Origin: Sipunculus nudus
Lineage: Eukaryota > Annelida > Sipuncula > Golfingiida > Sipunculidae
Assembly (NCBI GenBank): GCA_026874595.1
Contig: CM049313.1
Span: 17,295,508 to 17,359,507, forward strand
Reading direction: 5' to 3'
Length of the DNA: 64,000 bases
Part shown: positions 1-64,000 of the stretch, piece by piece
Numbering within the stretch: the first letter of the stretch is position 1
Layout of the letters: every line of letters begins with the position of its first letter
Translations under genes and position numbers: made by a program
Notes under the pieces: generated by a model
Databases searched by the model: none
What the model saw: only the letters and a program-made list of their open reading frames with translations
What the model was told of the DNA's origin: nothing

Positions 1-74
1 GAACAAACAAGCTGTTATTTAAATATTTTATTATATCTGAATTAATGCCAGCGTTATTGCCTGTTGTGACTTAC

Positions 75-162
75 TTTGTATCTTCCTAACATGCCGTGAC
101 TTTTTCCTGTTAGACGCATGTCTTCCTCCTGATCAAAGACACACCGCACAGGTTTGTTGTAC
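75..162 (-). CDS. Gene A exon 22 (molybdopterin domain)
   Basis: 88 bp, phase fits exon 21. It encodes [20 protein letters not shown], matching the family stretch [20 protein letters not shown]. Acceptor TTTAG and donor GTAAGT. This is the last exon of A in the window. Confidence 0.92.
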
Positions 163-668
163 CTAAAGATATATAAATACCGTAAATGTCGTAATGAGCG
201 CCATTGGCGATTTAGTGATACTTATGAAGATGAGATTCCTGATAAACAATTTATTGCCAGCACTGCAAAAAGGACATTCTTTATCATCATAAATGATCAC
301 ATAAATACTTCACCGTTCACAAACTGAAGGTCACGATCACACGATTCAAATTTGACATATCTAGGAGACGGATCTTTCACATCATTCCTGGTTGATAAAC
401 CGAAATTGGGCAAATTTTTAATTTATTATCCTGGCTTTTGCTGATGATACCTTTATCCGTGAAGTATGGTTTAAAGACCATTATTTATTTTTTTTAACTT
501 AACCTTGCTGCAATGTAAAACAAAAGTGCAAATGCTGACAAAATCATATTTTGCTATGAACTTCATTAAGCAGAATATCAGACTGACTCAGTTCATAATT
601 TTTTTTGACAGGATATAATAGAATCGAAAAAAAGATATTAAGGTTAAGAAGAAAGTGTCATTACGTAC
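163..668 (-). other. Gene A intron 21
   Basis: 506 bp, AT-rich. It aligns with gene B intron 21, which carries an extra (TA)n tract. Nothing else is seen. Confidence 0.8.
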
Positions 669-738
669 TTCATAGCTGCTAAGCTTGCAGGGCCTATCAC
701 CATGTAAGACTGGAACTGCTTGCCTCCAAAACTTCCGC
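669..738 (-). CDS. Gene A exon 21 (substrate pocket loop)
   Basis: 70 bp. It encodes [16 protein letters not shown]. In XDH this is GGGFGGKE, where the glutamate (bovine 802) contacts the purine; here it is glutamine. Donor GTACGT. Confidence 0.92.
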
Positions 739-1333
739 CTGTTAAAATATGATCGTGATGAAAACTGAGTATTTCCAAACTTAAATTATAGAGAACCTGC
801 GGAATTTGGCTCTATTCTTCTAACCTAATATTTAGATTTTTAATCAGGTCCATTATTATACCTCAGGTGAGCTGATCAGCATATGCAGCAAACTCCGTCT
901 TGTCTGCTGTGATTATGAGTACATACAATAATTTAACAATATATGTTCTGGGACAGAGATTACTATCTTCACATTACCTGTTTTGTACGTTGTAAATGTT
1001 ATGTGTGTGGGCAAACACAGTAACACGAATGACATCAAAGAATAACTCCGAAACAAGGAGAGACTCATAAAAGACACCATTTGAAAGGTTGAAAAATCTT
1101 CACTTTTGCAGTTGCGTGGTGCTGCTACCAGGGGGCGTGCATGCTACATTTATCTTTCGCACCCCTGATTACGCCCAATGCAAGTTTTGTTTCCATTTGG
1201 ACACAGGGGTATATTAGCAGATAATTAGAAATTTTAAAGAGAACAAACTGTATATTATGTACATTTAACAAACCTAAGTAGTTAACATATCCATGTAAGG
1301 CAAATAAAAGAAAAAGAATCTTATGATACATAC
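739..1333 (-). other. Gene A intron 20
   Basis: 595 bp. It contains the empty target TTATGTGT (999-1006) that in gene B is split by a 536-bp insertion. No other feature is seen. Confidence 0.8.
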
Positions 1334-1397
1334 CTACACGTTTGATTTTTATCACAATCCTGTTTGCTGGCACTCCAAGCACGTCAGCAACAATTCT
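1334..1397 (-). CDS. Gene A exon 20
   Basis: 64 bp encoding [20 protein letters not shown], matching family [21 protein letters not shown]. Acceptor TTTTACAG, donor GTATGT. Confidence 0.93.
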
Positions 1398-3486
1398 CTG
1401 TAAAAAATATGAAATAATGTCCAGTTAATATTGTATTTAGACTAAGTTAAAATAGACATCAATTCCAAATATAGTTTTGCAAGGACGAAGAAAAACAATG
1501 CCCCAAGGACCCAAAGTCTTAAAACTCCAAAAATTCACCTGCTTTTTCTATATAAGCGAGGTGCATTCTGGCTTTCTCTGAGTAGTAATGATGTCCATTT
1601 CATTCCTGTTAAACCCGTCTTATAATGCCTCCTAAATTACGTATGACCTTGTTTATCTACAAGCTGTTTGTAAACACGCAAATGTTGACAAAAAAGCATA
1701 AAAAGTCATCCTAAGGTGGTTGGTTGCATACATGCAGAAGTTCAAAGTCTCTTGTTGCAAAACCTCTTTGCAAAATTGCGTTTGTATGACTTGTCTCTAG
1801 ATGCCCTTGCTCATTTGTATTTTGTGGACGTTACAAACAGGTGGATATAAACAAAACAAACAGCCTGTGTGCGGTTGGATCAGGGTTTCTGGCCTACTTT
1901 GTAAAAGGTACAAGGACTGTACTTTAGTTAATAGACGTCAGATATTCTACTAGACCAGAAATCACATATGTTCAAAAACACCTGTGACTAGGAGGTAACA
2001 TTGTGATCTTTGTATGTACGATTGAGGTATTTTTCAAATGAGGGATGTTTTCAAATGTTTTGGTTGTACCGGTACTCTAGTCTGTTCCATTTCCTCATGA
2101 CCATCTGTTTTTTTTTCTCGCTAGGAAAGATTTTATTCGTTTCATTTCAAGGGTAAAACATGGTAATGTAGGGGAAAAAATTGAAGGGCCTTATTTTCAA
2201 CATTGTTCATACCTTCATAAAGAGACATAATTATTTTAATATATGAGAAATCAGTCTACATTTTATTGCATAAATGGCCCACTTATGGCGATCAAGATCA
2301 AATGGTTTTAGCACAAACAGCATCAATCGATAGCGGCTGATTTGATTTGGCCATTTAATCCTTTGGAAAAATATAACCAACTAAACAAAAAAGCTACTTA
2401 CATATCTGTGAGACCATAGTAAAGCGTCCAAAAGTTGTGAAACGTAAACTAGAAATTTATTGTACAATTCAGAATTGTCTTATTATTCCGTCACTTCCAT
2501 ATTCAGCTTTCTGAATTTTAAACTTTAAGAAATTTAGTTCGTGTAACATGCTTTAAGTTAGACTCGCCTAGTCGATGCAATGTTTAGACTTTATTTATCC
2601 CAATTAAGCCTAGCTTTCACTAACTACATTCTGTCTACGGTTCGCCACGTTCTTGAAGGTCGTAGGAGGATTTGGTAGGACGTCGCCTTTTTTACCGTTG
2701 GACACCGTACGGGGACGTGAATAACCGTGAATGGTCGTGCGGGGTCTACGTTGTCTTGGAAATGTTCAAAACGAACGTGACAGAACGTGGTCCCTGACAG
2801 AAATGTGCACCCTGTGGCACCTGGATAAAAATGGGCGTGTCAAACCCTGGGAGCTTGACCACGGTAAATCCTCTTGTCATTTCAGCACTTTGTCCATTGC
2901 AGTAGGATACCGTAGGAAAACGTGACTGAACATGATTACCGTGTCATTGCCTTGACCCTGCCGTAGGAGAACGTAGATAATAGAAGTATCAGTAGCTACT
3001 AACAGTAGCAGTACCGTAGCGAGAACGCGGAGAGCACTTGGAAGAACGGGGCCTACCCACGTTCTTCTACGGCAAGCCACGTTTCACCGTAGGAAAACGT
3101 GGTTATTACCATGGCAGCTCCGTTGATGAATGTGAAATACCGTGGGAGAAACGTGTCACGAGAACGCAGGCTTCAATCTTATCACGTTCATTCCCGACAC
3201 TGAAACGTTCTGGTTTGCCGTAGCTGAACCGTCAGACACCGTAGAAGGACATGGGGAGACCTAGGCTTAACAGAGCCATCAAACTTGCTGTTGCTCTGTT
3301 GCAACGCTGAACACAGGTACTGCCATCTCGCATCAAATAATATTAGAGTTAGCACTAAGTAACGTCTATCTGTACATGGAATCACGTTTAACATTCGGCA
3401 TTTTAGCAGCAAACGTAAATACTACGGTCTAGGCAGGGTAGAAATAGAAGACTAAATTCTACATGTTATTGTGCAGATTTACCAAC
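1398..3486 (-). other. Gene A intron 19
   Basis: 2089 bp. Most of it aligns with gene B intron 19. It holds the A-specific inserted element at 2604-3270 and the empty site (TGTGCG, 1868-1873) of the MITE-like element found in gene B. Confidence 0.75.
2604..3270. mobile_element. A-specific insertion with TTAA ends and CCGTAG/ACGTG subrepeats
   Basis: 667 bp bounded by exact inverted ends TTAAGCCTAG and CTAGGCTTAA. The matching stretch of gene B (around 48650) lacks it. The interior has many scattered copies, in both orientations, of a short motif like CCGTAGGAnAACGTG (for example 2909-2924, 2962-2976, 3088-3103). TTAA at both ends would fit a piggyBac-type target duplication with a GCCTAG inverted repeat, or the TIR may simply include TTAA. 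No transposase is seen, so it is non-autonomous. Confidence 0.6.
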
Positions 3487-3708
3487 CTGCATATAATCCG
3501 GACTCTGACTGGCACAGTGTACAACCATCTCAGTCTTCTCTCCTCCTGGAACAGCAAGAGCTGCCAAAGGTTCCATGTAGAAGTGTTCCTGAGGACTCAT
3601 CTCAACCTCCCCCTCCAGAACGTGGTCTGCCTCACTCATCCCCGAATCCACGTCCCCCATCTCAAAAACATTCGGAGGCGCCAGGAATGACTCGGCTGCT
3701 ACGGCGTC
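3487..3708 (-). CDS. Gene A exon 19
   Basis: 222 bp, 74 codons, phase 0 at both ends. It encodes [20 protein letters not shown] and HCASQSPDYMQ, which hold the conserved QEHFYLE segment and the glutamine matching bovine Gln767. Donor GTTGGT is weak and shared with B. Confidence 0.93.
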
Positions 3709-4631
3709 CTGTATCAGATAAAAAGCTATGCAAAGGTGTTTTTTATAGATTAACATTTTGAAAGTTTTAGGTAGTTCTATTTAATTATTATATGATATTT
3801 AAAAGTAAAAAAAAACCGCTGTGGTACCTTGAACGACAATTATATAACCGCGATACAATTATCTAACGACTTGTTAAGAATCCTCCAGTATAAAGGAATA
3901 TAACGGCGCCATATGCAAAGACAATGTTGGAAGCTGTTTTTTTCAGGTGAGGTATTGGACTCAAGCCTTAAGTTTAATGTCAGTCCTCTTAGGTTTTTGA
4001 ATGCATCTTAAAAGTAAATGTTTGAACGTAAATGATGAAATACGTGCTTATAAGCTTGTATTGTTCAGTTGATGGGGTTTTTATAAAGATGTGCAGATTA
4101 ATGTCTATCCGGCAGGCATCATTATGGGCACATACTAGTTGGTACATAACACAATCTTTGGTCCCGCCTCACAAATGCATGATATTAACCCTTGAAGTGT
4201 CGGAAACCATGTAGAATCTTTCACTGGGGGCCAAAATTTTGCCTACCAATCTTGAGGAATTTGACATTATTTGTGAAATTTCGCAAAGGTCTCCTCTCTC
4301 ACAGCGCCATCAACCGACACTACAACAATCTATCAAGGGATGAACACGGTACATGGAAAACACATTGGCACAAATTTCCGTTTTTATTTGGTATTGGAAT
4401 GTCTTGAACTATGACATTTATGTCAAAGGAGTTTTGTTTTCCATAAAATCCATTTAATCTGGAGAAATAAGACATTTTTATTAGGAAAATTCTGTGAAAG
4501 TTATGTTACCCAGAGTGTCAAGCGATTAAACTCGGCCAATGGAAAATCCGTCCCTGACAACCAAGCCGAAGTGGCGCGGACCTGTCCCACTGTAAAACCA
4601 GGTAATATGGCAGGAATTCATAATATCTTAC
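3709..4631 (-). other. Gene A intron 18
   Basis: 923 bp with nothing recognisable. Gene B has about 1.7 kb extra at the equivalent place next to exon 18. Confidence 0.75.
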
Positions 4632-4754
4632 CTCAGTGGTTAAAATTACGGGAACAATATCTTCATATTCAATCTGAACATTCTCTGATGCTTGTTTGGC
4701 CTTGTCTCTGGACTATGCTACTACTACTCCAATGGGATGTTCGACACAGGTTAC
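4632..4754 (-). CDS. Gene A exon 18, with in-frame stop
   Basis: 123 bp, 41 codons aligned to B exon 18. Codon 14 is TAG (plus-strand cta at 4713-4715) where B has GAG. The start reads VTCVEHPIG; the conserved VGxPIG glycine is glutamate. The rest, [15 protein letters not shown], is well kept. Splice sites are intact. Confidence 0.9.
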
Positions 4755-5837
4755 CTACAGCCATAAGACAAAAGACTGTAAGGTTTTTATAATATTTTCA
4801 TATTGAAATCTGACTTATAGGTGCTGAATAAAATTATCCCACACAAACCCATATTCTTAAAATAAAAAGTCCACTTGAGTTTGAAGTCGGTCCGGCTTAT
4901 GATCCAAATCCAGGAAGGAATTTAAGGAATGTTTACAAGTTAAGAGTAACATATGCAACATATGCACGATTGAACATTAGAATATGGACCGAATAAGTGA
5001 ATGTAAACATTTCTTAGGTAACTTCTGTACCAATGAACCTGCGTAAATAATTGAATGAAAATACTGGTTGCAGAGTACCCCCTCATTAGGGTAGCCTGTA
5101 TTTCTGAGAAAGCATATTTCTAGTTTTAATTTGTATCTATTGGACCCTGTGAAATAGTGTATGATATTAAATGCTCAGGGAAATCAAGACCTCTACGCCA
5201 TACTTTACATATCTCACCGAACACTATGTTGTTAATCCTTCTCTCCTACGGGTCATATAATGTTCAATTGAACTTGTTTATGGGATATTTACGGAGCCCG
5301 GGATACTACATGGTGAACCTTTATTAAATCCGTGGGTACGCATTACTGATGTCAAAATATTTATTTATCCGTGGGAACATTTACTTATTCGTGCGCACGA
5401 ATTACTGACCCGAGTCAGTCTAAGATAGCAGACCTATAGGAACGTACCTACAGGAACTAACTGCCTAGTAATCCGTGCGCATGGATAAATGACTATTTTG
5501 ACCATGTTGTCTGCTAGGCTGGGTGAATATATGCGATAAATGATGTTCGTTTCCCTTTTACTTTGGTCAAATTATCTTTTTTTATTTATTTGGTCCCTAG
5601 GTTTGCGGAATTAAGATTAACCTGTGATGTTAAAATACGTTGGATCAAGCTGTGGGTTAAATATGATAATCGGGTCCCATGATAAATATTAAGTGCGATG
5701 TGCGTATCTCATTCCACATATGTAGAAATAATGAAATAAATGATCTATGATTATATTACTATTAATTCTGCATACCGCTTACCGCAGATCTTATACCGAG
5801 TTCCAGAAACGCAACCTTATGCTGACATGTTTGTTAC
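4755..5837 (-). other. Gene A intron 17
   Basis: 1083 bp, partly aligned with gene B intron 17, where a portion is duplicated. No other feature is seen. Confidence 0.75.
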
Positions 5838-6013
5838 CTTGTCTGTTGCAAATAAGGTATCCGCTTTCTGTATAGAGAATCGGTTTGATCCGGGTATATC
5901 TTTATGTGTGAGAAAACCAACAACTCCCGGGACATCCAGGGCTGTTGACGAGTCAATGCTGAGTATCCGAGCGTGAGCACGAGAACTGGTAACCAAGGCA
6001 GCATGGAGTTCTC
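5838..6013 (-). CDS. Gene A exon 17
   Basis: 176 bp encoding [20 protein letters not shown] and DIPGSNRFS, matching the family's GELxxALVxSxRAHAKIxSID and GVVxxxTxxDIPG. Confidence 0.93.
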
Positions 6014-9000
6014 CTGAAAATAAACACTTCCTGTATTGAAGTTGTGGAAAATATGTTTAAATTGGCACGACCTATCTTCTTAGGCGTAATAGTTATCAAA
6101 CTTCACACGCTGAGCCGCATATACTAATGAACCCTATACACGGAAAATAAGTCTGATGTATCGAGTTAAGACATTTCAAAATTTTGTATTTAGGGAAGAA
6201 GTTTGTCGCTTATTAAATGAAATAGACATTATAATGTTGCACTCTTCTGTGAAGGGTATAACGACTTGTAAACACACGAATATTTTGACACGAACCAAAA
6301 TGATTCCATTGCTTCAAGGCACGAGTCGCCATTAGCTGTGAGGCAAATCTTATAGCGTCAGCGATATTACATGATGTATCGAGTTAAATTCAAAATATTG
6401 TTACAGACGGGTTCATGCAGCAAGAATCACACACCACTAAAGAACAAATGCCATTTCGTCTAATCAAAGGCTATTGAAAATAACTAGATGTAATAGGACA
6501 ATGGTTCTCAGAGGGCCCCTCAGAGTGAATTGGTGTATAGAGAAGCTTGTCTAAAACCGTACTGTTTTATACGATCAGCTGCCTTAAGAAAGGACCGTTG
6601 AATAAACCCATAAGCATTAAAACATATCGCAACTGACCTGCCTTGTAAGGCCACCTGTGTATGACAACAACTTTTAGCAATCCATAGGAGTTATCTCATT
6701 ACAAAGCTTTCATTGTATTTCCATTTTAACGCAAAATGTGTAGAGCTCCAAGTGAGGAACATGAACGTAAGGTGTTGTTTACTGACATGAAGGTCAGACA
6801 AGTTTTCTATAAAATAGCTTTGCTTGTAGTAGGAGGGTAGGATTCATACAGCAATTAGGAAACATTTGTGATTATTATCAGGTAGAAAAGTAACATACGT
6901 TTCAGCTATTAAATTATTTTCTCTTAATTTTGCTTTATTTTCCTTCTTGGAGGACATCACAGTAAACCTGCAGATCGCCACTGAGGTATGTTGTCAGTTT
7001 TAATATTTTGCAGGCTGGTATGCTGTCGTTTGTCCACATATGATCGAGAAATGAGTTTTAAAGTATGTTGGTTGATCTAATTGTTACATACATTTGTTTT
7101 AATGAATAGAGTAATGCTCATAGGGTCATTTCCTTTTGTTTGTAATAACAAAATGATGTTGAAATGCCCTCCCAACACAGTTGACAGTGAAGGATCAAGT
7201 TTTTGCAATATTTCAAATATGAAAGTGGCAAATGTTATTGCTGACATTTTGACTTGTGTAGATTAGGAAAAATTAAATATTTTTTGATTAAAGAATATAG
7301 AAACAGCCACAGCTTCCATGTTTGTCACAGAGGGGGACAGTCTTATTTCTGTTAGGGTAAAGTCACGTCTGGCAAGCAAGGCCACATCACCTCTGTCAGC
7401 ATGCTGTCTAGGTGTTCTGAGCTGATGCAGATAAGCTTGGATATTAATATTTTGTGATGATGGTTTGAGTCATGTTTCTGAAAAAAGCTATTTTATCTGC
7501 TGATTGTTAAAACGGATCTGGTGTTTATGAAGTGCTTAATGTGTATTTAACCAAAGTATCCGTAAACTTTCAAGTGGTGGTGACAATAGTGGGTCTGTCA
7601 TCATGGAAAAGTTCTTCTGTTTCTGTAGTCTGTGTATTTTTGTTTTCGTAGTTTCACAAGTTGTTTTGCCTTAGGTTTTAGGTTTAGGGGGAACTGCCCA
7701 TTAATTCTATTTCTGGCAAAAATCCCCGAGAAAATGTCGTCTCTTTTTGCATAAAAGAAAATCACTGACTGTATTCTGGCAAACATATAGAATATTTTCT
7801 GGGGTTGAAAATTCCTCAGACAGAGCTCTCCTAGGCACCAATCGTCTTTGTGGAAATTTAGAAAGATCTATTGTATCGCGCCCGTAAGAAAATCAACGAT
7901 AGTGCTCTGGTGGCCGTATTGAATTTATGGCGGGTATGAAATTTGATAGGAAGAAGCCCTCCTAGGCTCCAATCATCCTGTGGATTCGAGAAAGATACAT
8001 CGTATTCTCTTTAAGGTACGTGCGTGAAAGAAAGCATCATTGACTGACGCACGGACAGATGGACACGATAATCACTTTAGGGCAATGCTTGTTCAAAGCG
8101 GGCCCCTTATTATGGCGTCAAAACGTGAATTTATGCTGTAATCATGGAAACACCGCCAAAGATTGAAATTTGCTAGAAGAAAGCTTGGATTTGATGCTAT
8201 CTCATGCAACGATACGATAAACGACTACATGCATGGATGCATGAAGTAAAAGGTTTTAGATCCAATGTCATTTCTTTTCTTTATTCGAACAATAACTTCA
8301 AAATTAATCTTAAATTCTAATACGCTCCTTTGGTAAAAATAACAACTATAAAAGCATAAACTTAAAACCCTCTTCCTTCTTCAAAGTACTACTATAAAAT
8401 CCTAAATTTGAAATGCTCTTATTTCCTCATATAACAGTCTCAAAGGCTTAATTTGTGATCTGTTCCCAACAATACATAAAATCCAATACGTGCAAGATAC
8501 TGAGACAATTAACATTTTTCAGGAAGAAAAATAATAAACAGCTTATTCAATGCTTTTGTTCCTGCAGACTATTGCAAATTCAATGACGATTTTTTTTATC
8601 AAGTTGTTTTTCACTACATCCGCTGTCCTGTTGATACTAATTAATTGCTTGAGATCGTTTACTAAATGTTGGTCATACATTGTCCACGTATCAATACAGG
8701 GCTTTGCAGATCTACAACGTTGAAAATAGAAAAATGTATAATAATAATAATTATAATAGTGTGAATTACTGTAATACACCAAATGCAACATAAGACAACA
8801 TTTTTATGAGGATGCAAATTTATCTAGAGAACATAAGAAAAGGAAAAGGATTCCAAATAACCTCATCATCGAAATAGTTTTCTTTTACCCACATTGCGCA
8901 GAATCGCAGTCACATGAGCACGAAGCTGCAAATAAGAGTTTTCTTTTTCCTATAATAGAATGGGGCCTCTATATACACAAATGGCGTAGGCAAGAAATGT

Positions 9001-9524
9001 ATTTTATGAAAAGATGTAGGAATAAAATTGTTTCAAGGTAATTTACATAATAGGAATTTTTTACTGTAAGAAATAAACGGTATGATGGGTATGCGATGTA
9101 CAATGAAAACAGAAGGCATTTTCATGGAATTTAACAAATGTTGATTTTAAAGTTTGGCAGTTGAGACAAGAAGTCCCGGCCTTTACACCATCTCTTACTG
9201 AGAGACTGGGAGTTTTCTTTTGAACAGAAACGACCTCAAGCGGACGGGTTGCACAACGATTTACAGATTAGAGATCGAGTGAATCTTCCTTCCTTGATTA
9301 AAGTTTTGCTCATGCGCGGTATCGTACCTTGCTTTTTCTATGGTCTCCTGGACTGCACTTATAAACACAATTAATATTTAAACAGGTTAAAAAGAGACAC
9401 TGGGTCATTAAGCCGGTTTGGTTTTGCTAGGAACGTTTCGTTTTCAGACAAATAATTGACAGAGAAGATAATACACATTGTAACAATTTGTTAAATACCT
9501 TTACGTTGAGCACAACAGATTTAC
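6014..9524 (-). other. Gene A intron 16
   Basis: 3511 bp, the second-largest A intron in the window. It holds a repeat with two core units (7802-8195). The rest is AT-rich with nothing else recognised. It is 1.4 kb longer than the matching B intron. Confidence 0.7.
7802..8195. repeat. Interspersed element with ~129-bp core repeats
   Basis: Two units (about 7802-7930 and 7931-8060) share TGAAATTTGATAG- and CTCCTAGGCxCCAATC-like blocks, with a weaker third piece near 8155. An ACGGACAGATGG stretch follows at 8050. Core repeats followed by ACGG-type repeats recall bivalve pearl-type elements. The family assignment is a guess. Confidence 0.4.
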
Positions 9525-9705
9525 CTTTGTATTGAAGCATGTCGTCAATGTACACTGCCTCGCCAGTCGTGTGTTCTAGTGCTGAGTAGTGCGCTACATC
9601 ACGACCTACAGCGTCCTCTGGTGGCTGGTCAGGAGAAACATCCTCCCAAACCTGTGTGCTGCTAAGAAGCCCACGTGATAATTCAGGCACTTCTCTGGCA
9701 TCAAA
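9525..9705 (-). CDS. Gene A exon 16 (start of molybdopterin domain)
   Basis: 181 bp. It encodes [20 protein letters not shown] followed by IDDML; VGxxxxHxxAxxxxTGEAxYxDD is the family signature at the start of the large molybdopterin domain. Acceptor ATGCAG. Confidence 0.95.
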
Positions 9706-10417
9706 CTGCATAGACATTTAATCAAATTTCAAATTTCAATTTGAAATTAAATATAGAATTAGACCAGAGCAGTATTCCTTTTGCAAACTAATGTTAAAAT
9801 GTACTGATATTCGTAATTAAACAGGGAAGTAATCAGATACAAATGTTAAATCCATCGCGGAACAGAGAAAATTACATACATTTAGACATCCTTTTGATTG
9901 TAACCGCTGCATGCTATGGCAAGGTTCTTTTGGCAGGAACATCAGGGTGCACACTGAACAGAATTGGTATCAGATAACTGATCTCGCATTTACATCAAGC
10001 CAGAAATTTGAATATTCTACGCCCTCTCTCATCGGTCTGGTAACACCGTTTCTGGCATTGGGCCAAGAAGCAAACCAATGAGAGCTTGCGTCCCCGTATC
10101 AGGTAAAAATCCATGACAAAAGGACTTATATCACGCTCAATTTTCAGATTTTGAAAACCAGCCATATTAGAGATCTGTTGCAAAAAGAAAATAACGACGT
10201 GACAGCAAGATCATTGTTGTGCAACTTATGATTGAATCTTCTTGATAAAATATTCAGCTTTTGTTGCCATTTGATAAATAAGAATACCCTATGGTCTATC
10301 AACGACATACAATTTAACCTGTTTCTAGATAGGTAAATCAAAATAACATACCAATTTAAACAAATTATTATCAAAGATGTCTTAATAAAAGATCCAATGC
10401 ACCTGTATTCTACCTAC
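9706..10417 (-). other. Gene A intron 15
   Basis: 712 bp. It keeps an imperfect hairpin around 10021-10090 also present in B (58476-58535). Otherwise unremarkable. The B copy is four times longer. Confidence 0.7.
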
Positions 10418-10544
10418 CTTCTTTATTATGTGCGTGGTCCATTTGTAGAAGGATGCAATTGCAAGTGCACGCTGATAATCAGTGACCCCTGGTGGCAGGT
10501 TTAAGCATTTTGCAAATTCTTCCACAAGTCCCTCATCCACGTCT
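10418..10544 (-). CDS. Gene A exon 15
   Basis: 127 bp encoding [20 protein letters not shown], equivalent to family EYRRTLxLSFFFKFYLxV at the end of the FAD domain. Acceptor AACACAG, donor GTAGGT. Confidence 0.9.
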
Positions 10545-10729
10545 CTGTGTTATTAAATAGCATTTTATACATGAACACAAAAACTACTGCTACTTCTACT
10601 ACTACTACTACAACTACTACTACTACAAATAATTTTTCTAATTTTTGTCCAATCTAAAAGTCATACAATGGCATCATTTTTAAGCATAATATGGACAACT
10701 TTTTAGTACTTTTCAGAGCTGATCCAAGT

Positions 10730-10910
10730 ACTTAGAGGATATTCGAGTACGAGTACTGAGTTCTAAAATGTACCCAATTACGAGTGCTGGTAATCAAAAT
10801 GTAATACTTTTAGAAGTAGTTTTCGTTAGGTCCAAATTTACTCCTACTCGAAGTACCCAAACTCATGAGTTTACTTTTATAGAGTACTCGGTGCTCGTCC
10901 ACGAGTACAT
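10730..10910. repeat. GAGTAC-rich possible hAT-like remnant
   Basis: Words such as CGAGTACGAGTACTGAG and GGTGCTCGTCCACGAGTAC recur in both orientations. A CAGAGCTG sequence at about 10714 would suit a hAT-type end, but no matching right end is visible. Confidence 0.3.
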
Positions 10911-11095
10911 TCTTCAAAATGACATTATTCTTCTGCATTAATCTATTGACAGATATTGCAAACTACACTACACTGATCAACTATTCTAATCAAGTTACTT
11001 CCTCATGGAGGCAAAAATTAACACCACTTAAACGAGGCGACTGTTTGCAGGCACCAATGTTTTCAGCAAGCAGATGCTTTAATCAAGTAAATACC

Positions 11096-11215
11096 ACTTA
11101 CCAGACCGTAGGTCAGTCAAAATGCTTGAAAATAATACAATTTTACGACTTTTACACTTACCAGACCGTAGGTCAGTCAAAGTGCTTGAAAATAATACAA
11201 TTTTACGACTTTTAG
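11096..11215. repeat. 60-bp tandem duplication
   Basis: Two consecutive 60-bp units, each holding CCAGACCGTAGGTCAGTCAA, differ by very few bases, so the duplication is recent. It is absent from the gene B intron. Confidence 0.95.
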
Positions 11216-11702
11216 ATTTTTATTCTACATCAAAGTAGGGATCAAATTTATTTTTGACCAAATTTCTTTTATCTGATGGTTGTGCTCCTGTTCAATAAAA
11301 AGAAACGGATATCCGCTCCTCCGTGCCAATGGCAGCTTCGAAACGCTAAGAATCAGGATATATTGGGTGTCTGGATAAGTTTTGTTTATTTATAGGTAGA
11401 TATTTTTTGTTAATATTTGGTGGGAACTAAGTCATATTGCTTGACGTAATTTTAGGGTCGAGCGGAGACATCATAAATTATCTCTGGTGTCGGAATGGAA
11501 TATTCCTGCTACAAGGTTTCAAAATGCGCCCTGTTTAGGGACGAACGGACAAACAGGTCGACTGCTCTAACTATAATTTAACTGTGTTAAAATGTGGGGA
11601 ATTAATGCACCTATTTGTTTTAGATTATGTCCTTTAATAACTCATTATTTCGGCTGCCTGATGACATGTACCGATTGCAAAAAGACAAATCACAGATCAA
11701 AC

Positions 11703-11881
11703 CTATTGAGGAGAAGTTTTAGTTCCTCTTCTATTAGAACCGGAAATTTCCCGGTACCAAGAACAACACGGAGACTGTTCAACTTCCGCTTGTCAGTGAT
11801 CCGTGCCCGCACCGCCATGTTGACCACAGAGGTATCAAAAGTTCCTCTGTCACAGTGCTTGAAGTACCACATATCAACGTC
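11703..11881 (-). CDS. Gene A exon 14 (C-terminal FAD subdomain)
   Basis: 179 bp encoding [20 protein letters not shown], the position of the family's CO dehydrogenase flavoprotein C-terminal fold (xxKxSxRxxxDIAxVxxA). Donor GTTTGA is weak. Confidence 0.9.
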
Positions 11882-12441
11882 CTGTAAGAGTAAGAATAAG
11901 GGAATAACACATCGCCAACGAAATTTATTTTACTAATAAGATTCTCTCATAAAGCCAGAAAGATTGTTTCTCAATCACTGCCCGTAGCAATTTTAACCTG
12001 CAGCATTGTAATATTTATTCTGATTTCAGTAGATATTTACCGATTTGATCGGCAACCAATTGGACATTTTTCACAAGAAAGTGTAATAATAACGTTTTGA
12101 TCAAACTTTCATTTGTTTTGTCGTGACAGCAAAGCAAGTTTGTTATATAAAATCCTAATACTGTAAAACGGCCGCCCGCTCGAACTGATGTCTGAAAAGA
12201 ATACCAAGGAACGATTTTATTCCTAAACGGTCCAATTTGCTCCTAAAATATTAGTGGAATGTTTGTTAAGAAAAATGAATAATTCTACTCCCGTAAATGT
12301 CAAATTAATATTCCATATGCATTGAAATATCCATATATTATAGAGTATCAAGGTAATATACATAACCTATGAACATAAAAAAGAAAATGAGAGGGGGGGG
12401 GAGCTGGCGGAGAGAAGGTCAGTGTGCCCCAGAAGACATAC
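11882..12441 (-). other. Gene A intron 13
   Basis: 560 bp. It carries a single copy of the CAGCAATTTTAAC sequence (about 11987) that is duplicated around an exon fragment in gene B. Nothing else is seen. Confidence 0.7.
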
Positions 12442-12539
12442 CTTCTCAGGCACAGGCACAATCACAGCCAGCAACAAGTAACCTTCGGCAAGGTCAGAGT
12501 TCATAAGGTCAAAGACTGGACGCTCCGTGTCCGGTTGAC
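12442..12539 (-). CDS. Gene A exon 13
   Basis: 98 bp encoding [20 protein letters not shown], the FAD-domain strand normally ending in a sentence like DILLSIxIP. Acceptor GATACAG, donor GTATGT. Confidence 0.9.
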
Positions 12540-13672
12540 CTGTATCAGAACACACCATGAACAAAGTTATTCAAGCACATAGCCAAGGAGCAGACCAACA
12601 TGCCCGATTCAGCCCTCAATAATGAATATGAAGAAGACTAGAATCAGCTGCAGTGGAAACAATTGTTAGACATGTCTGTCACTTGATATATAATACGAGG
12701 AAATATATCGTCCGTATGTTCAAAGGCAGACTAAAGTTTAGTCCTAGTTTAATTTGCTGTTCAAATTTACACTGTATGCTCAAAAACGGACATGAGATAA
12801 CTGAGTTTAGTTCTGAATTTTAGTCCGTGATTTAGGCAAAAAAAATTAGACCTTGCTGGTAGTGGGGGTAGATTAATGTTCGACTAAATGTTATATTTCT
12901 TGTGAATTTCCTAAAATAATGTAATACACAGGACACTGTAGTCATTTTATTCGGCCGTAAAAAGGTCAGTACTAAAGTAATCCAAGTAATGTATTAACCC
13001 TATAAATTGTTAACTCAAATACATCGACAAGCAGTTAGCTGACACTGGCCTTAAAAGTAATTATATTTAAAGAAAATTAGCTATATATTTACATTTTGAA
13101 ATACACTGAACTTGTAGCCCAAAGCCCAATAAAACTTCAACAAATGAAAATTTCACTTTAAAATACGTTTAAATGTTCGTTATAGTATAGCTTTTTGTAG
13201 CACTAAACCGAATGATTTTGACTCTCTGAGACCATAACCTTCCGCCTAAAAGGCATCTGAATAAGACGCAGAAATCTGCCTAGGTCAATATTACAAAACC
13301 AGTGACCTTATACATAGTGAATACAATATTAATCTTTGAACTTTTATGTAAAGAAAAAATTAAGAATAAAACATAGCAATTCTAAAAATATATTATTACA
13401 AAACGTAATTGTTATGATAGTGCAGACCTTAGTTCCATTAATCTTATGTCCAGGTCATTTACATAAAAAATGGGAAAATATGTGGTTTTGTATACAGGGA
13501 ATCCTTAGAAAGACACCCCATTTACAGAAATAATTAATTTTACCCTCTAAACTTGGACATCGGCAAAAGATTTAGGTTTGCCATTTCTCATATAGATCAC
13601 GCGTAACCGGGATTTACTTAAAAAAAAGACAGGATATATTATATCAGTACATGTATTTTTTTCCATTCTCAC
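12540..13672 (-). other. Gene A intron 12
   Basis: 1133 bp aligning with gene B intron 12. Nothing else is recognised. Confidence 0.7.
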
Positions 13673-13760
13673 CTTCCTGAGCTACTCGACAGATTGCGCC
13701 AGCGGCAAGTAGGAACGTGCACAGATCTGCCTTACGCCACATCAGTGAGCCACCGACAGT
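13673..13760 (-). CDS. Gene A exon 12 (FAD-binding segment)
   Basis: 88 bp encoding [20 protein letters not shown]. It corresponds to family VGGNIxxxxPxSDLxPxLxA at the FAD isoalloxazine. The GGN asparagine is serine here and in B. Confidence 0.92.
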
Positions 13761-14004
13761 CTGCAGACATCAGTAAAACTAAAGGTACATTTAATCATTC
13801 AAATTAATTCAATGTGCTAGACTTATAATAAGAAAATCAATTTATTGGACCAGTTTTGGAGAAAAAGTGTTTTCTTTGCCATATTGAAACATAAAGGGTT
13901 TACATATTAATAAAATAATTGGAAATCTTCTGCTAACTGATAGCTAAATTTTGGATTAAATCAAACTTTTATCGAAGATAAAAAAATGAACTGTGCAATC
14001 TTAC

Positions 14005-14078
14005 TGCCATGCTTCTTGTTTGCTGTCCTCCAATCTGTCTTGTCACATTAAATAACGCCACAAGTGAGTGAAGGTCAC
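14005..14078 (-). CDS. Gene A exon 11
   Basis: 74 bp encoding LVALFNVTRQIGGQQTRSMA, equivalent to family LRWFAGxQVRNVA just before the GGN motif. Confidence 0.9.
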
Positions 14079-16418
14079 CTTGAAATAATCAATATAAAAA
14101 TTGTAAGTATGTTTATGTTTGAAAGCAACAGGTGTTCCATTCCGCTCCGCTGAATCTGACACACTTCTTAAAGCTATAGCACTTAAGAATAAATCACAGT
14201 CAATTTTTTGTTAACAGGTAGAGAGAACCTGATTACATGCTGATGGTTACAATTCTTACATAGCTATGTATCTCACACGGGAAAACGGAGGGTCTGTTTG
14301 CGAAATTGCTCAAGACAGTGGAAACAAATGAAATAATACAGTGAAAATGAAATACCAATTTTGCTGTAGCTCCGAATAATTAATGCTGTGGTTAATTCAT
14401 CTAATAGTGGAGTTGATAAAAGTTCCAAACAAATGCTGCCGTTTTGAAAATTATTAATTTCTAATTACACCCATTTCTTTCCATCTATACTCTCAGATGT
14501 AATCTTTGTATTGAAGCCATAGGAAGACCATTTTTGTGACACCTAAACTAGGGCAACATAATTGAGCTTACACTGACATACAAGTCATATAGATAATATA
14601 CCCATAAAATCATGCGCTGATAGCCCGAGCGGTTTTTGATATATATTATAAAAAAAAACTTGGCAGTGTATTTGCAAAAAAAAAAAAAAAATAGAGGGAA
14701 ATCGTCCGCGGAGTTATGCAACGGGATCACTTAAAAAAATCCAACTAAATTCATATCCATTTAATTATCCTTTCTCTAAAGAATAATGGAACGTGATATA
14801 AAAGCCAAAGTCTTGTATTTAGATTACCCGGGAAAAAATGAATTATGACACTTTTGGTTGCCGGTCAACACACGAGGGTGCCTCCTGCACCTCACATACA
14901 CACTCTGATCACCTGGCAAAAAATACAGTGAAACTTTTCCATACAGTCACGTGACCGGAAGTGGGTCGGATTCTGTCAAACGTCCGAGATCCAGGTGCGA
15001 TACATAAATACCCGATCCCAAGATTTAAAGCCAAACCGTTAAACCGAAACATTTCATCTTGAAATATGGCTTACTCAACCACACAGGTGTACTCTATCAA
15101 TTTTGAAGTCACAGGATCAAAGATCAAGGCGACAGGACCCTCTTCTCGACAAAGGTTGTGGACCCATTTTAAGCCAAACCGTTTGAACGAAACCTTTCTT
15201 CTTGCACATATGGCTCACTTATATTATTATATAAATATAATCATCCTGCTGGGCGATGGGATTTTGCATGCAAATTATATGTCAATATATTTTTTAAATT
15301 ATCGTTGATTTAAAAATAATATTTTTGACACAGCCTCTCACGTCTGGTCACATCATTAGTTTACATCCCTTGATCGCAAGTTAATACATACGAATAAGTG
15401 TACTATATCCTATCCCTTTTAGTGACTGGTCCTTTTGGATTCCGTCCATGCTGCGCATGTTTCGCTATCAGTATATGGTTTATTTTCGGATTGTTGGAGG
15501 TGAAAGTAACTAACCGCATGAGTCGCAAACAGGGCCACAATAATAATTAACGTCGTAATGCTATAAACACACACAAAGGATGCACTGTATAGGTATCGAA
15601 TAGCACGTGTTTTGAAGTGTACTGCATGCACCCCCCCCCCTTAACACATAACCGTTTAAGAGTACTTCCATTGGTGTAAAACACAAAGCAACGCTAATAC
15701 ACAATTGCCCTCAGTCCCGGGCCTATATGAAAAATAAACTGGCCCGTGATGAGGATGATAATTGTACCTCAATCATATCTCGGCACATGAGAAACTCCGC
15801 AAATACCATAATACATTAAGCAACACAATGAATAATTATGATAACTGGCGTATAAAAGTAGCAAATTACAATTTAAAGGTAAAATGAGTATTAACTGCCT
15901 CATTGCCAAAGCCGCCTTTCATAAAAATGTGTGTTACGAGGAAGTACCGGAAGTAGAAAATAATTGTAGTTATAATGTATTTGTCTAAAACCTAGGTAAT
16001 CTTTAGGGATTTGTTTTATCTGCTAAGGGACAAAATGTGTTCTTTGCTCTTAAAAGTGCGGTTGTGGTCGTCTAAATTGTGAAAACGTTTGCTCAGCAGC
16101 CTTACACAATTAGAAAATTCTGACTTTCAGAGAACTCAAAATCAGCATTTTTCTCCATAGCTCCCAGAACTTAGGTCACCGCCTCTTACATGAAGAGGAA
16201 CCTTGAATTTTGCTTTAAGTTTCCAGATTAAACGACTTAGACTACAAGGCGGACGCAGTCCATCGCTACAAGACAGGTGACTAAGCACAGGCTGCTCTAA
16301 AAACATATACACAAATTTTCTCTCTTTCTCGCACTCATTCTCTCTCTCTCTCATACATCAAGATAACGTTGGCTATTTTGGTGATGTATAAGATAAAGGT
16401 ACGTGAAGCACAGCTTAC
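14079..16418 (-). other. Gene A intron 10
   Basis: 2340 bp. It contains the uninterrupted site (about 14256) where gene B carries a solo LTR, a C10 run at 15631-15640, and a short CT-rich stretch near 16320-16350. No genes are seen. Confidence 0.7.
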
Positions 16419-16568
16419 CAGCTTGTTGCATTAAGTTGTGTATCTCCTCTTCCAGTCTGGCCACTGATATCCCCGCTCCGATTTCCAGCGTATTGTCACA
16501 AAGCTTGACATACTGCAGTTCCCGGGTTGAATTGAGACAGATGTATTCCCCACAATCTTTCAGTTTCC
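16419..16568 (-). CDS. Gene A exon 10 (FAD domain)
   Basis: 150 bp encoding LQYVKLCDNTLEIGAGISVA, equivalent to family IPELxxVxxxxxGIxxGAxxxLS. Acceptor TTGTAG, donor GTAAGC. Confidence 0.9.
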
Positions 16569-16788
16569 CTACAACAATTTAATTTACCAGTGATAGATTT
16601 ATTTTTTAAAGAATGGGGCTGTTTGCGGCAATGCTTTCGGAACGATGAAAGTGAGAATTTGTTATGATGATATGCAATTATTTTTAAGGTTCTAGTTTCC
16701 AAGTTTTAAAGATCGTGAGCTCGATTCCCACCGTCAGTGAACCGTTTTTCTGTGAATGCAATATCCATCTCACCCTCTCCCTCCCTCC

Positions 16789-16844
<56 letters not shown>

Positions 16845-16845
16845 T

Positions 16846-17257
16846 TGTAACCGGACACACAAAAGCGTTCCTACTGGCCTGGCTAGTGAAGTTTGCTTTA
16901 TTAGTGAAGCGGTAGAACGTCTGACTTGTATGTCAAAGGTTACGGGTTCGAACGCACATTCGGGCCTGGTTTCTATTTTCACCGGTTACAAATGGTGACA
17001 GCGGTGGGATCCGGGGAGTTGCTGTCGTGGCATAATGCCAAAACCAGTTCATTTGTGTGACCCCCGGGATAGATTCCCACGTTCTGGGGACAGAACGTTC
17101 TCGGAGAGGTGGTGAATGTAACCGGACACACAAAAGCGTTCTTACTGCCCTTGCTAGTGAAGCTTGCTTTATTAGCGTAGCGGTATACGTTTGATTTGTG
17201 TGTCACAAGTGACGGATTCGAACCCACATTCGGGCCTTGTTTCAATTGTCACCCGCT

Positions 17258-17260
<3 letters not shown>
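16846..17260 (+). mobile_element. Miniature LTR element (TRIM-like) with tRNA-like sequence in each LTR
   Basis: Two direct repeats, 16846-16990 (145 bp) and 17117-17260 (144 bp), each start TGTAACCGG and end in CCGGTTACA or CCCGCTACA. Between them lie only 126 bp. These begin, two bases after LTR1, with TGGTGACAGCGGTGGGAT, a typical primer-binding-site form, and end in the purine-rich tract GGAGAGGTGGTGAA just before LTR2. No coding capacity. Each LTR holds an A-box-like TAGTGAAGCGG/TAGCGTAGCGG and a B-box-like GGTTCGAACGC/GATTCGAACCC; the LTR1 copy has CTGACTTGTA as in tRNA-Thr(UGU). The target duplication is unclear because the element sits in (TA)n/(TG)n DNA. Confidence 0.75.

Positions 17261-17261
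<1 letters not shown>

Positions 17262-17303
<42 letters not shown>
17262..17303. repeat. (TA)n microsatellite
   Basis: About 21 TA units directly after the miniature LTR element. Confidence 0.98.
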
Positions 17304-17307
<4 letters not shown>

Positions 17308-17934
17308 TTATTATATAGGTTCATTCCCTTTAAGCAAACGTTACTCTGACTCATATCTGCATGTATACCTCTACTTTTGGTACATGATTCTGCATACGGA
17401 GTGGGCTGACTCAAAAACATTGTGTAATATAATTAAGCTCTACATAAACGCTTATTAAATATGGTTACAATCGAGTTCAGTGTTTAGACCAGAATCCAAA
17501 TATAAAGAGGGCAATAGTTTGAAACAGAAAGCATATGATCTTAACCTCTCAGGTTCATTATCAGTGAAGGCATATTACTTTTGTATAGGAAACAACCCAT
17601 TGCTCAATTCTAATTTGTTTTACTTCTAGAATCTTTCTTTAAATCTTTTGCAATAAATTCCGTCTAAATTGTGATCATGGTAACACACATAGTGGATGCA
17701 ATTTATCAGTGAGAAAATGACGGTATATTGTCCAACTGGCTAAACATTTTGATACACCAGTAGCATGAATGCCCTATGAATACCCCGTACACAAAAGGTT
17801 TTCCAAATGAATGTTCAATGAATGTTTTTTTCACGTTTGTTATATTCAAATAATCTCAAGCTCAACACAAAGATACTCACATGACCAATAAAAATGGTAT
17901 ATGTGGATAAGATAACAGTAGTATTTATCCAAAC

Positions 17935-18076
17935 CTCTGGCTGTATTTCCAGCTACAACTTTAGCGTCCGGGTGCTTTGCCCTCAGTTTCAGTAATTCTT
18001 CAAGCGTAGCTGGTTGGAACCAGGTCACGCCGTCTCGTGTGACCTCAACACCTCTTTTGTACAAAGCCTGGTCCAG
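17935..18076 (-). CDS. Gene A exon 9 (start of FAD domain)
   Basis: 142 bp encoding VTWFQPATLEELLKLRAKHP and AKVVAGNTARG, matching family VTWxxxxxLxELLxLKxxHPxAKLVxGNTExG, the FAD pyrophosphate loop. Confidence 0.95.
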
Positions 18077-18814
18077 CTGTAAAATATACTTTACATTTAT
18101 GACCTATAAACATGAGAATACCTGGCTATAGTAGGCTGTTACTTTAAGAACAACAGACGGATATTGTGGGAACAGATGATGGATACTGTATGAATAGCAG
18201 GACGATTTATTAAGAGAAGCAGGCGGATATTTAAAAGGAAGAAGGCGAGTATTGTAAGAGATGCAGGCGAATATTGTAGGTGAAGCCGGCGGATATTGTA
18301 GGAAAATTCGGCGAATATTGTAGGGAAAGCAAGAGTGGATATTGTAGGACATGTCGGTAGATATTATTGGAGAAATCGGCGGATATTGTAGGAGAATTCG
18401 GCGGATATAGTGAGACAAGCAGGAGGATATTGTAGCTGTGGTTCAAAGAATATACTATTGCATGCAATTATAAGAGTTGTAGAAAGCGGTTATTCAAGGT
18501 GCATAAGGCAGGTATTGTAAGAGGTACAGGCGGATATTGTCAGAATAGTAGTCGATTCTTGTAGGAACAGCAGGTAAATACTGTTACAAGCAGACTTTGA
18601 ATGAGCAACCGACTGGTATTATAGAAGAAACAGACGGATATCTTAAGAAGAAAATTATAGGATAAGCATGTTAATATTTAATGTAACTGGTCTTGACGGT
18701 AACCGTTATTAGAACATTTTAAATAAACAAATCATCCCCCGTTGGTATTATCCCTGTACTACAATTGAAATTTTAGCTACATATTTTCAGTTTCTTGGCA
18801 TAAAATTAACTTAC
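18077..18814 (-). other. Gene A intron 8
   Basis: 738 bp, mostly occupied by the minisatellite at 18140-18660. Confidence 0.8.
18140..18660. repeat. ~22-bp minisatellite
   Basis: Repeated GCGGATATTGTAGGAGAA-like units of mostly 22 bp, clearest at 18240-18440 and degraded beyond. It is open in some frames by chance only. The unit does not match a neighbouring exon. Confidence 0.9.
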
Positions 18815-18883
18815 CTGAAGCTCACTTGGGAAAATCAGTTCCTGGGAAGGGTCGTATGGACACACCTTAGAAGGTCTCAGTTT
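18815..18883 (-). CDS. Gene A exon 8 (linker)
   Basis: 69 bp encoding KVCPYDPSQELIFPSELQ, the linker before the FAD domain (family YDPTQExIFPPEL). Confidence 0.93.
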
Positions 18884-19118
18884 CTGACAAAAATAACATA
18901 AGCTGTATCACAGAAAAAAAATTATTAAAGAATTTCTGAAATCACGGATAGCGGAACATTTGATTTATTAAAAGAACAAGACCCTTAATTTTTACCGCAA
19001 GGGTTCAAATAGGGTAACTCCAGGCTGTCAGGGTTTTAAGATAAAGGCGTTATGACTTCTGTTGTAGCTATTTTTTTCTGTCGACCTTTTACCGGAACAC
19101 ATTTAGAGATGACGTTAC

Positions 19119-19190
19119 CTGTAGTCGAGTCTGCTTCGTATTGGCCACCTTTTGTTGACAGCATTTATCTCCAAGAGGACAGGGGGCAAC
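19119..19190 (-). CDS. Gene A exon 7 (linker)
   Basis: 72 bp, 24 codons, reading VAPCPLGDKCCQQKVANTKQ. Variable linker between Fe-S and FAD domains; phase 0 on both sides supports it. Confidence 0.85.
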
Positions 19191-19388
19191 CTGAGATACA
19201 AAACATTCCAAAAGGTTGTAAACATACGTTTGGACAGTCAAGTGTTTTGTTGAAAGTAAACTTAAGATATGACCATATAAAGTACACATTGGATTGCTGA
19301 ACAGTTTAAACTGTAAGCTGAACAGAAGCTCCTCGAAATTCAGTGTTTCATGTCATAAATTCATATGAAGAGGCCATTAGGCCTTTAC

Positions 19389-19450
19389 CTTTGAAAAAGT
19401 AGAGAAGCCTTCCAGTATCGGCCTGTACCCCGTGCAACGGCAAAGGTTTC
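19389..19450 (-). CDS. Gene A exon 6 (second [2Fe-2S] cluster)
   Basis: 62 bp encoding [20 protein letters not shown], with the CRC pair that binds the second cluster. Its phase requires the reading frame after the extra base in exon 5. Confidence 0.95.
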
Positions 19451-19685
19451 CTAAAAAAACGCATCCACTTTACATATAATTTAATTTATATTCATAGCTT
19501 CAATATAATTACAATATTTAATGGATTTCATTTTACAATGGATCACATTGCCACATGTCATAAAATATATGAATTAACATGATTATTTTAGCTATAGCAA
19601 GTTGATTATTATGAATTTATATTTTTTATTGATTTTTACACATTATTTTCGGTATTAACGTGATATGCCAGTTTTACATATTTAC

Positions 19686-19813
19686 CTTCTATAGCTCTCT
19701 GAATCTCCTTTTTCTGTTGGTTTTGGATTGTTACGTAGTAAAGTGTACATGCTCATAACCATCCCAGGACTACAGAACCCGCACTGTGTACCGTGGAATA
19801 GAGCCAGGCGCTC
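19686..19813 (-). CDS. Gene A exon 5 (second [2Fe-2S] cluster), +1 frameshift
   Basis: 128 bp encoding [20 protein letters not shown], with the C-x2-C cluster pair. The run of five A on the coding strand (plus 19709-19713) is one base too long: after PKPTE the frame must shift to read KEIQRAIEG into exon 6. Five degenerate copies of its 5' part lie just upstream. Confidence 0.92.
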
Positions 19814-20270
19814 CTGTAAGTAAACAATAATGTGTATATACTCATGACTATCCCAGGACTACAGAACACGCACTGTGCAACGTCGCAAACAGCCATGCGC
19901 TTCTGTGAGAACATAAAAATGTGTGCATGTTCCTGACACACCAGGACACCAGAAATCGCACTGTTTACCGTGTAACAGAGCCTGCGCTCCTGCGAGTACA
20001 TAATAACGTGTGCATGCTAATGACAATCGCATGAATACAGAACCCGCACTTTGTACCGTGGAACAGAGCCAAGCGCCTGTGAATATATAATAACGTGTAC
20101 ATACCCATGACTATCCCAGGACTACGGAACACGTACTGTGTACCAAGAAACAGAGCCAGGCGCTCCTGTGAGTACATAATAATGTGTACATGCTTATGAC
20201 CATCCCAAAACTACAGTTATAAAAAGTTATAAATTTATAAAGTTATAATGTGAACCATGGGACAGAGCCT
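19814..20270 (-). repeat. Tandem array of degenerate copies of exon 5 and its acceptor
   Basis: Five ~88-bp units, starting about 19836, 19925, 20014, 20099 and 20191, each repeat the last intron bases, an AG acceptor and the exon 5 stretch for [20 protein letters not shown]. None has a donor; each runs into the next acceptor. Some keep C-x2-C (QCVFC, KCGFC), others have lost it (QYVFR). Confidence 0.92.
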
Positions 20271-21694
20271 GGACTACAGACATGTGCGTAGAAGAGAGAG
20301 AGAGGGAAGCGAATAATCTAACCTCTGAGAAAATAAAAAGATTGACATGTCTTGACAGAAAATATAATTTCGTCCAGCTAGTAGTTTAGCGAAGGACTGT
20401 ACCATCTGATACTGACGGAACAGGTACTTATGAAAATTCTGTAGACATGCAAATTGCGAGGCTGGATGTGTATATGAAATATTGCCTTGGTAACTTCGAG
20501 GCTTGATATGGAGTTACCAAGACCATCTTTTCTATATACGTTCAGAAGTCTGCCGCAAATGCTTCTCATGTTAATGCTCTTCCACTACGTTTTATTAACT
20601 ATGTTTAATTTTCACTTTTTATGCAGATTGTGGGAAAAATGTATTAAACGCAGACTTTATTTACAGACATAAAGGGGCCCAAGCACCGTTCTTACCTTTA
20701 TAAAAACGAAAGATAATCCGTTGGAGTTTTTATAAAGAATAAGCCAGAAAACGGGGATATCACGGCACACAGCCTGCCTGTTTTGTTTATAAAGACGTGT
20801 ATAGAATATTTTGGGACCCTAAAAAAATAATCAAAACATTTCAATAAGAACAGGTGGCAACAAGCTATTTAAGCTACAGATTTACAAATGGTGTTTTACA
20901 AAAAGTAATCTTTCTACCTCCAGATAAGCAATGTGCCATCTCAAGTAATATGTTTATCCTGATTGCCAGAATTGCAATTGAACAAACATGTTTTTGAATA
21001 ATAAGTTCATACATCCTTTATGACGGCTTTATAAGAACGTTTCACACCAAAAATTACCTTAATTCATATCATTAATATATGCAAAGAGGATGCCACAAAT
21101 TGCATAAATTCTTTTTCAAAAGATAGGTGAATTGGCACCTGTCAACACTCCGCTATTTATGATGTCACATGCCTCTAATATGGGATATTCATATAACAAT
21201 TAGCCAACAGACATTATAATGAAGACAAGTGGTTCCTATACCGCCCGACCGGAGTACTGAATTCCGTATGAGAGTTATGTTTTCCTCACATATTCCCGGT
21301 ATGCTTTCGACGGGTAAGAGAATGTCTAATTTGAAACTGATTAGAGAAAATATAATATTTACATTTACACACACAAAAATACACATATGCACACAAGCAT
21401 ACAAATAACTCCTATAATAGACTCCAACTGGTTCCGGATGTGACGTAACGTTAATTTAATACCTTCAGTCACACAATCGAGCATTTATGGACTGTTGTGC
21501 GGGTGGTAACACAACCTATTGAATGAGTATCAATCTTTCTTCATTTACATACCCTCAGACCTGCGATTCGCATTTTCAAAAGGAACCCTGGATCAGATGA
21601 GCACATAAAAATACTATTCGTAACCCTCATGAGGACTTACAGTGACACACAAATGAAAACTTATTTTTATTCTTTTTTATAGTTCATGTATTAC
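20271..21694 (-). other. Rest of gene A intron 4
   Basis: About 1.4 kb of AT-rich intron with no recognisable gene or repeat apart from a short AGAGAG run near 20291. Confidence 0.7.
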
Positions 21695-21803
21695 CTGCGC
21701 CGGATATACCTTATCCCTCGTGCTGCCGATTCCTTCGACAGTTGTGACGGCACATCCATGAAGAGAGCATATCGGTATTAAACAGGCTGTCACAGCACAG
21801 TGT
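21695..21803 (-). CDS. Gene A exon 4 (first [2Fe-2S] cluster)
   Basis: 109 bp encoding [20 protein letters not shown] and EGIGST. This is the family block [24 protein letters not shown] with the fourth cluster cysteine. Acceptor ATATTTCAG, donor GTAATA. Confidence 0.96.
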
Positions 21804-22412
21804 CTGAAATATAACAACAGTCCAAGGATAGAGCAGAGCGGAACTAAACAGGCTGTCACAGCACAGTGATTGAAATATAACAACAAAAAAGAGGAGAGAG
21901 CAAAGCAGTACAAAACAGGCTGTCACAGCACAGTGATTGAAATAAAACAAAACATGAAGAGAGCAGATCGGGAACTGCACAGGCTGTTACAGCACGGTGT
22001 CCGAAATGTAACAACAATACAAGGAGAGATGAGAGTGGTACTAAACAGGTTGTTAGAGCATAGCTTTTGGAATTAACAACAAAATACGGAGTGTGCAGGG
22101 CGGAACCATAAAGGCGCCGGCTGTCAAAGGATAGTGTCTGAAATATAACAACACACAAGGAGCGCTACTAAACAGATTGTCACAGCGCAGTGGCTGAAAT
22201 ATAAAAAACAGTAAATAAAGAGAGCAGATCGGGAAATGAACAGGCTGTCAGAGCACAGCGTCTTAAAAATAAAAACAATTCATGGAGAAGGTGGGCGGAA
22301 CTTAACAGGTTGTTACAGCAACGCGTCTGAAATAAAACAACACATATCGAGTAAGCAAAGCAGAACTAAACAGGCTGTTGCCGCACAGTGCATGGAATAC
22401 AACGGCAATTCT
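21804..22412 (-). repeat. Tandem array of degenerate copies of exon 4 and its acceptor
   Basis: About nine extra units of 62-68 bp (starting near 21847, 21914, 21979, 22043, 22115, 22171, 22240, 22303, 22369) repeat the ATATTTCAG-like acceptor and the exon 4 stretch for [15 protein letters not shown]. Only some keep the AG (near 22137, 22193, 22337). None carries the rest of the exon or a donor. Confidence 0.93.
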
Positions 22413-22924
22413 CTGGTTTCAAGATGTACATTTTTAATATAAAATAAAAAGGCTGCAGAATCATGCGATAATCACTTATAAACGAGAGCGTCTTTGGGGA
22501 TTCCGTCTTGTTATGACCGAACATTGATGATAATTACACGCACAAGACTGGCAGGTTCAGTAGACACAAGGCCTTGCTGACACTAGGATATACATAAAAT
22601 GATAGGAAGCGAGTGCTTTCATGTAGTCACAAACCGAAATAGGGCTCTGAAGATGTATATTCTTGGATTAGGAATAAGCTTAAAAATGGCTTTAATATCT
22701 CCACGAAAATATTTTTTTTAGAAAAGTTAAAAGATTTAAGGTTATTGAAATGGTATAAATTTTACGGCCCTTGTAGTCTGTTTAACTTTCTGTTAAATAC
22801 GACATATTGTCATGAATATCATGTTTTTATATGCTATAGCTGATGTAGTTTCATGGTACCAAAATAATAAAAAGAAATTTAATCTCATAATCTGTAATCT
22901 TATCATATGTTATTAAAAACGTAC

Positions 22925-23024
22925 CTGATCGTGTTGTCGTTCCAGTCATAGCGTGACACCATGACAGTACACGCTCCGCACCCACCGGATCCACATGATG
23001 ATTTTGTTCCTGTCAGTTGTACTA
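22925..23024 (-). CDS. Gene A exon 3 (first [2Fe-2S] cluster)
   Basis: 100 bp encoding [20 protein letters not shown], the family's [19 protein letters not shown] with three cluster cysteines. Donor GTACGT. Confidence 0.97.
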
Positions 23025-23930
23025 CTTACCAGTAAAGAATTATATATTTCGGAGAATATATTTGTGTGTGTGATTCGATTAGCCTTTCTCGACAGCTAAT
23101 CTCAAATATAACAGCAAATACAATATCGTGCCAAATCCATATCAAGTGATGTAGTCGAGCTCAGACCACCCCATTCCGAGTGCAAACCTGAGTCCTGAGT
23201 CCAAGTACAAGTTTTTGAGGTTCGAGTCAAAGTCCATCTTGTTCAAGTCTAAGTCATATGGAGCCCGAGTCCTAGTCCAATTAAAATATATTACCATTAG
23301 TATTTTATGTTATTTTACACATACCGTTTACCCTAAAGTCTTATTGTATTTAGCTCCAGATACAGACTTTAAGCTTGGAAAATACAGTCTTTTTTTTCTT
23401 ATAGACTGCCAGTAGTTTGCTTACGTATAAAATATAATATATTATGATATGATATGATATGATATAATATGTAACAGAGCTTTCCTTCTGTCGGAATAGA
23501 GATTGACCCGTCCTTATTTCTCGAGTCCTTACCTCAAAGTCCGAATACAAATTCGAGTCCAGGCCGCTCGAGTTGGTTAAAGAAGAACATTTCGATTTTC
23601 TGACTTACTGTCATGGTGTAATGTTAAAATTATTATTAGGATTTTGATTCAAATCTACCCTAATTTGCCTCTATATGTCCGATTTCACTCTTGTTTATTT
23701 TTTTGTATATCATCTAATAAACTGATCCATCCGAACTTTTTTTTTTTTTTTGCTGAATGACCAACTCTCTAACGAAATTTGATTTAAACCTATTTAGCTC
23801 CCTTAAAACATTCTTAGGACAAAGAATGTAGATATAACTGAGAAATTGACTTCAAATGTTTATATTAATAGTCGATATAATCTTAATTTTTCAATGAAAG
23901 TGATTATTAAGCTTTTAATTGCAAAGATAC
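23025..23930 (-). other. Gene A intron 2
   Basis: 906 bp. It holds a probable hAT-like non-autonomous element at about 23150-23580, an ATATG tandem tract at 23440-23470 and a T14 run near 23738. Confidence 0.7.
23150..23580. mobile_element. Possible non-autonomous hAT-like element
   Basis: Clusters of GAGTCC/GAGTCA words at both ends in opposite orientation (23190-23290 and 23510-23580) resemble the subterminal repeats of hAT-type elements. Ends and target duplication were not resolved. Confidence 0.35.
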
Positions 23931-23988
23931 GATCATCTCTGAGGTACTGTAACAAAGTCAGTCTTGGGTTGGGGTTGTGATCGATGAT
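23931..23988 (-). CDS. Gene A exon 2
   Basis: 58 bp encoding DHNPNPRLTLLQYLRDD, matching family ADPETTLLxYLRxxL. Joins exon 3 through a split leucine codon. Donor GTATCT. Confidence 0.93.
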
Positions 23989-25031
23989 CTGAAATATATA
24001 AATACAAACCACGTTCATGATAAATGAACCTTATCCTTAGAAATCGACTTCGATATTTATTCGGACAATTAATTGACCCATGGTTCATGATGCTAAGTTA
24101 ACGTATGATATTGTGACAAAGTATTAACAAACATATTATAAGTTTGCTTGTTCGACAATTTTGATTCAACTTTACAGGAAGGCGAGACCATTTTTCTACT
24201 TGAAGACTAATTCAGAGAAAATATATGATTTTTGAAGCAATCCGACATTTGACATGACTAACATTTTTCAGAATAGGCATTTGGGTTAGCCATTAATGAA
24301 AATGAGAGATTTTGTGGCATCATGGTTGCATGCAGTGGATAAATCTAAGATAAACATTTCATAAGAGTTTTAACCCAATCAGTAACAAAATTTAAGAATA
24401 ATTGTGGTTTAAGAATGTTTACTCTTTATCAGCCTAAATCCATAACTGTCATTTATGTCATTAAGACATCTTTGCCTTACTCCACCGTAGGATAACAAGA
24501 ATATGCGTATATTTTTCGTATATTATTTGATTTTCGAGAGTAAAATGCAATAAAAATGATTTCTTTGCTTGTACTTTTAAAATGACATGAATACTAAAGT
24601 AACATGTCGGTTTCAAAATGGTCGTTGAAGTCTATATGAGGAAACTGCAGGTGTCCCAACTGGTCGAGTTTAATTTACACAGACATCGAAGATCAACATA
24701 CATAAGAAATAATTATTAACTATCAGGCATTTAATTAAAAATGGTTCATTACTTCTTAAAAACAAGTGGCCAATTGACCATGACGCTCAGCTAAATTTGA
24801 CTGGTGCTCATTCCTTTTATATATGTTGTATATTGTCTGTGAGCAAAGCCTATGGCTAACGTTACTATGTTGAAAAATGGACAAGAAATAGAAATGTTAG
24901 GATTCATAGTGACCTGCCCAAGGACTTCCCTGAATATCATGGTAGAAGAGTCTAGGGCTTATGGATACAATCTGTACCCTGTCTTTCAGAGTGCTCAAAA
25001 TCTTGCTTCTGACCAGTTGTTTGCACAGTGA

Positions 25032-25046
25032 AGGTCACCATGACCT
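25032..25046. promoter_or_regulatory. AGGTCAccaTGACCT palindrome (IR3, nuclear-receptor-type)
   Basis: A perfect inverted repeat with a 3-base spacer, the consensus form of an estrogen response element. It lies in a satellite unit, so function is unproven. Confidence 0.5.
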
Positions 25047-27748
25047 AATTTTAAATTTCAAACGAAATTTGTCCAGGACCTAGGCCTGATGCATACTATT
25101 TATACCCATCTGGTACTCAAATTGTTTTAGCCTGTCACGTGCAGGTTTCCAATGGGATTTGCCATGATCTCCCTTGGTGTTGTGTTGGAAGATTTTAGGG
25201 CTTAAGGATATAATTTCTGCGCTATCTGACTGTATTTGTCATGTACTATATAAGAATTAAGTTTCCTAATTTTAGGATTCAAAGAAAATTTCCCAAAGAC
25301 CTCCATAGACTTTTCAATATAAGGCTCAAGGGAAAATAGATATAATTTGTACCTGGATGCTTATATTCATAATTTTATGGCTGATAGCACTTAGAATTTA
25401 GCCTGTGCACCATGACATAATTTCTTGTATCAGAAGAGTTTTGCCTATAACCACTATGGATATTGCTATAGAATATTCTAGGCCTAGTGTATACATTTTG
25501 TGCCCTATCTGACTGTATTTGACATGTACTATAAGAATTAATTTACCTAATTTCTGGATTCAAAGAAAACTTGTCAAAGACCTCCCTAGACTTTTCCAAA
25601 AAAGGTACTTAGGAAAATTAAATACAATTTGTACCTTGTCTGTCTGGATGCGTAAATTCATATTTTTATGGCTAATAGCACATAGAATTAAGCCTGTGCA
25701 CCATGACTGTATTTGTCATGTACTTTATAAGAATTAAGTTTCCTAATTTTAGGATTCAAAGAAAATTTCCCAAAGACCTCCATAGATTTTTCAATATAAG
25801 GCTCAAAGGAAAATAGATATAATTTGAACTGGATGCTTATATTCATAATTTTATGGCTGTTAGCACTTAGAATTTAGCCTGTGCACCATGACATAATTTT
25901 TGTATCAGAAGAGTTTTGCCTATAACCACTACGGATATTGCTATAGAAGATTCTAGACCTAGTGTATACATTTTGTGCCCTATCTGACTGTATTTGACAT
26001 GTACTATAAGAATTAATTTACCTAATTTCTGGATTCAAAGAAAACTTGTTAAAGACCTCCCTAGACTTTTCCAAAAAAGGTTCTTAGGAAAATTAGTTAC
26101 AATTTGTACCTTGTCTGTCTGGATGCGTAAATTCATATTTTTATGGCTAATAGCACATAGAATTAAGCCTGTGCATCATGACTGTATTTGTCATGTACTA
26201 TATAAGAACTAAGTTTCCTAATTTTAGGATTCAAAGAAAATTTCCAAAAGACCTCCATAGATTTTTCAATATAAGGCTCAAAGGAAAATAGATATAATTT
26301 TTACCTGGATGCTTATATTCATAATTTTATGGCTGTTAGCACTTAGAATTTAGCCTATGTACCATAACATAATTTTTGTATCAGAAGAGGTTTGCCTATA
26401 ACCACTATGGATATTGCTATAGAAGATTCTAGACCTAGTGTATACATTTTGTGCCCTATCTGACTGTATTTGACATGTACTATAAGAATTAATTTACCTA
26501 ATTTCTGGATTCAAAGAAAACTTGTTAAAGACCTCCCTAGACTTTTCCAAAAAAGGTTCTTAGGAAAATTAGATACAATTTGTACCTTGTCTGTCTGGAT
26601 GCGTAAATTCATATTTTTATGGCTAATAGCACATAGAATTAAGCCTGTGCACCATGACTGTATTTGTCATGTACTATATAAGAATTAAGTTTCCAAAATT
26701 TAGGATTCAAAGAAAATTTCCCAAAGACCTCCATAGATTTTTCAATATAAGGCTCAAAGGAAAATAGATATAATTTGTACCTGGATGCTTATATTCATAA
26801 TTTTATGGCTGATAGCACATAGAATTAAGCCTGTGCACCATGACATAGTTTATTGTATCCAAAGAGTTTTGCGTATAACCTCTCTGGATGTTGTTATAAA
26901 AGATTCTAGGCCTAGTGTTTACAATTTGTGCCAATCTGACTGTTTTTGACATGTACTATTAGAATTAATTTACCTAATTTCAGGATTGAAAGAAAACTTG
27001 CCAAAGACCTCCCTAGAATTTTCAATTTTAAGGTTCTTAGGAAATAGATATAATATGTACCTTGTCTGTCTGGATGATTAAATTCATACTATTATTGCTA
27101 ATAGCACATAGAATTAAGCCTGTGCACCACGAAATAATTTCTTGTTTCCAAGGGCATTTGCCTGGTACCTCTCTGAATATTATGTCAGATTATTCTGCGG
27201 TTAATGTATACAATGCGTGCCCCGTCTGTCTAGGTGCACAAAATATTTTTTTGGCCTCTAGGTCGCAAAATATAGGTCACATGACCTAATTAATGGTTTC
27301 AGAAGAGATGTGCCAAGCACATGTGGCTTTTGGGTTAAAAGATTTTTTACTTAACAGACACAATAAGTGCCTATCTGGCATTCTGGTGCTCATATGACGT
27401 ATTTTTTCCCATAAGTTACAGGAAAAAAAGTACCGTGAGGTAATTTTAGGTTACCTAGGACATTTGCCTAGGACCTCAGGGAATGTTCATAAGAAATGTC
27501 TAGGCCTAATTTGTGCAATTTCTAGGTACAATTTGTGCATCGTCTAACATTCTGGGTGCTCAAACAATTTTTCAGCCCATAGGTTACAGAATACAAGTCA
27601 ACATAACTATTTCAGTTTAAAAGGACATTTGACAAGGACATCTCAGAATGTAACATTTGAATATTCTAGGCCTAACGGATACAATGTGTGCCCTGTCTGA
27701 CTTTCTTGGTGCTCAAAACCCTGTTTTTTTTCTGAAGGTCGCAAATGT

Positions 27749-27763
27749 AGGTCACCTTGACCT
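27749..27763. promoter_or_regulatory. AGGTCAcctTGACCT palindrome (IR3)
   Basis: Second perfect IR3 in another satellite unit. Related imperfect sites: 27274-27287 (2-base spacer), 28054-28068 and 28216-28230 (one mismatch each). Confidence 0.5.
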
Positions 27764-28655
27764 AATTGCAGGTTTCTAAGGAGATTTGCCTAGGTCTCCC
27801 AGGATGTTGTGTTAGAAGATTCTAGGCCTAACAGATACATTTGTGGCGATCTGACATTAAGGGATCTCAAAATCATATTTACGGCCCGTATGTCACAAAA
27901 TGTAGGTCCTAATTTCAGGTTTCCAAGGCCATTTACCTAAAACCTCCCAGGATATTGTGTTAGAAGATTCTAGAACTAACATATAAGATTTGGCCCTATC
28001 TGTCACTTATTGTGTTCATATGAGATCTTTTTTTTCTATGGGTAGCAGAACATAGGTCACAGTAACCTGATTTCAGGTTTCCAAGGACAATTGCCTTGGA
28101 CCTCCCTAAATGTCCCTTTTGAGGATTATATGCGCTGCCTAATGGATACAATTTGTGTTCCATCTGACTGCCTGGTGCTCAAAATAATGTTTCCGGATTG
28201 CAGGTCACGGAACATAGGTCACCTTGACCATATTTCGGGTTTCCAAGGCGAGTTGCCTAAGAAACGTAATTCAGGAACGTATTATTGTTACAGTTCTTAT
28301 CGGCCACGGCTGAGCCGATGTATACTGGCGTATTCAACCGTTTATTATATTAATCATAAACCAAGATGGTGAAGCTGTGTTTTGCAATTATATTTGTATT
28401 TGTGTCATGCGAGTTCTACCTTGTTTTGTTTACTAGTGTTCATCTCTATAAAGTAAGATGTGTAACAGCTGATGTTTCGTGAATCCAACCATTTACACAG
28501 ATACCTATGTGCATCTATACACATAAATTTACTAAATAGACTAGGTAAAATAAATAGATTAGATAGATAATATAAACAGATGAAGGGAAAATATGACAGG
28601 AGGTAGAGAGAAATATAGGGAGAAAGATGCAGGGCTAGAGAGATTAACAGAAAAA

Positions 28656-28656
28656 T

Positions 28657-28712
<56 letters not shown>
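28656..28712. repeat. (TA)n microsatellite
   Basis: Long nearly pure TA tract in gene A intron 1. Confidence 0.97.
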
Positions 28713-28715
<3 letters not shown>

Positions 28716-28789
28716 CTTGTATAGATAAGATAGATATATAAGATAGATTAGACAGGTGGACAGTGTTCCCGGGTGCATATAAAACAGTC

Positions 28790-28870
28790 TCAATGATGAA
28801 ACTTGCTTTTCTAGCAAGCGGTTTTGAACGCCGGAAATGCGAGCCAACGTCAAGGGCTCGAATCCGGGAT
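28790..28870 (+). repeat. tRNA-like sequence, possible relative of the miniature LTR element
   Basis: TAGCAAGCGGT (A-box-like) is followed after about 34 bases by GGCTCGAATCC (B-box-like). The upstream bases GAAACTTGCTTTTCTAGC resemble GAAGCTTGCTTTATTAGC in LTR2 at about 17160. It may be a diverged solo copy of that LTR or a SINE head. Confidence 0.45.
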
Positions 28871-28972
28871 CGGACAAATATTTTTCCAATAGCAACAAAA
28901 ATAGAGACAGGGTTGTCAAAAACGAACCATAATTCTGTGAGGAAGGCTGAATACAGCTACACTAGAACTTAC

Positions 28973-29011
28973 CTTCCTGCCGTTAACAAAGAAAATCAGG
29001 GTTGATGACAT
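28973..29011 (-). CDS. Gene A exon 1 (start)
   Basis: 39 bp, MSSTLIFFVNGRK with donor GTAAGT. Family N-termini read MxxDxLVFFVNGRKV, so this ATG (29009-29011) fits the start well. No upstream in-frame extension is needed. Confidence 0.92.
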
Positions 29012-32000
29012 GTCGACAATTCGCTAAAATCGAAAATCTCCATATAAAAGCTTTCCTTCAACACTATCTTTCTATTCCCCTGCTTAATACACAGCACAGG
29101 TCCTCAGTTCGTGACACGTGTCGTCCCGCAACCTTGACCCCTTCTCTGCACGATAACATTGGCCTAGACCCGGAGGCGAATAATAATGTTCACGTCAATG
29201 AACCTTGTACTAGGCAGCATACGCGTACTTGCAGAACATGTATGTCATGGGCTTTCATGTGAACATTATTTTTCGCCTACCCACATTTATTGGGAAAGGC
29301 CAAGCTATCCACTTACTAGATATCCGCTACACAAAAATCTGCTCACCAAAAATCCGTGTGTAAGCGTATGCTGCCAGAAACGACCTTGGATAGTTCACAT
29401 ATGCAACGGTAACGAAAAAAGCAGGTAAAAGAAAGCACCAAGGAAATACCCGGGTTTTTTTTGAGAATTTGATGCGGAACGTGACCTCGCTGTTTGGAAA
29501 GGAGCCGGGAACTGGGTCAACAAATTACTGGATGTGTGTATACACGGAACTGAAACGCTCTAAGTGTACATGTTTCAGGCCATCCCAGGTATATTTAAAG
29601 CATTCTCGTAGGTGTCCCGATCATCGGTATTCGGAAATAATTATGACACATATATGGATACGGAAAAATAAAACTGGTTTTTAATTTTATGTAGAAAATG
29701 ATAATGATTATATATACATAATCCGTATAAAATTGTTAACTTTTTATTGCAACCTACATATTTTAGCAAGGTTATTTTTATCACAGGGGTTTAAATTAAC
29801 CCTGAGAACTCCTGCTTGTGTGTTATAATTTAGCGGTATCGTGCAGCCGAGAACCTCTCTGAAGCGAAGGGTTTTTCTTAAAGTGATGTAGAAACATTAA
29901 GACACCCTGATCATGTAACCTTTGATGTGATTATTAAGGCAAGTACAACTATAAAAACTTTTAAAAAATTACATCTGTATTGGGCATAATTATAATAAGC
30001 TACATCTTATAACCGGTATTATCATACTTTAAATCAGTTTATATATGTATATATATATATATCTCGAACAATATAGTATGAGGTTATTTCTCTCTGAATA
30101 TATTTGCAATGATTTACAGAGACCAGTTGGAATGAATAACAAAAACAAATAAAAAGATAAACGTCAGGTTAATCTTGATCGAACATATCGGCCATAGTTA
30201 GTTCAAACACCAGTAGCCGCTAAGGCAATTATAAAGAAAAATATTCACATTTAGTGTTAATGTTAGTATGAAGCTTTCCAGGTCCAGAATTTAAGAAAAA
30301 CATATTCTACAAATGCCTGGTCCTTTGATGCATAGGGTCATTTTTATTTGTGCTTCAGACAGGCATGTATATTACTTCTATGGTTTAGTATCTACTTCAT
30401 AAAGGGAATAAAGAATAAATGTAATAAGACAGCTGTTTAATTGTTTGATATATAAAGATTTATTTATTTTCTGTTACACTTTCCATTATTATCCAACCTT
30501 CACCATGGGTCAGTGTAACCGTGAAACAGAAGTCCATCGCATCGGAACACACGGGATGCATAAGTGTATAGTTATCGCATATCACATGTACTATTCCGTG
30601 TGGGCTCAAGCATTAATTGTATAAGTAATCGTCTTGACATGAATGGTCAAGTGAATGAATGAATCTGGAAGTTAACCTCATTAACCTTAGAGACAAACTT
30701 CAGCTTGACAAACGCTGGGGAAGTTAGGATATTTAGGTATTTTTCACTTTTTTTCATGTGTCGTTGGGTCTCACGCTTAAGTATCTGAGCAGGGCAGAAA
30801 GCAAATGACGAAGGACGACAAGTCTAAAATATTTTCTCTAGCCAAGCAGGTAGTTCGGCCTGTTGCATCCTTATTATAAGGCTGCAATTAATATTTGCAA
30901 TCGATTTGATTTTTATATTTCATGCAAAGGCGTCTTTGAAATGGATCTTATTATTCCTTATTCAAGAAAGCGTAATGAATGTTCTTATTTCATCTGTTCC
31001 CAAGGATGTCCATTATAGGCGTATTATTTAATGTTTCGTATTGAAGAGTGAATACGATATCGAATCATCTGTTTTAGCTGCCATAGCTGCCATCAGTGCC
31101 AACTAATCAATATTCTCCGCGTGATCTTTAGCGATGAAGTAATAGTGGTAAGTATCTATGTGCGATTCCTTTAATGGTTTCTCAAGAGTATGTTTTATAT
31201 AAAACTAGTGTTAATGAATATTAAAAAAAATAAGCAAATGAGTACAACAAAAATATAATTCAACAATTTTCCTGTGTATACCGTTAGGCTTAATTAGAAT
31301 CATGGTACGTTCGGAATATATCGAGCTACTGATTATATATGCTTACATCAACATTTGAATTCAATTGAGTGTGTAGTTTGACGTTATGTGTTACATCACA
31401 GCCTAGCATGGGTAAGCATCTGAACTGGTAAAACATATATTTTGCCTTTATATTGACCGAGTCTTGCATATGGGGTCATAAAAAAAGGAACAAATACACA
31501 AATGCTTGTTCTGCCTTACAGAAAACAATATCCAGTTACTTCTGTGTGTGGAGACAGAGGGGAGATAACCACAGAATCGTAGGCACACAGCGGCGTTAAC
31601 CTTTACCCCCCCCCCCCCCCCAGTTAATGAGCAGAGCTCCAATGAAGATAATGGTTCATGGGCGGGCAGCATCAGCCTTTGTTCATCGTGGAAAGTAGCA
31701 TGTTTCCTCAATTAGTCCATCTTGTATCATCAACATATGGAACTTCTTTACTGAAGGAGTTCTATGAAAGTAATAGCTTACTTAACGCCTGATTAATACT
31801 TTAGAGCCCATTTACATAGCAGTTATAAAAAACTGCATGACCTGAAAAATGTACTATGACTTAACTCATGAACAGAGCATCCCGAAAGCATGTCCCAAAT
31901 AATCGTTGTAATCCCAAAGTATTATTTTCATATATCATTTAAGCCGAAAGAAAGAGAAAGTGTTCTATGTTTTAATTTATCGGGATTCTTCTTAAGTCAG

Positions 32001-32994
32001 TCACAAATGTACTGGCACTGAACTGGTATTCCTTCTGGATATGTCATGAATTTCAGTTTTGCTCGCTGAGAACGCATTTCATACTTCACTGCGTAAAAAA
32101 ACAAAAACAAAATTTATATGGTGTGGATATGGTTTTATGCTTTACATTCTATCATTTCTCTACAATATCATATCTCTATAATGGTCTGTAATATGGGATC
32201 ATATATCATTTAGTGACTTTATGTGAGATTAAGTAGCTATAACTGCCAACTAGCAGTGTTAAGACAATAAAAAACTATATGAATCATCTTGACATATAAA
32301 TTAATTTAAGTACTACATGACACGAAGAACAACATCTTCAAACTTTCTGTGACACAAGACTTACTTTAAAATAAGTTTTTTGGCACCATCTAAAAATTTT
32401 ATCTATTATATTTAAATGAGATATGTCGCTGACTTTTCTTTCAGTTGAATATTCATATCATACAAGATAACTTTCGTAATGGAAGATCCATCAAAATATA
32501 GTGATCCTGCAGTCCGTAACCAGCGAAGCAAGCATTATATTTTGTTTTCGCATTGACACAGAAATAGCCATGCTTATGCTATACGGTATATATGAATAAT
32601 TTATACATATAGCGGACTTTTAGGAGGCCATGAATTATAAGGAGTCTGACTTTATGGCCACAGTGCAGTCCGGTATGGTTTTGCGCGGATTTGAAGCGTA
32701 ACATATACAGCCTTGAAACACCTCAAAATAACGTCCACCCACGGGACCTTAACAGAGTGGTCGCATGTTCGAGGCGGTCGGCTCAGCATGGTGGTCGATG
32801 GTCGAGGTATTAATGTTTTACTATTAATATTTAACTGTTACATAATTCGACCAACAAGATATGGCCTCGATATATTTTTACCTTAAAAATTAATGTAAAC
32901 TATGCCTACATAAAATAAGTTTTGCCGTGCCTGTGACAGGGAGCTGAGCCTCCTTTTCTAAAATCCTGTATCTGCCCCTGTGGCTATATGTGGT
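29012..32994. other. Intergenic region between gene B and gene A
   Basis: About 4.0 kb. It would contain the 3' UTR of gene B at its right end and the promoter and 5' UTR of gene A at its left end, but I could not fix a poly(A) site or TATA box. It has a short (TA)n near 30046-30062 and a C16 run at 31606-31621. Nothing else is recognised. Confidence 0.7.
31606..31621. repeat. C16 homopolymer
   Basis: Sixteen C in a row on the plus strand (G16 on the gene strand). Confidence 0.97.
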
Positions 32995-33165
32995 TTAATT
33001 GGTAGACAGCAGATCACCACAGGTCGCTCGTATCCGTTCGGCTATTGCTGGAGCGTCCAGTCGGAACAGTCCCGTCTGCTCGGTCTCCTGCCGTGCAGCT
33101 CCTACAGCCGATTTCACTGCTGTAAACACGGACTGGGCAGCAAGCATTGGTGGCTCCCCTATACC
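32995..33165 (-). CDS. Gene B exon 34 (C-terminus, catalytic glutamate, stop)
   Basis: 171 bp including TAA. It encodes [20 protein letters not shown] and [13 protein letters not shown], matching family GEPPLFLAASxFFAIKDAIxxAR and FRLDSPATPExIR. The GEPP glutamate equals bovine Glu1261. The C-terminus is about 15 residues shorter than vertebrate XDH. Confidence 0.96.
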   Translation of the reverse strand, partial: GIGEPPMLAAQSVFTAVKSAVGAARQETEQTGLFRLDAPAIAERIRATCGDLLSTN

Positions 33166-33921
33166 CTGTACAATTGGACAATTAAGATTTATCAGTATCA
33201 ATATAAATAAATGTGAAGAAAAACGCAAGAAAATTAATTAACCTAGATTGTGAATGACAAAGTCAAAGATCTATCGGAATATTACTAAAATATTTTCAAA
33301 ATTATTATCTATAGTTTAAGAGTTAGACCCCGAAAATTTAGTCACCGGTACCATCTGTGTGGCATAATTTTATAGTGATTTTTGGCATGGAATACAACAA
33401 TAGAGATTGAAATTTTGTGAAAGCATTGTATCGGTGGTAGCTTTCTGTGTGTATCAGTCCCTTTATGTGCCTACCCTGAAACCCATTTAATGCACCACTC
33501 GTGTAAGACATGTAGAGTAGGGGTATCACATGTATTTAACATTTGCGATGCTGAGGGAAAAACTACAAAAGACATATCATCATAAAATTATTAATATTTT
33601 GCATGTAAATTTGAAATTCTTTTTTGAATATGTGGCAGCAGACATAAACTGCTGGAGCGGTGTGTTTCATGAAAAGCTTGCCAAAACATGTGCAGCGAAG
33701 TGTGTGTTGTCATGACAGATTAATGCAATGCACTAGAGCCTTATCACTCGGTATCAGGCGGAACGGATGTGAAGGGGTACGAAATATCCATGACCAAAGC
33801 ATAAATGACTTTTTCTATTTCATTTTACGAGTTAAATCTTTATTTAAAGAAAATTCTTTAAAAGAACCCATTCATGTTCAATATAAATTACAACGGGAAA
33901 TTATACACGCACATTCTCACA

Positions 33922-33959
<38 letters not shown>

Positions 33960-34610
33960 TATACATACATACATATATACATATATATTGTTTAGAGTTG
34001 AACCTACTCTTGTATACGTTAGAAATACGATACGTCAACGTGACGTGACGTTGCATCATGTTTTGCTAGACGTGTGATATATAAAGCATTATTCCCATTC
34101 CCAGCTTTATGGAACAATATTACGATTTATTTCACTCAACTTCCAAACTGAACTTAAAAAAAAATAACGTTACAGTATTGTCACCTTTGATGAGTAAACC
34201 ACACCCACGTCCGGTCCGTCTTTCAGCAAAGTGACGTTAAACTCCTGCGGGACGTTCGCGGTCGCCGGAATTTTGTAGCTGATTGGTCCTTTTGTTATCA
34301 GCCGTCCCTTATGGTCATACCTGAGGTGTTCCAGCATTAGGCGACCGTAGCCCTGAATTATTTTTTAATTTTTATATTAATGATAGAGATGTTAATAATT
34401 ATATTAATAAATATAAATATATAATTACATATGTGCATGTGTTTGAAACTAGTGGAAATTACTTAGAAAACACACACATATATATTTATATTATTCGCAC
34501 ATATACGGGTATGGTTTTATTCACAAGTTGCACATTTCATTTGGGCGTATTAAAGCTAAGTCGACGTTTACTCGTTTGTATTCAGATACAGTAAAAATAT
34601 TATATATATA

Positions 34611-34656
<46 letters not shown>

Positions 34657-37019
34657 TTTGCCATTTTAATTACTACATTATTATCTGACCTGGAGGAATC
34701 CTCCTTCAATTTGTCCGATGTCAATGCCCGGATTTAAACTTCGACCGACGTCCATCACGATGTCTGTACGCAGCACCTGTCAATCAAACAATATCTTGAA
34801 GGTGTTAAGGATGCCCAGGATATATGTGGCATAGTAACACTACACTTCACAGTAAAATGGAAAGTTTTAGTACAGAAAGCAATGTTTGTGCTCATTCTAC
34901 TTAAGCGCAAGAGAAAAAAGGAATTCGTTATACCGGTTTTCAAATAAAATGATTTTAAATCTGTTTTAAAATATTTTTTTATTTCTCTAAAAGTAAATAT
35001 GAATTATGCTTTAAACAAAGAACAACCTCCTTTTCTGGTGTTTTACACCTTGTTATGATTATTCCAGAGTAAACACGGCCCACATGTGTTTGTTTGGCAT
35101 AACAAAGCCACGGGCCATATATCCGAGTGTACGCTTGCACGACAGGTCAATAACATGAATGCAAACGGTTGTAAATATCGCGCCCGGTCCACCTTTTAAT
35201 ATTCGTTTACTGGAGTAAGGCAACGGATTCAATACATTTTGACAGGAAACATTTTATTTGAAAGGAGAGACGCTATTTTTCCATTTATTTCAACATGTTT
35301 TGTACATGATAAGAACCATTCGATGGTATTTTTGAATGGACGGTTCAAGTGGATATATGTAAAACACAGAAGTTTAAACAAAAATGTTTTGTGACCTAGA
35401 CGTAAAAAGGAAATCTGGAAAAAAAGATCGTAGAAATGTTTCCAGAAAATCTATGAAAAACATGATCAAACGCCATGAAACACGCGCTTATCCGTTTTAC
35501 GGGACGGCAGCTCATAAAAAATCCTGATAGGTTATAAACAGATATTAAAGTTGTAAAACTCGTGAGGTACCACTTAACCTGTTTGGCTACTCAGTCTTAA
35601 AGGGTCTCGTGTAATAGGATTATGTACCTGTGCGTGTGTCATTAGACGCCCGGCACCTTGTCTTAAACACTATCAGTAATTTATCTGATCGATGTTTTAG
35701 TTGGTTCACTCGTTTGTTATCTAGATTTTTTTGCACAGAGGTTTTCTTTTTCAAACTTTTGTACTTGCATTTTTTAGGATCAAAAGAGTCCTAAACCCCT
35801 GTAGACTGACGATTTGGAAAGATTAGGCTAAATCTTTAGATTTCAAACTATCTTGCGGTTTGAAAAATACATCATTGCCAAAGAAAACAATACAAACAGT
35901 ACAAATCTGTGACATTTTGAACAATTCATTTGTATTTCTTATTTTCATACCACTGATATCAATATTATCCGTAAAGGTTTAAAATAATTGGCCACTGAAG
36001 GATAACGAAACTTTGACACACTTATTAACACTTATTGTGTCACGTGTCTTACTTGATGTGCTCCCGTAAGACAGTCAATCTGAACCTCTGAGCAGCTCAC
36101 ACCGTATGAAAAGTATTCATGCATGCGGCCTTGTTTTGTCGTGTCGTCATAGTTGATCCGAGGGTATCTGTAGACAGAGTTGATCAAGCATATACATCAT
36201 CACATATCATGAAGACCAAGATTGATCAAGCATAAATATCATCACATATAATGAAGTCTAAAGTTGATCAAGTATATATTTATCATTACATATCATTATG
36301 TAGAAAGTTGATCAAGTATATATTCCATCAAATATCAAGAAGTCTAAAGTTGATCGAGTATATACATCATCAGAAATCATGAATTCTAAATTTGATCAAC
36401 TACATACATCATCAAATATCATCAATTGAAAGTTGAACAAGTATATATACCATCACAAATCAAGAAGTCTTAAGTTGATCAAGCAATTATATCATAACAT
36501 TTGAAGAAGTCTTTTTTTGATCAAGCATATATATCATCCCATATCATGGTCTAAAGTTGATCAAGAATATGGTTCATCTCATATCATGGCGTCTAAATTC
36601 TATCAAATATATATACAATCAAATATCATGACGTCTAAAGTTGATCAAGTATATACATCATCATACATCATGAATTTTAAAGTTCATCTGGTATATATAT
36701 CATCACATATTATGAAGTCTTAAGTTGGTCAAGCCCGTATTTTACCACATATCATTATGAATTATTTCAATTTTTATTTCTTTCATCTAAGTATCATCTC
36801 AAGAAATATATACTGATGCGATTGAATAATTACAAGTTCCATAAACCCCTTTATTTACGTACGTATAAAGAGCAGTTGCCGACAGTGATACGCTGTCAAG
36901 ATATGCGTCAAATACCTGAAACAAGAAAAAAAATTATATTATATAAATATTTTCTGTATATTGAATATGATATTAATATTTTTTCAGCATGTCTAATAAC
37001 ATTAGAAAATCAAGTATTA

Positions 37020-37077
<58 letters not shown>

Positions 37078-37666
37078 TAGTAGGAACATTGTATGTTCGT
37101 AAATTTAACGCTAGAATGATTTAAAGTTAAAATTCCTTCAAAGGCTCGGAAACCTTTTTAGATCATATCGGAAAATAAATGGTTGTTAGATGTGCACCAA
37201 GATTACCATTAAAGGTACGCTGGGGAATTAAAAAGGTGACACAAATAACTCCTCACGTTCGGGCAATAAACCGCGATATAGGCTTATATCGCTATATATA
37301 GGCTTTATATAGGCTTACACACAATAATAATATCAATTATCCATAAACGTCAGCAACTTATACGTAAATTTTCTCATACTGACTATTTTATTTATCATTT
37401 AATATACCATTTATGTATGGATTATATCTATTCATAATCATGGACTTGCACAACCAGATCGCCACCACATTAGTCGTCAATCACCATCAGCATTAAGCCA
37501 ATTAGCATTATGAACGTCAAATCATTGATATGTCAAAGGACATGAACTCAACATAACCGGGACACTCATCACCGAGCATTATTGGCAAAATAACAATGAC
37601 ATTCTCGGAACCTAGGTCAGCATGATAAAAAATTCATATCTATCTATCTATCTATCTCTCTATCTA

Positions 37667-37717
<51 letters not shown>

Positions 37718-38215
37718 CCCCTCACCAGACTAGTGGCGACACCTACCCACTGTTCCCAGGCCCCGTCTGGTTTGGCACTCCTGTAGGGCTCGAGTCGTTG
37801 TATGATTTTCTCACATGCTAACTGAAATTGTAAAAAAAGTTTACAAAACACCGTGTCTATATGGTGTTGAAGTGACACACTATAATAAAACTGATGTACG
37901 GCACTGTGGAACCAACCGAGAGAAGCGACAGGGCGATTTATTTTAAATTTACCCTTTGAGATAAAATACTTGAAATTTTGCATTCAAATTTCGTATCATC
38001 ATCAGAAGCAATGATTTGTAATGATACAGGCAGGAGCTGCTATTTGCAATATCAATATCGAGATATTTACATAAAATTATTATTCATAAAAGGAGGTGAG
38101 ACAATTAATTAGTATGAGTCATATATTATTGTATTGGGAAATCAAATTATACGGATGTTATCCAGAATTCCAGAATAAAGGTGTATCATATGATAATTAA
38201 GGAATCTGTGAAATA

Positions 38216-38267
<52 letters not shown>

Positions 38268-40839
38268 CCATCTTCTTTTGAAGACAAAGACCTACTTTAA
38301 CAGCCATGCCATTGACGTCTGATCCACGGCTGCCGTTTGTATTGGGAGCATTAGGCACGGCACTGGTACTTGTTTCGCTCAGTTGGATTTTCTCACAAGG
38401 AATACCTAGAACCCTGCTTGCTACCTGGAATGAGTCGGACATATCACGTAAATAATGTTATTTTATGGCACTGGATATTAAGTCAGGATGTCATGTGATT
38501 GTGAGTGCGAGGAAAGATAATCCAAACAAAATCAATCGTCTGTTAATTAAACGCATGGTAAAAGGTATTAAAGTATATTTTGGGAGAAGAAAAACGATAG
38601 ACTTAATTTACAATTCTTCAGGCAAACCTTACCTGTATCATTTTGACATTTAAGCCTTGTCCCATTTCTGTCCCGCCATGAGATATCAACACAGATCCGT
38701 CACTGGCGTACACATGCACTAAAGCACACGCCTAAAAAACAATCCATTTAATGAATAGTTGTACAATGTGTTAACGTGTAAGAATGGCGAGGAATATAGT
38801 ACTATTGGTAGTAAACCGGTATTTCAGCTAGCGAAAAATAGAAGTAAAGGTACGACTCAAAAAGTAAGGAAAATAAAGAGCAACGCAAATTGTGCTTGAT
38901 ACGCTCGTCGCATATATTGTGACCTCTGAACTGATTAAATAGCCTATGCGCAAATTTTGCTGAGAATATATTTCAGGTGAGAAACTGTAATGGATAATTA
39001 TTATAATAGGTTTAATAAAAATCCATCAGATTGTGGTACGCCATCACTGCACCACCAATGTCTGGTGACCTCTGACCTCATTAATTCTGCTTGGATTTTG
39101 TTGGAAATCAAACTTAGGCGAGATATTACATTGATTAATATTTCTGTTGAGCTTGATCAAAATCAATAAAATTCCTGGTACGTTATTGCGGCGACACCAT
39201 AGAGTAGCCTAGAGACCTCTGACCTTATTAAATATGGGTGGATTTTGTCCATAATCGAATTAGGGCGAGATAAGCCATTACAATGTAGTTATGGTGAGTT
39301 TTGTGAAAATCCATCAAAGCCCCCGTAAGTAACCGAGGCTATGTTCAAAGGTAACAGATAAGCGGACGGAAAGACGGATGGACAGACGGACGGATCATGG
39401 GTGTACCATAATCCGCCCAGTCATTTACAGGTGTAAAAAAAATACTGTTTGATATATTTTGAATATGAAAAAATGACGTTGAACTGTATGCTCTACCTGG
39501 CCCTTTGGACAAGGAGTTCAGTATCATTCGTTAATGAAATATCATTTTTAAAATATGTTGTTTTGAACTCTTCACATATACTTTGATATTTGGCTCTGTT
39601 AATCTCTCAGAAACTTCGTGTATTTTTTAACTGTTTCTAACTGAAACATGCAATACACAGTACATATACACGCCCAACATTACTGCAGTTAGTATGCATC
39701 ACTTTTGTTAAACGGCATTACGTATAATAACATTTTAAGAAAAGTTGCGTATTTTGTAATCACCTACGTCAAAGTATAGGATATGATTTTGCAAGATTGT
39801 TTTTTATTTATAAATAACCTCTGGTAGAGGTGCGAACCAAACCGCTTAGACCGGTGCGCTTTACGACTTTTGGCTGGACCGGACCACTAACACGAAATAC
39901 CAGACCACTTATCCCTGGACCGGACAGCTCTACCAACTGTAAAAGCTAAACAGATTATTTAATTTCAAAAAGGTTATATTTTTTGCTATTAATTTATGAT
40001 TAAAGTGACAAGTTCAGCATAAGAATCGTTTTCCCCCTTTGTGTTGCACAATGCTGATGCTTTTCCTCTGTATAACTGTCTATTAGAGTATAGTGAATAA
40101 TAAAGTATATATATATATTTTGAATACATAGGCCTATATATACTGCATATATTAAACCATTAACATTAGATTCTTATTTTCAGCTTATGTTACCCTGCAT
40201 CTATCCCCATCCAGCAAATTCTTTGAATCGGTAAGCGCATCCTACACAATTTTGTTTATATTCTAACTCTAACACCCGACACAGTAACACAAAATATTCA
40301 ACTGTTGTGATTTTAAATTTGACATTAAAACAAACCAAGATTTTAGGATTAACGTATAGATTATAATAAATTAAATTATAATTAATTGAAAGGGCCACTT
40401 GGATGGCTCCCCCTACTGGACTTGACCGCTTACAGCTGGACTGACCGGGACCGGGCCCGCTTATGTGATGGACCAGTCTGAACCTCTAGGGTTTCAGCAC
40501 CATGCCTAGGTTCATATGAACAAATGCAATTATTTACCTGATTCATAAAAGGTACGGGTATCCCAATGGGATAAAGGATAGGCACTGTGGCAATTCCTCT
40601 CTTCTTGTATTTGTTTTTCCTTAAAAAAAGAAAATTAAGTGAATCATTGACCATCAAGAGCTTTTCGTTTTGGATAAGAGTTCATATAACGACAGAGGCG
40701 TTGGGCTGGGGGGTTATAGTGTTTTTTTTTAATTTTTCGAGGTATGAAGCGTGTAATATTTTCATTTTACGAGATTTTTATTCCAATCGGAAACCCGTAG
40801 GATGTCCAGTGGCCAAATCTGCTCCTGTTACCAGTGTAA

Positions 40840-40902
<63 letters not shown>

Positions 40903-43900
40903 AGATAGTAAGATATTGATTATTCACTGTGATAAAATACTTTTCATTGTAGAAATCTGTATAATTACTATTTGGGATTAAGATATCTTTTTAGATGTGG
41001 CGGATACCTTGCCCTTTTTGTTTTGGAGGGGTTATTATGTCAAGGAGAGAAAGCAAATTACAGCATTCACAAGGACAAGAACAGTTGATCAGTGGAACAG
41101 ATCCCGCTTGTCATGGAAGTTCCTTCAGGAAAGTTTTGACTTCCTGTGGGATATTCAAGAAACACTTCTCAAATAAACTGATGTGTGTGATATAAAATAT
41201 ATATATAAATGCCTGTATGACCTTTAAAACGGCGGCTAGGTCATTCATGTTGACCTCGCTCTCCAGCAATGATGTTTCTAATTCTTTTTCGCATTATTGC
41301 TCCATAACAATTTTAAGAGGATTACCACTGTGGTCAAGTTCATACATATAAGAACTCATTCCAATTCCTATATCTGACGACTAAAATATATCTTGAACCC
41401 TTTAATTACAAGCAGATTCGTGGAATTTATGTCCTCTACTTCCACCATTTTAGGTTCCTGTGATCTTCATGCTTGCCTTCTCTATATGTGTTATTTTTTA
41501 TTTTCCCCTGAAGATGTCTCCACATGTCATAGTGGCTGTATTTTAGTTTTCGATGTCCCCTAAAGATGTCTCCACATGTCATGATTCTGGTTGTGATTTC
41601 GGAACGAAAGGTAAATTCTTTATTTGTTTGGAGCTGGTGATAATAAATTTTTAGACAGACACTCCAAAACCAATCCCAACCAAGTTATCCATAAGAGCTA
41701 TCACTGACCAAATTTTCAATGAAATCAGATACTATTTAGGAAAATGAAGGCACGGATACGAAAACCTGACGAAGACAGACAGATAGACAGACGAACCAAA
41801 ATCAATGTCCTCCCATTTTTCAGTATTTTCATGGAAAGCTGTACATAGAAGTGACGGCTCAATATGAAAATTAAGAATTTTTCATTTAATATCAATTTTA
41901 TGTGTCACAATTTCTTTTACTCTTAGTATAAGTAGCCATCTTTGTTAATGCTGGTTATATTTTTAGAGTGTTTACATGGCATCATCCAATCAGCTGCTGT
42001 CGTTTTAGGTAGCTTTTGCATGTGACCAATGACCTTGTCCTCCATAAGGTGGTCTGATATTTTGTATAATGTAGACTGATATCTCATATTTTTAAAAACT
42101 TCCGATTCTTGAATAAGTTTTAAGGCAGGTATTCATTCTCCTTATGAAAAGTTAGGTCCCCTTTAATCTTCTAAAATACATTTAAATTGTTTTCCCTTGA
42201 AATGTAACAAATAAATATTTTCATAGCAAACATGAGGTGGGCAAAATTGGTTGGAATGGACTAAAGTACACGCACCTGTTAAACTGCTCAACTTGTTTTA
42301 TCCGCTTGATATAGTCACTATTTTCCAAACATTCCTGCCAGCATTTCTGTAGACTGCAGCCTTCCACCAGTTGGCCCATTACCATCATCTCCCCTTCCTT
42401 GTGAAAGTTCATCTCCTGTACCTTAAATCACCATGACAACCGTTGATAAAAAAAACTTTCGTCGATTTTTCTTATTTCTTAGTGCTGCCACATAACAATA
42501 CAATACGCTTGTTAAAGTTTAACTCGCATCCTTTTTTATTAAACAATAATTGTTTAAAGATAATGAGCACATTATAGTGATGAATCCGCTAGTATACTTA
42601 AGTCAATAATATAGCTTCATTGAACATGGTGTGGCTAAAATACACGTCTATAACATAGCTTCATTGAATTTGGGGTCAGTCTTGATTATAACTATTATTT
42701 CATGTACTTCCACATATATTACCTGATGCAAGGGGAGGCCCAGAAAGCTGGCCACGCTCGCTATAACATTCTCAGACAAGAACAAAGCCTGCGGGGTGCC
42801 AAACCCACGGAACGCTGTGGCGCTGGGGAGGTTGGTACGGCAAGCACGGCAGGACACTCTCATGTTGGGCACGGAGTACACGTTACTACCGAGTTTCGCG
42901 GCTAAATTTGCCACCTAGTAGAATGAATAAAATATAGGCAGTCCATCAGGATCCATTGTGTATCAGAGAAAACCTCGGGAAGGCATAGTCCAGGTCTTGA
43001 CGCTGACGGGCCTCACAAACACTCTGCCCGCTACGTCCGGCCCGTCAGCTTCCAGCACCAACGTGACACATCCCGTTCTTCCAGCCGTCAGAGTAGGCCG
43101 GAAGGCTTGCCCTGGCTAAAAGCACACATCCAAGCCCTAACAACGATAAATTTTAAGATAGCGTTGTGAATATAGCCTGCTTTTCCATCCGTCATCGAAA
43201 TAATGATCGTCCTTCGATAAAATATCCCTGAACTGCACACGGACAGGCCTTCCCGCTTGATCCGACAGCTGGAAGAACGAAATGCGTCACGTTCTTGGTG
43301 GACGCTGACGGGTAGGGGCTTTGGGAGCGTTGTGATTGTAAGGCCAATCAGCATCCAAATCTGGACCAGGAAAGGCATGACTGTTTCTTGACGTGAAAGC
43401 CCTGGATATTTCTGGCAACGGAGATGCTGGTTATCCATTATGAATACATGACTTTGCGGAAACAACCGTTTAAATGATTAAACTGTTTCGTAAACCCCTT
43501 GTTACACAGTTAAATAAAGTCCAACGGATAATGACCCATATGAGAATAAGCATTGACTGATATATTGCTCAGCAGATGCATAAGTTGAAAGAAATCTGAC
43601 AAAATAGCTTATACTGAGTTAATCCGCTTTTACTGTTATTAAATATCAGTGGACAGGGAGTTAAACCATCCAAAGGCGGAGCAATTATTGAGGGTTGCGC
43701 ACACTAGTCTAGATCGCACCGCCTGTGGAGACATTATTAAAAGTGAGTAGCAATATCATCTAAATAATTTCTATCAATTAAGTCTTAACAGACTTACACA
43801 ATCAGAGACATCTTCTGTGTGGCCGCCATTTAGGTACATTGTCAAACTCAACGCATGCATACGTCCGTCTTTCATGAATCCAACCTGACGGGTAAATTTC

Positions 43901-44720
43901 GGGCTCAAATAAGTAAGTTAATAAATAAATCAAGTGAAACTTTTTTTTAAATTTCATGTTAGTGCCAGGTTCGACCCCCGGTGTGCTTTTGAGACTGGGT
44001 TGTAGTGACCCAAAGCCCGTGGTTTTCTACGGGCCCTCCGTTTTTCTCAATCCCCGCAGACTACCGAACGCCACCATCCGAGCCACAGAAAGTGACTTCC
44101 ATGACTTATTATACCTTTGTGTACAATCCATGTATAATAAATATATTTACAGTTTTTTATATAAACATTATATTTATTACAATATCAGATTATTTGACAA
44201 TTAACATAGTTTTCTCGTCCATTATTCTAAACTGTTTTTTTTTCTTAACAGACAAGCTGTTATTTGAATATTTTCATTATATTTGAAACTATGCAAATAT
44301 TATTGCTGTTGTTACTTACCTTGTATCTTCCTAACATGCCATGACTTTTCCCTGTTAGACGCATGTCTTCCTCCTGATCAAGGACACACCGCACAGGTTT
44401 GCTGTACCTTAAAAATAGATAAAATACCGTATATGTCGTAATAAGCGCCCTTGTCGTAATATTGGCCCTCATGAAGATGAGGTTCCTGACAAACAACTTA
44501 TTGCCAGCAGTGCAAAACGGATATTCTTTATCATCATAAATGATCACATAAATTCTACACTGTTGACCGACTGAAGATCACGATTCAAAATTGACATATC
44601 TGGGAGACGGATCTTTTACATCATTCCTGGGTTGGTGAGCCAAAGTTGGGCAAATCAGGGCTCTGAGAAAGAGCTCAATAACAATTGAAAATATCGCGCC
44701 CAGGGCGCTTATTTAGTCAG

Positions 44721-44774
<54 letters not shown>

Positions 44775-47700
44775 GAATCTATTTTCCTAGCTTTCGCTGA
44801 TGATGTCAGGAAGAATGATTTAAGGACCATTATTTAGATTTTAAACTTAACCTTGCTGCATTGTAAAATAAAGTGAAAATTCAATACATAATAAAAACAT
44901 ATTTTGGTATGGACTTTACTAAGCAGAATATCAGATTGACTTAGCCTAATAATATTTTTCCACAATATATAATACATTTTTTTTGTAATTATGGTTCAGT
45001 AAAAAGGTTGCATTACGTACTTCATAGCTGCTAGGCTTGCAGGGCCTATCACCATATAAGACTGGAATTGCTTGCCTCCAAAACTTCCACCTGTAAATAA
45101 TAAGAAACAAAACGAAAACTAAGTATTTCCCTATCTAAAATATATTGAACCTGCGGAATCTGCCTCTATTCTTTACAGCTAAAATTGAGATTTTTAATCA
45201 GGTCTATTGTTATACCACACGTGAGCTTCTTAGCTCGTGCAGCAATCTCCGCCTTGTCTGCTGTTATAATGAGTACATAAATATGTGCAATAAAACAACA
45301 AAACCTTCCCGCCACCTGTTTTAAACTTTGTAAATGTTATGTGTTAGCGTCATATGGACCCTCAGGCATTACGACAAGATTACTGGCAACATAGTGTCTT
45401 TATATCTAAGTCTGAGGATTATAAGGCCTTATGAAGATGCATATATTTTCGTCATTTCTGACAACGCTTCGTGGCCTACAGGTACACTGTCAGTCAACAT
45501 AAACCGGACCAGTCGTTAGCATTTTTGTGTCCTATCTAATGATACGAAACATGAGCAAGAAAAGTTCCGTTTTAATCGAGAACACTGGTAAAACCCTCGG
45601 CATGTTTGTTGAAATTATGACCGCATAATCAGGCGATACAGGCAATGACCGTGTCCACCGAAACGGTGTTTCCGTTTGGATTTTGCGCTCTCATGTATAC
45701 TATTGTGTTAAATTATCATTCTAAGCTTAATATTGAGATTTTTGGTCGTTTGTCACGATATGAATGCAACTTGATGCAAGACCACTGCGATACATTCATC
45801 GATATAACTTGTATCACGACTCAAGTAGGCTTACAAGCCCGATTATCCGATTGCCTACTGCGTCGGGTTGTCACGGCTGATTATGTGTGTGAACAAACAC
45901 CGAGACCGAGTGTCTGTTTACAGTAACATGACTGAGACCGAGAAAACTTCCAGACAAGGAGAAGAAATTGAAAGGAGAGACACATGAGAGACACCAGTTA
46001 AATAGTTGAAAAATCTTCCTTTGTGCACCGGCACCGCTATCATCTATCGCATCAGTGATCGCGCCCCAAGCAAATTCTGTTTCCACTCGGTCAAAGGGTT
46101 ATATTTGCATATAATGATATATTTTAAAGAGGACACACTGTACATTATGTATATGTAACGTACCTGGATTGTTAACATATCTCTGTAAGGCATATAAAAG
46201 AGTAAGAATCTTATGTAATACATACCCATACGTTTGATTTTTATCACAATCCTGTTTGCTGGCACCCCAAGCACGTCAGCAACAACTCTCTGTAAGAAAT
46301 AAAATATCATATCCAATCAGTATGGTAATTAGACTAAATTAATAGAGATCAGTTCCAGATATAGTTTGCAGGAACGACGGAAAAACAATGCCCCAAGGAC
46401 CCAAAGTCTTAAAGCCAGCTATTCACCTGTCTTTTATATAAAAAGCTTTTGATTTCTGGCCTACTCTGCGTTTAATAATCTCCTTTTAATTACTGTTCAA
46501 ACCTTTCTTATAATGCTTCCGTGATGGACGTATGAAGTTGTTTACTACAAGCTGTTTGTTAACATTTCCTTGTTGAATGTGTATGTTTTGTATTTTGCGG
46601 ACGTTATAAAAATTAAGGTGGATATAAACAAAACGAACAGCCTGTGTGCGCTAAGACTGGTACCCCGCTCCTGTGTGGCCTCGCTTTTCTAAGCTAATCA
46701 TTGAGACGGGGGCCAAACGCCACCTTCAATACTCCCATTTTAACTCCTGATCTCCGGAAGACTGGTTTCAACTCCAATATGCACATTCAAGCTGGTTGCA
46801 ATGGACGCTCAAGCGGTTCTGACTACCAGTGAAGAGTTTTTGTAAGACAACTTTCTTTTGTCACTTCTGCACAAAAATTGATTGATGTATATATAAAACG
46901 ATACACTTAATACGTTTGATATTCCACTGTACGTGGCATTGATTAATCATGAACATCTATTCATCTAATCATTAATGTCAAATGAAATGTACAGCCAACT
47001 TTTGGCAGCTTCCCCGAGCAAACCTAGCGTTTATTTTTCTCATATATATACATATTGGAGTTGTAACCAGTCTACCGGGAGTACTGAAGATGGCTTTTTG
47101 CCTCGTCACTATGATTGGATGAGAGCAGCCGGACCACAATGGAGCGGGGTACCAGATTAGTGTGCAGTGGGATCAAAGTGTTCTGACCTACATTGTAAAA
47201 TGTTCAAGGGATGTCCTTTAGTTAATAGACGTCAGATATTCAACTTACCACCTTAAGGCTTGATAAGAAATCAATTATGTTCAAAAACACTTGTTATTGT
47301 GGGTCAATATTTTGATCTTTAAATGTTTAATTTAGGTTTTTTAAAGTGTCGAAACCGAAGTCTTGGTTATACTGTTACTTTAGTCTGTTCCATTCCCTCA
47401 TGACCTGTTTTTTTTATTGCTAGGAAAGTTTTTATTCGTTACATTTCAAGGGAAAAATATAGTAATATGGGGCATAAAATTAAAGTGCCTAATTTTCAAC
47501 TTTGTAAATACCTTCCTGAAGAAACATAATTATGTAAACATCTACAACAGTCGACATTTACAGCATATCAGCTCACTTATGGCGATCATGATCAAATGGT
47601 CCTACGCACAAACAGCATCAATTGACAGCCGCTGATTAGACAATGTCATGTAACCCTTTCAATATATAACCAACTTAATCAAAGATGGCTAGTCACACAG

Positions 47701-50700
47701 GGACACATCTGATTTTGAGACATTTCTTAAGAGTCCAAAAGTTGCGAAACAAAATGGAAATATATTGTACAATTCCGAACTGTCTTATTTTTCCGTGTTA
47801 TGGAACCTCATAACAACAGATCACGTAATCGTGACGAGCATAAATTTTGTTACGGAGATAAAAAATCAGATTCCACAACACTAGGCAGCGTGAAATGTCT
47901 AGGGGAATGATCAAAGAAGTCAGTGTTTTTTTTAACAAATAGTTATAATTTTCTACTTAGAATAATCCTAACATTAAAATACACTAAATCAATAAAATTA
48001 CAAAGTAAAACAATAATAAAAAAAGTAAAGTACCAGAGTGCGGATCCTAGGCCTTAATTCTGGATACCACAACTGTCATAGTCTCTCAAGAGTCTTTTAG
48101 CATAAATATTCCAGATGAACAGTTCATGTTTTTAACTTTCAGAGAATAGTCCGATTTATATCTCGGAACAAGTCTGTTGTAATCTAAAAGTGAAGATCTG
48201 GTAATAAACCAAACGGCAGACTGAAGGCAATCCGTATATAAAGTCTGTATAAAGTCCGTAGAAGATCTGTAAGTTCTGCAATTATCGGGAAGTGCCCAAA
48301 AACTGACGAGAGAGTCACACTCGACCGTGTCCGCTGGTATTTTTCTCTCTGCCGGCTCCAAACACAGCCCCTATTTAAAGCTTTTTTTTAAAGCCTTCTA
48401 GACTACACCGACCACGCTGTCATTAAACTCCAGTACGGTTCGCATATCAGCGCACAAGGTTTGCGCTTAACACGAATTAGAATGCCTAGCACGTGCCAAG
48501 TTATGTAATATCCCTGGCATAACAAACAGATACATGTAACATCCGTCACTTCCACAATCAGCTTTCTAAATGTTTAACTTTTGAGAAAATTATCCAAAAG
48601 GACAACAACAACAACAAAAAACAGGTTTACAAAGATCTGTTAAGACTATTCCTCTAACCAACACAACCATCAAACTTGCTCGTGGTGTGTCGCAACGCAT
48701 AGAACAGGTACTGCAACCTCACGGCAAATTATATAACTAAATTCGCACCGAGTAACGTCTATCGGTACATGGAATCACGTTTTACTTTCCGCATTTTAGT
48801 AACAAATGTAAACACTAAAGCCCAGACCGGCTAGGAACAGACAACTTAGTTCTACCTGTAAGTCTACTGATTTTACCAACCTGCATAAAATCCGGACTCT
48901 GAGTGGTACAGTGAACCACCATCTCATTCTTCTCACCTCCGGGAACAGCCAGAGCTGCCTGAGGTTCCATGTAGAAGTGTTCCTGAGGACCCATTTCAAC
49001 CTCCCCCTCCAGAACGTGGTCTGCCTCCGTCATCCCCGCATCCACATCCCCGATCTCAAATACATTCGCAGGCGCCAGGAATGACTCGGCTGCTACGGCG
49101 TCCTATATCAGATAATGAAACGATACAATTATGTTTTTTTTAGGGATTAACATTTTGAAAGTTAAAGGGAGTTTCATTTTATTATCATATGATTTTTAAA
49201 GGGTCAAAAACCGCTGTGGTTCATAGTAGGACAACTATCTAACAGTGATACATTGACCAGTTATTTGTATCTAGCAAGAATAAACACAACTTGACAAGTA
49301 TCCTCCAGCTTAAAAAAAATTATAGCGCAAACGGAAAGGAAAATTTTGAAAGCTGTTTTTTTTTAAGGTGAGGATCTTGACTTAAGCCTTAAGTTTATAA
49401 ATTATAATGGCAGTTTTCTTAATTTAAAAATATAGAGGGTTTAGAAGAAAAATATCTCATACGTGAGATAAGGTTAAACGTAAAAGATATAAGACGTGCT
49501 CACAAGCTTGTATTGTTCAGTTTATATGGTTTTCTAAAGAAGCGTAGATATAAGTCAACCTTACAGACGGCTCACAGGCACTTAACAGTTTGTACACTAT
49601 TCATCTCTGGCCATGCCTTAAAAAATTCCGATTTTTCCCTAGACGTGACAGAAACGATGTTGCGTATGTCACTGGGAGGCTCATATTCCTACACATCAAG
49701 AGGATTTTAACATTATTTGTGAAATTTCGCATAGGTCTACAAGAGCGCCATCTATCCGAAACTACTACAATCTGTCAAGTGATGAACAAACAGCATGGGA
49801 AACACAATGGCACTAATTTCCTTATCCTTAAGTAAAATGTTTATATCACTCAGAATATCCAGGAATTGAACTCGGACAAGAAATAACCCGTCCCTGACAA
49901 CCCATCCGAATTTGCGCGGACCTGTCCAAACGTAAAACCGGGTTATATGGCAGAATTAGTTCCACCCGAGGAAAATCCACGGTCCCATATGATGAAATTT
50001 TTGTTATGAGCTGGTAGGTACCGAAAGTCGCAAATATTTATCCCGTTCTTCTCGCAGGGGCTGTTGTTCATGATATAAAGATCACTTGTGCTAGGATTCT
50101 CCAGGAAACCCCCTCCCCTATAAAAAGTCAGCAAAGAATGGCAAATTACGCTAGTCGAGAAATCACACAAAGAAGTAGACGTGACGTATATATAGGGTAT
50201 ACGATTTCTGCTTGAGGCTGCTTTTTTTTATTCCGATAAACAACATGGGGACGACATCACCACTGCCGAAGTGTTGGCGGTCATGGCGATTGTACATTTT
50301 CTATATCGTGAAAATAATTTGAAGAAATTATATGAATGTATCTAGAAAATTCAAAGTTTATGAAAGATAATATGCATAAATAAAATCTCCAAAGACATCT
50401 TGAAAAATGATGTTGTCAATAAAGGCTCTTGCATGCGAAAATGCAAGTAAAAGCTGCCAGTGTGGAATGACAGGCTCAGGCAAATAGACTCCTTCAGTAT
50501 TAAATGCTTGTCCTGAGCTTGCTTGATTGTCATAAGGTTGATCGGACACTAATGGTGCTTCCAGATAAATGGCCGGTTAACATCTTTTGTTGCAAGTTAT
50601 TTTAGGCAATGACATAACATCAAATCTGATTCTTTGTTTTGTCTTAAGAAAATAAACGCAAAAAGGTATAGCCGAATTTTTCCAGAAAAAAAGCAGAGGG

Positions 50701-53700
50701 TTCACGTTAATCCGTATGAACGATCCATTAAATTTTGGAGGTAATCAGAATCAAAATAATATGTTATTTTTTCTTAAATACCATTTTGACAAAAGAAAAA
50801 TTTTCTTAGTCCCATGTAGAAGCCACCCATTCGTATGCATTTGGTCTGCCCTTCGCTAGGTGAAACCGGGTCACTGAAGCGTAACAGTGTTTATACATGA
50901 AAAGTATGCATATGAACACATGACTGATAAATAGATTCTGATGGAGGTTTTTAGGCTCCGACTGCAGAATTTAGTTTATTAATATAATTCCTATCCGTTT
51001 TAATATATACTGTTAACAAATTTTCATGTTTCAAAGTCCCCGAAGATTGCGGATCCTTAAAAAATGTAAACACCCTTCAATCTTTGTTTAAGTTGTAGTG
51101 TTTTGAAAAACTTTTTTTTTCAAACAATCCATCAGTTTTATGAACTATTGAAAGCATGGTCATATTGGAAAGATATTTATGAATGTATAGAAATCACCAT
51201 ACCTGTAAACCCATAACAAGTCAAAGGAGATTCTTAACACTGGTCGTGTTAATCCAAGTGAAAAGCCCTCGCTTTGAAAGCGAAGTCAAATGTTCTTTGT
51301 TTTCAAATAAAAAGCTTAACTTCCAGTTGAGGGATGTATTGGTATAAATTAGAATTACAGTGGACCTATGATTCCGATATTGCCCAATACGCTCTGTGGC
51401 AGGTGAGTTCGAAATGCAAGAAAATCTCCAAGGCACCTCCTTGGAAAAACCGATGAGCGCAGATGACCTTATAGCACAAAAGAAATAGAAGCACCTTTTG
51501 GGGGAATGTTAAAATATTAATTTTGCAGTTTTATAGGGCATAATCCTGCAAAATGAAACAAACTTGACCTAAAAGACCTGAAACATGTGCCGAATTTCGA
51601 AGGCCACATCAGAACGGAAGCAGGCAAACCATTGTCTAGGGATGAAAACATCTGCGTATCTATTATATAAATAACAAAATATGTTACCTCAGTGGTTAGA
51701 ATTGCGGGAACAATATCTTCATATTCAATCTGCACTTTCTCTGATGCTTGTTTGGCCTTGTCTCTAGACTCGGCTACAACCACTCCGATCGGATGTCCGA
51801 CACAAGATACCTACACGGATGAGACACAAGACTCTGAGGTTTTTTAAATAATATCTTCATAATGCAATCTTATAGGTGCTGAATTAAATATTTCCTACAC
51901 AAACCCATATTCTCAAAATAGAAAGTCAATCCGACTTTGGTGTCCGTCCGGCTGATGATAAGAATCAAGGAGGAACTCCAAGGAATATTCAGAAAAGTAG
52001 AGTAACATGTGCACGATTGGACGTGGTAATATTGGCCGAATAAATTAAAGCGAACATTTGTTAGGTAACTTATACACCAATGAACATGTGAATAAGGGTT
52101 ACCTACATAGATAACACACAAGACTGCAAGTTTTTAACAATATCTTCATATTGTAATCTTATAGGTGTTGAATTAAATATGTCCTACACAGCCCCTTATT
52201 CTAAAGTTGTTCCACCGGTATCGTTTGGGGGTAAGAAGAGCGATATCTGTGACATAGGAATTGTATTATCAGTGCCAATGAGCGGTCCAATTACTCTCAC
52301 TGAAATATGTTAGCACATATTGTTATTTGGAGTAATTTTAGAGATAAATGTTATCATTTGATCACCATGCTGTTTTATGGGCGAATCCAGGATTTAAAAA
52401 AAAGGAGGCGTTCAACCCAGGAGCACTTATAACAAAACGGCAATGACGGCATGCTGGGAGCAAATAATGAAACCAAATTTTTTTCAAATGATAATACAGT
52501 CTACTGTCAAATAAATTTGAATAGATGTGACATAAAACATATAATTTCTGTTCCTGTTGTGTTACTATGACATATTTTGATCAGGCCTTTTTTCTGTTAA
52601 TTTGATGCCGAAAGATTTCAAATCGTTTGCACCACTTGACATCTGGTGATCACCCTTTGGGGCCCTTTTACACACGGCTGCGACCTTTATGCCACCTTTG
52701 AGCAACCCAAAAATGGCCAGGACGCTCAATGGTCGCCTAAACCCAGAAAATCCTGTATCTGTGTAACTGTTTCAGCGATACTTGTGCCTCCCTTGAACAT
52801 CCCAAAATGCAAATCCTCTGCATCACCTTTACAACCAACACAGCCACTGTTTCTCCATACTGCAACCACGACAATGCTTGTGCCTCCCGTCTGCCTGCTT
52901 TGAGCCACCTTTGAGCAACCCACCTCCTCGACGTACTTGGTGCGATTGTTTTTGAATACGTTTTAAAATTCATGTCGACCATGGCTTCCATCACGAAGTC
53001 TGAAACTCTTGTGTACCCGCTTTGAAAGATCCAGGCAAGCATTGAGCCTCCAACGACGACCTGGTAAATTTTGTGGTCGCACACGGGAGGCACTAGGATC
53101 GTCATTCTGTGTAAAGGCTGCTTAAAGGAGGCAGCATAAACTCATGTTTTCAAAGACTCTGCTACATATGGCCGGTATCTAGGGAGGATTCAGTTGTGAT
53201 CAGTCATCCGTGAACACTGCACAGTTTGGGGGCCAAGCACGTGAAACCAAACCAAGCACACTGACTCATGATCCGAAAAGTAAGGATTTAAGGAATACTC
53301 ACTAAAATGCAGTGACATATATGCACGATTAAACATGGGAATTTCAGTCAAACACTTGTTGCACCAGTGAACCTGGGAATACGGGTCAATAAGTGAATGA
53401 AAACACGGGTTGTGGATTACCCCACATTCAGGACCGCCCAATTGGCGGAGTTCTAGTTATAATTTTGACCAATGGAAGCCCTGTTAGATAGTGTATTTTT
53501 TAACTGCGGAGGAAAATTAAGACCTCTACGAATTATTGTTTATATCTAACACAATAAGTCGTGCGTTTCAGACAACAGTTAAGCTGCGTTTATGCGATAT
53601 GAGATGAGAGACGTTTGTATGTCTTTATTATTATTTTAGTCCAATCCTTTTACAATCGTTTTTGCCCCTTATTATGCGGAATTTAAACTAAACTGGTAAT

Positions 53701-56700
53701 GTCAAAACCGGTTAGATTACGAATGGGGGTAACATGATAAACTGGTCCCGTGATCATTAGAACGCGCAATATGCGGATCTATAATCCCCTGGAAGTTTGA
53801 TTTCACCGCATATCTCATTCAGTATTTCGAATATGAATAAATAAATAGTTGATGATCATTTAAATGCGGGAAAACTTTTTTCTTTCACACACCGCTTACC
53901 TCGGATCGCATAACGGGTACAAAAAATTTTATGCAAACACGTTTGTTACCTTGTCTGTTGCAAATAAAGTATCCGATTGCAATATAGAGAAGTGGTTTGA
54001 CCCAGGTATATCTTTATGTGTGAGAAAACCAACAACTCCCGGTATATCCAGGGCGGCTGACGAATCAATGCTGACAATCCGAGCATGAGCACGAGAACTA
54101 GTTACCAAGGCAGCATGGAGTTCACCTGAAATTAGACAATTCTTTTGTTAAAGCGATTGAAGAAATAATTAACAAATTATATACATTTGAGAGCACATGA
54201 CTGTAGGCTTTTCCTGAAATATTACTTTACTTTGGTGATACCCGTACGGAGCCGTATACGTGTCCGGACAAGTGTAACACAGCAAAACCCGCAGATCCTG
54301 CTAAACGCAATACATTTGAAAATAAGTTTGATTTATCGAATTAAGACATTTCAAATTTGTGTTTGGTTAAGTGTTAGGTCGACAGCTAAACAAAAATGAA
54401 CATAAAATGTTGCAGTCTTTTAGGTAGGGTACGTTTAACGACTTTTAAACACACACTGAATTCGAAACAAATTCGAAATTCGAAAAAAAAAAATGTTTTT
54501 AAATGTTGTACACTCGCGGAAGCATTTTTCTCCTCGCAATATTACGATTCATGCATGCATGTATTATATATGTATGCATATAAATCAAGCCCTGCTGTGT
54601 AATTTAATTTTAATAAGGAACATTTATAAGGATACGTGATCTTACTAACGATGCGAAATGATAAACGACATCATGCATGCAGGACGTATTAGGGTTCAGA
54701 TTCCAAGTCAATGCTTTTTTTAAATTAAAACCAGAAATTTGCTCTCAGAGACTGCAGACCTCCGAAAAAATGCAGTCATAAGACCCATATGACATTGTCA
54801 AAAAATGCAGCATTTTACCTTTTAAAAAATCCTGGATCCAGATGGAGATCCATATCACCGACAAAAATTATATTCTTGTATCACTGCCGAGCTATTCTGA
54901 ATTTAATAATTTCCATTAATAACTTGTGGAGTAATGTTGCTAACAGCCATACAAACTCCACCCCTTGGTGGCGGTCATAACAACTATCAAAGCTTGAATT
55001 TGTATTTTTTTCTATATCCAGCATTAGATAAAATCCAATACATGCCAGCTACAGAGACAATTAACAAAGTTGCTAAACATTTAGGAAAAAAATAATGAAC
55101 AGCTCCTTAAATGCTTTTGTTCCAGCAGCTGTAAGTATATTCATTGACGATGTTTTTTTTCTCTTCTCAATAATGGTTTGCACTACATGCGCTGGGCCAA
55201 TGATACTGATTAATGCTTTATACTTGGTCATAGATCGTCCGAGTATCAATACAGGGCTTTGTAGATCTATAGTACGTTGAAGTTAGCCAAATGTATAATA
55301 AAAATGGGGTAACAAAATTTGATCACACCAAGTTAAATCATAGACAACATTAACTTGTACGCAGATACAAAGTTTATTTAGAGAACATTAGAAAAGGAGA
55401 AAGGTCGTTTTACATTTATCAAATAACCACATATAATCCGAAATTAATTTTGAGATATTTGTTTTAAAGGTCCGCTTGAATTTTCCTATTGATATTAGGT
55501 AAACGTGAAAGACAACCTTCTTTCCGGGAGATACAGTAGTATCCACCGAGATTTCGTTCTGAAGTGATTCTCTTGTACCAACAATGCGCTGAATCGGAGT
55601 CACGTGATCACGACACTGCTGGATCGGGTTATGGGTAAAGAAATCTTTTTTCCTCATAATAGAATGGGGCCTCTAAATACACATGACGTAGGTATGAAAT
55701 GTAGTTATGTAAAATGTGTAGGAATAGGATTGTTTCAAAGAAACTATCATAAACAGGAATGTTTTTGCGGTGAGAAAAGTAATATATAATGAGCGTGATA
55801 TATGCAATGAAAAAGAAGGGCTTCTTTTCTTGGACTTAAACAAATGTTGATTTTAAAGTTTGACAGTTGAAAGAAGTAGTCCCGACCGTTACACAATCAC
55901 TCATTATGAGAGTTTTCTATTTAACAGAAACGACCTGTGGCGGATGGGTCGCTTACACCGATTTACACAGAAGAAATCGTGTGCATATATCTTCCTTGAA
56001 TGAAAAGGTTCAGCTCATGTGCAGTATCGTACCTTGGTTTTTAAAGAAAATCTGACTCTTGAACTGTACTTATAAACAAAAGGAATAAAAAAGGTTAAAA
56101 ATAAAGAGAGATTGGGTCTGCAAGCCGTCTTGGTTTCGCTAGGAAAGTTTTGTTTTGAGACAAAATAATTGAAAGGAAAATAATACACGTTGTTAAAAGT
56201 GGTTAAGTACTTTTACGTTGAACGCGATTTACCTTGGTATTGAAGCATGTCGTCAACGTACACTGCCTCGCCAGTCGTGTGTTCTAATGCCGAGTAGCCA
56301 GCTACATCACGACCAACCGCGTCTTCGGGTGGCTGATCAGGTGAAACAGTCTCCCAAACCTGAGTGCTGCTTATAAGACCACGTGTTAAATCAGGCACTC
56401 TCGTGGCATCAAACTGCATAGATATTTAAACAAATTTCAAATGGTTATGTTGAATTTATGATATGTGATAGTCTTTCTGGAATCTCTTCCTGGGAGTCCC
56501 ATAGAGAAGCACCCAAGTCTATATATAATGATGCTAAAATCGACATTCATGGTGAAGAGGATCTAGTTTACTGCACGACTATCTTTTAACAGCAATGCTT
56601 GATTTACAAATGACCTTTATCGAAAATCATTTTAATTTGTGAAAATGTGATTAAAAGCGATGTACAAGCATTTTTAATTTCCCCTCCTTACTTGCAAATA

Positions 56701-57999
56701 AAATAAACTGTATGAAAATGGATTTCAATAATTGCAACGAATATTCCCTGAAAGAAGACATTGTCTTAATCTTTGAAAGGTCTTTATCCAGTGTCACATA
56801 AAATACTAATGACATTAGCTCCTGAATTTTCCCACAGGGCATTCAAGCCAACTGCAGTCTTCAACAGGGAAAGACGGCCTATTTATAGTTGGTAAGCTGT
56901 ATGCTTAATTGTTTATTTGCTTCCCTTCAACCTGTCGCAAAGAATATAGATGGCAGCTCTCTTGAATCCATCAACATTTAAGCTGGTCATTATTCACCAG
57001 CGAGCGACAATTGGCCAAATCAGCATTGGAACATGGTACTATCATCGTGTGAAAACAATTTGATCAACATAAAGGCCTGTTATAACCTCCTCTTTCAGCA
57101 TCGTTGCAGCAATAAAACTTGAAAACAATTTTGCTAAAATGCCATGCTCTCCGCAAAGAACTCCATACGAGACGAGCTGATGTGGCAAGTGTATTTAAAG
57201 AAGTAACATCATTCTTCGGATGAGAGTTCCACGTTAGATGTTACCAACACCTAGGACAGAAGGCACTATCTCTTGTCAGTTCTAAGGAGCAGGAGGAGAG
57301 TTCACTTGAGCAAGCAGGCAGCTATAGGGGAGAGAGATTAGTTGTATCTACAGCAGAGAAATTCATTTAGGATCCAAAGGGGAAAATTAAGCTAAGGACC
57401 TTCAGTATGCGCAGGAGGAAGATGCATTGCAAAGTTGGTTAAGAGACGATCGAACTTTGGCAAAATTGCTTGAAATTAAGCACTCATGCCTTAGTGTGTT
57501 GCAGTCGATAAGTGAGACAATAGGTAGAAATAGGTTTTCTGTTTTCTAAAGTTACCTATTCTGCAATGGTATTCTTCGTATGCCTACTATAAACAATGCC
57601 TTGTTAAGGCAAATAAAGATTATAACAATTAGCCTTCAAGTGAATCAGATTCAACTGATGAAGCAAGCCTTTGTGCATCAAACCAACACATTCGGAGAGC
57701 ATGTCCCATATAGCTAACTGGCAAATGGTATCAGCAGGCAAGAACCAACATTCCTCATCTCATTGGCAATGGATTGGAGGAAACATAAGATGGAATAATT
57801 TCTCTCCAGAAATGTCTTGAACTACCTGGACCACAGACAGTTGCTGATCTGTTTCAGTTTGGATGCTTGGTAAATTAAAAGGAATCGCTCTTGCCATAGA
57901 GATAATTTGCCATGCGTGACGTGTATTTCAACGAATCACTTTTGTTGAAATTATTAAAATTCATTTTATATTCCATTTTTTAGCGTGAAAACAGGGAAG

Positions 58000-58037
<38 letters not shown>

Positions 58038-61000
58038 GATATAAAACTTTATCATGAATATGGCATCATTAGTAGACTTCAATACAACCGTCCTAATACG
58101 CCTCTGTGGGACTCAAGTGCAGAGATACCTCGCCTTGCAACTTCCACAATTGCGGCCACCCCAACAATTATGAACATCTTTCTTAATCTCGAATATATGT
58201 TCCATAAATCTTAGAAATTCATAAATACAACAGCCTCCATATTACGACCACTTTGGTTGCCCCAAAGGTGGTCGTAATTGGGGGGATCCCTGTATATATC
58301 GTATTTCGATATAAGAAAATGCGGATTAAGATGGCGGCCATTTTGAAATTCAACATGGCGAACAAGCCATACTTGTTAAAGTACGGCAATTGTTTTGATT
58401 TATATCTTGGTAAAGAATTGTAATCAGACCACTTATGTTGCATTTTGCATCCAGCAAAATTTAAAACATGCGAAAGCAGCTCTCATTGGTCTGATAATAC
58501 CGTTTCTAGCATAGAAGCAGACCAACGAGAGCTTGTTTCCTGGTGTAATCAAACTAACGAGAGCGGGTGTCGCGGGCTTAAAATTTTTGCTTGATGTACA
58601 ATGCAATATCAGTGGTCTGATTATTATTCTGTGCTCTGAGCGCATCCTGACCAGAGAATCTTGCCATAGCAAGCAGCGGTTACACAAGAAAGAGAGTAAG
58701 AGACGAATGCACTGTATAACCGCCGCGTGAGGAGCGTAACGATAAGGTGGCATCCATGTATTTGAATACCGTCGCTTAACTGGACGTTAGCAATCGCTAA
58801 GCGGTCACTGAAAGTCAATGGCCCACAACTGAGCGTTAACAGGGGTAAGGCCATGGAGTTTACGCAGTGAGTATAAGGTCAAGGTCAAAATAAATATCAG
58901 CTGAAAATCCCTGACAAAGGACTTATACCATGCAGAAGATTTTAAAAAATCGGCCATATCGATTTCAAACAAAAAATACCAAGGAGACAGCAAGATTTTA
59001 GTGCAACTTACGATTAACATTCTTCTTCATTTAATGTTTTAGCTTTCTTTTGCCATTTGATAAATAAAAATATTTTATAGTTTATCCACGACACTAAATT
59101 TTTTTTTTAAGATATGTAAAACAATGACATAACAACTTAAATTACTGACAAAGATGCGTTTATTAGATACCCAATTCAACTGTATTCTACCCACCTTCTG
59201 TGTTATGTGTATGGTCCATTTGCAGAAGGATGCGATTGCTAGCGCACGCTGATAATCAGTGACACCTGGAGGAAGGTTTAAGCATTTCGTAAATTCCTCT
59301 ACAAGTCCTTCGTCAATGTTTCTGTGTGTAAATAAACATCCGATTTATGAAAAAACATATGCTACTGGTCCTACCTCTTCTACAACTACTACTGATAATG
59401 ATACTGATAATAATAATAATAAAATAATAATTATAATGATATTTTTTTTCTTATGATTCTTAAGAAACGTTTTTTGGTATATGTAAATAGCTTGCTTTAC
59501 TTTAAACAAAATAATAATAATAATAAAAATAACAATAAAAAAGTATATTCCACTTTATTGTATCTACTGGTTAACTGGTCAGGTGACTTTAGTCGGGGTG
59601 TGAACAATTGTTTTTCTTACACAATTGAAGGGATATGTGAGATTTTAGGACTTTTAGATTTTAGTTCTGGATCACAGCAGAGATTAAATTCGTTTTGAAA
59701 TAAAGTGAAATCTCGCTATCACAACCACCTGCGGGACAAGCCAAAGTGGTCTTGTGAACGGGACGGTCGTCTTAGAGGGAGGTTTATGAAGTTTACATTA
59801 GTCTTGGCCCAATAAAAAAGATCATCTTAACGAGTTTGTCGAGATAGCAGGGTAGTCGTCTCTCTACCAGTTGATCAGATTGTATAATTCCTCTTCCACA
59901 ACAAACAGAATACACTCATCCTCCGTACCAATAACAGCATTGAAACAACAATGATTATGATATATGAGATGCTTGGATATTTATTGCTTGTTATGGGTGA
60001 ATTTATTTTTGGAGTTAATATTTCGCTGGAATAAGGTCATATTGCATGACACAATTTTAGGATCGGGCGGAGACATCAGTCTCGGAGTGGAATATGCAGC
60101 TCCAAGGTTTCCAAATGTGCCCTGTGAAAGAACGAACGGCTCTAACTATATGTAAAATGAGTTAAAATTGATCTTCGGTGAGGAAGTAGTGCAGCACCTA
60201 TTTGTTCTATAATATGACATATAATTCCTCACTATTTCGCTTGCTAGAAGATAAACCACAGAACATACCTATTGAGGAGACGATTTAGTTCCTCTTCCAT
60301 GAGAACCGGAACTTCCCCTGTACCGATAACAACACGCAGACTGATCAACTTCCGGTCGTCAATGATCATTGCCCGCACCGCCATGTTGACCACAGAGGTT
60401 TCAAACGTCCCTCTGTCGGAGTGCTTGAAGTACAACACATTGACTTCCTGTAAGAGCAAGAATGAGGAGATAACACATCGCCAACGAAATTTATTTTATT
60501 TGAACGATTCTCTCATAAGGCCAGAAAGATAGATTTTCAATCACTGCGCGCAGCAATGTTAACCTCTTCCGTGAGAACCGGAACTTTCCCTGTACCATTA
60601 ACAACAAGGAGGCTGATCAACTTCCGGTCGTCCGTGATCTTTGTCTGCATCGTGATCTGTGCACTGCGCGCAGCAATTTTAACTTGCAGCATTATAATAT
60701 TGATTTAGATAGAATTTTTTGCCGATTTAAGGAATAGAAATCAGACATTTCATTTCTTTCCTAAATGGCTCAATTTGCTCCAAATATATCATTGAAATGC
60801 TTCCAACAACAACTAAAATACGTGTGCTCACATATATGTCAAATTAATATTCCATAAGCATTGCTGAATTACAGTATCAAGCTAATTATATAACCTACGA
60901 ACGTAAGAAGAAAAGGAAAAAAAAAAGAGAAAGTCAGTGTGCCCCAAAAGACATACCTTCTCAGGCACAGGCACTATCACAGCCAGCAACAAGTAACCTT

Positions 61001-62708
61001 CTGCAAGGTCAGAGTTCAAAAGGTCAAGGACTGGGATCTCCTTTACCAGTTGACCTGTATCAGAACACACCATTGTTGTAAACTATGCCACCTCAAACAC
61101 ATAGCTAAGCAGCAGACTAGCATGGCCGATTCTGCTCTCAATAGTGAATAGGAAAAAGAATAGGATGAGCTGCAGTAACCATTTGTTAGCAATGTCTGTC
61201 ACTTAATTTTCTATTATCTTATACAAGGAAAACTATCATCCGTTATTGCAAAGGCAGGCTAAAGTTTGTCTTAGTTTAATCTGCAGTTCAAATTAACTCA
61301 GTATGCTCAAAAAATGGAAATGGGATTAGTTCTGAATTTTAGTCCATGATTTAGGCAAAAGGTAAGACCAAGCTGGTTGGGAGGGGGGTGGTTTAATGTC
61401 CCACTTAGTGGTAAATTTCTCTTGAATCTCCTAAACTTATGTAATACACAGGGACTCTGGAGCAATTCATGCGGTCGTAATAAGGTCATTACCAAAGTAA
61501 TCCAAGTAATGTATTAACCATATAATTTGTTAACCCAAAACAACATGACACGCAGTAAGCTGACACTGGCCTAAATTTAAGTAGCCATATTCTCACTTTA
61601 AAATGTATTTAACTTGTAGCCCAAGCCCAACAAATAAAAATTTACTTTAAAATATAGTTAAATGTTAGTTAAAGCATTGATATTTGAAGCACTAAGCCGA
61701 ATTATTTTTGACTGTTTGAGAACATGACCTTTGCTCTAGAGGGCAACTGAATAAGATGATTACAATATTAATCTTTGAACTTTTAAGTTGTGAAAAATTT
61801 AGAACAAAATAAAAAGCTTCCCAAACCATTTTTCTTACTATATATGAAGAAATTTTCTAACCAAAAGCATCTGACAAATGAAGAGATCAAGTTCATTTTC
61901 ATGTGCAATATCAAAGTCCTTTCGACGAGAATTTTTAGACGCAAGCACCTACTTTCAAATACTTGCTCAATCAATAAAATATTGTAACATAAAAGTAATT
62001 GTTAGTATAGTGCTAGACTTAATGACCAAATAATTTTATATCCAGGTCATTTACATATAATATCATTTTATATCAGTGCATGCAATCGTCTTTTCTCACC
62101 TTCCTGAACTACTCGACAGATGGCGCCAGCGGCAAGAAAGAATGTGCACAAATCTGCCTTACGGCACATCAGTGAACCACCAATGGTCTGCAGACAGTAA
62201 AACCAAATGTACATTAAATCAGTCAAATCGATTTAATGTGTTAGAAAATTATAATAGAAAAAAAAACAAGTCGGATTATTCTTAGAGAATATGCTGGTGT
62301 TTTACTTGACATATCGGGACATAATAGATTTATATGGTTATAAAATAAATGTGAAATCTTATGCTAACTGAAAGAGTAATTTTGGATTAATTCGAACTTC
62401 TATCGAAGATTTAAAGTTATTAAAAGCCATGAACTATGCAATCTTACTGCCATGTTTCTTGTTTGTTGTCCTCCAAACTGTCTTGTCACATTCAATAAAG
62501 CCTCTAGTGAGTGAAGGTCGCCTTAAAATAATCCATATTAAAGCTGTAAGTATGAATATTTTTTAAAATCAACAAATGTCCCATTCCGCTCAGCTGAACC
62601 TTACACACTTCTTAAAGGGTATAGCATTTAAATATAAGCCACGGTCACTTATATGTGTGTTAACAAGGAGGGAGAGTGCCTGATTACATGATAATGGTTA
62701 CAATTCTT

Positions 62709-62747
<39 letters not shown>

Positions 62748-63518
62748 ACGGCTCCGATAACACGTATTATATTATCAGGTATAACTGAATTGCTTGGCAG
62801 GTATCATATCATCAGCTTGGCCTAACTGGTCAATGAATTGCCCCGCAGTTGCCTTGGTTGCCTTTTTGCTTGGTTCCTCATTACTCAATCGGTTTTCCGT
62901 TGTTCCTATTGTTTTCATTCGGACAATGACACGGACCGCGACGCGAACCCTGCCAAGCCTCAGTCTCGTGACACAGAGAACTTGTCAGTATTCGTTCTCT
63001 GCTTGGCAGGTAAGGACCGTTTTTACTAAACTCTTAAACTGCGATAAACTTTATCATTTAGCCAATTCATTACTTTCAGTATATCACGTACGTACTATCA
63101 TGTAAACTGTATATTCCATATACTAATTGCACACGTTACTGGTAAATTCATACTTGTTGTACGCATGGATATTTGTATTCATGGTAATATGCAACGATAT
63201 CTTAAAATGTGGTTCCAAAATATATAGGCTCATTTGTATAATATGTAACGTGTTTTCTTGTGTAATGAATACCAAGAAATGTGCAAATGTATATTCTGTA
63301 TATTTCATGCCATTTATTGTATTTTTGCACCATATAGAAATGTTTATATGAAATGTTTAATGTGAGTATTCGTTCTCTGCTTGGCAGGGACTCCGGCTTG
63401 GAGGACTCCAGATTTGTATATATATACGGCTGAATAAACACTTTTATATATATATACATCGCCTTGCCTCGCTTTTCACTCACGCCGGGTGACTTTGGCT
63501 CTTGCGGGGAACACCCGT

Positions 63519-63566
<48 letters not shown>

Positions 63567-64000
63567 CGAAAAAACAGACATGAAAGTGTATTTACAGAAA
63601 CATGGAGAAAAAGGATTATTAAATAATAAAGCTTATGACATCTCGTTCCACTTGTGTACTCAAAATCATCATTTTGCCTCGTGGCTAGCAGACCATAGGT
63701 CACTACACTCTTTTGGGATATCCAATTTCACGTATATGAACAAGAACTTTCCTTTTAGTTGTAGGTTTCTAGAATGAACGGTTACAATTCGTGCCCTGTT
63801 AACGGAAGACTAGACAGCCCAGACGACAAGACAGACGCAGTCTATCGCTACAGTGCAGGTGACTTACCATAAGCTGCGCTATAAACATATGTACAAATTC
63901 TCTCTCTCTCCCTCTCTCCTATAACATGAACGTTGACTATATCGGTGATATAATATAATAAAGGTAGTTAAGCACATCATACCACTTCCCTGCTTTAATT
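32995..64000 (-). CDS. Gene B: xanthine dehydrogenase/aldehyde oxidase-like molybdo-flavoenzyme, exons 10 (partial) to 34
   Basis: Twenty-five minus-strand exons (about 975 residues) continue without a stop or frameshift from the FAD domain to the C-terminal TAA at 32995-32997; exons 1-9 lie beyond the right edge. Family features seen: FAD-domain IGGSLM, molybdopterin-domain start TGEAVYVDD, the pocket motif [46 protein letters not shown] and GIGEPPML, which carries the catalytic glutamate (bovine XDH Glu1261). The arginine matching bovine Arg880 is kept, but bovine Glu802 is glutamine here and the Phe1009 position is leucine. The enzyme is expected to be a soluble homodimer, by family. Expression cannot be judged from sequence. 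Gene B lies upstream of gene A in the same orientation, 4.0 kb apart. Introns carry several recent transposon insertions that do not touch exons. Confidence 0.9.
33166..34184 (-). other. Gene B intron 33
   Basis: 1019 bp with a (TA)n tract at 33925-33956 and no other feature. Confidence 0.75.
33925..33956. repeat. (TA)n microsatellite
   Basis: About 16 AT units. Confidence 0.97.
34185..34352 (-). CDS. Gene B exon 33
   Basis: 168 bp encoding [20 protein letters not shown] and [10 protein letters not shown], matching family GLGxxTLEELxYSPxGxLxTRGPxxYKIPxxxxIPxEFNVxLL. Confidence 0.95.
34353..34689 (-). other. Gene B intron 32
   Basis: 337 bp with a broken (TA)n tract at 34598-34648. Confidence 0.8.
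34598..34648. repeat. (TA)n microsatellite
   Basis: About 25 TA units with one interruption at 34618. Confidence 0.97.
34690..34776 (-). CDS. Gene B exon 32
   Basis: 87 bp encoding [20 protein letters not shown] and IEGGF, the family block [23 protein letters not shown]. Confidence 0.96.
34777..36052 (-). other. Gene B intron 31
   Basis: 1276 bp of AT-rich sequence. Nothing is recognised. Confidence 0.7.
36053..36167 (-). CDS. Gene B exon 31
   Basis: 115 bp encoding [20 protein letters not shown], matching family [21 protein letters not shown]. Acceptor GTCTACAG, donor GTAAGA. Confidence 0.97.
36181..36740. repeat. ~42-bp minisatellite next to the exon 31 acceptor
   Basis: About 13 units of 41-44 bp with AGTTGATCAAGTATATACAT and CATATCATGAAGTCTAA, starting only 13 bp upstream of the exon 31 acceptor. 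It supplies the whole 5' flank of that splice site. Confidence 0.95.
36863..36915 (-). CDS. Gene B exon 30
   Basis: 53 bp encoding [18 protein letters not shown]. Family AYxxRVSLSATGFYRTP; the phenylalanine (bovine Phe1009, stacking on purine) is leucine here. Acceptor TTTCAG, donor GTACGT. Confidence 0.88.
37020..37072. repeat. (TA)n microsatellite
   Basis: About 26 TA units with one interruption. Confidence 0.97.
37636..37715. repeat. (TCTA)n-(TA)n compound microsatellite
   Basis: TCTA units pass directly into TA units, ending 10 bp before the exon 29 donor. Confidence 0.97.
37726..37821 (-). CDS. Gene B exon 29
   Basis: 96 bp encoding [20 protein letters not shown] followed by WEQWV, matching family ACxxIxxRLEPxxxxNPxGxWxxWV. 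Confidence 0.94.
37822..38295 (-). other. Gene B intron 28
   Basis: 474 bp with a (TA)n tract at 38219-38267. Confidence 0.8.
38219..38267. repeat. (TA)n microsatellite
   Basis: About 24 TA units, close to the exon 28 donor. Confidence 0.97.
38296..38424 (-). CDS. Gene B exon 28
   Basis: 129 bp encoding [20 protein letters not shown] and VPNAPNT, matching family VASRxLxIPxSKIxISETSTxTVPNTxPTAAS. Confidence 0.96.
38633..38731 (-). CDS. Gene B exon 27 (molybdopterin binding)
   Basis: 99 bp encoding [20 protein letters not shown], the family's [26 protein letters not shown] molybdopterin contact. Confidence 0.97.
38885..39415. mobile_element. Interspersed element with ~150-bp core repeats and ACGG-type tail
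   Basis: Three related units contain GACCTCTGACCTCATTAA- and TGGATTTTGTTGGAAATC-like blocks (near 38920, 39070, 39215). They are followed by GACGGATGGACAGACGGACGG at 39375. This layout recalls bivalve pearl-type elements; exact ends were not found. Confidence 0.5.
39825..40488. mobile_element. Probable non-autonomous hAT-like element
   Basis: Ends TAGAGGTGCGAACC and (inverted) TAGAGGTTCAGAC fit the hAT-type TIR form. GACCGG/GGACCGG words cluster in opposite orientation at both ends, as subterminal repeats do. No transposase frame. An exact 8-bp target duplication was not found. Confidence 0.55.
40538..40619 (-). CDS. Gene B exon 26
   Basis: 82 bp encoding [20 protein letters not shown] and VPFMNQ, matching family NxxWKKRGLxxIPTKFGIxFTVPFLNQ. 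Confidence 0.95.
40620..42275 (-). other. Gene B intron 25
   Basis: 1656 bp. It contains (TA)n at 40841-40899, a short direct repeat of GATGTCTCCACATGTCAT (41514 and 41565), and a GACAGACAGATAGACAGACG stretch at 41775. No gene is seen. Confidence 0.7.
40841..40899. repeat. (TA)n microsatellite
   Basis: About 29 TA units, the longest pure tract in the window. Confidence 0.98.
42276..42415 (-). CDS. Gene B exon 25
   Basis: 140 bp encoding [20 protein letters not shown] and [13 protein letters not shown], matching family NMYKEGDxTHFNQxLxxxxLxRCWxECLxxSxY. Confidence 0.95.
42416..42722 (-). other. Gene B intron 24
   Basis: 307 bp. A short sequence TAACATAGCTTCATTGAAT (42651) repeats a nearby one at 42609. 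Nothing else is seen. Confidence 0.7.
42723..42914 (-). CDS. Gene B exon 24 (substrate arginine)
   Basis: 192 bp encoding [20 protein letters not shown], matching family TNxxSNTAFRGFGGPQxM. The FRGFG arginine corresponds to bovine Arg880, kept here as in XDH and unlike vertebrate aldehyde oxidases. Confidence 0.97.
42915..43797 (-). other. Gene B intron 23
   Basis: 883 bp. It contains a GC-richer inverted pair with coding-like sequence (42975-43385). Confidence 0.75.
42975..43385. repeat. Inverted pair of ~130-bp coding-like arms
   Basis: The sequence at about 42980-43110 and the reverse complement of about 43240-43385 are homologous (shared GTCAGC, AACGTGACxCAT, TTCTTCCAGC). Translated outward, both give related peptides: [19 protein letters not shown] from the left arm (minus) and [16 protein letters not shown] from the right arm (plus). 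I do not recognise the peptide. It may be a captured gene fragment within a fold-back element. Confidence 0.6.
43798..43884 (-). CDS. Gene B exon 23
   Basis: 87 bp encoding [20 protein letters not shown] and GHTEDVSDC, matching family VGFxxDGRIxALxVxxYxNxGxTxDxS. Phases join exons 22 and 24. Confidence 0.92.
43885..44319 (-). other. Gene B intron 22
   Basis: 435 bp. It contains a SINE-like stretch at 43960-44110. Nothing else is seen. Confidence 0.75.
43960..44110 (+). mobile_element. SINE-like remnant
   Basis: GGTTCGACCCC (43968-43978) is a B-box-like sequence. Downstream, GGTTTTCTACGGGCCCTCCG and TTTTTCTCAATCCCCGCAGA resemble the pyrimidine-rich conserved core of V-SINE-type elements. No A box is visible, so it is probably 5'-truncated. 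Confidence 0.5.
44320..44407 (-). CDS. Gene B exon 22
   Basis: 88 bp encoding [20 protein letters not shown]. Two codons differ from gene A in the visible core. Donor GTAAGT. Confidence 0.95.
44408..45020 (-). other. Gene B intron 21
   Basis: 613 bp, aligned with gene A intron 21 except for the (TA)n tract at 44727-44771. Confidence 0.8.
44727..44771. repeat. (TA)n microsatellite
   Basis: About 22 TA units, absent from gene A. Confidence 0.97.
45021..45090 (-). CDS. Gene B exon 21 (substrate pocket loop)
   Basis: 70 bp encoding [20 protein letters not shown], identical to gene A in this stretch. The glutamine replaces bovine Glu802. Confidence 0.95.
45091..46225 (-). other. Gene B intron 20
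   Basis: 1135 bp, of which 536 bp (45345-45880) is an insertion missing from gene A. Confidence 0.85.
45345..45880. mobile_element. 536-bp insertion with exact 8-bp target duplication
   Basis: TTATGTGT stands on both sides (45337-45344 and 45881-45888) and once at the empty site in gene A (999-1006). Ends read TAGCGTCATATGG and GTTGTCACGGCTGA and are at best weakly inverted. An 8-bp duplication suits hAT-type transposition. No transposase frame is seen. Confidence 0.75.
46226..46289 (-). CDS. Gene B exon 20
   Basis: 64 bp encoding [20 protein letters not shown], nearly identical to gene A. Donor GGTATGT. Confidence 0.95.
46651..47160. mobile_element. MITE-like DNA element, 510 bp
   Basis: Inverted ends: CTAAGACTGGTACCCCGCTC on the left and, reversed, CTAATCTGGTACCCCGCTCC on the right, with TGTGG continuing the match. 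The target duplication is TGTGCG/TGTGCA (46645-46650, 47161-47166). Gene A keeps the uninterrupted site at 1868-1873. No transposase. Superfamily not assigned. Confidence 0.88.
47796..48541 (-). mobile_element. Solo LTR, 746 bp
   Basis: Starts TGTTATGG and ends ATGTAACA, flanked by TCCG on both sides (47792-47795, 48542-48545). The gene A intron has one uninterrupted TTCCGTCACTTCC (2486-2498). On the minus strand a TTTAAATAG TATA-like box lies at 48371-48379, which suggests that orientation. No internal retrotransposon region is present, so it is a recombined solo LTR. Confidence 0.85.
48881..49102 (-). CDS. Gene B exon 19
   Basis: 222 bp encoding [20 protein letters not shown] and [11 protein letters not shown]. 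The glutamine corresponds to bovine Gln767 next to the molybdenum. Confidence 0.96.
49103..51687 (-). other. Gene B intron 18
   Basis: 2585 bp. The left part aligns with gene A intron 18 to about 49956. The rest is an insertion with exon-like pieces. Confidence 0.8.
49957..51680 (-). mobile_element. ~1.7-kb B-specific insertion carrying exon-like fragments of an unknown gene
   Basis: Gene A joins the flanking sequence directly (about 4610-4630). Inside, on the minus strand, are three coding-like pieces: 51578-51660 (reads [20 protein letters not shown], followed by a GT), about 50371-50545 (reads [20 protein letters not shown], preceded by AG) and 49957-50117 (reads [20 protein letters not shown] and [17 protein letters not shown], preceded by a TTTTTATAG acceptor). 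I do not recognise the protein. No clear terminal repeats or target duplication were found. A captured or retroposed gene fragment is the likeliest reading. Confidence 0.5.
51688..51810 (-). CDS. Gene B exon 18
   Basis: 123 bp encoding [20 protein letters not shown] and [15 protein letters not shown], matching family VxCVGQxIGxVVAxSxxxAxRAAxxVxIxYEDLxPxI. Open, unlike gene A. Confidence 0.96.
52095..52200 (-). repeat. Duplicate of the exon 18 acceptor region
   Basis: GTTACCTACATAGATAACACACAAGACT repeats the exon 18 border sequence (51804-51831) with about 65 further matching intron bases (TTTTTAACAATATCTTCATA and CTTATAGGTGTTGAATTAAAT). Only a few exon bases are included. Confidence 0.7.
52655..53117. 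mobile_element. Possible non-autonomous DNA transposon, GC-rich
   Basis: Ends GGGGCCCTTTTACACACGGC and, reversed, AAGCAGCCTTTACACAGAAT are imperfect inverted repeats of a form seen in PIF/Harbinger-like elements. CACCTTTGAGCAACCCA and GTGCCTCCC recur inside. It lies in a B-specific stretch. The superfamily is uncertain. Confidence 0.45.
53950..54125 (-). CDS. Gene B exon 17
   Basis: 176 bp encoding [20 protein letters not shown] and DIPGSNHFS. Acceptor TTTCAG, donor GTAACA. Confidence 0.95.
54126..56232 (-). other. Gene B intron 16
   Basis: 2107 bp. Partly aligned with gene A intron 16. No element or gene is recognised. Confidence 0.65.
56233..56413 (-). CDS. Gene B exon 16 (start of molybdopterin domain)
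   Basis: 181 bp encoding [20 protein letters not shown] and VDDML, the family TGEAxYxDD signature. Confidence 0.96.
56950..57880 (+). pseudogene. Possible decayed coding sequence, unknown
   Basis: Plus-strand pieces look protein-like but are broken by stops and frameshifts: [19 protein letters not shown] (about 57007), [20 protein letters not shown] (about 57416), [20 protein letters not shown] (about 57643) and [19 protein letters not shown] (about 57812). I do not recognise a family. It is B-specific, so it may be an old gene or transposon copy that was inserted. Confidence 0.3.
58002..58034. repeat. (TA)n microsatellite
   Basis: About 16 TA units. Confidence 0.97.
58238..58274. repeat. 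Short hairpin
   Basis: TTACGACCACTTTGG and CCAAAGGTGGTCGTAA face each other across about 5 bases, with one extra base in one arm. Probably part of an interspersed repeat. Confidence 0.6.
59195..59321 (-). CDS. Gene B exon 15
   Basis: 127 bp encoding [20 protein letters not shown]. Same borders as gene A. Donor GTGGGT. Confidence 0.93.
59322..60268 (-). other. Gene B intron 14
   Basis: 947 bp with AT-rich (AAT)n stretches near 59400-59540. No gene is recognised. Confidence 0.7.
60269..60447 (-). CDS. Gene B exon 14
   Basis: 179 bp encoding [20 protein letters not shown] and [17 protein letters not shown]. Donor GTATGT. A fragment of this exon is duplicated 119 bp upstream. Confidence 0.94.
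60448..60956 (-). other. Gene B intron 13
   Basis: 509 bp. It contains the duplicated exon 14 fragment (60543-60683). Confidence 0.85.
60543..60683 (-). repeat. Duplicated exon 14 fragment between direct repeats
   Basis: 60566-60660 repeats the middle of exon 14 (plus-strand GAGAACCGGAACTT and GATCAACTTCCGGTCGTC). Both sides carry ACTGCGCGCAGCAAT(G/T)TTAAC (60543-60563, 60663-60683), which occurs once in gene A. It has no splice sites of its own. Confidence 0.88.
60957..61054 (-). CDS. Gene B exon 13
   Basis: 98 bp encoding [20 protein letters not shown]. Same borders as gene A. Confidence 0.94.
61055..62099 (-). other. Gene B intron 12
   Basis: 1045 bp aligning with gene A intron 12. Nothing else is seen. 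Confidence 0.75.
62100..62187 (-). CDS. Gene B exon 12 (FAD-binding segment)
   Basis: 88 bp encoding [20 protein letters not shown]. Equivalent to family VGGNI; serine replaces asparagine. Confidence 0.95.
62448..62521 (-). CDS. Gene B exon 11
   Basis: 74 bp encoding [20 protein letters not shown]. Same borders as gene A. Confidence 0.93.
62711..62743. repeat. (TA)n microsatellite, left of solo LTR
   Basis: AT tract that continues at 63523-63564 on the other side of the LTR. Confidence 0.97.
62744..63522 (+). mobile_element. Solo LTR, 779 bp, inserted in (TA)n
   Basis: Starts TGTAACGG and ends CCCGTTACA, with TA repeats on both sides, so the target duplication is hidden. AATAAA at 63433-63438 is a possible poly(A) signal in the plus orientation. 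A 24-bp sequence containing TCTCTGCTTGGCAGG occurs exactly twice (62987-63010, 63365-63388). Gene A lacks the insertion. Confidence 0.85.
63523..63564. repeat. (TA)n microsatellite, right of solo LTR
   Basis: Continuation of the tract interrupted by the LTR. Confidence 0.97.
63983..64000 (-). CDS. Gene B exon 10, 3' fragment
   Basis: The last 18 bases of the exon (reading LKQGSG across the junction), followed by donor GTATGA, align with the end of gene A exon 10. The rest lies beyond the window. Confidence 0.75.

Follow-up and report, generated by a model that had tools for sequence, protein, structure and literature searches.

The 415-bp element at positions 16846-17260 on the plus strand of the window (the whole 64-kb stretch of DNA analysed here) is very probably an old copy of a still-young, non-coding TRIM family of the Helenus type, with a length of about 415 bp. 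Copies of this family elsewhere in the genome probably preserve a record of reverse transcriptase over-copying its modified tRNA primer. The record would comprise stops at nucleotides 59, 38 and 27 of tRNA-Leu, an inosine at position 34 that was read as G, and a product of the stop at nucleotide 37 that survived through microhomology and whose integration left a 4-bp duplication. It would also include the rewriting of the primer binding site (PBS) from the primer, with switches between types of tRNA-Leu.

As the preliminary description had claimed, the element consists of two LTRs of about 145 bp with TG..CA ends, a PBS, a purine-rich tract and no genes, and each LTR carries sequences resembling A and B boxes (in both LTRs the A box is exact and the B box has one mismatch). 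Judged by its sequence, it is a TRIM: the TG..CA LTR pair is short, the whole is below 1 kb and gene-less, and a PBS and a polypurine tract (PPT) are present, with the target site duplication (TSD) seen at the family level and not at the window copy. Its features are listed below.

16846..16990, plus strand: 5' LTR, 145 bp, TGTAACCGG...CCGGTTACA, with full-length relatives elsewhere in the genome
16902..16912, plus strand: A box of the 5' LTR, TAGTGAAGCGG, an exact match to TRGYNNANNNG
16945..16955, plus strand: B box of the 5' LTR, GGTTCGAACGC, one mismatch against GGTTCGANNCC
16976..16979, plus strand: TTTT, a possible weak Pol III terminator, missing in the 3' LTR of the window copy
16991-17116: internal region, 126 bp
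16993..17010, plus strand: PBS, TGGTGACAGCGGTGGGAT, one difference from the exact family PBS
17102..17116, plus strand: position of the polypurine tract, CGGAGAGGTGGTGAA, 12 of 15 bases purines
17117..17260, plus strand: 3' LTR, 144 bp
17173..17183, plus strand: A box of the 3' LTR, TAGCGTAGCGG, exact
17215..17225, plus strand: B box of the 3' LTR, GATTCGAACCC, one mismatch

Both LTRs of the window copy begin with TGTAACCGG. The 5' LTR ends with CCGGTTACA, which gives perfect inverted termini of 9 bp, and the 3' LTR ends with GCTACA (inverted termini of 4 bp). When the two are aligned, 124 columns are identical, with 20 substitutions and one gap (86% identity, K2P 0.154), and the copy is therefore considered old. 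The PPT-like end, CGGAGAGGTGGTGAA, is impure, and 2.9% of the 15-mers in the window attain its 12 of 15 purines. No coding frame of at least 120 codons was found at the element. The copy is flanked by a (TA)n/(TG)n tract on one side and a (TA)n tract on the other, and no TSD is visible in the flanks (TGTT/AATA), which lie in microsatellite. Further copies inside the 64-kb window were not found by blastn, and a scan of viral contigs with the LTR start gave 0 matches. RNA folding of the window LTRs is stronger than that of shuffled sequences (z -5.0 and -4.0), the fold is unlike that of a tRNA, and a hairpin of 10-11 bp within it ends inside the A box.

Other features of the window were also observed. 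Minus-strand frames at 3469-3780, 48818-49102 and 51520-51810 (three of nine frames) match xanthine dehydrogenase/aldehyde oxidase domains in Pfam. Similar-looking frames lie at 1128-1424 and 46047-46316, the latter with no Pfam hit, which suggests tandem paralogues. A 476-bp unit is repeated in tandem at 25227-27129 (four copies, 94% matches), and a 42-bp unit is repeated 13 times at 36178-36733.

The genome to which the window belongs (1.43 Gb in 153 contigs) contains many relatives of the element. A search with the element itself, in which 40 of 562 candidates were scored, returned at least 48 matches, and 44 of them are 88-100% identical to it over a length of 400 bases or more out of 415. 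A 27-base string around the B box occurs 306 times in the genome with up to three mismatches, versus 0 times for the reversed control. The sample described below consists of 40 distinct loci, including the window copy, with 84 LTRs and 44 internal regions; two of an initial 42 loci, L015 and L042, were left out because they overlap L006 and L007. The LTR pair is identical in nine of the 40 loci and differs by two substitutions at most in 27, and recent activity of the family is therefore suggested. A purine tract, CGGAGAGGGGGTGAA, which is not pure purine, precedes the 3' LTR in 33 of the 44 internal regions. Tandem LTR-internal-LTR arrays are found at L006, L010 and L035. A lone LTR was present at five of eight single-looking sites that were fetched, three of the five having a 4-bp duplication (two TATA and one AATG).

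An exact TSD of 4 bp is present in 26 of the 40 loci and absent from 14, and duplications of exactly 3 bp or exactly 5 bp were found in none. Chance matches are frequent, with a mean of 11.9 in re-paired flanks of the 40 loci, because TATA is common in the flanks. When only the loci with TATA in neither flank are considered, 10 of 13 match; the re-paired mean is then 1.1, and none of 20,000 shuffles reaches 10. The insertion sites are rich in TA repeats. (TA)5 lies within 20 bp of the insertion on at least one side in 19 of the 40 loci and on both sides in 10, compared with 1.5% of window positions (at least one side), a baseline that comes from one window only, and slippage after insertion could inflate the (TA)5 count.

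The A and B boxes are the basis for assigning a promoter to the LTRs. They are separated by 32 bp in the 5' LTR and 31 bp in the 3' LTR of the window copy, and the two LTRs do not share the position of the B-box mismatch. On either strand of the window, no other box pair combines an exact A box with a B box of at most one mismatch at a distance of 25-60 bp. In controls, such pairs occurred five times in 60 first-order Markov sequences of 64 kb and in 11 of 40,000 145-mers of LTR composition. Across the 40 loci, both boxes are perfect in 77 of the 84 LTRs and the spacing is 32 bp in 81. TTTT follows on the 3' side of the B box in 75 LTRs, and neither AATAAA nor ATTAAA is found on the plus strand of any of the 84. 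Boxes and PBS share one strand. Since the family is young, the conservation of the boxes largely reflects recency rather than selection.

The possibility of a tRNA gene inside the LTR was rejected. The Rfam tRNA model, a check that had been proposed for the LTR, has no match in the window element even at E<=10 and none in two LTRs of L010, and neither the window element nor any of the 84 LTRs, young ones included, yields a tRNA with ARAGORN at default settings. At a lowered threshold (-ps80), 65 of the 84 LTRs have weak hits that ARAGORN leaves undetermined, and these were not counted as support. The tRNA-Thr-like anticodon arm of the preliminary description rests on the letters TGT and is not upheld by these models. 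Because the boxes are present and no tRNA model matches, the LTRs are described as having a promoter signature of the tRNA type and no actual tRNA. From the boxes, we infer that the element may be transcribed by Pol III. Since TTTT sits in the LTR upstream of the PBS, the polymerase would have to read past it in the 5' LTR to make a full-length RNA. Multi-unit transcripts of the plant TRIM Cassandra are a precedent for such read-through (PMC7215508).

Two other readings of this anatomy were weighed. In the first, the element would be a SINE or SINE dimer, that is, tandem tRNA-headed units spread by a LINE. Short, non-coding units that each carry A and B boxes, and the tandem arrays at L006, L010 and L035, are in keeping with it. 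However, LINE-type insertion does not account for TG..CA termini, a PBS for a known tRNA and a purine tract, nor for the 4-bp TSD in 26 of 40 loci and in three of the five lone LTRs. LTR pairs with two substitutions at most in 27 of 40 loci and PBS variants that match two types of tRNA-Leu also speak against it. The preliminary description had proposed a genome search for full elements with target duplications, and had named as contrary outcomes copies with a single repeat only, as in a SINE dimer, or copies without PBS and TSD. In the search, other copies had a pair of LTRs, the PBS and duplications of 4 bp, neither of the contrary patterns came up, and a SINE, with LINE-type insertion and no LTR, PBS or PPT, was rejected with hardly any probability left to it. 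In the other reading, the element would be an ordinary TRIM transcribed by Pol II, with an LTR that only resembles a tRNA promoter. The missing Rfam tRNA match in the window element and the L010 LTRs and the strong fold unlike a tRNA favor this reading, which we regard as unlikely. Against it stand the box and spacing counts, the frequent TTTT and the missing AATAAA and ATTAAA in the 84 LTRs, the low chance rate of box pairs, and the same anatomy in the Helenus group. A TRIM with a putative tRNA-type Pol III promoter is therefore the preferred reading.

Helenus (TRIMp3) was described by Kojima in 2024 as a group of TRIMs in bivalves, wasps, fish and fungi (PMC10886601). Its members measure 311-1263 bp, carry A and B boxes derived from a tRNA in both LTRs, and have a PBS and a PPT; the TSD in animals is 4 bp, and tandem arrays are reported for LTR-11_DR (PMC10886601). 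In all these respects, the window family is alike. Seven bivalve families of Helenus are able to encode tRNA-Thr, and the group is likely driven by Gypsy elements; according to Kojima, Pol III transcription of Helenus is unproven (PMC10886601). Primers in bivalve Helenus are Lys, His, Ile, Pro, Glu and Ser, Leu is among those of wasps and vertebrates, and the primer here is tRNA-Leu. The available main text of that paper has no mention of 'microsatellite' and describes no tRNA over-copying (PMC10886601). Based on the LTR boxes, PBS, PPT and 4-bp TSD, the window family appears to be a Helenus member, a placement made by anatomy.

Several other TRIMs are similar in part. Cassandra also has a Pol III promoter in its LTR and forms tandem LTR-internal arrays, but the promoter is that of 5S rRNA instead of the tRNA type, and the PBS is TGGTATCAGAGC (PMC7215508). 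No 5S match was found with Rfam in the window element. The idea that the element is a tRNA counterpart of Cassandra in an animal is correct in outline; the design itself, however, is already published as Helenus (PMC10886601), and the window family adds one more family to that group. In Echinococcus, ta-TRIM and lennie are animal TRIMs with a tRNA-Leu PBS and a TSD of mostly 4 bp. They differ in having LTRs of about 198 bp and an internal region of about 590 bp, and the available text on them does not contain 'polymerase III' (PMC4558846). The biv-TRIM of bivalves is likewise a small animal TRIM that occurs in tandem arrays, but its repeats are 202-218 bp, its internal region is 77-80 bp, and it has no unambiguous PBS (PMC6934838).

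The primer is indicated by the PBS. The sequence TGGTGGCAGCGGTGGGAT is exact in 37 of the 44 internal regions, and it is fully complementary to a CCA tail and 15 nucleotides of a tRNA-Leu (AAG/TAG) present in the genome. The match ends at nucleotide 59, directly before A58. In a search with this tRNA-Leu 3' end, ARAGORN found a tRNA-Leu (AAG or TAG) at nine of ten loci, at the match itself in eight; the tenth locus, L047, is a TRIM. Counting TRIM loci, the 3' end has 65 matches in the genome. These include large tandem clusters. One, with ARAGORN AAG and TAG genes, lies at L049-L052 (C5:52.59-52.64 Mb) and another, with a spacing of about 2.2 kb, at C5:0.24-0.36 Mb; a similar tRNA cluster lies at C9:40.6-40.7 Mb. 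At L056, two differing tRNA-Leu PBS-like strings, TGGTGTCAGAAGTGGGATT and then TTGGTAGCAGCGGTGGGATT, are found in tandem.

Three copies, L023, L028 and L036, carry a different PBS, TGGTGTCAGAAGTGGGAT, that matches the 3' end of the tRNA-Leu(CAG) gene L062; in the search with this CAG version, ARAGORN reported a tRNA at one of ten loci. This variant also matches the 12-base PBS of Steamer as quoted in PMC8905726. The genome has seven exact sites for the CAG-type PBS and 18 with one mismatch, and these three were checked as TRIMs. When the LTRs are compared, L023, L028 and L036 are not the nearest relatives of one another. When the internal regions are compared, L023 and L036 are mutually nearest (96%, PBS included) and L028 is not, and the PBS change of L023 and L036 may for this reason be one event. 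Two or more switches of the tRNA-Leu primer are likely, with recombination as another possibility.

A Gypsy element may have supplied the proteins. The locus L098 (C5:83864630-83874629) is a chimera consisting of a Gypsy LTR, a TRIM internal region, a TRIM LTR and a Gypsy internal region, and both of its junctions fall within a shared 18-bp PBS. The Gypsy family L099-L101 has a PBS identical to that of the TRIM, and the LTRs of L101 are 99.7% identical. The pieces of L100 covered by the domain search contain a zinc knuckle, RT, RNase H and integrase, and they also give a dUTPase match below the cut-off. The purine tract and LTR start of this family are unlike those of the TRIM, which makes it either a candidate partner or a bystander.

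Four loci with a TRIM LTR (L071, L088, L089 and L093) carry clearly longer tRNA-Leu sequence behind the LTR than the usual PBS. They were found by screening for the PBS without the TRIM's own C after it, which gave 53 hits, of which 35 (30 + 5 loci) were compared. L094 was left out of the count since its 21-nt tRNA match behind a TRIM LTR is explained by one substitution, as was L095 (C16:1588156-1590156), which starts with the CCA-derived TGG and resembles tRNA-Leu at 42 of 58 nt but is not preceded by a TRIM LTR. Loci of the L064 type (e.g. C1:65192760) are frequent among the 53 hits; they belong to a separate LTR family that shares the tRNA-Leu PBS, and behind this PBS come an ATG and a stretch that looks open by eye. 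Compared with one AAG gene, the tails are identical at 57 of 58 nt in L071, 53 of 54 in L093, 46 of 47 in L088 and 45 of 47 in L089.

The tail of L071, which is the same locus as L047 and forms the right end of the array L006, ends before canonical position 26. Its sole difference from the gene turns the anticodon AAG into GAG, and the exact 21-base string with GAG has one occurrence in the 1.43 Gb. Reverse transcriptase reads inosine as G, so that a copied inosine-34 would be expected to give GAG where the gene has AAG. Inosine-34 in tRNA-Leu(AAG) exceeds 90% in the cells cited by PMC13191261. The last LTR of L071 is one substitution away from L003 and differs at four sites from the first LTR of the array, so that about one mutation in 58 nt is possible at this locus; a mutation that hits exactly nucleotide 34 and mimics the inosine signature is unlikely. 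The left end of L071 begins at the purine tract, and the locus spans from there to the tRNA. We infer that this extent could be that of a plus-strand strong-stop product from a tandem template. CCAG is present on both sides, either as a 4-bp duplication or as microhomology.

The tails of L088 and L089 are 47 nt long, end before position 37 and rejoin the TRIM internal region at a shared TGGTG. L088 has the TSD TACA and an LTR with no substitutions against L016 and L031, which are copies with the normal PBS, and its extension therefore looks recent. L089 is nine LTR differences away and has the flanks AATA/TATA; given this distance and the differing flanks, two events are likely. L093 consists of one LTR and a 54-nt tail whose lone difference fits the TAG gene by eye. 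This tail ends in the anticodon region within an A-run, which blurs the end and makes L093 uninformative on the stop position, and the end is not known to match a modified base. tRNA-Leu carries modified bases at positions 26 and 37 (m2,2G26 and m1G37). In HIV, the plus strand stops chiefly at m1A58, with a minor product at position 37 that reportedly is not used as an active template (PMC13191261).

As an alternative to primer copying, mutation or recombination with tRNA-Leu genes could have produced the four tRNA stretches. The genome has many such genes (the 65 3'-end matches include TRIM loci), a single substitution suffices for GAG, and homology at the PBS could favor gene conversion. However, the tails begin at the LTR with a TGG derived from CCA, which is missing from four gene contexts, and the exact GAG string is nowhere else in the genome. 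The tails end before nucleotide 37 twice and before nucleotide 26 once, and the plus strand of HIV stops at nucleotide 58 with a minor stop at 37 (PMC13191261). L088, moreover, carries a 4-bp TSD. An origin by recombination or mutation is thus improbable, and copying of the primer is preferred. Literature searches, which were too narrow to indicate absence, gave no report of integrated primer-tRNA over-copying with inosine reading, and the record described here may be new.

The following mechanism is proposed. In the 5' LTR, Pol III would start upstream of the A box and read past the leaky TTTT, and it would stop in the 3' LTR, giving an RNA with terminal redundancy. This RNA would be packaged in the particle of a Gypsy element, where mature tRNA-Leu would prime minus-strand DNA. 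The purine tract would prime the plus strand, which would run through the LTR into the tRNA and copy its first 18 nucleotides before the normal stop at m1A58. An integrase would insert the TRIM DNA with a strong preference for (TA)n. At the four loci, the plus strand would have extended further into the tRNA, with stops before nucleotide 37 (two loci), before nucleotide 26 (one locus, with 34 read as G) and in the anticodon region (one locus). When an over-copied primer is integrated, the PBS would therefore be rewritten from the primer, and the type of tRNA-Leu could be switched.

The window family has a very small, complete set of cis elements, consisting of a PBS, a purine tract, LTR ends and a tRNA-type promoter. 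If the mechanism holds, the tRNA tails are natural records of the primer and its modified bases. Recent insertions of this family would then let primer choice, primer switching and the stops at tRNA modifications be read from DNA alone.
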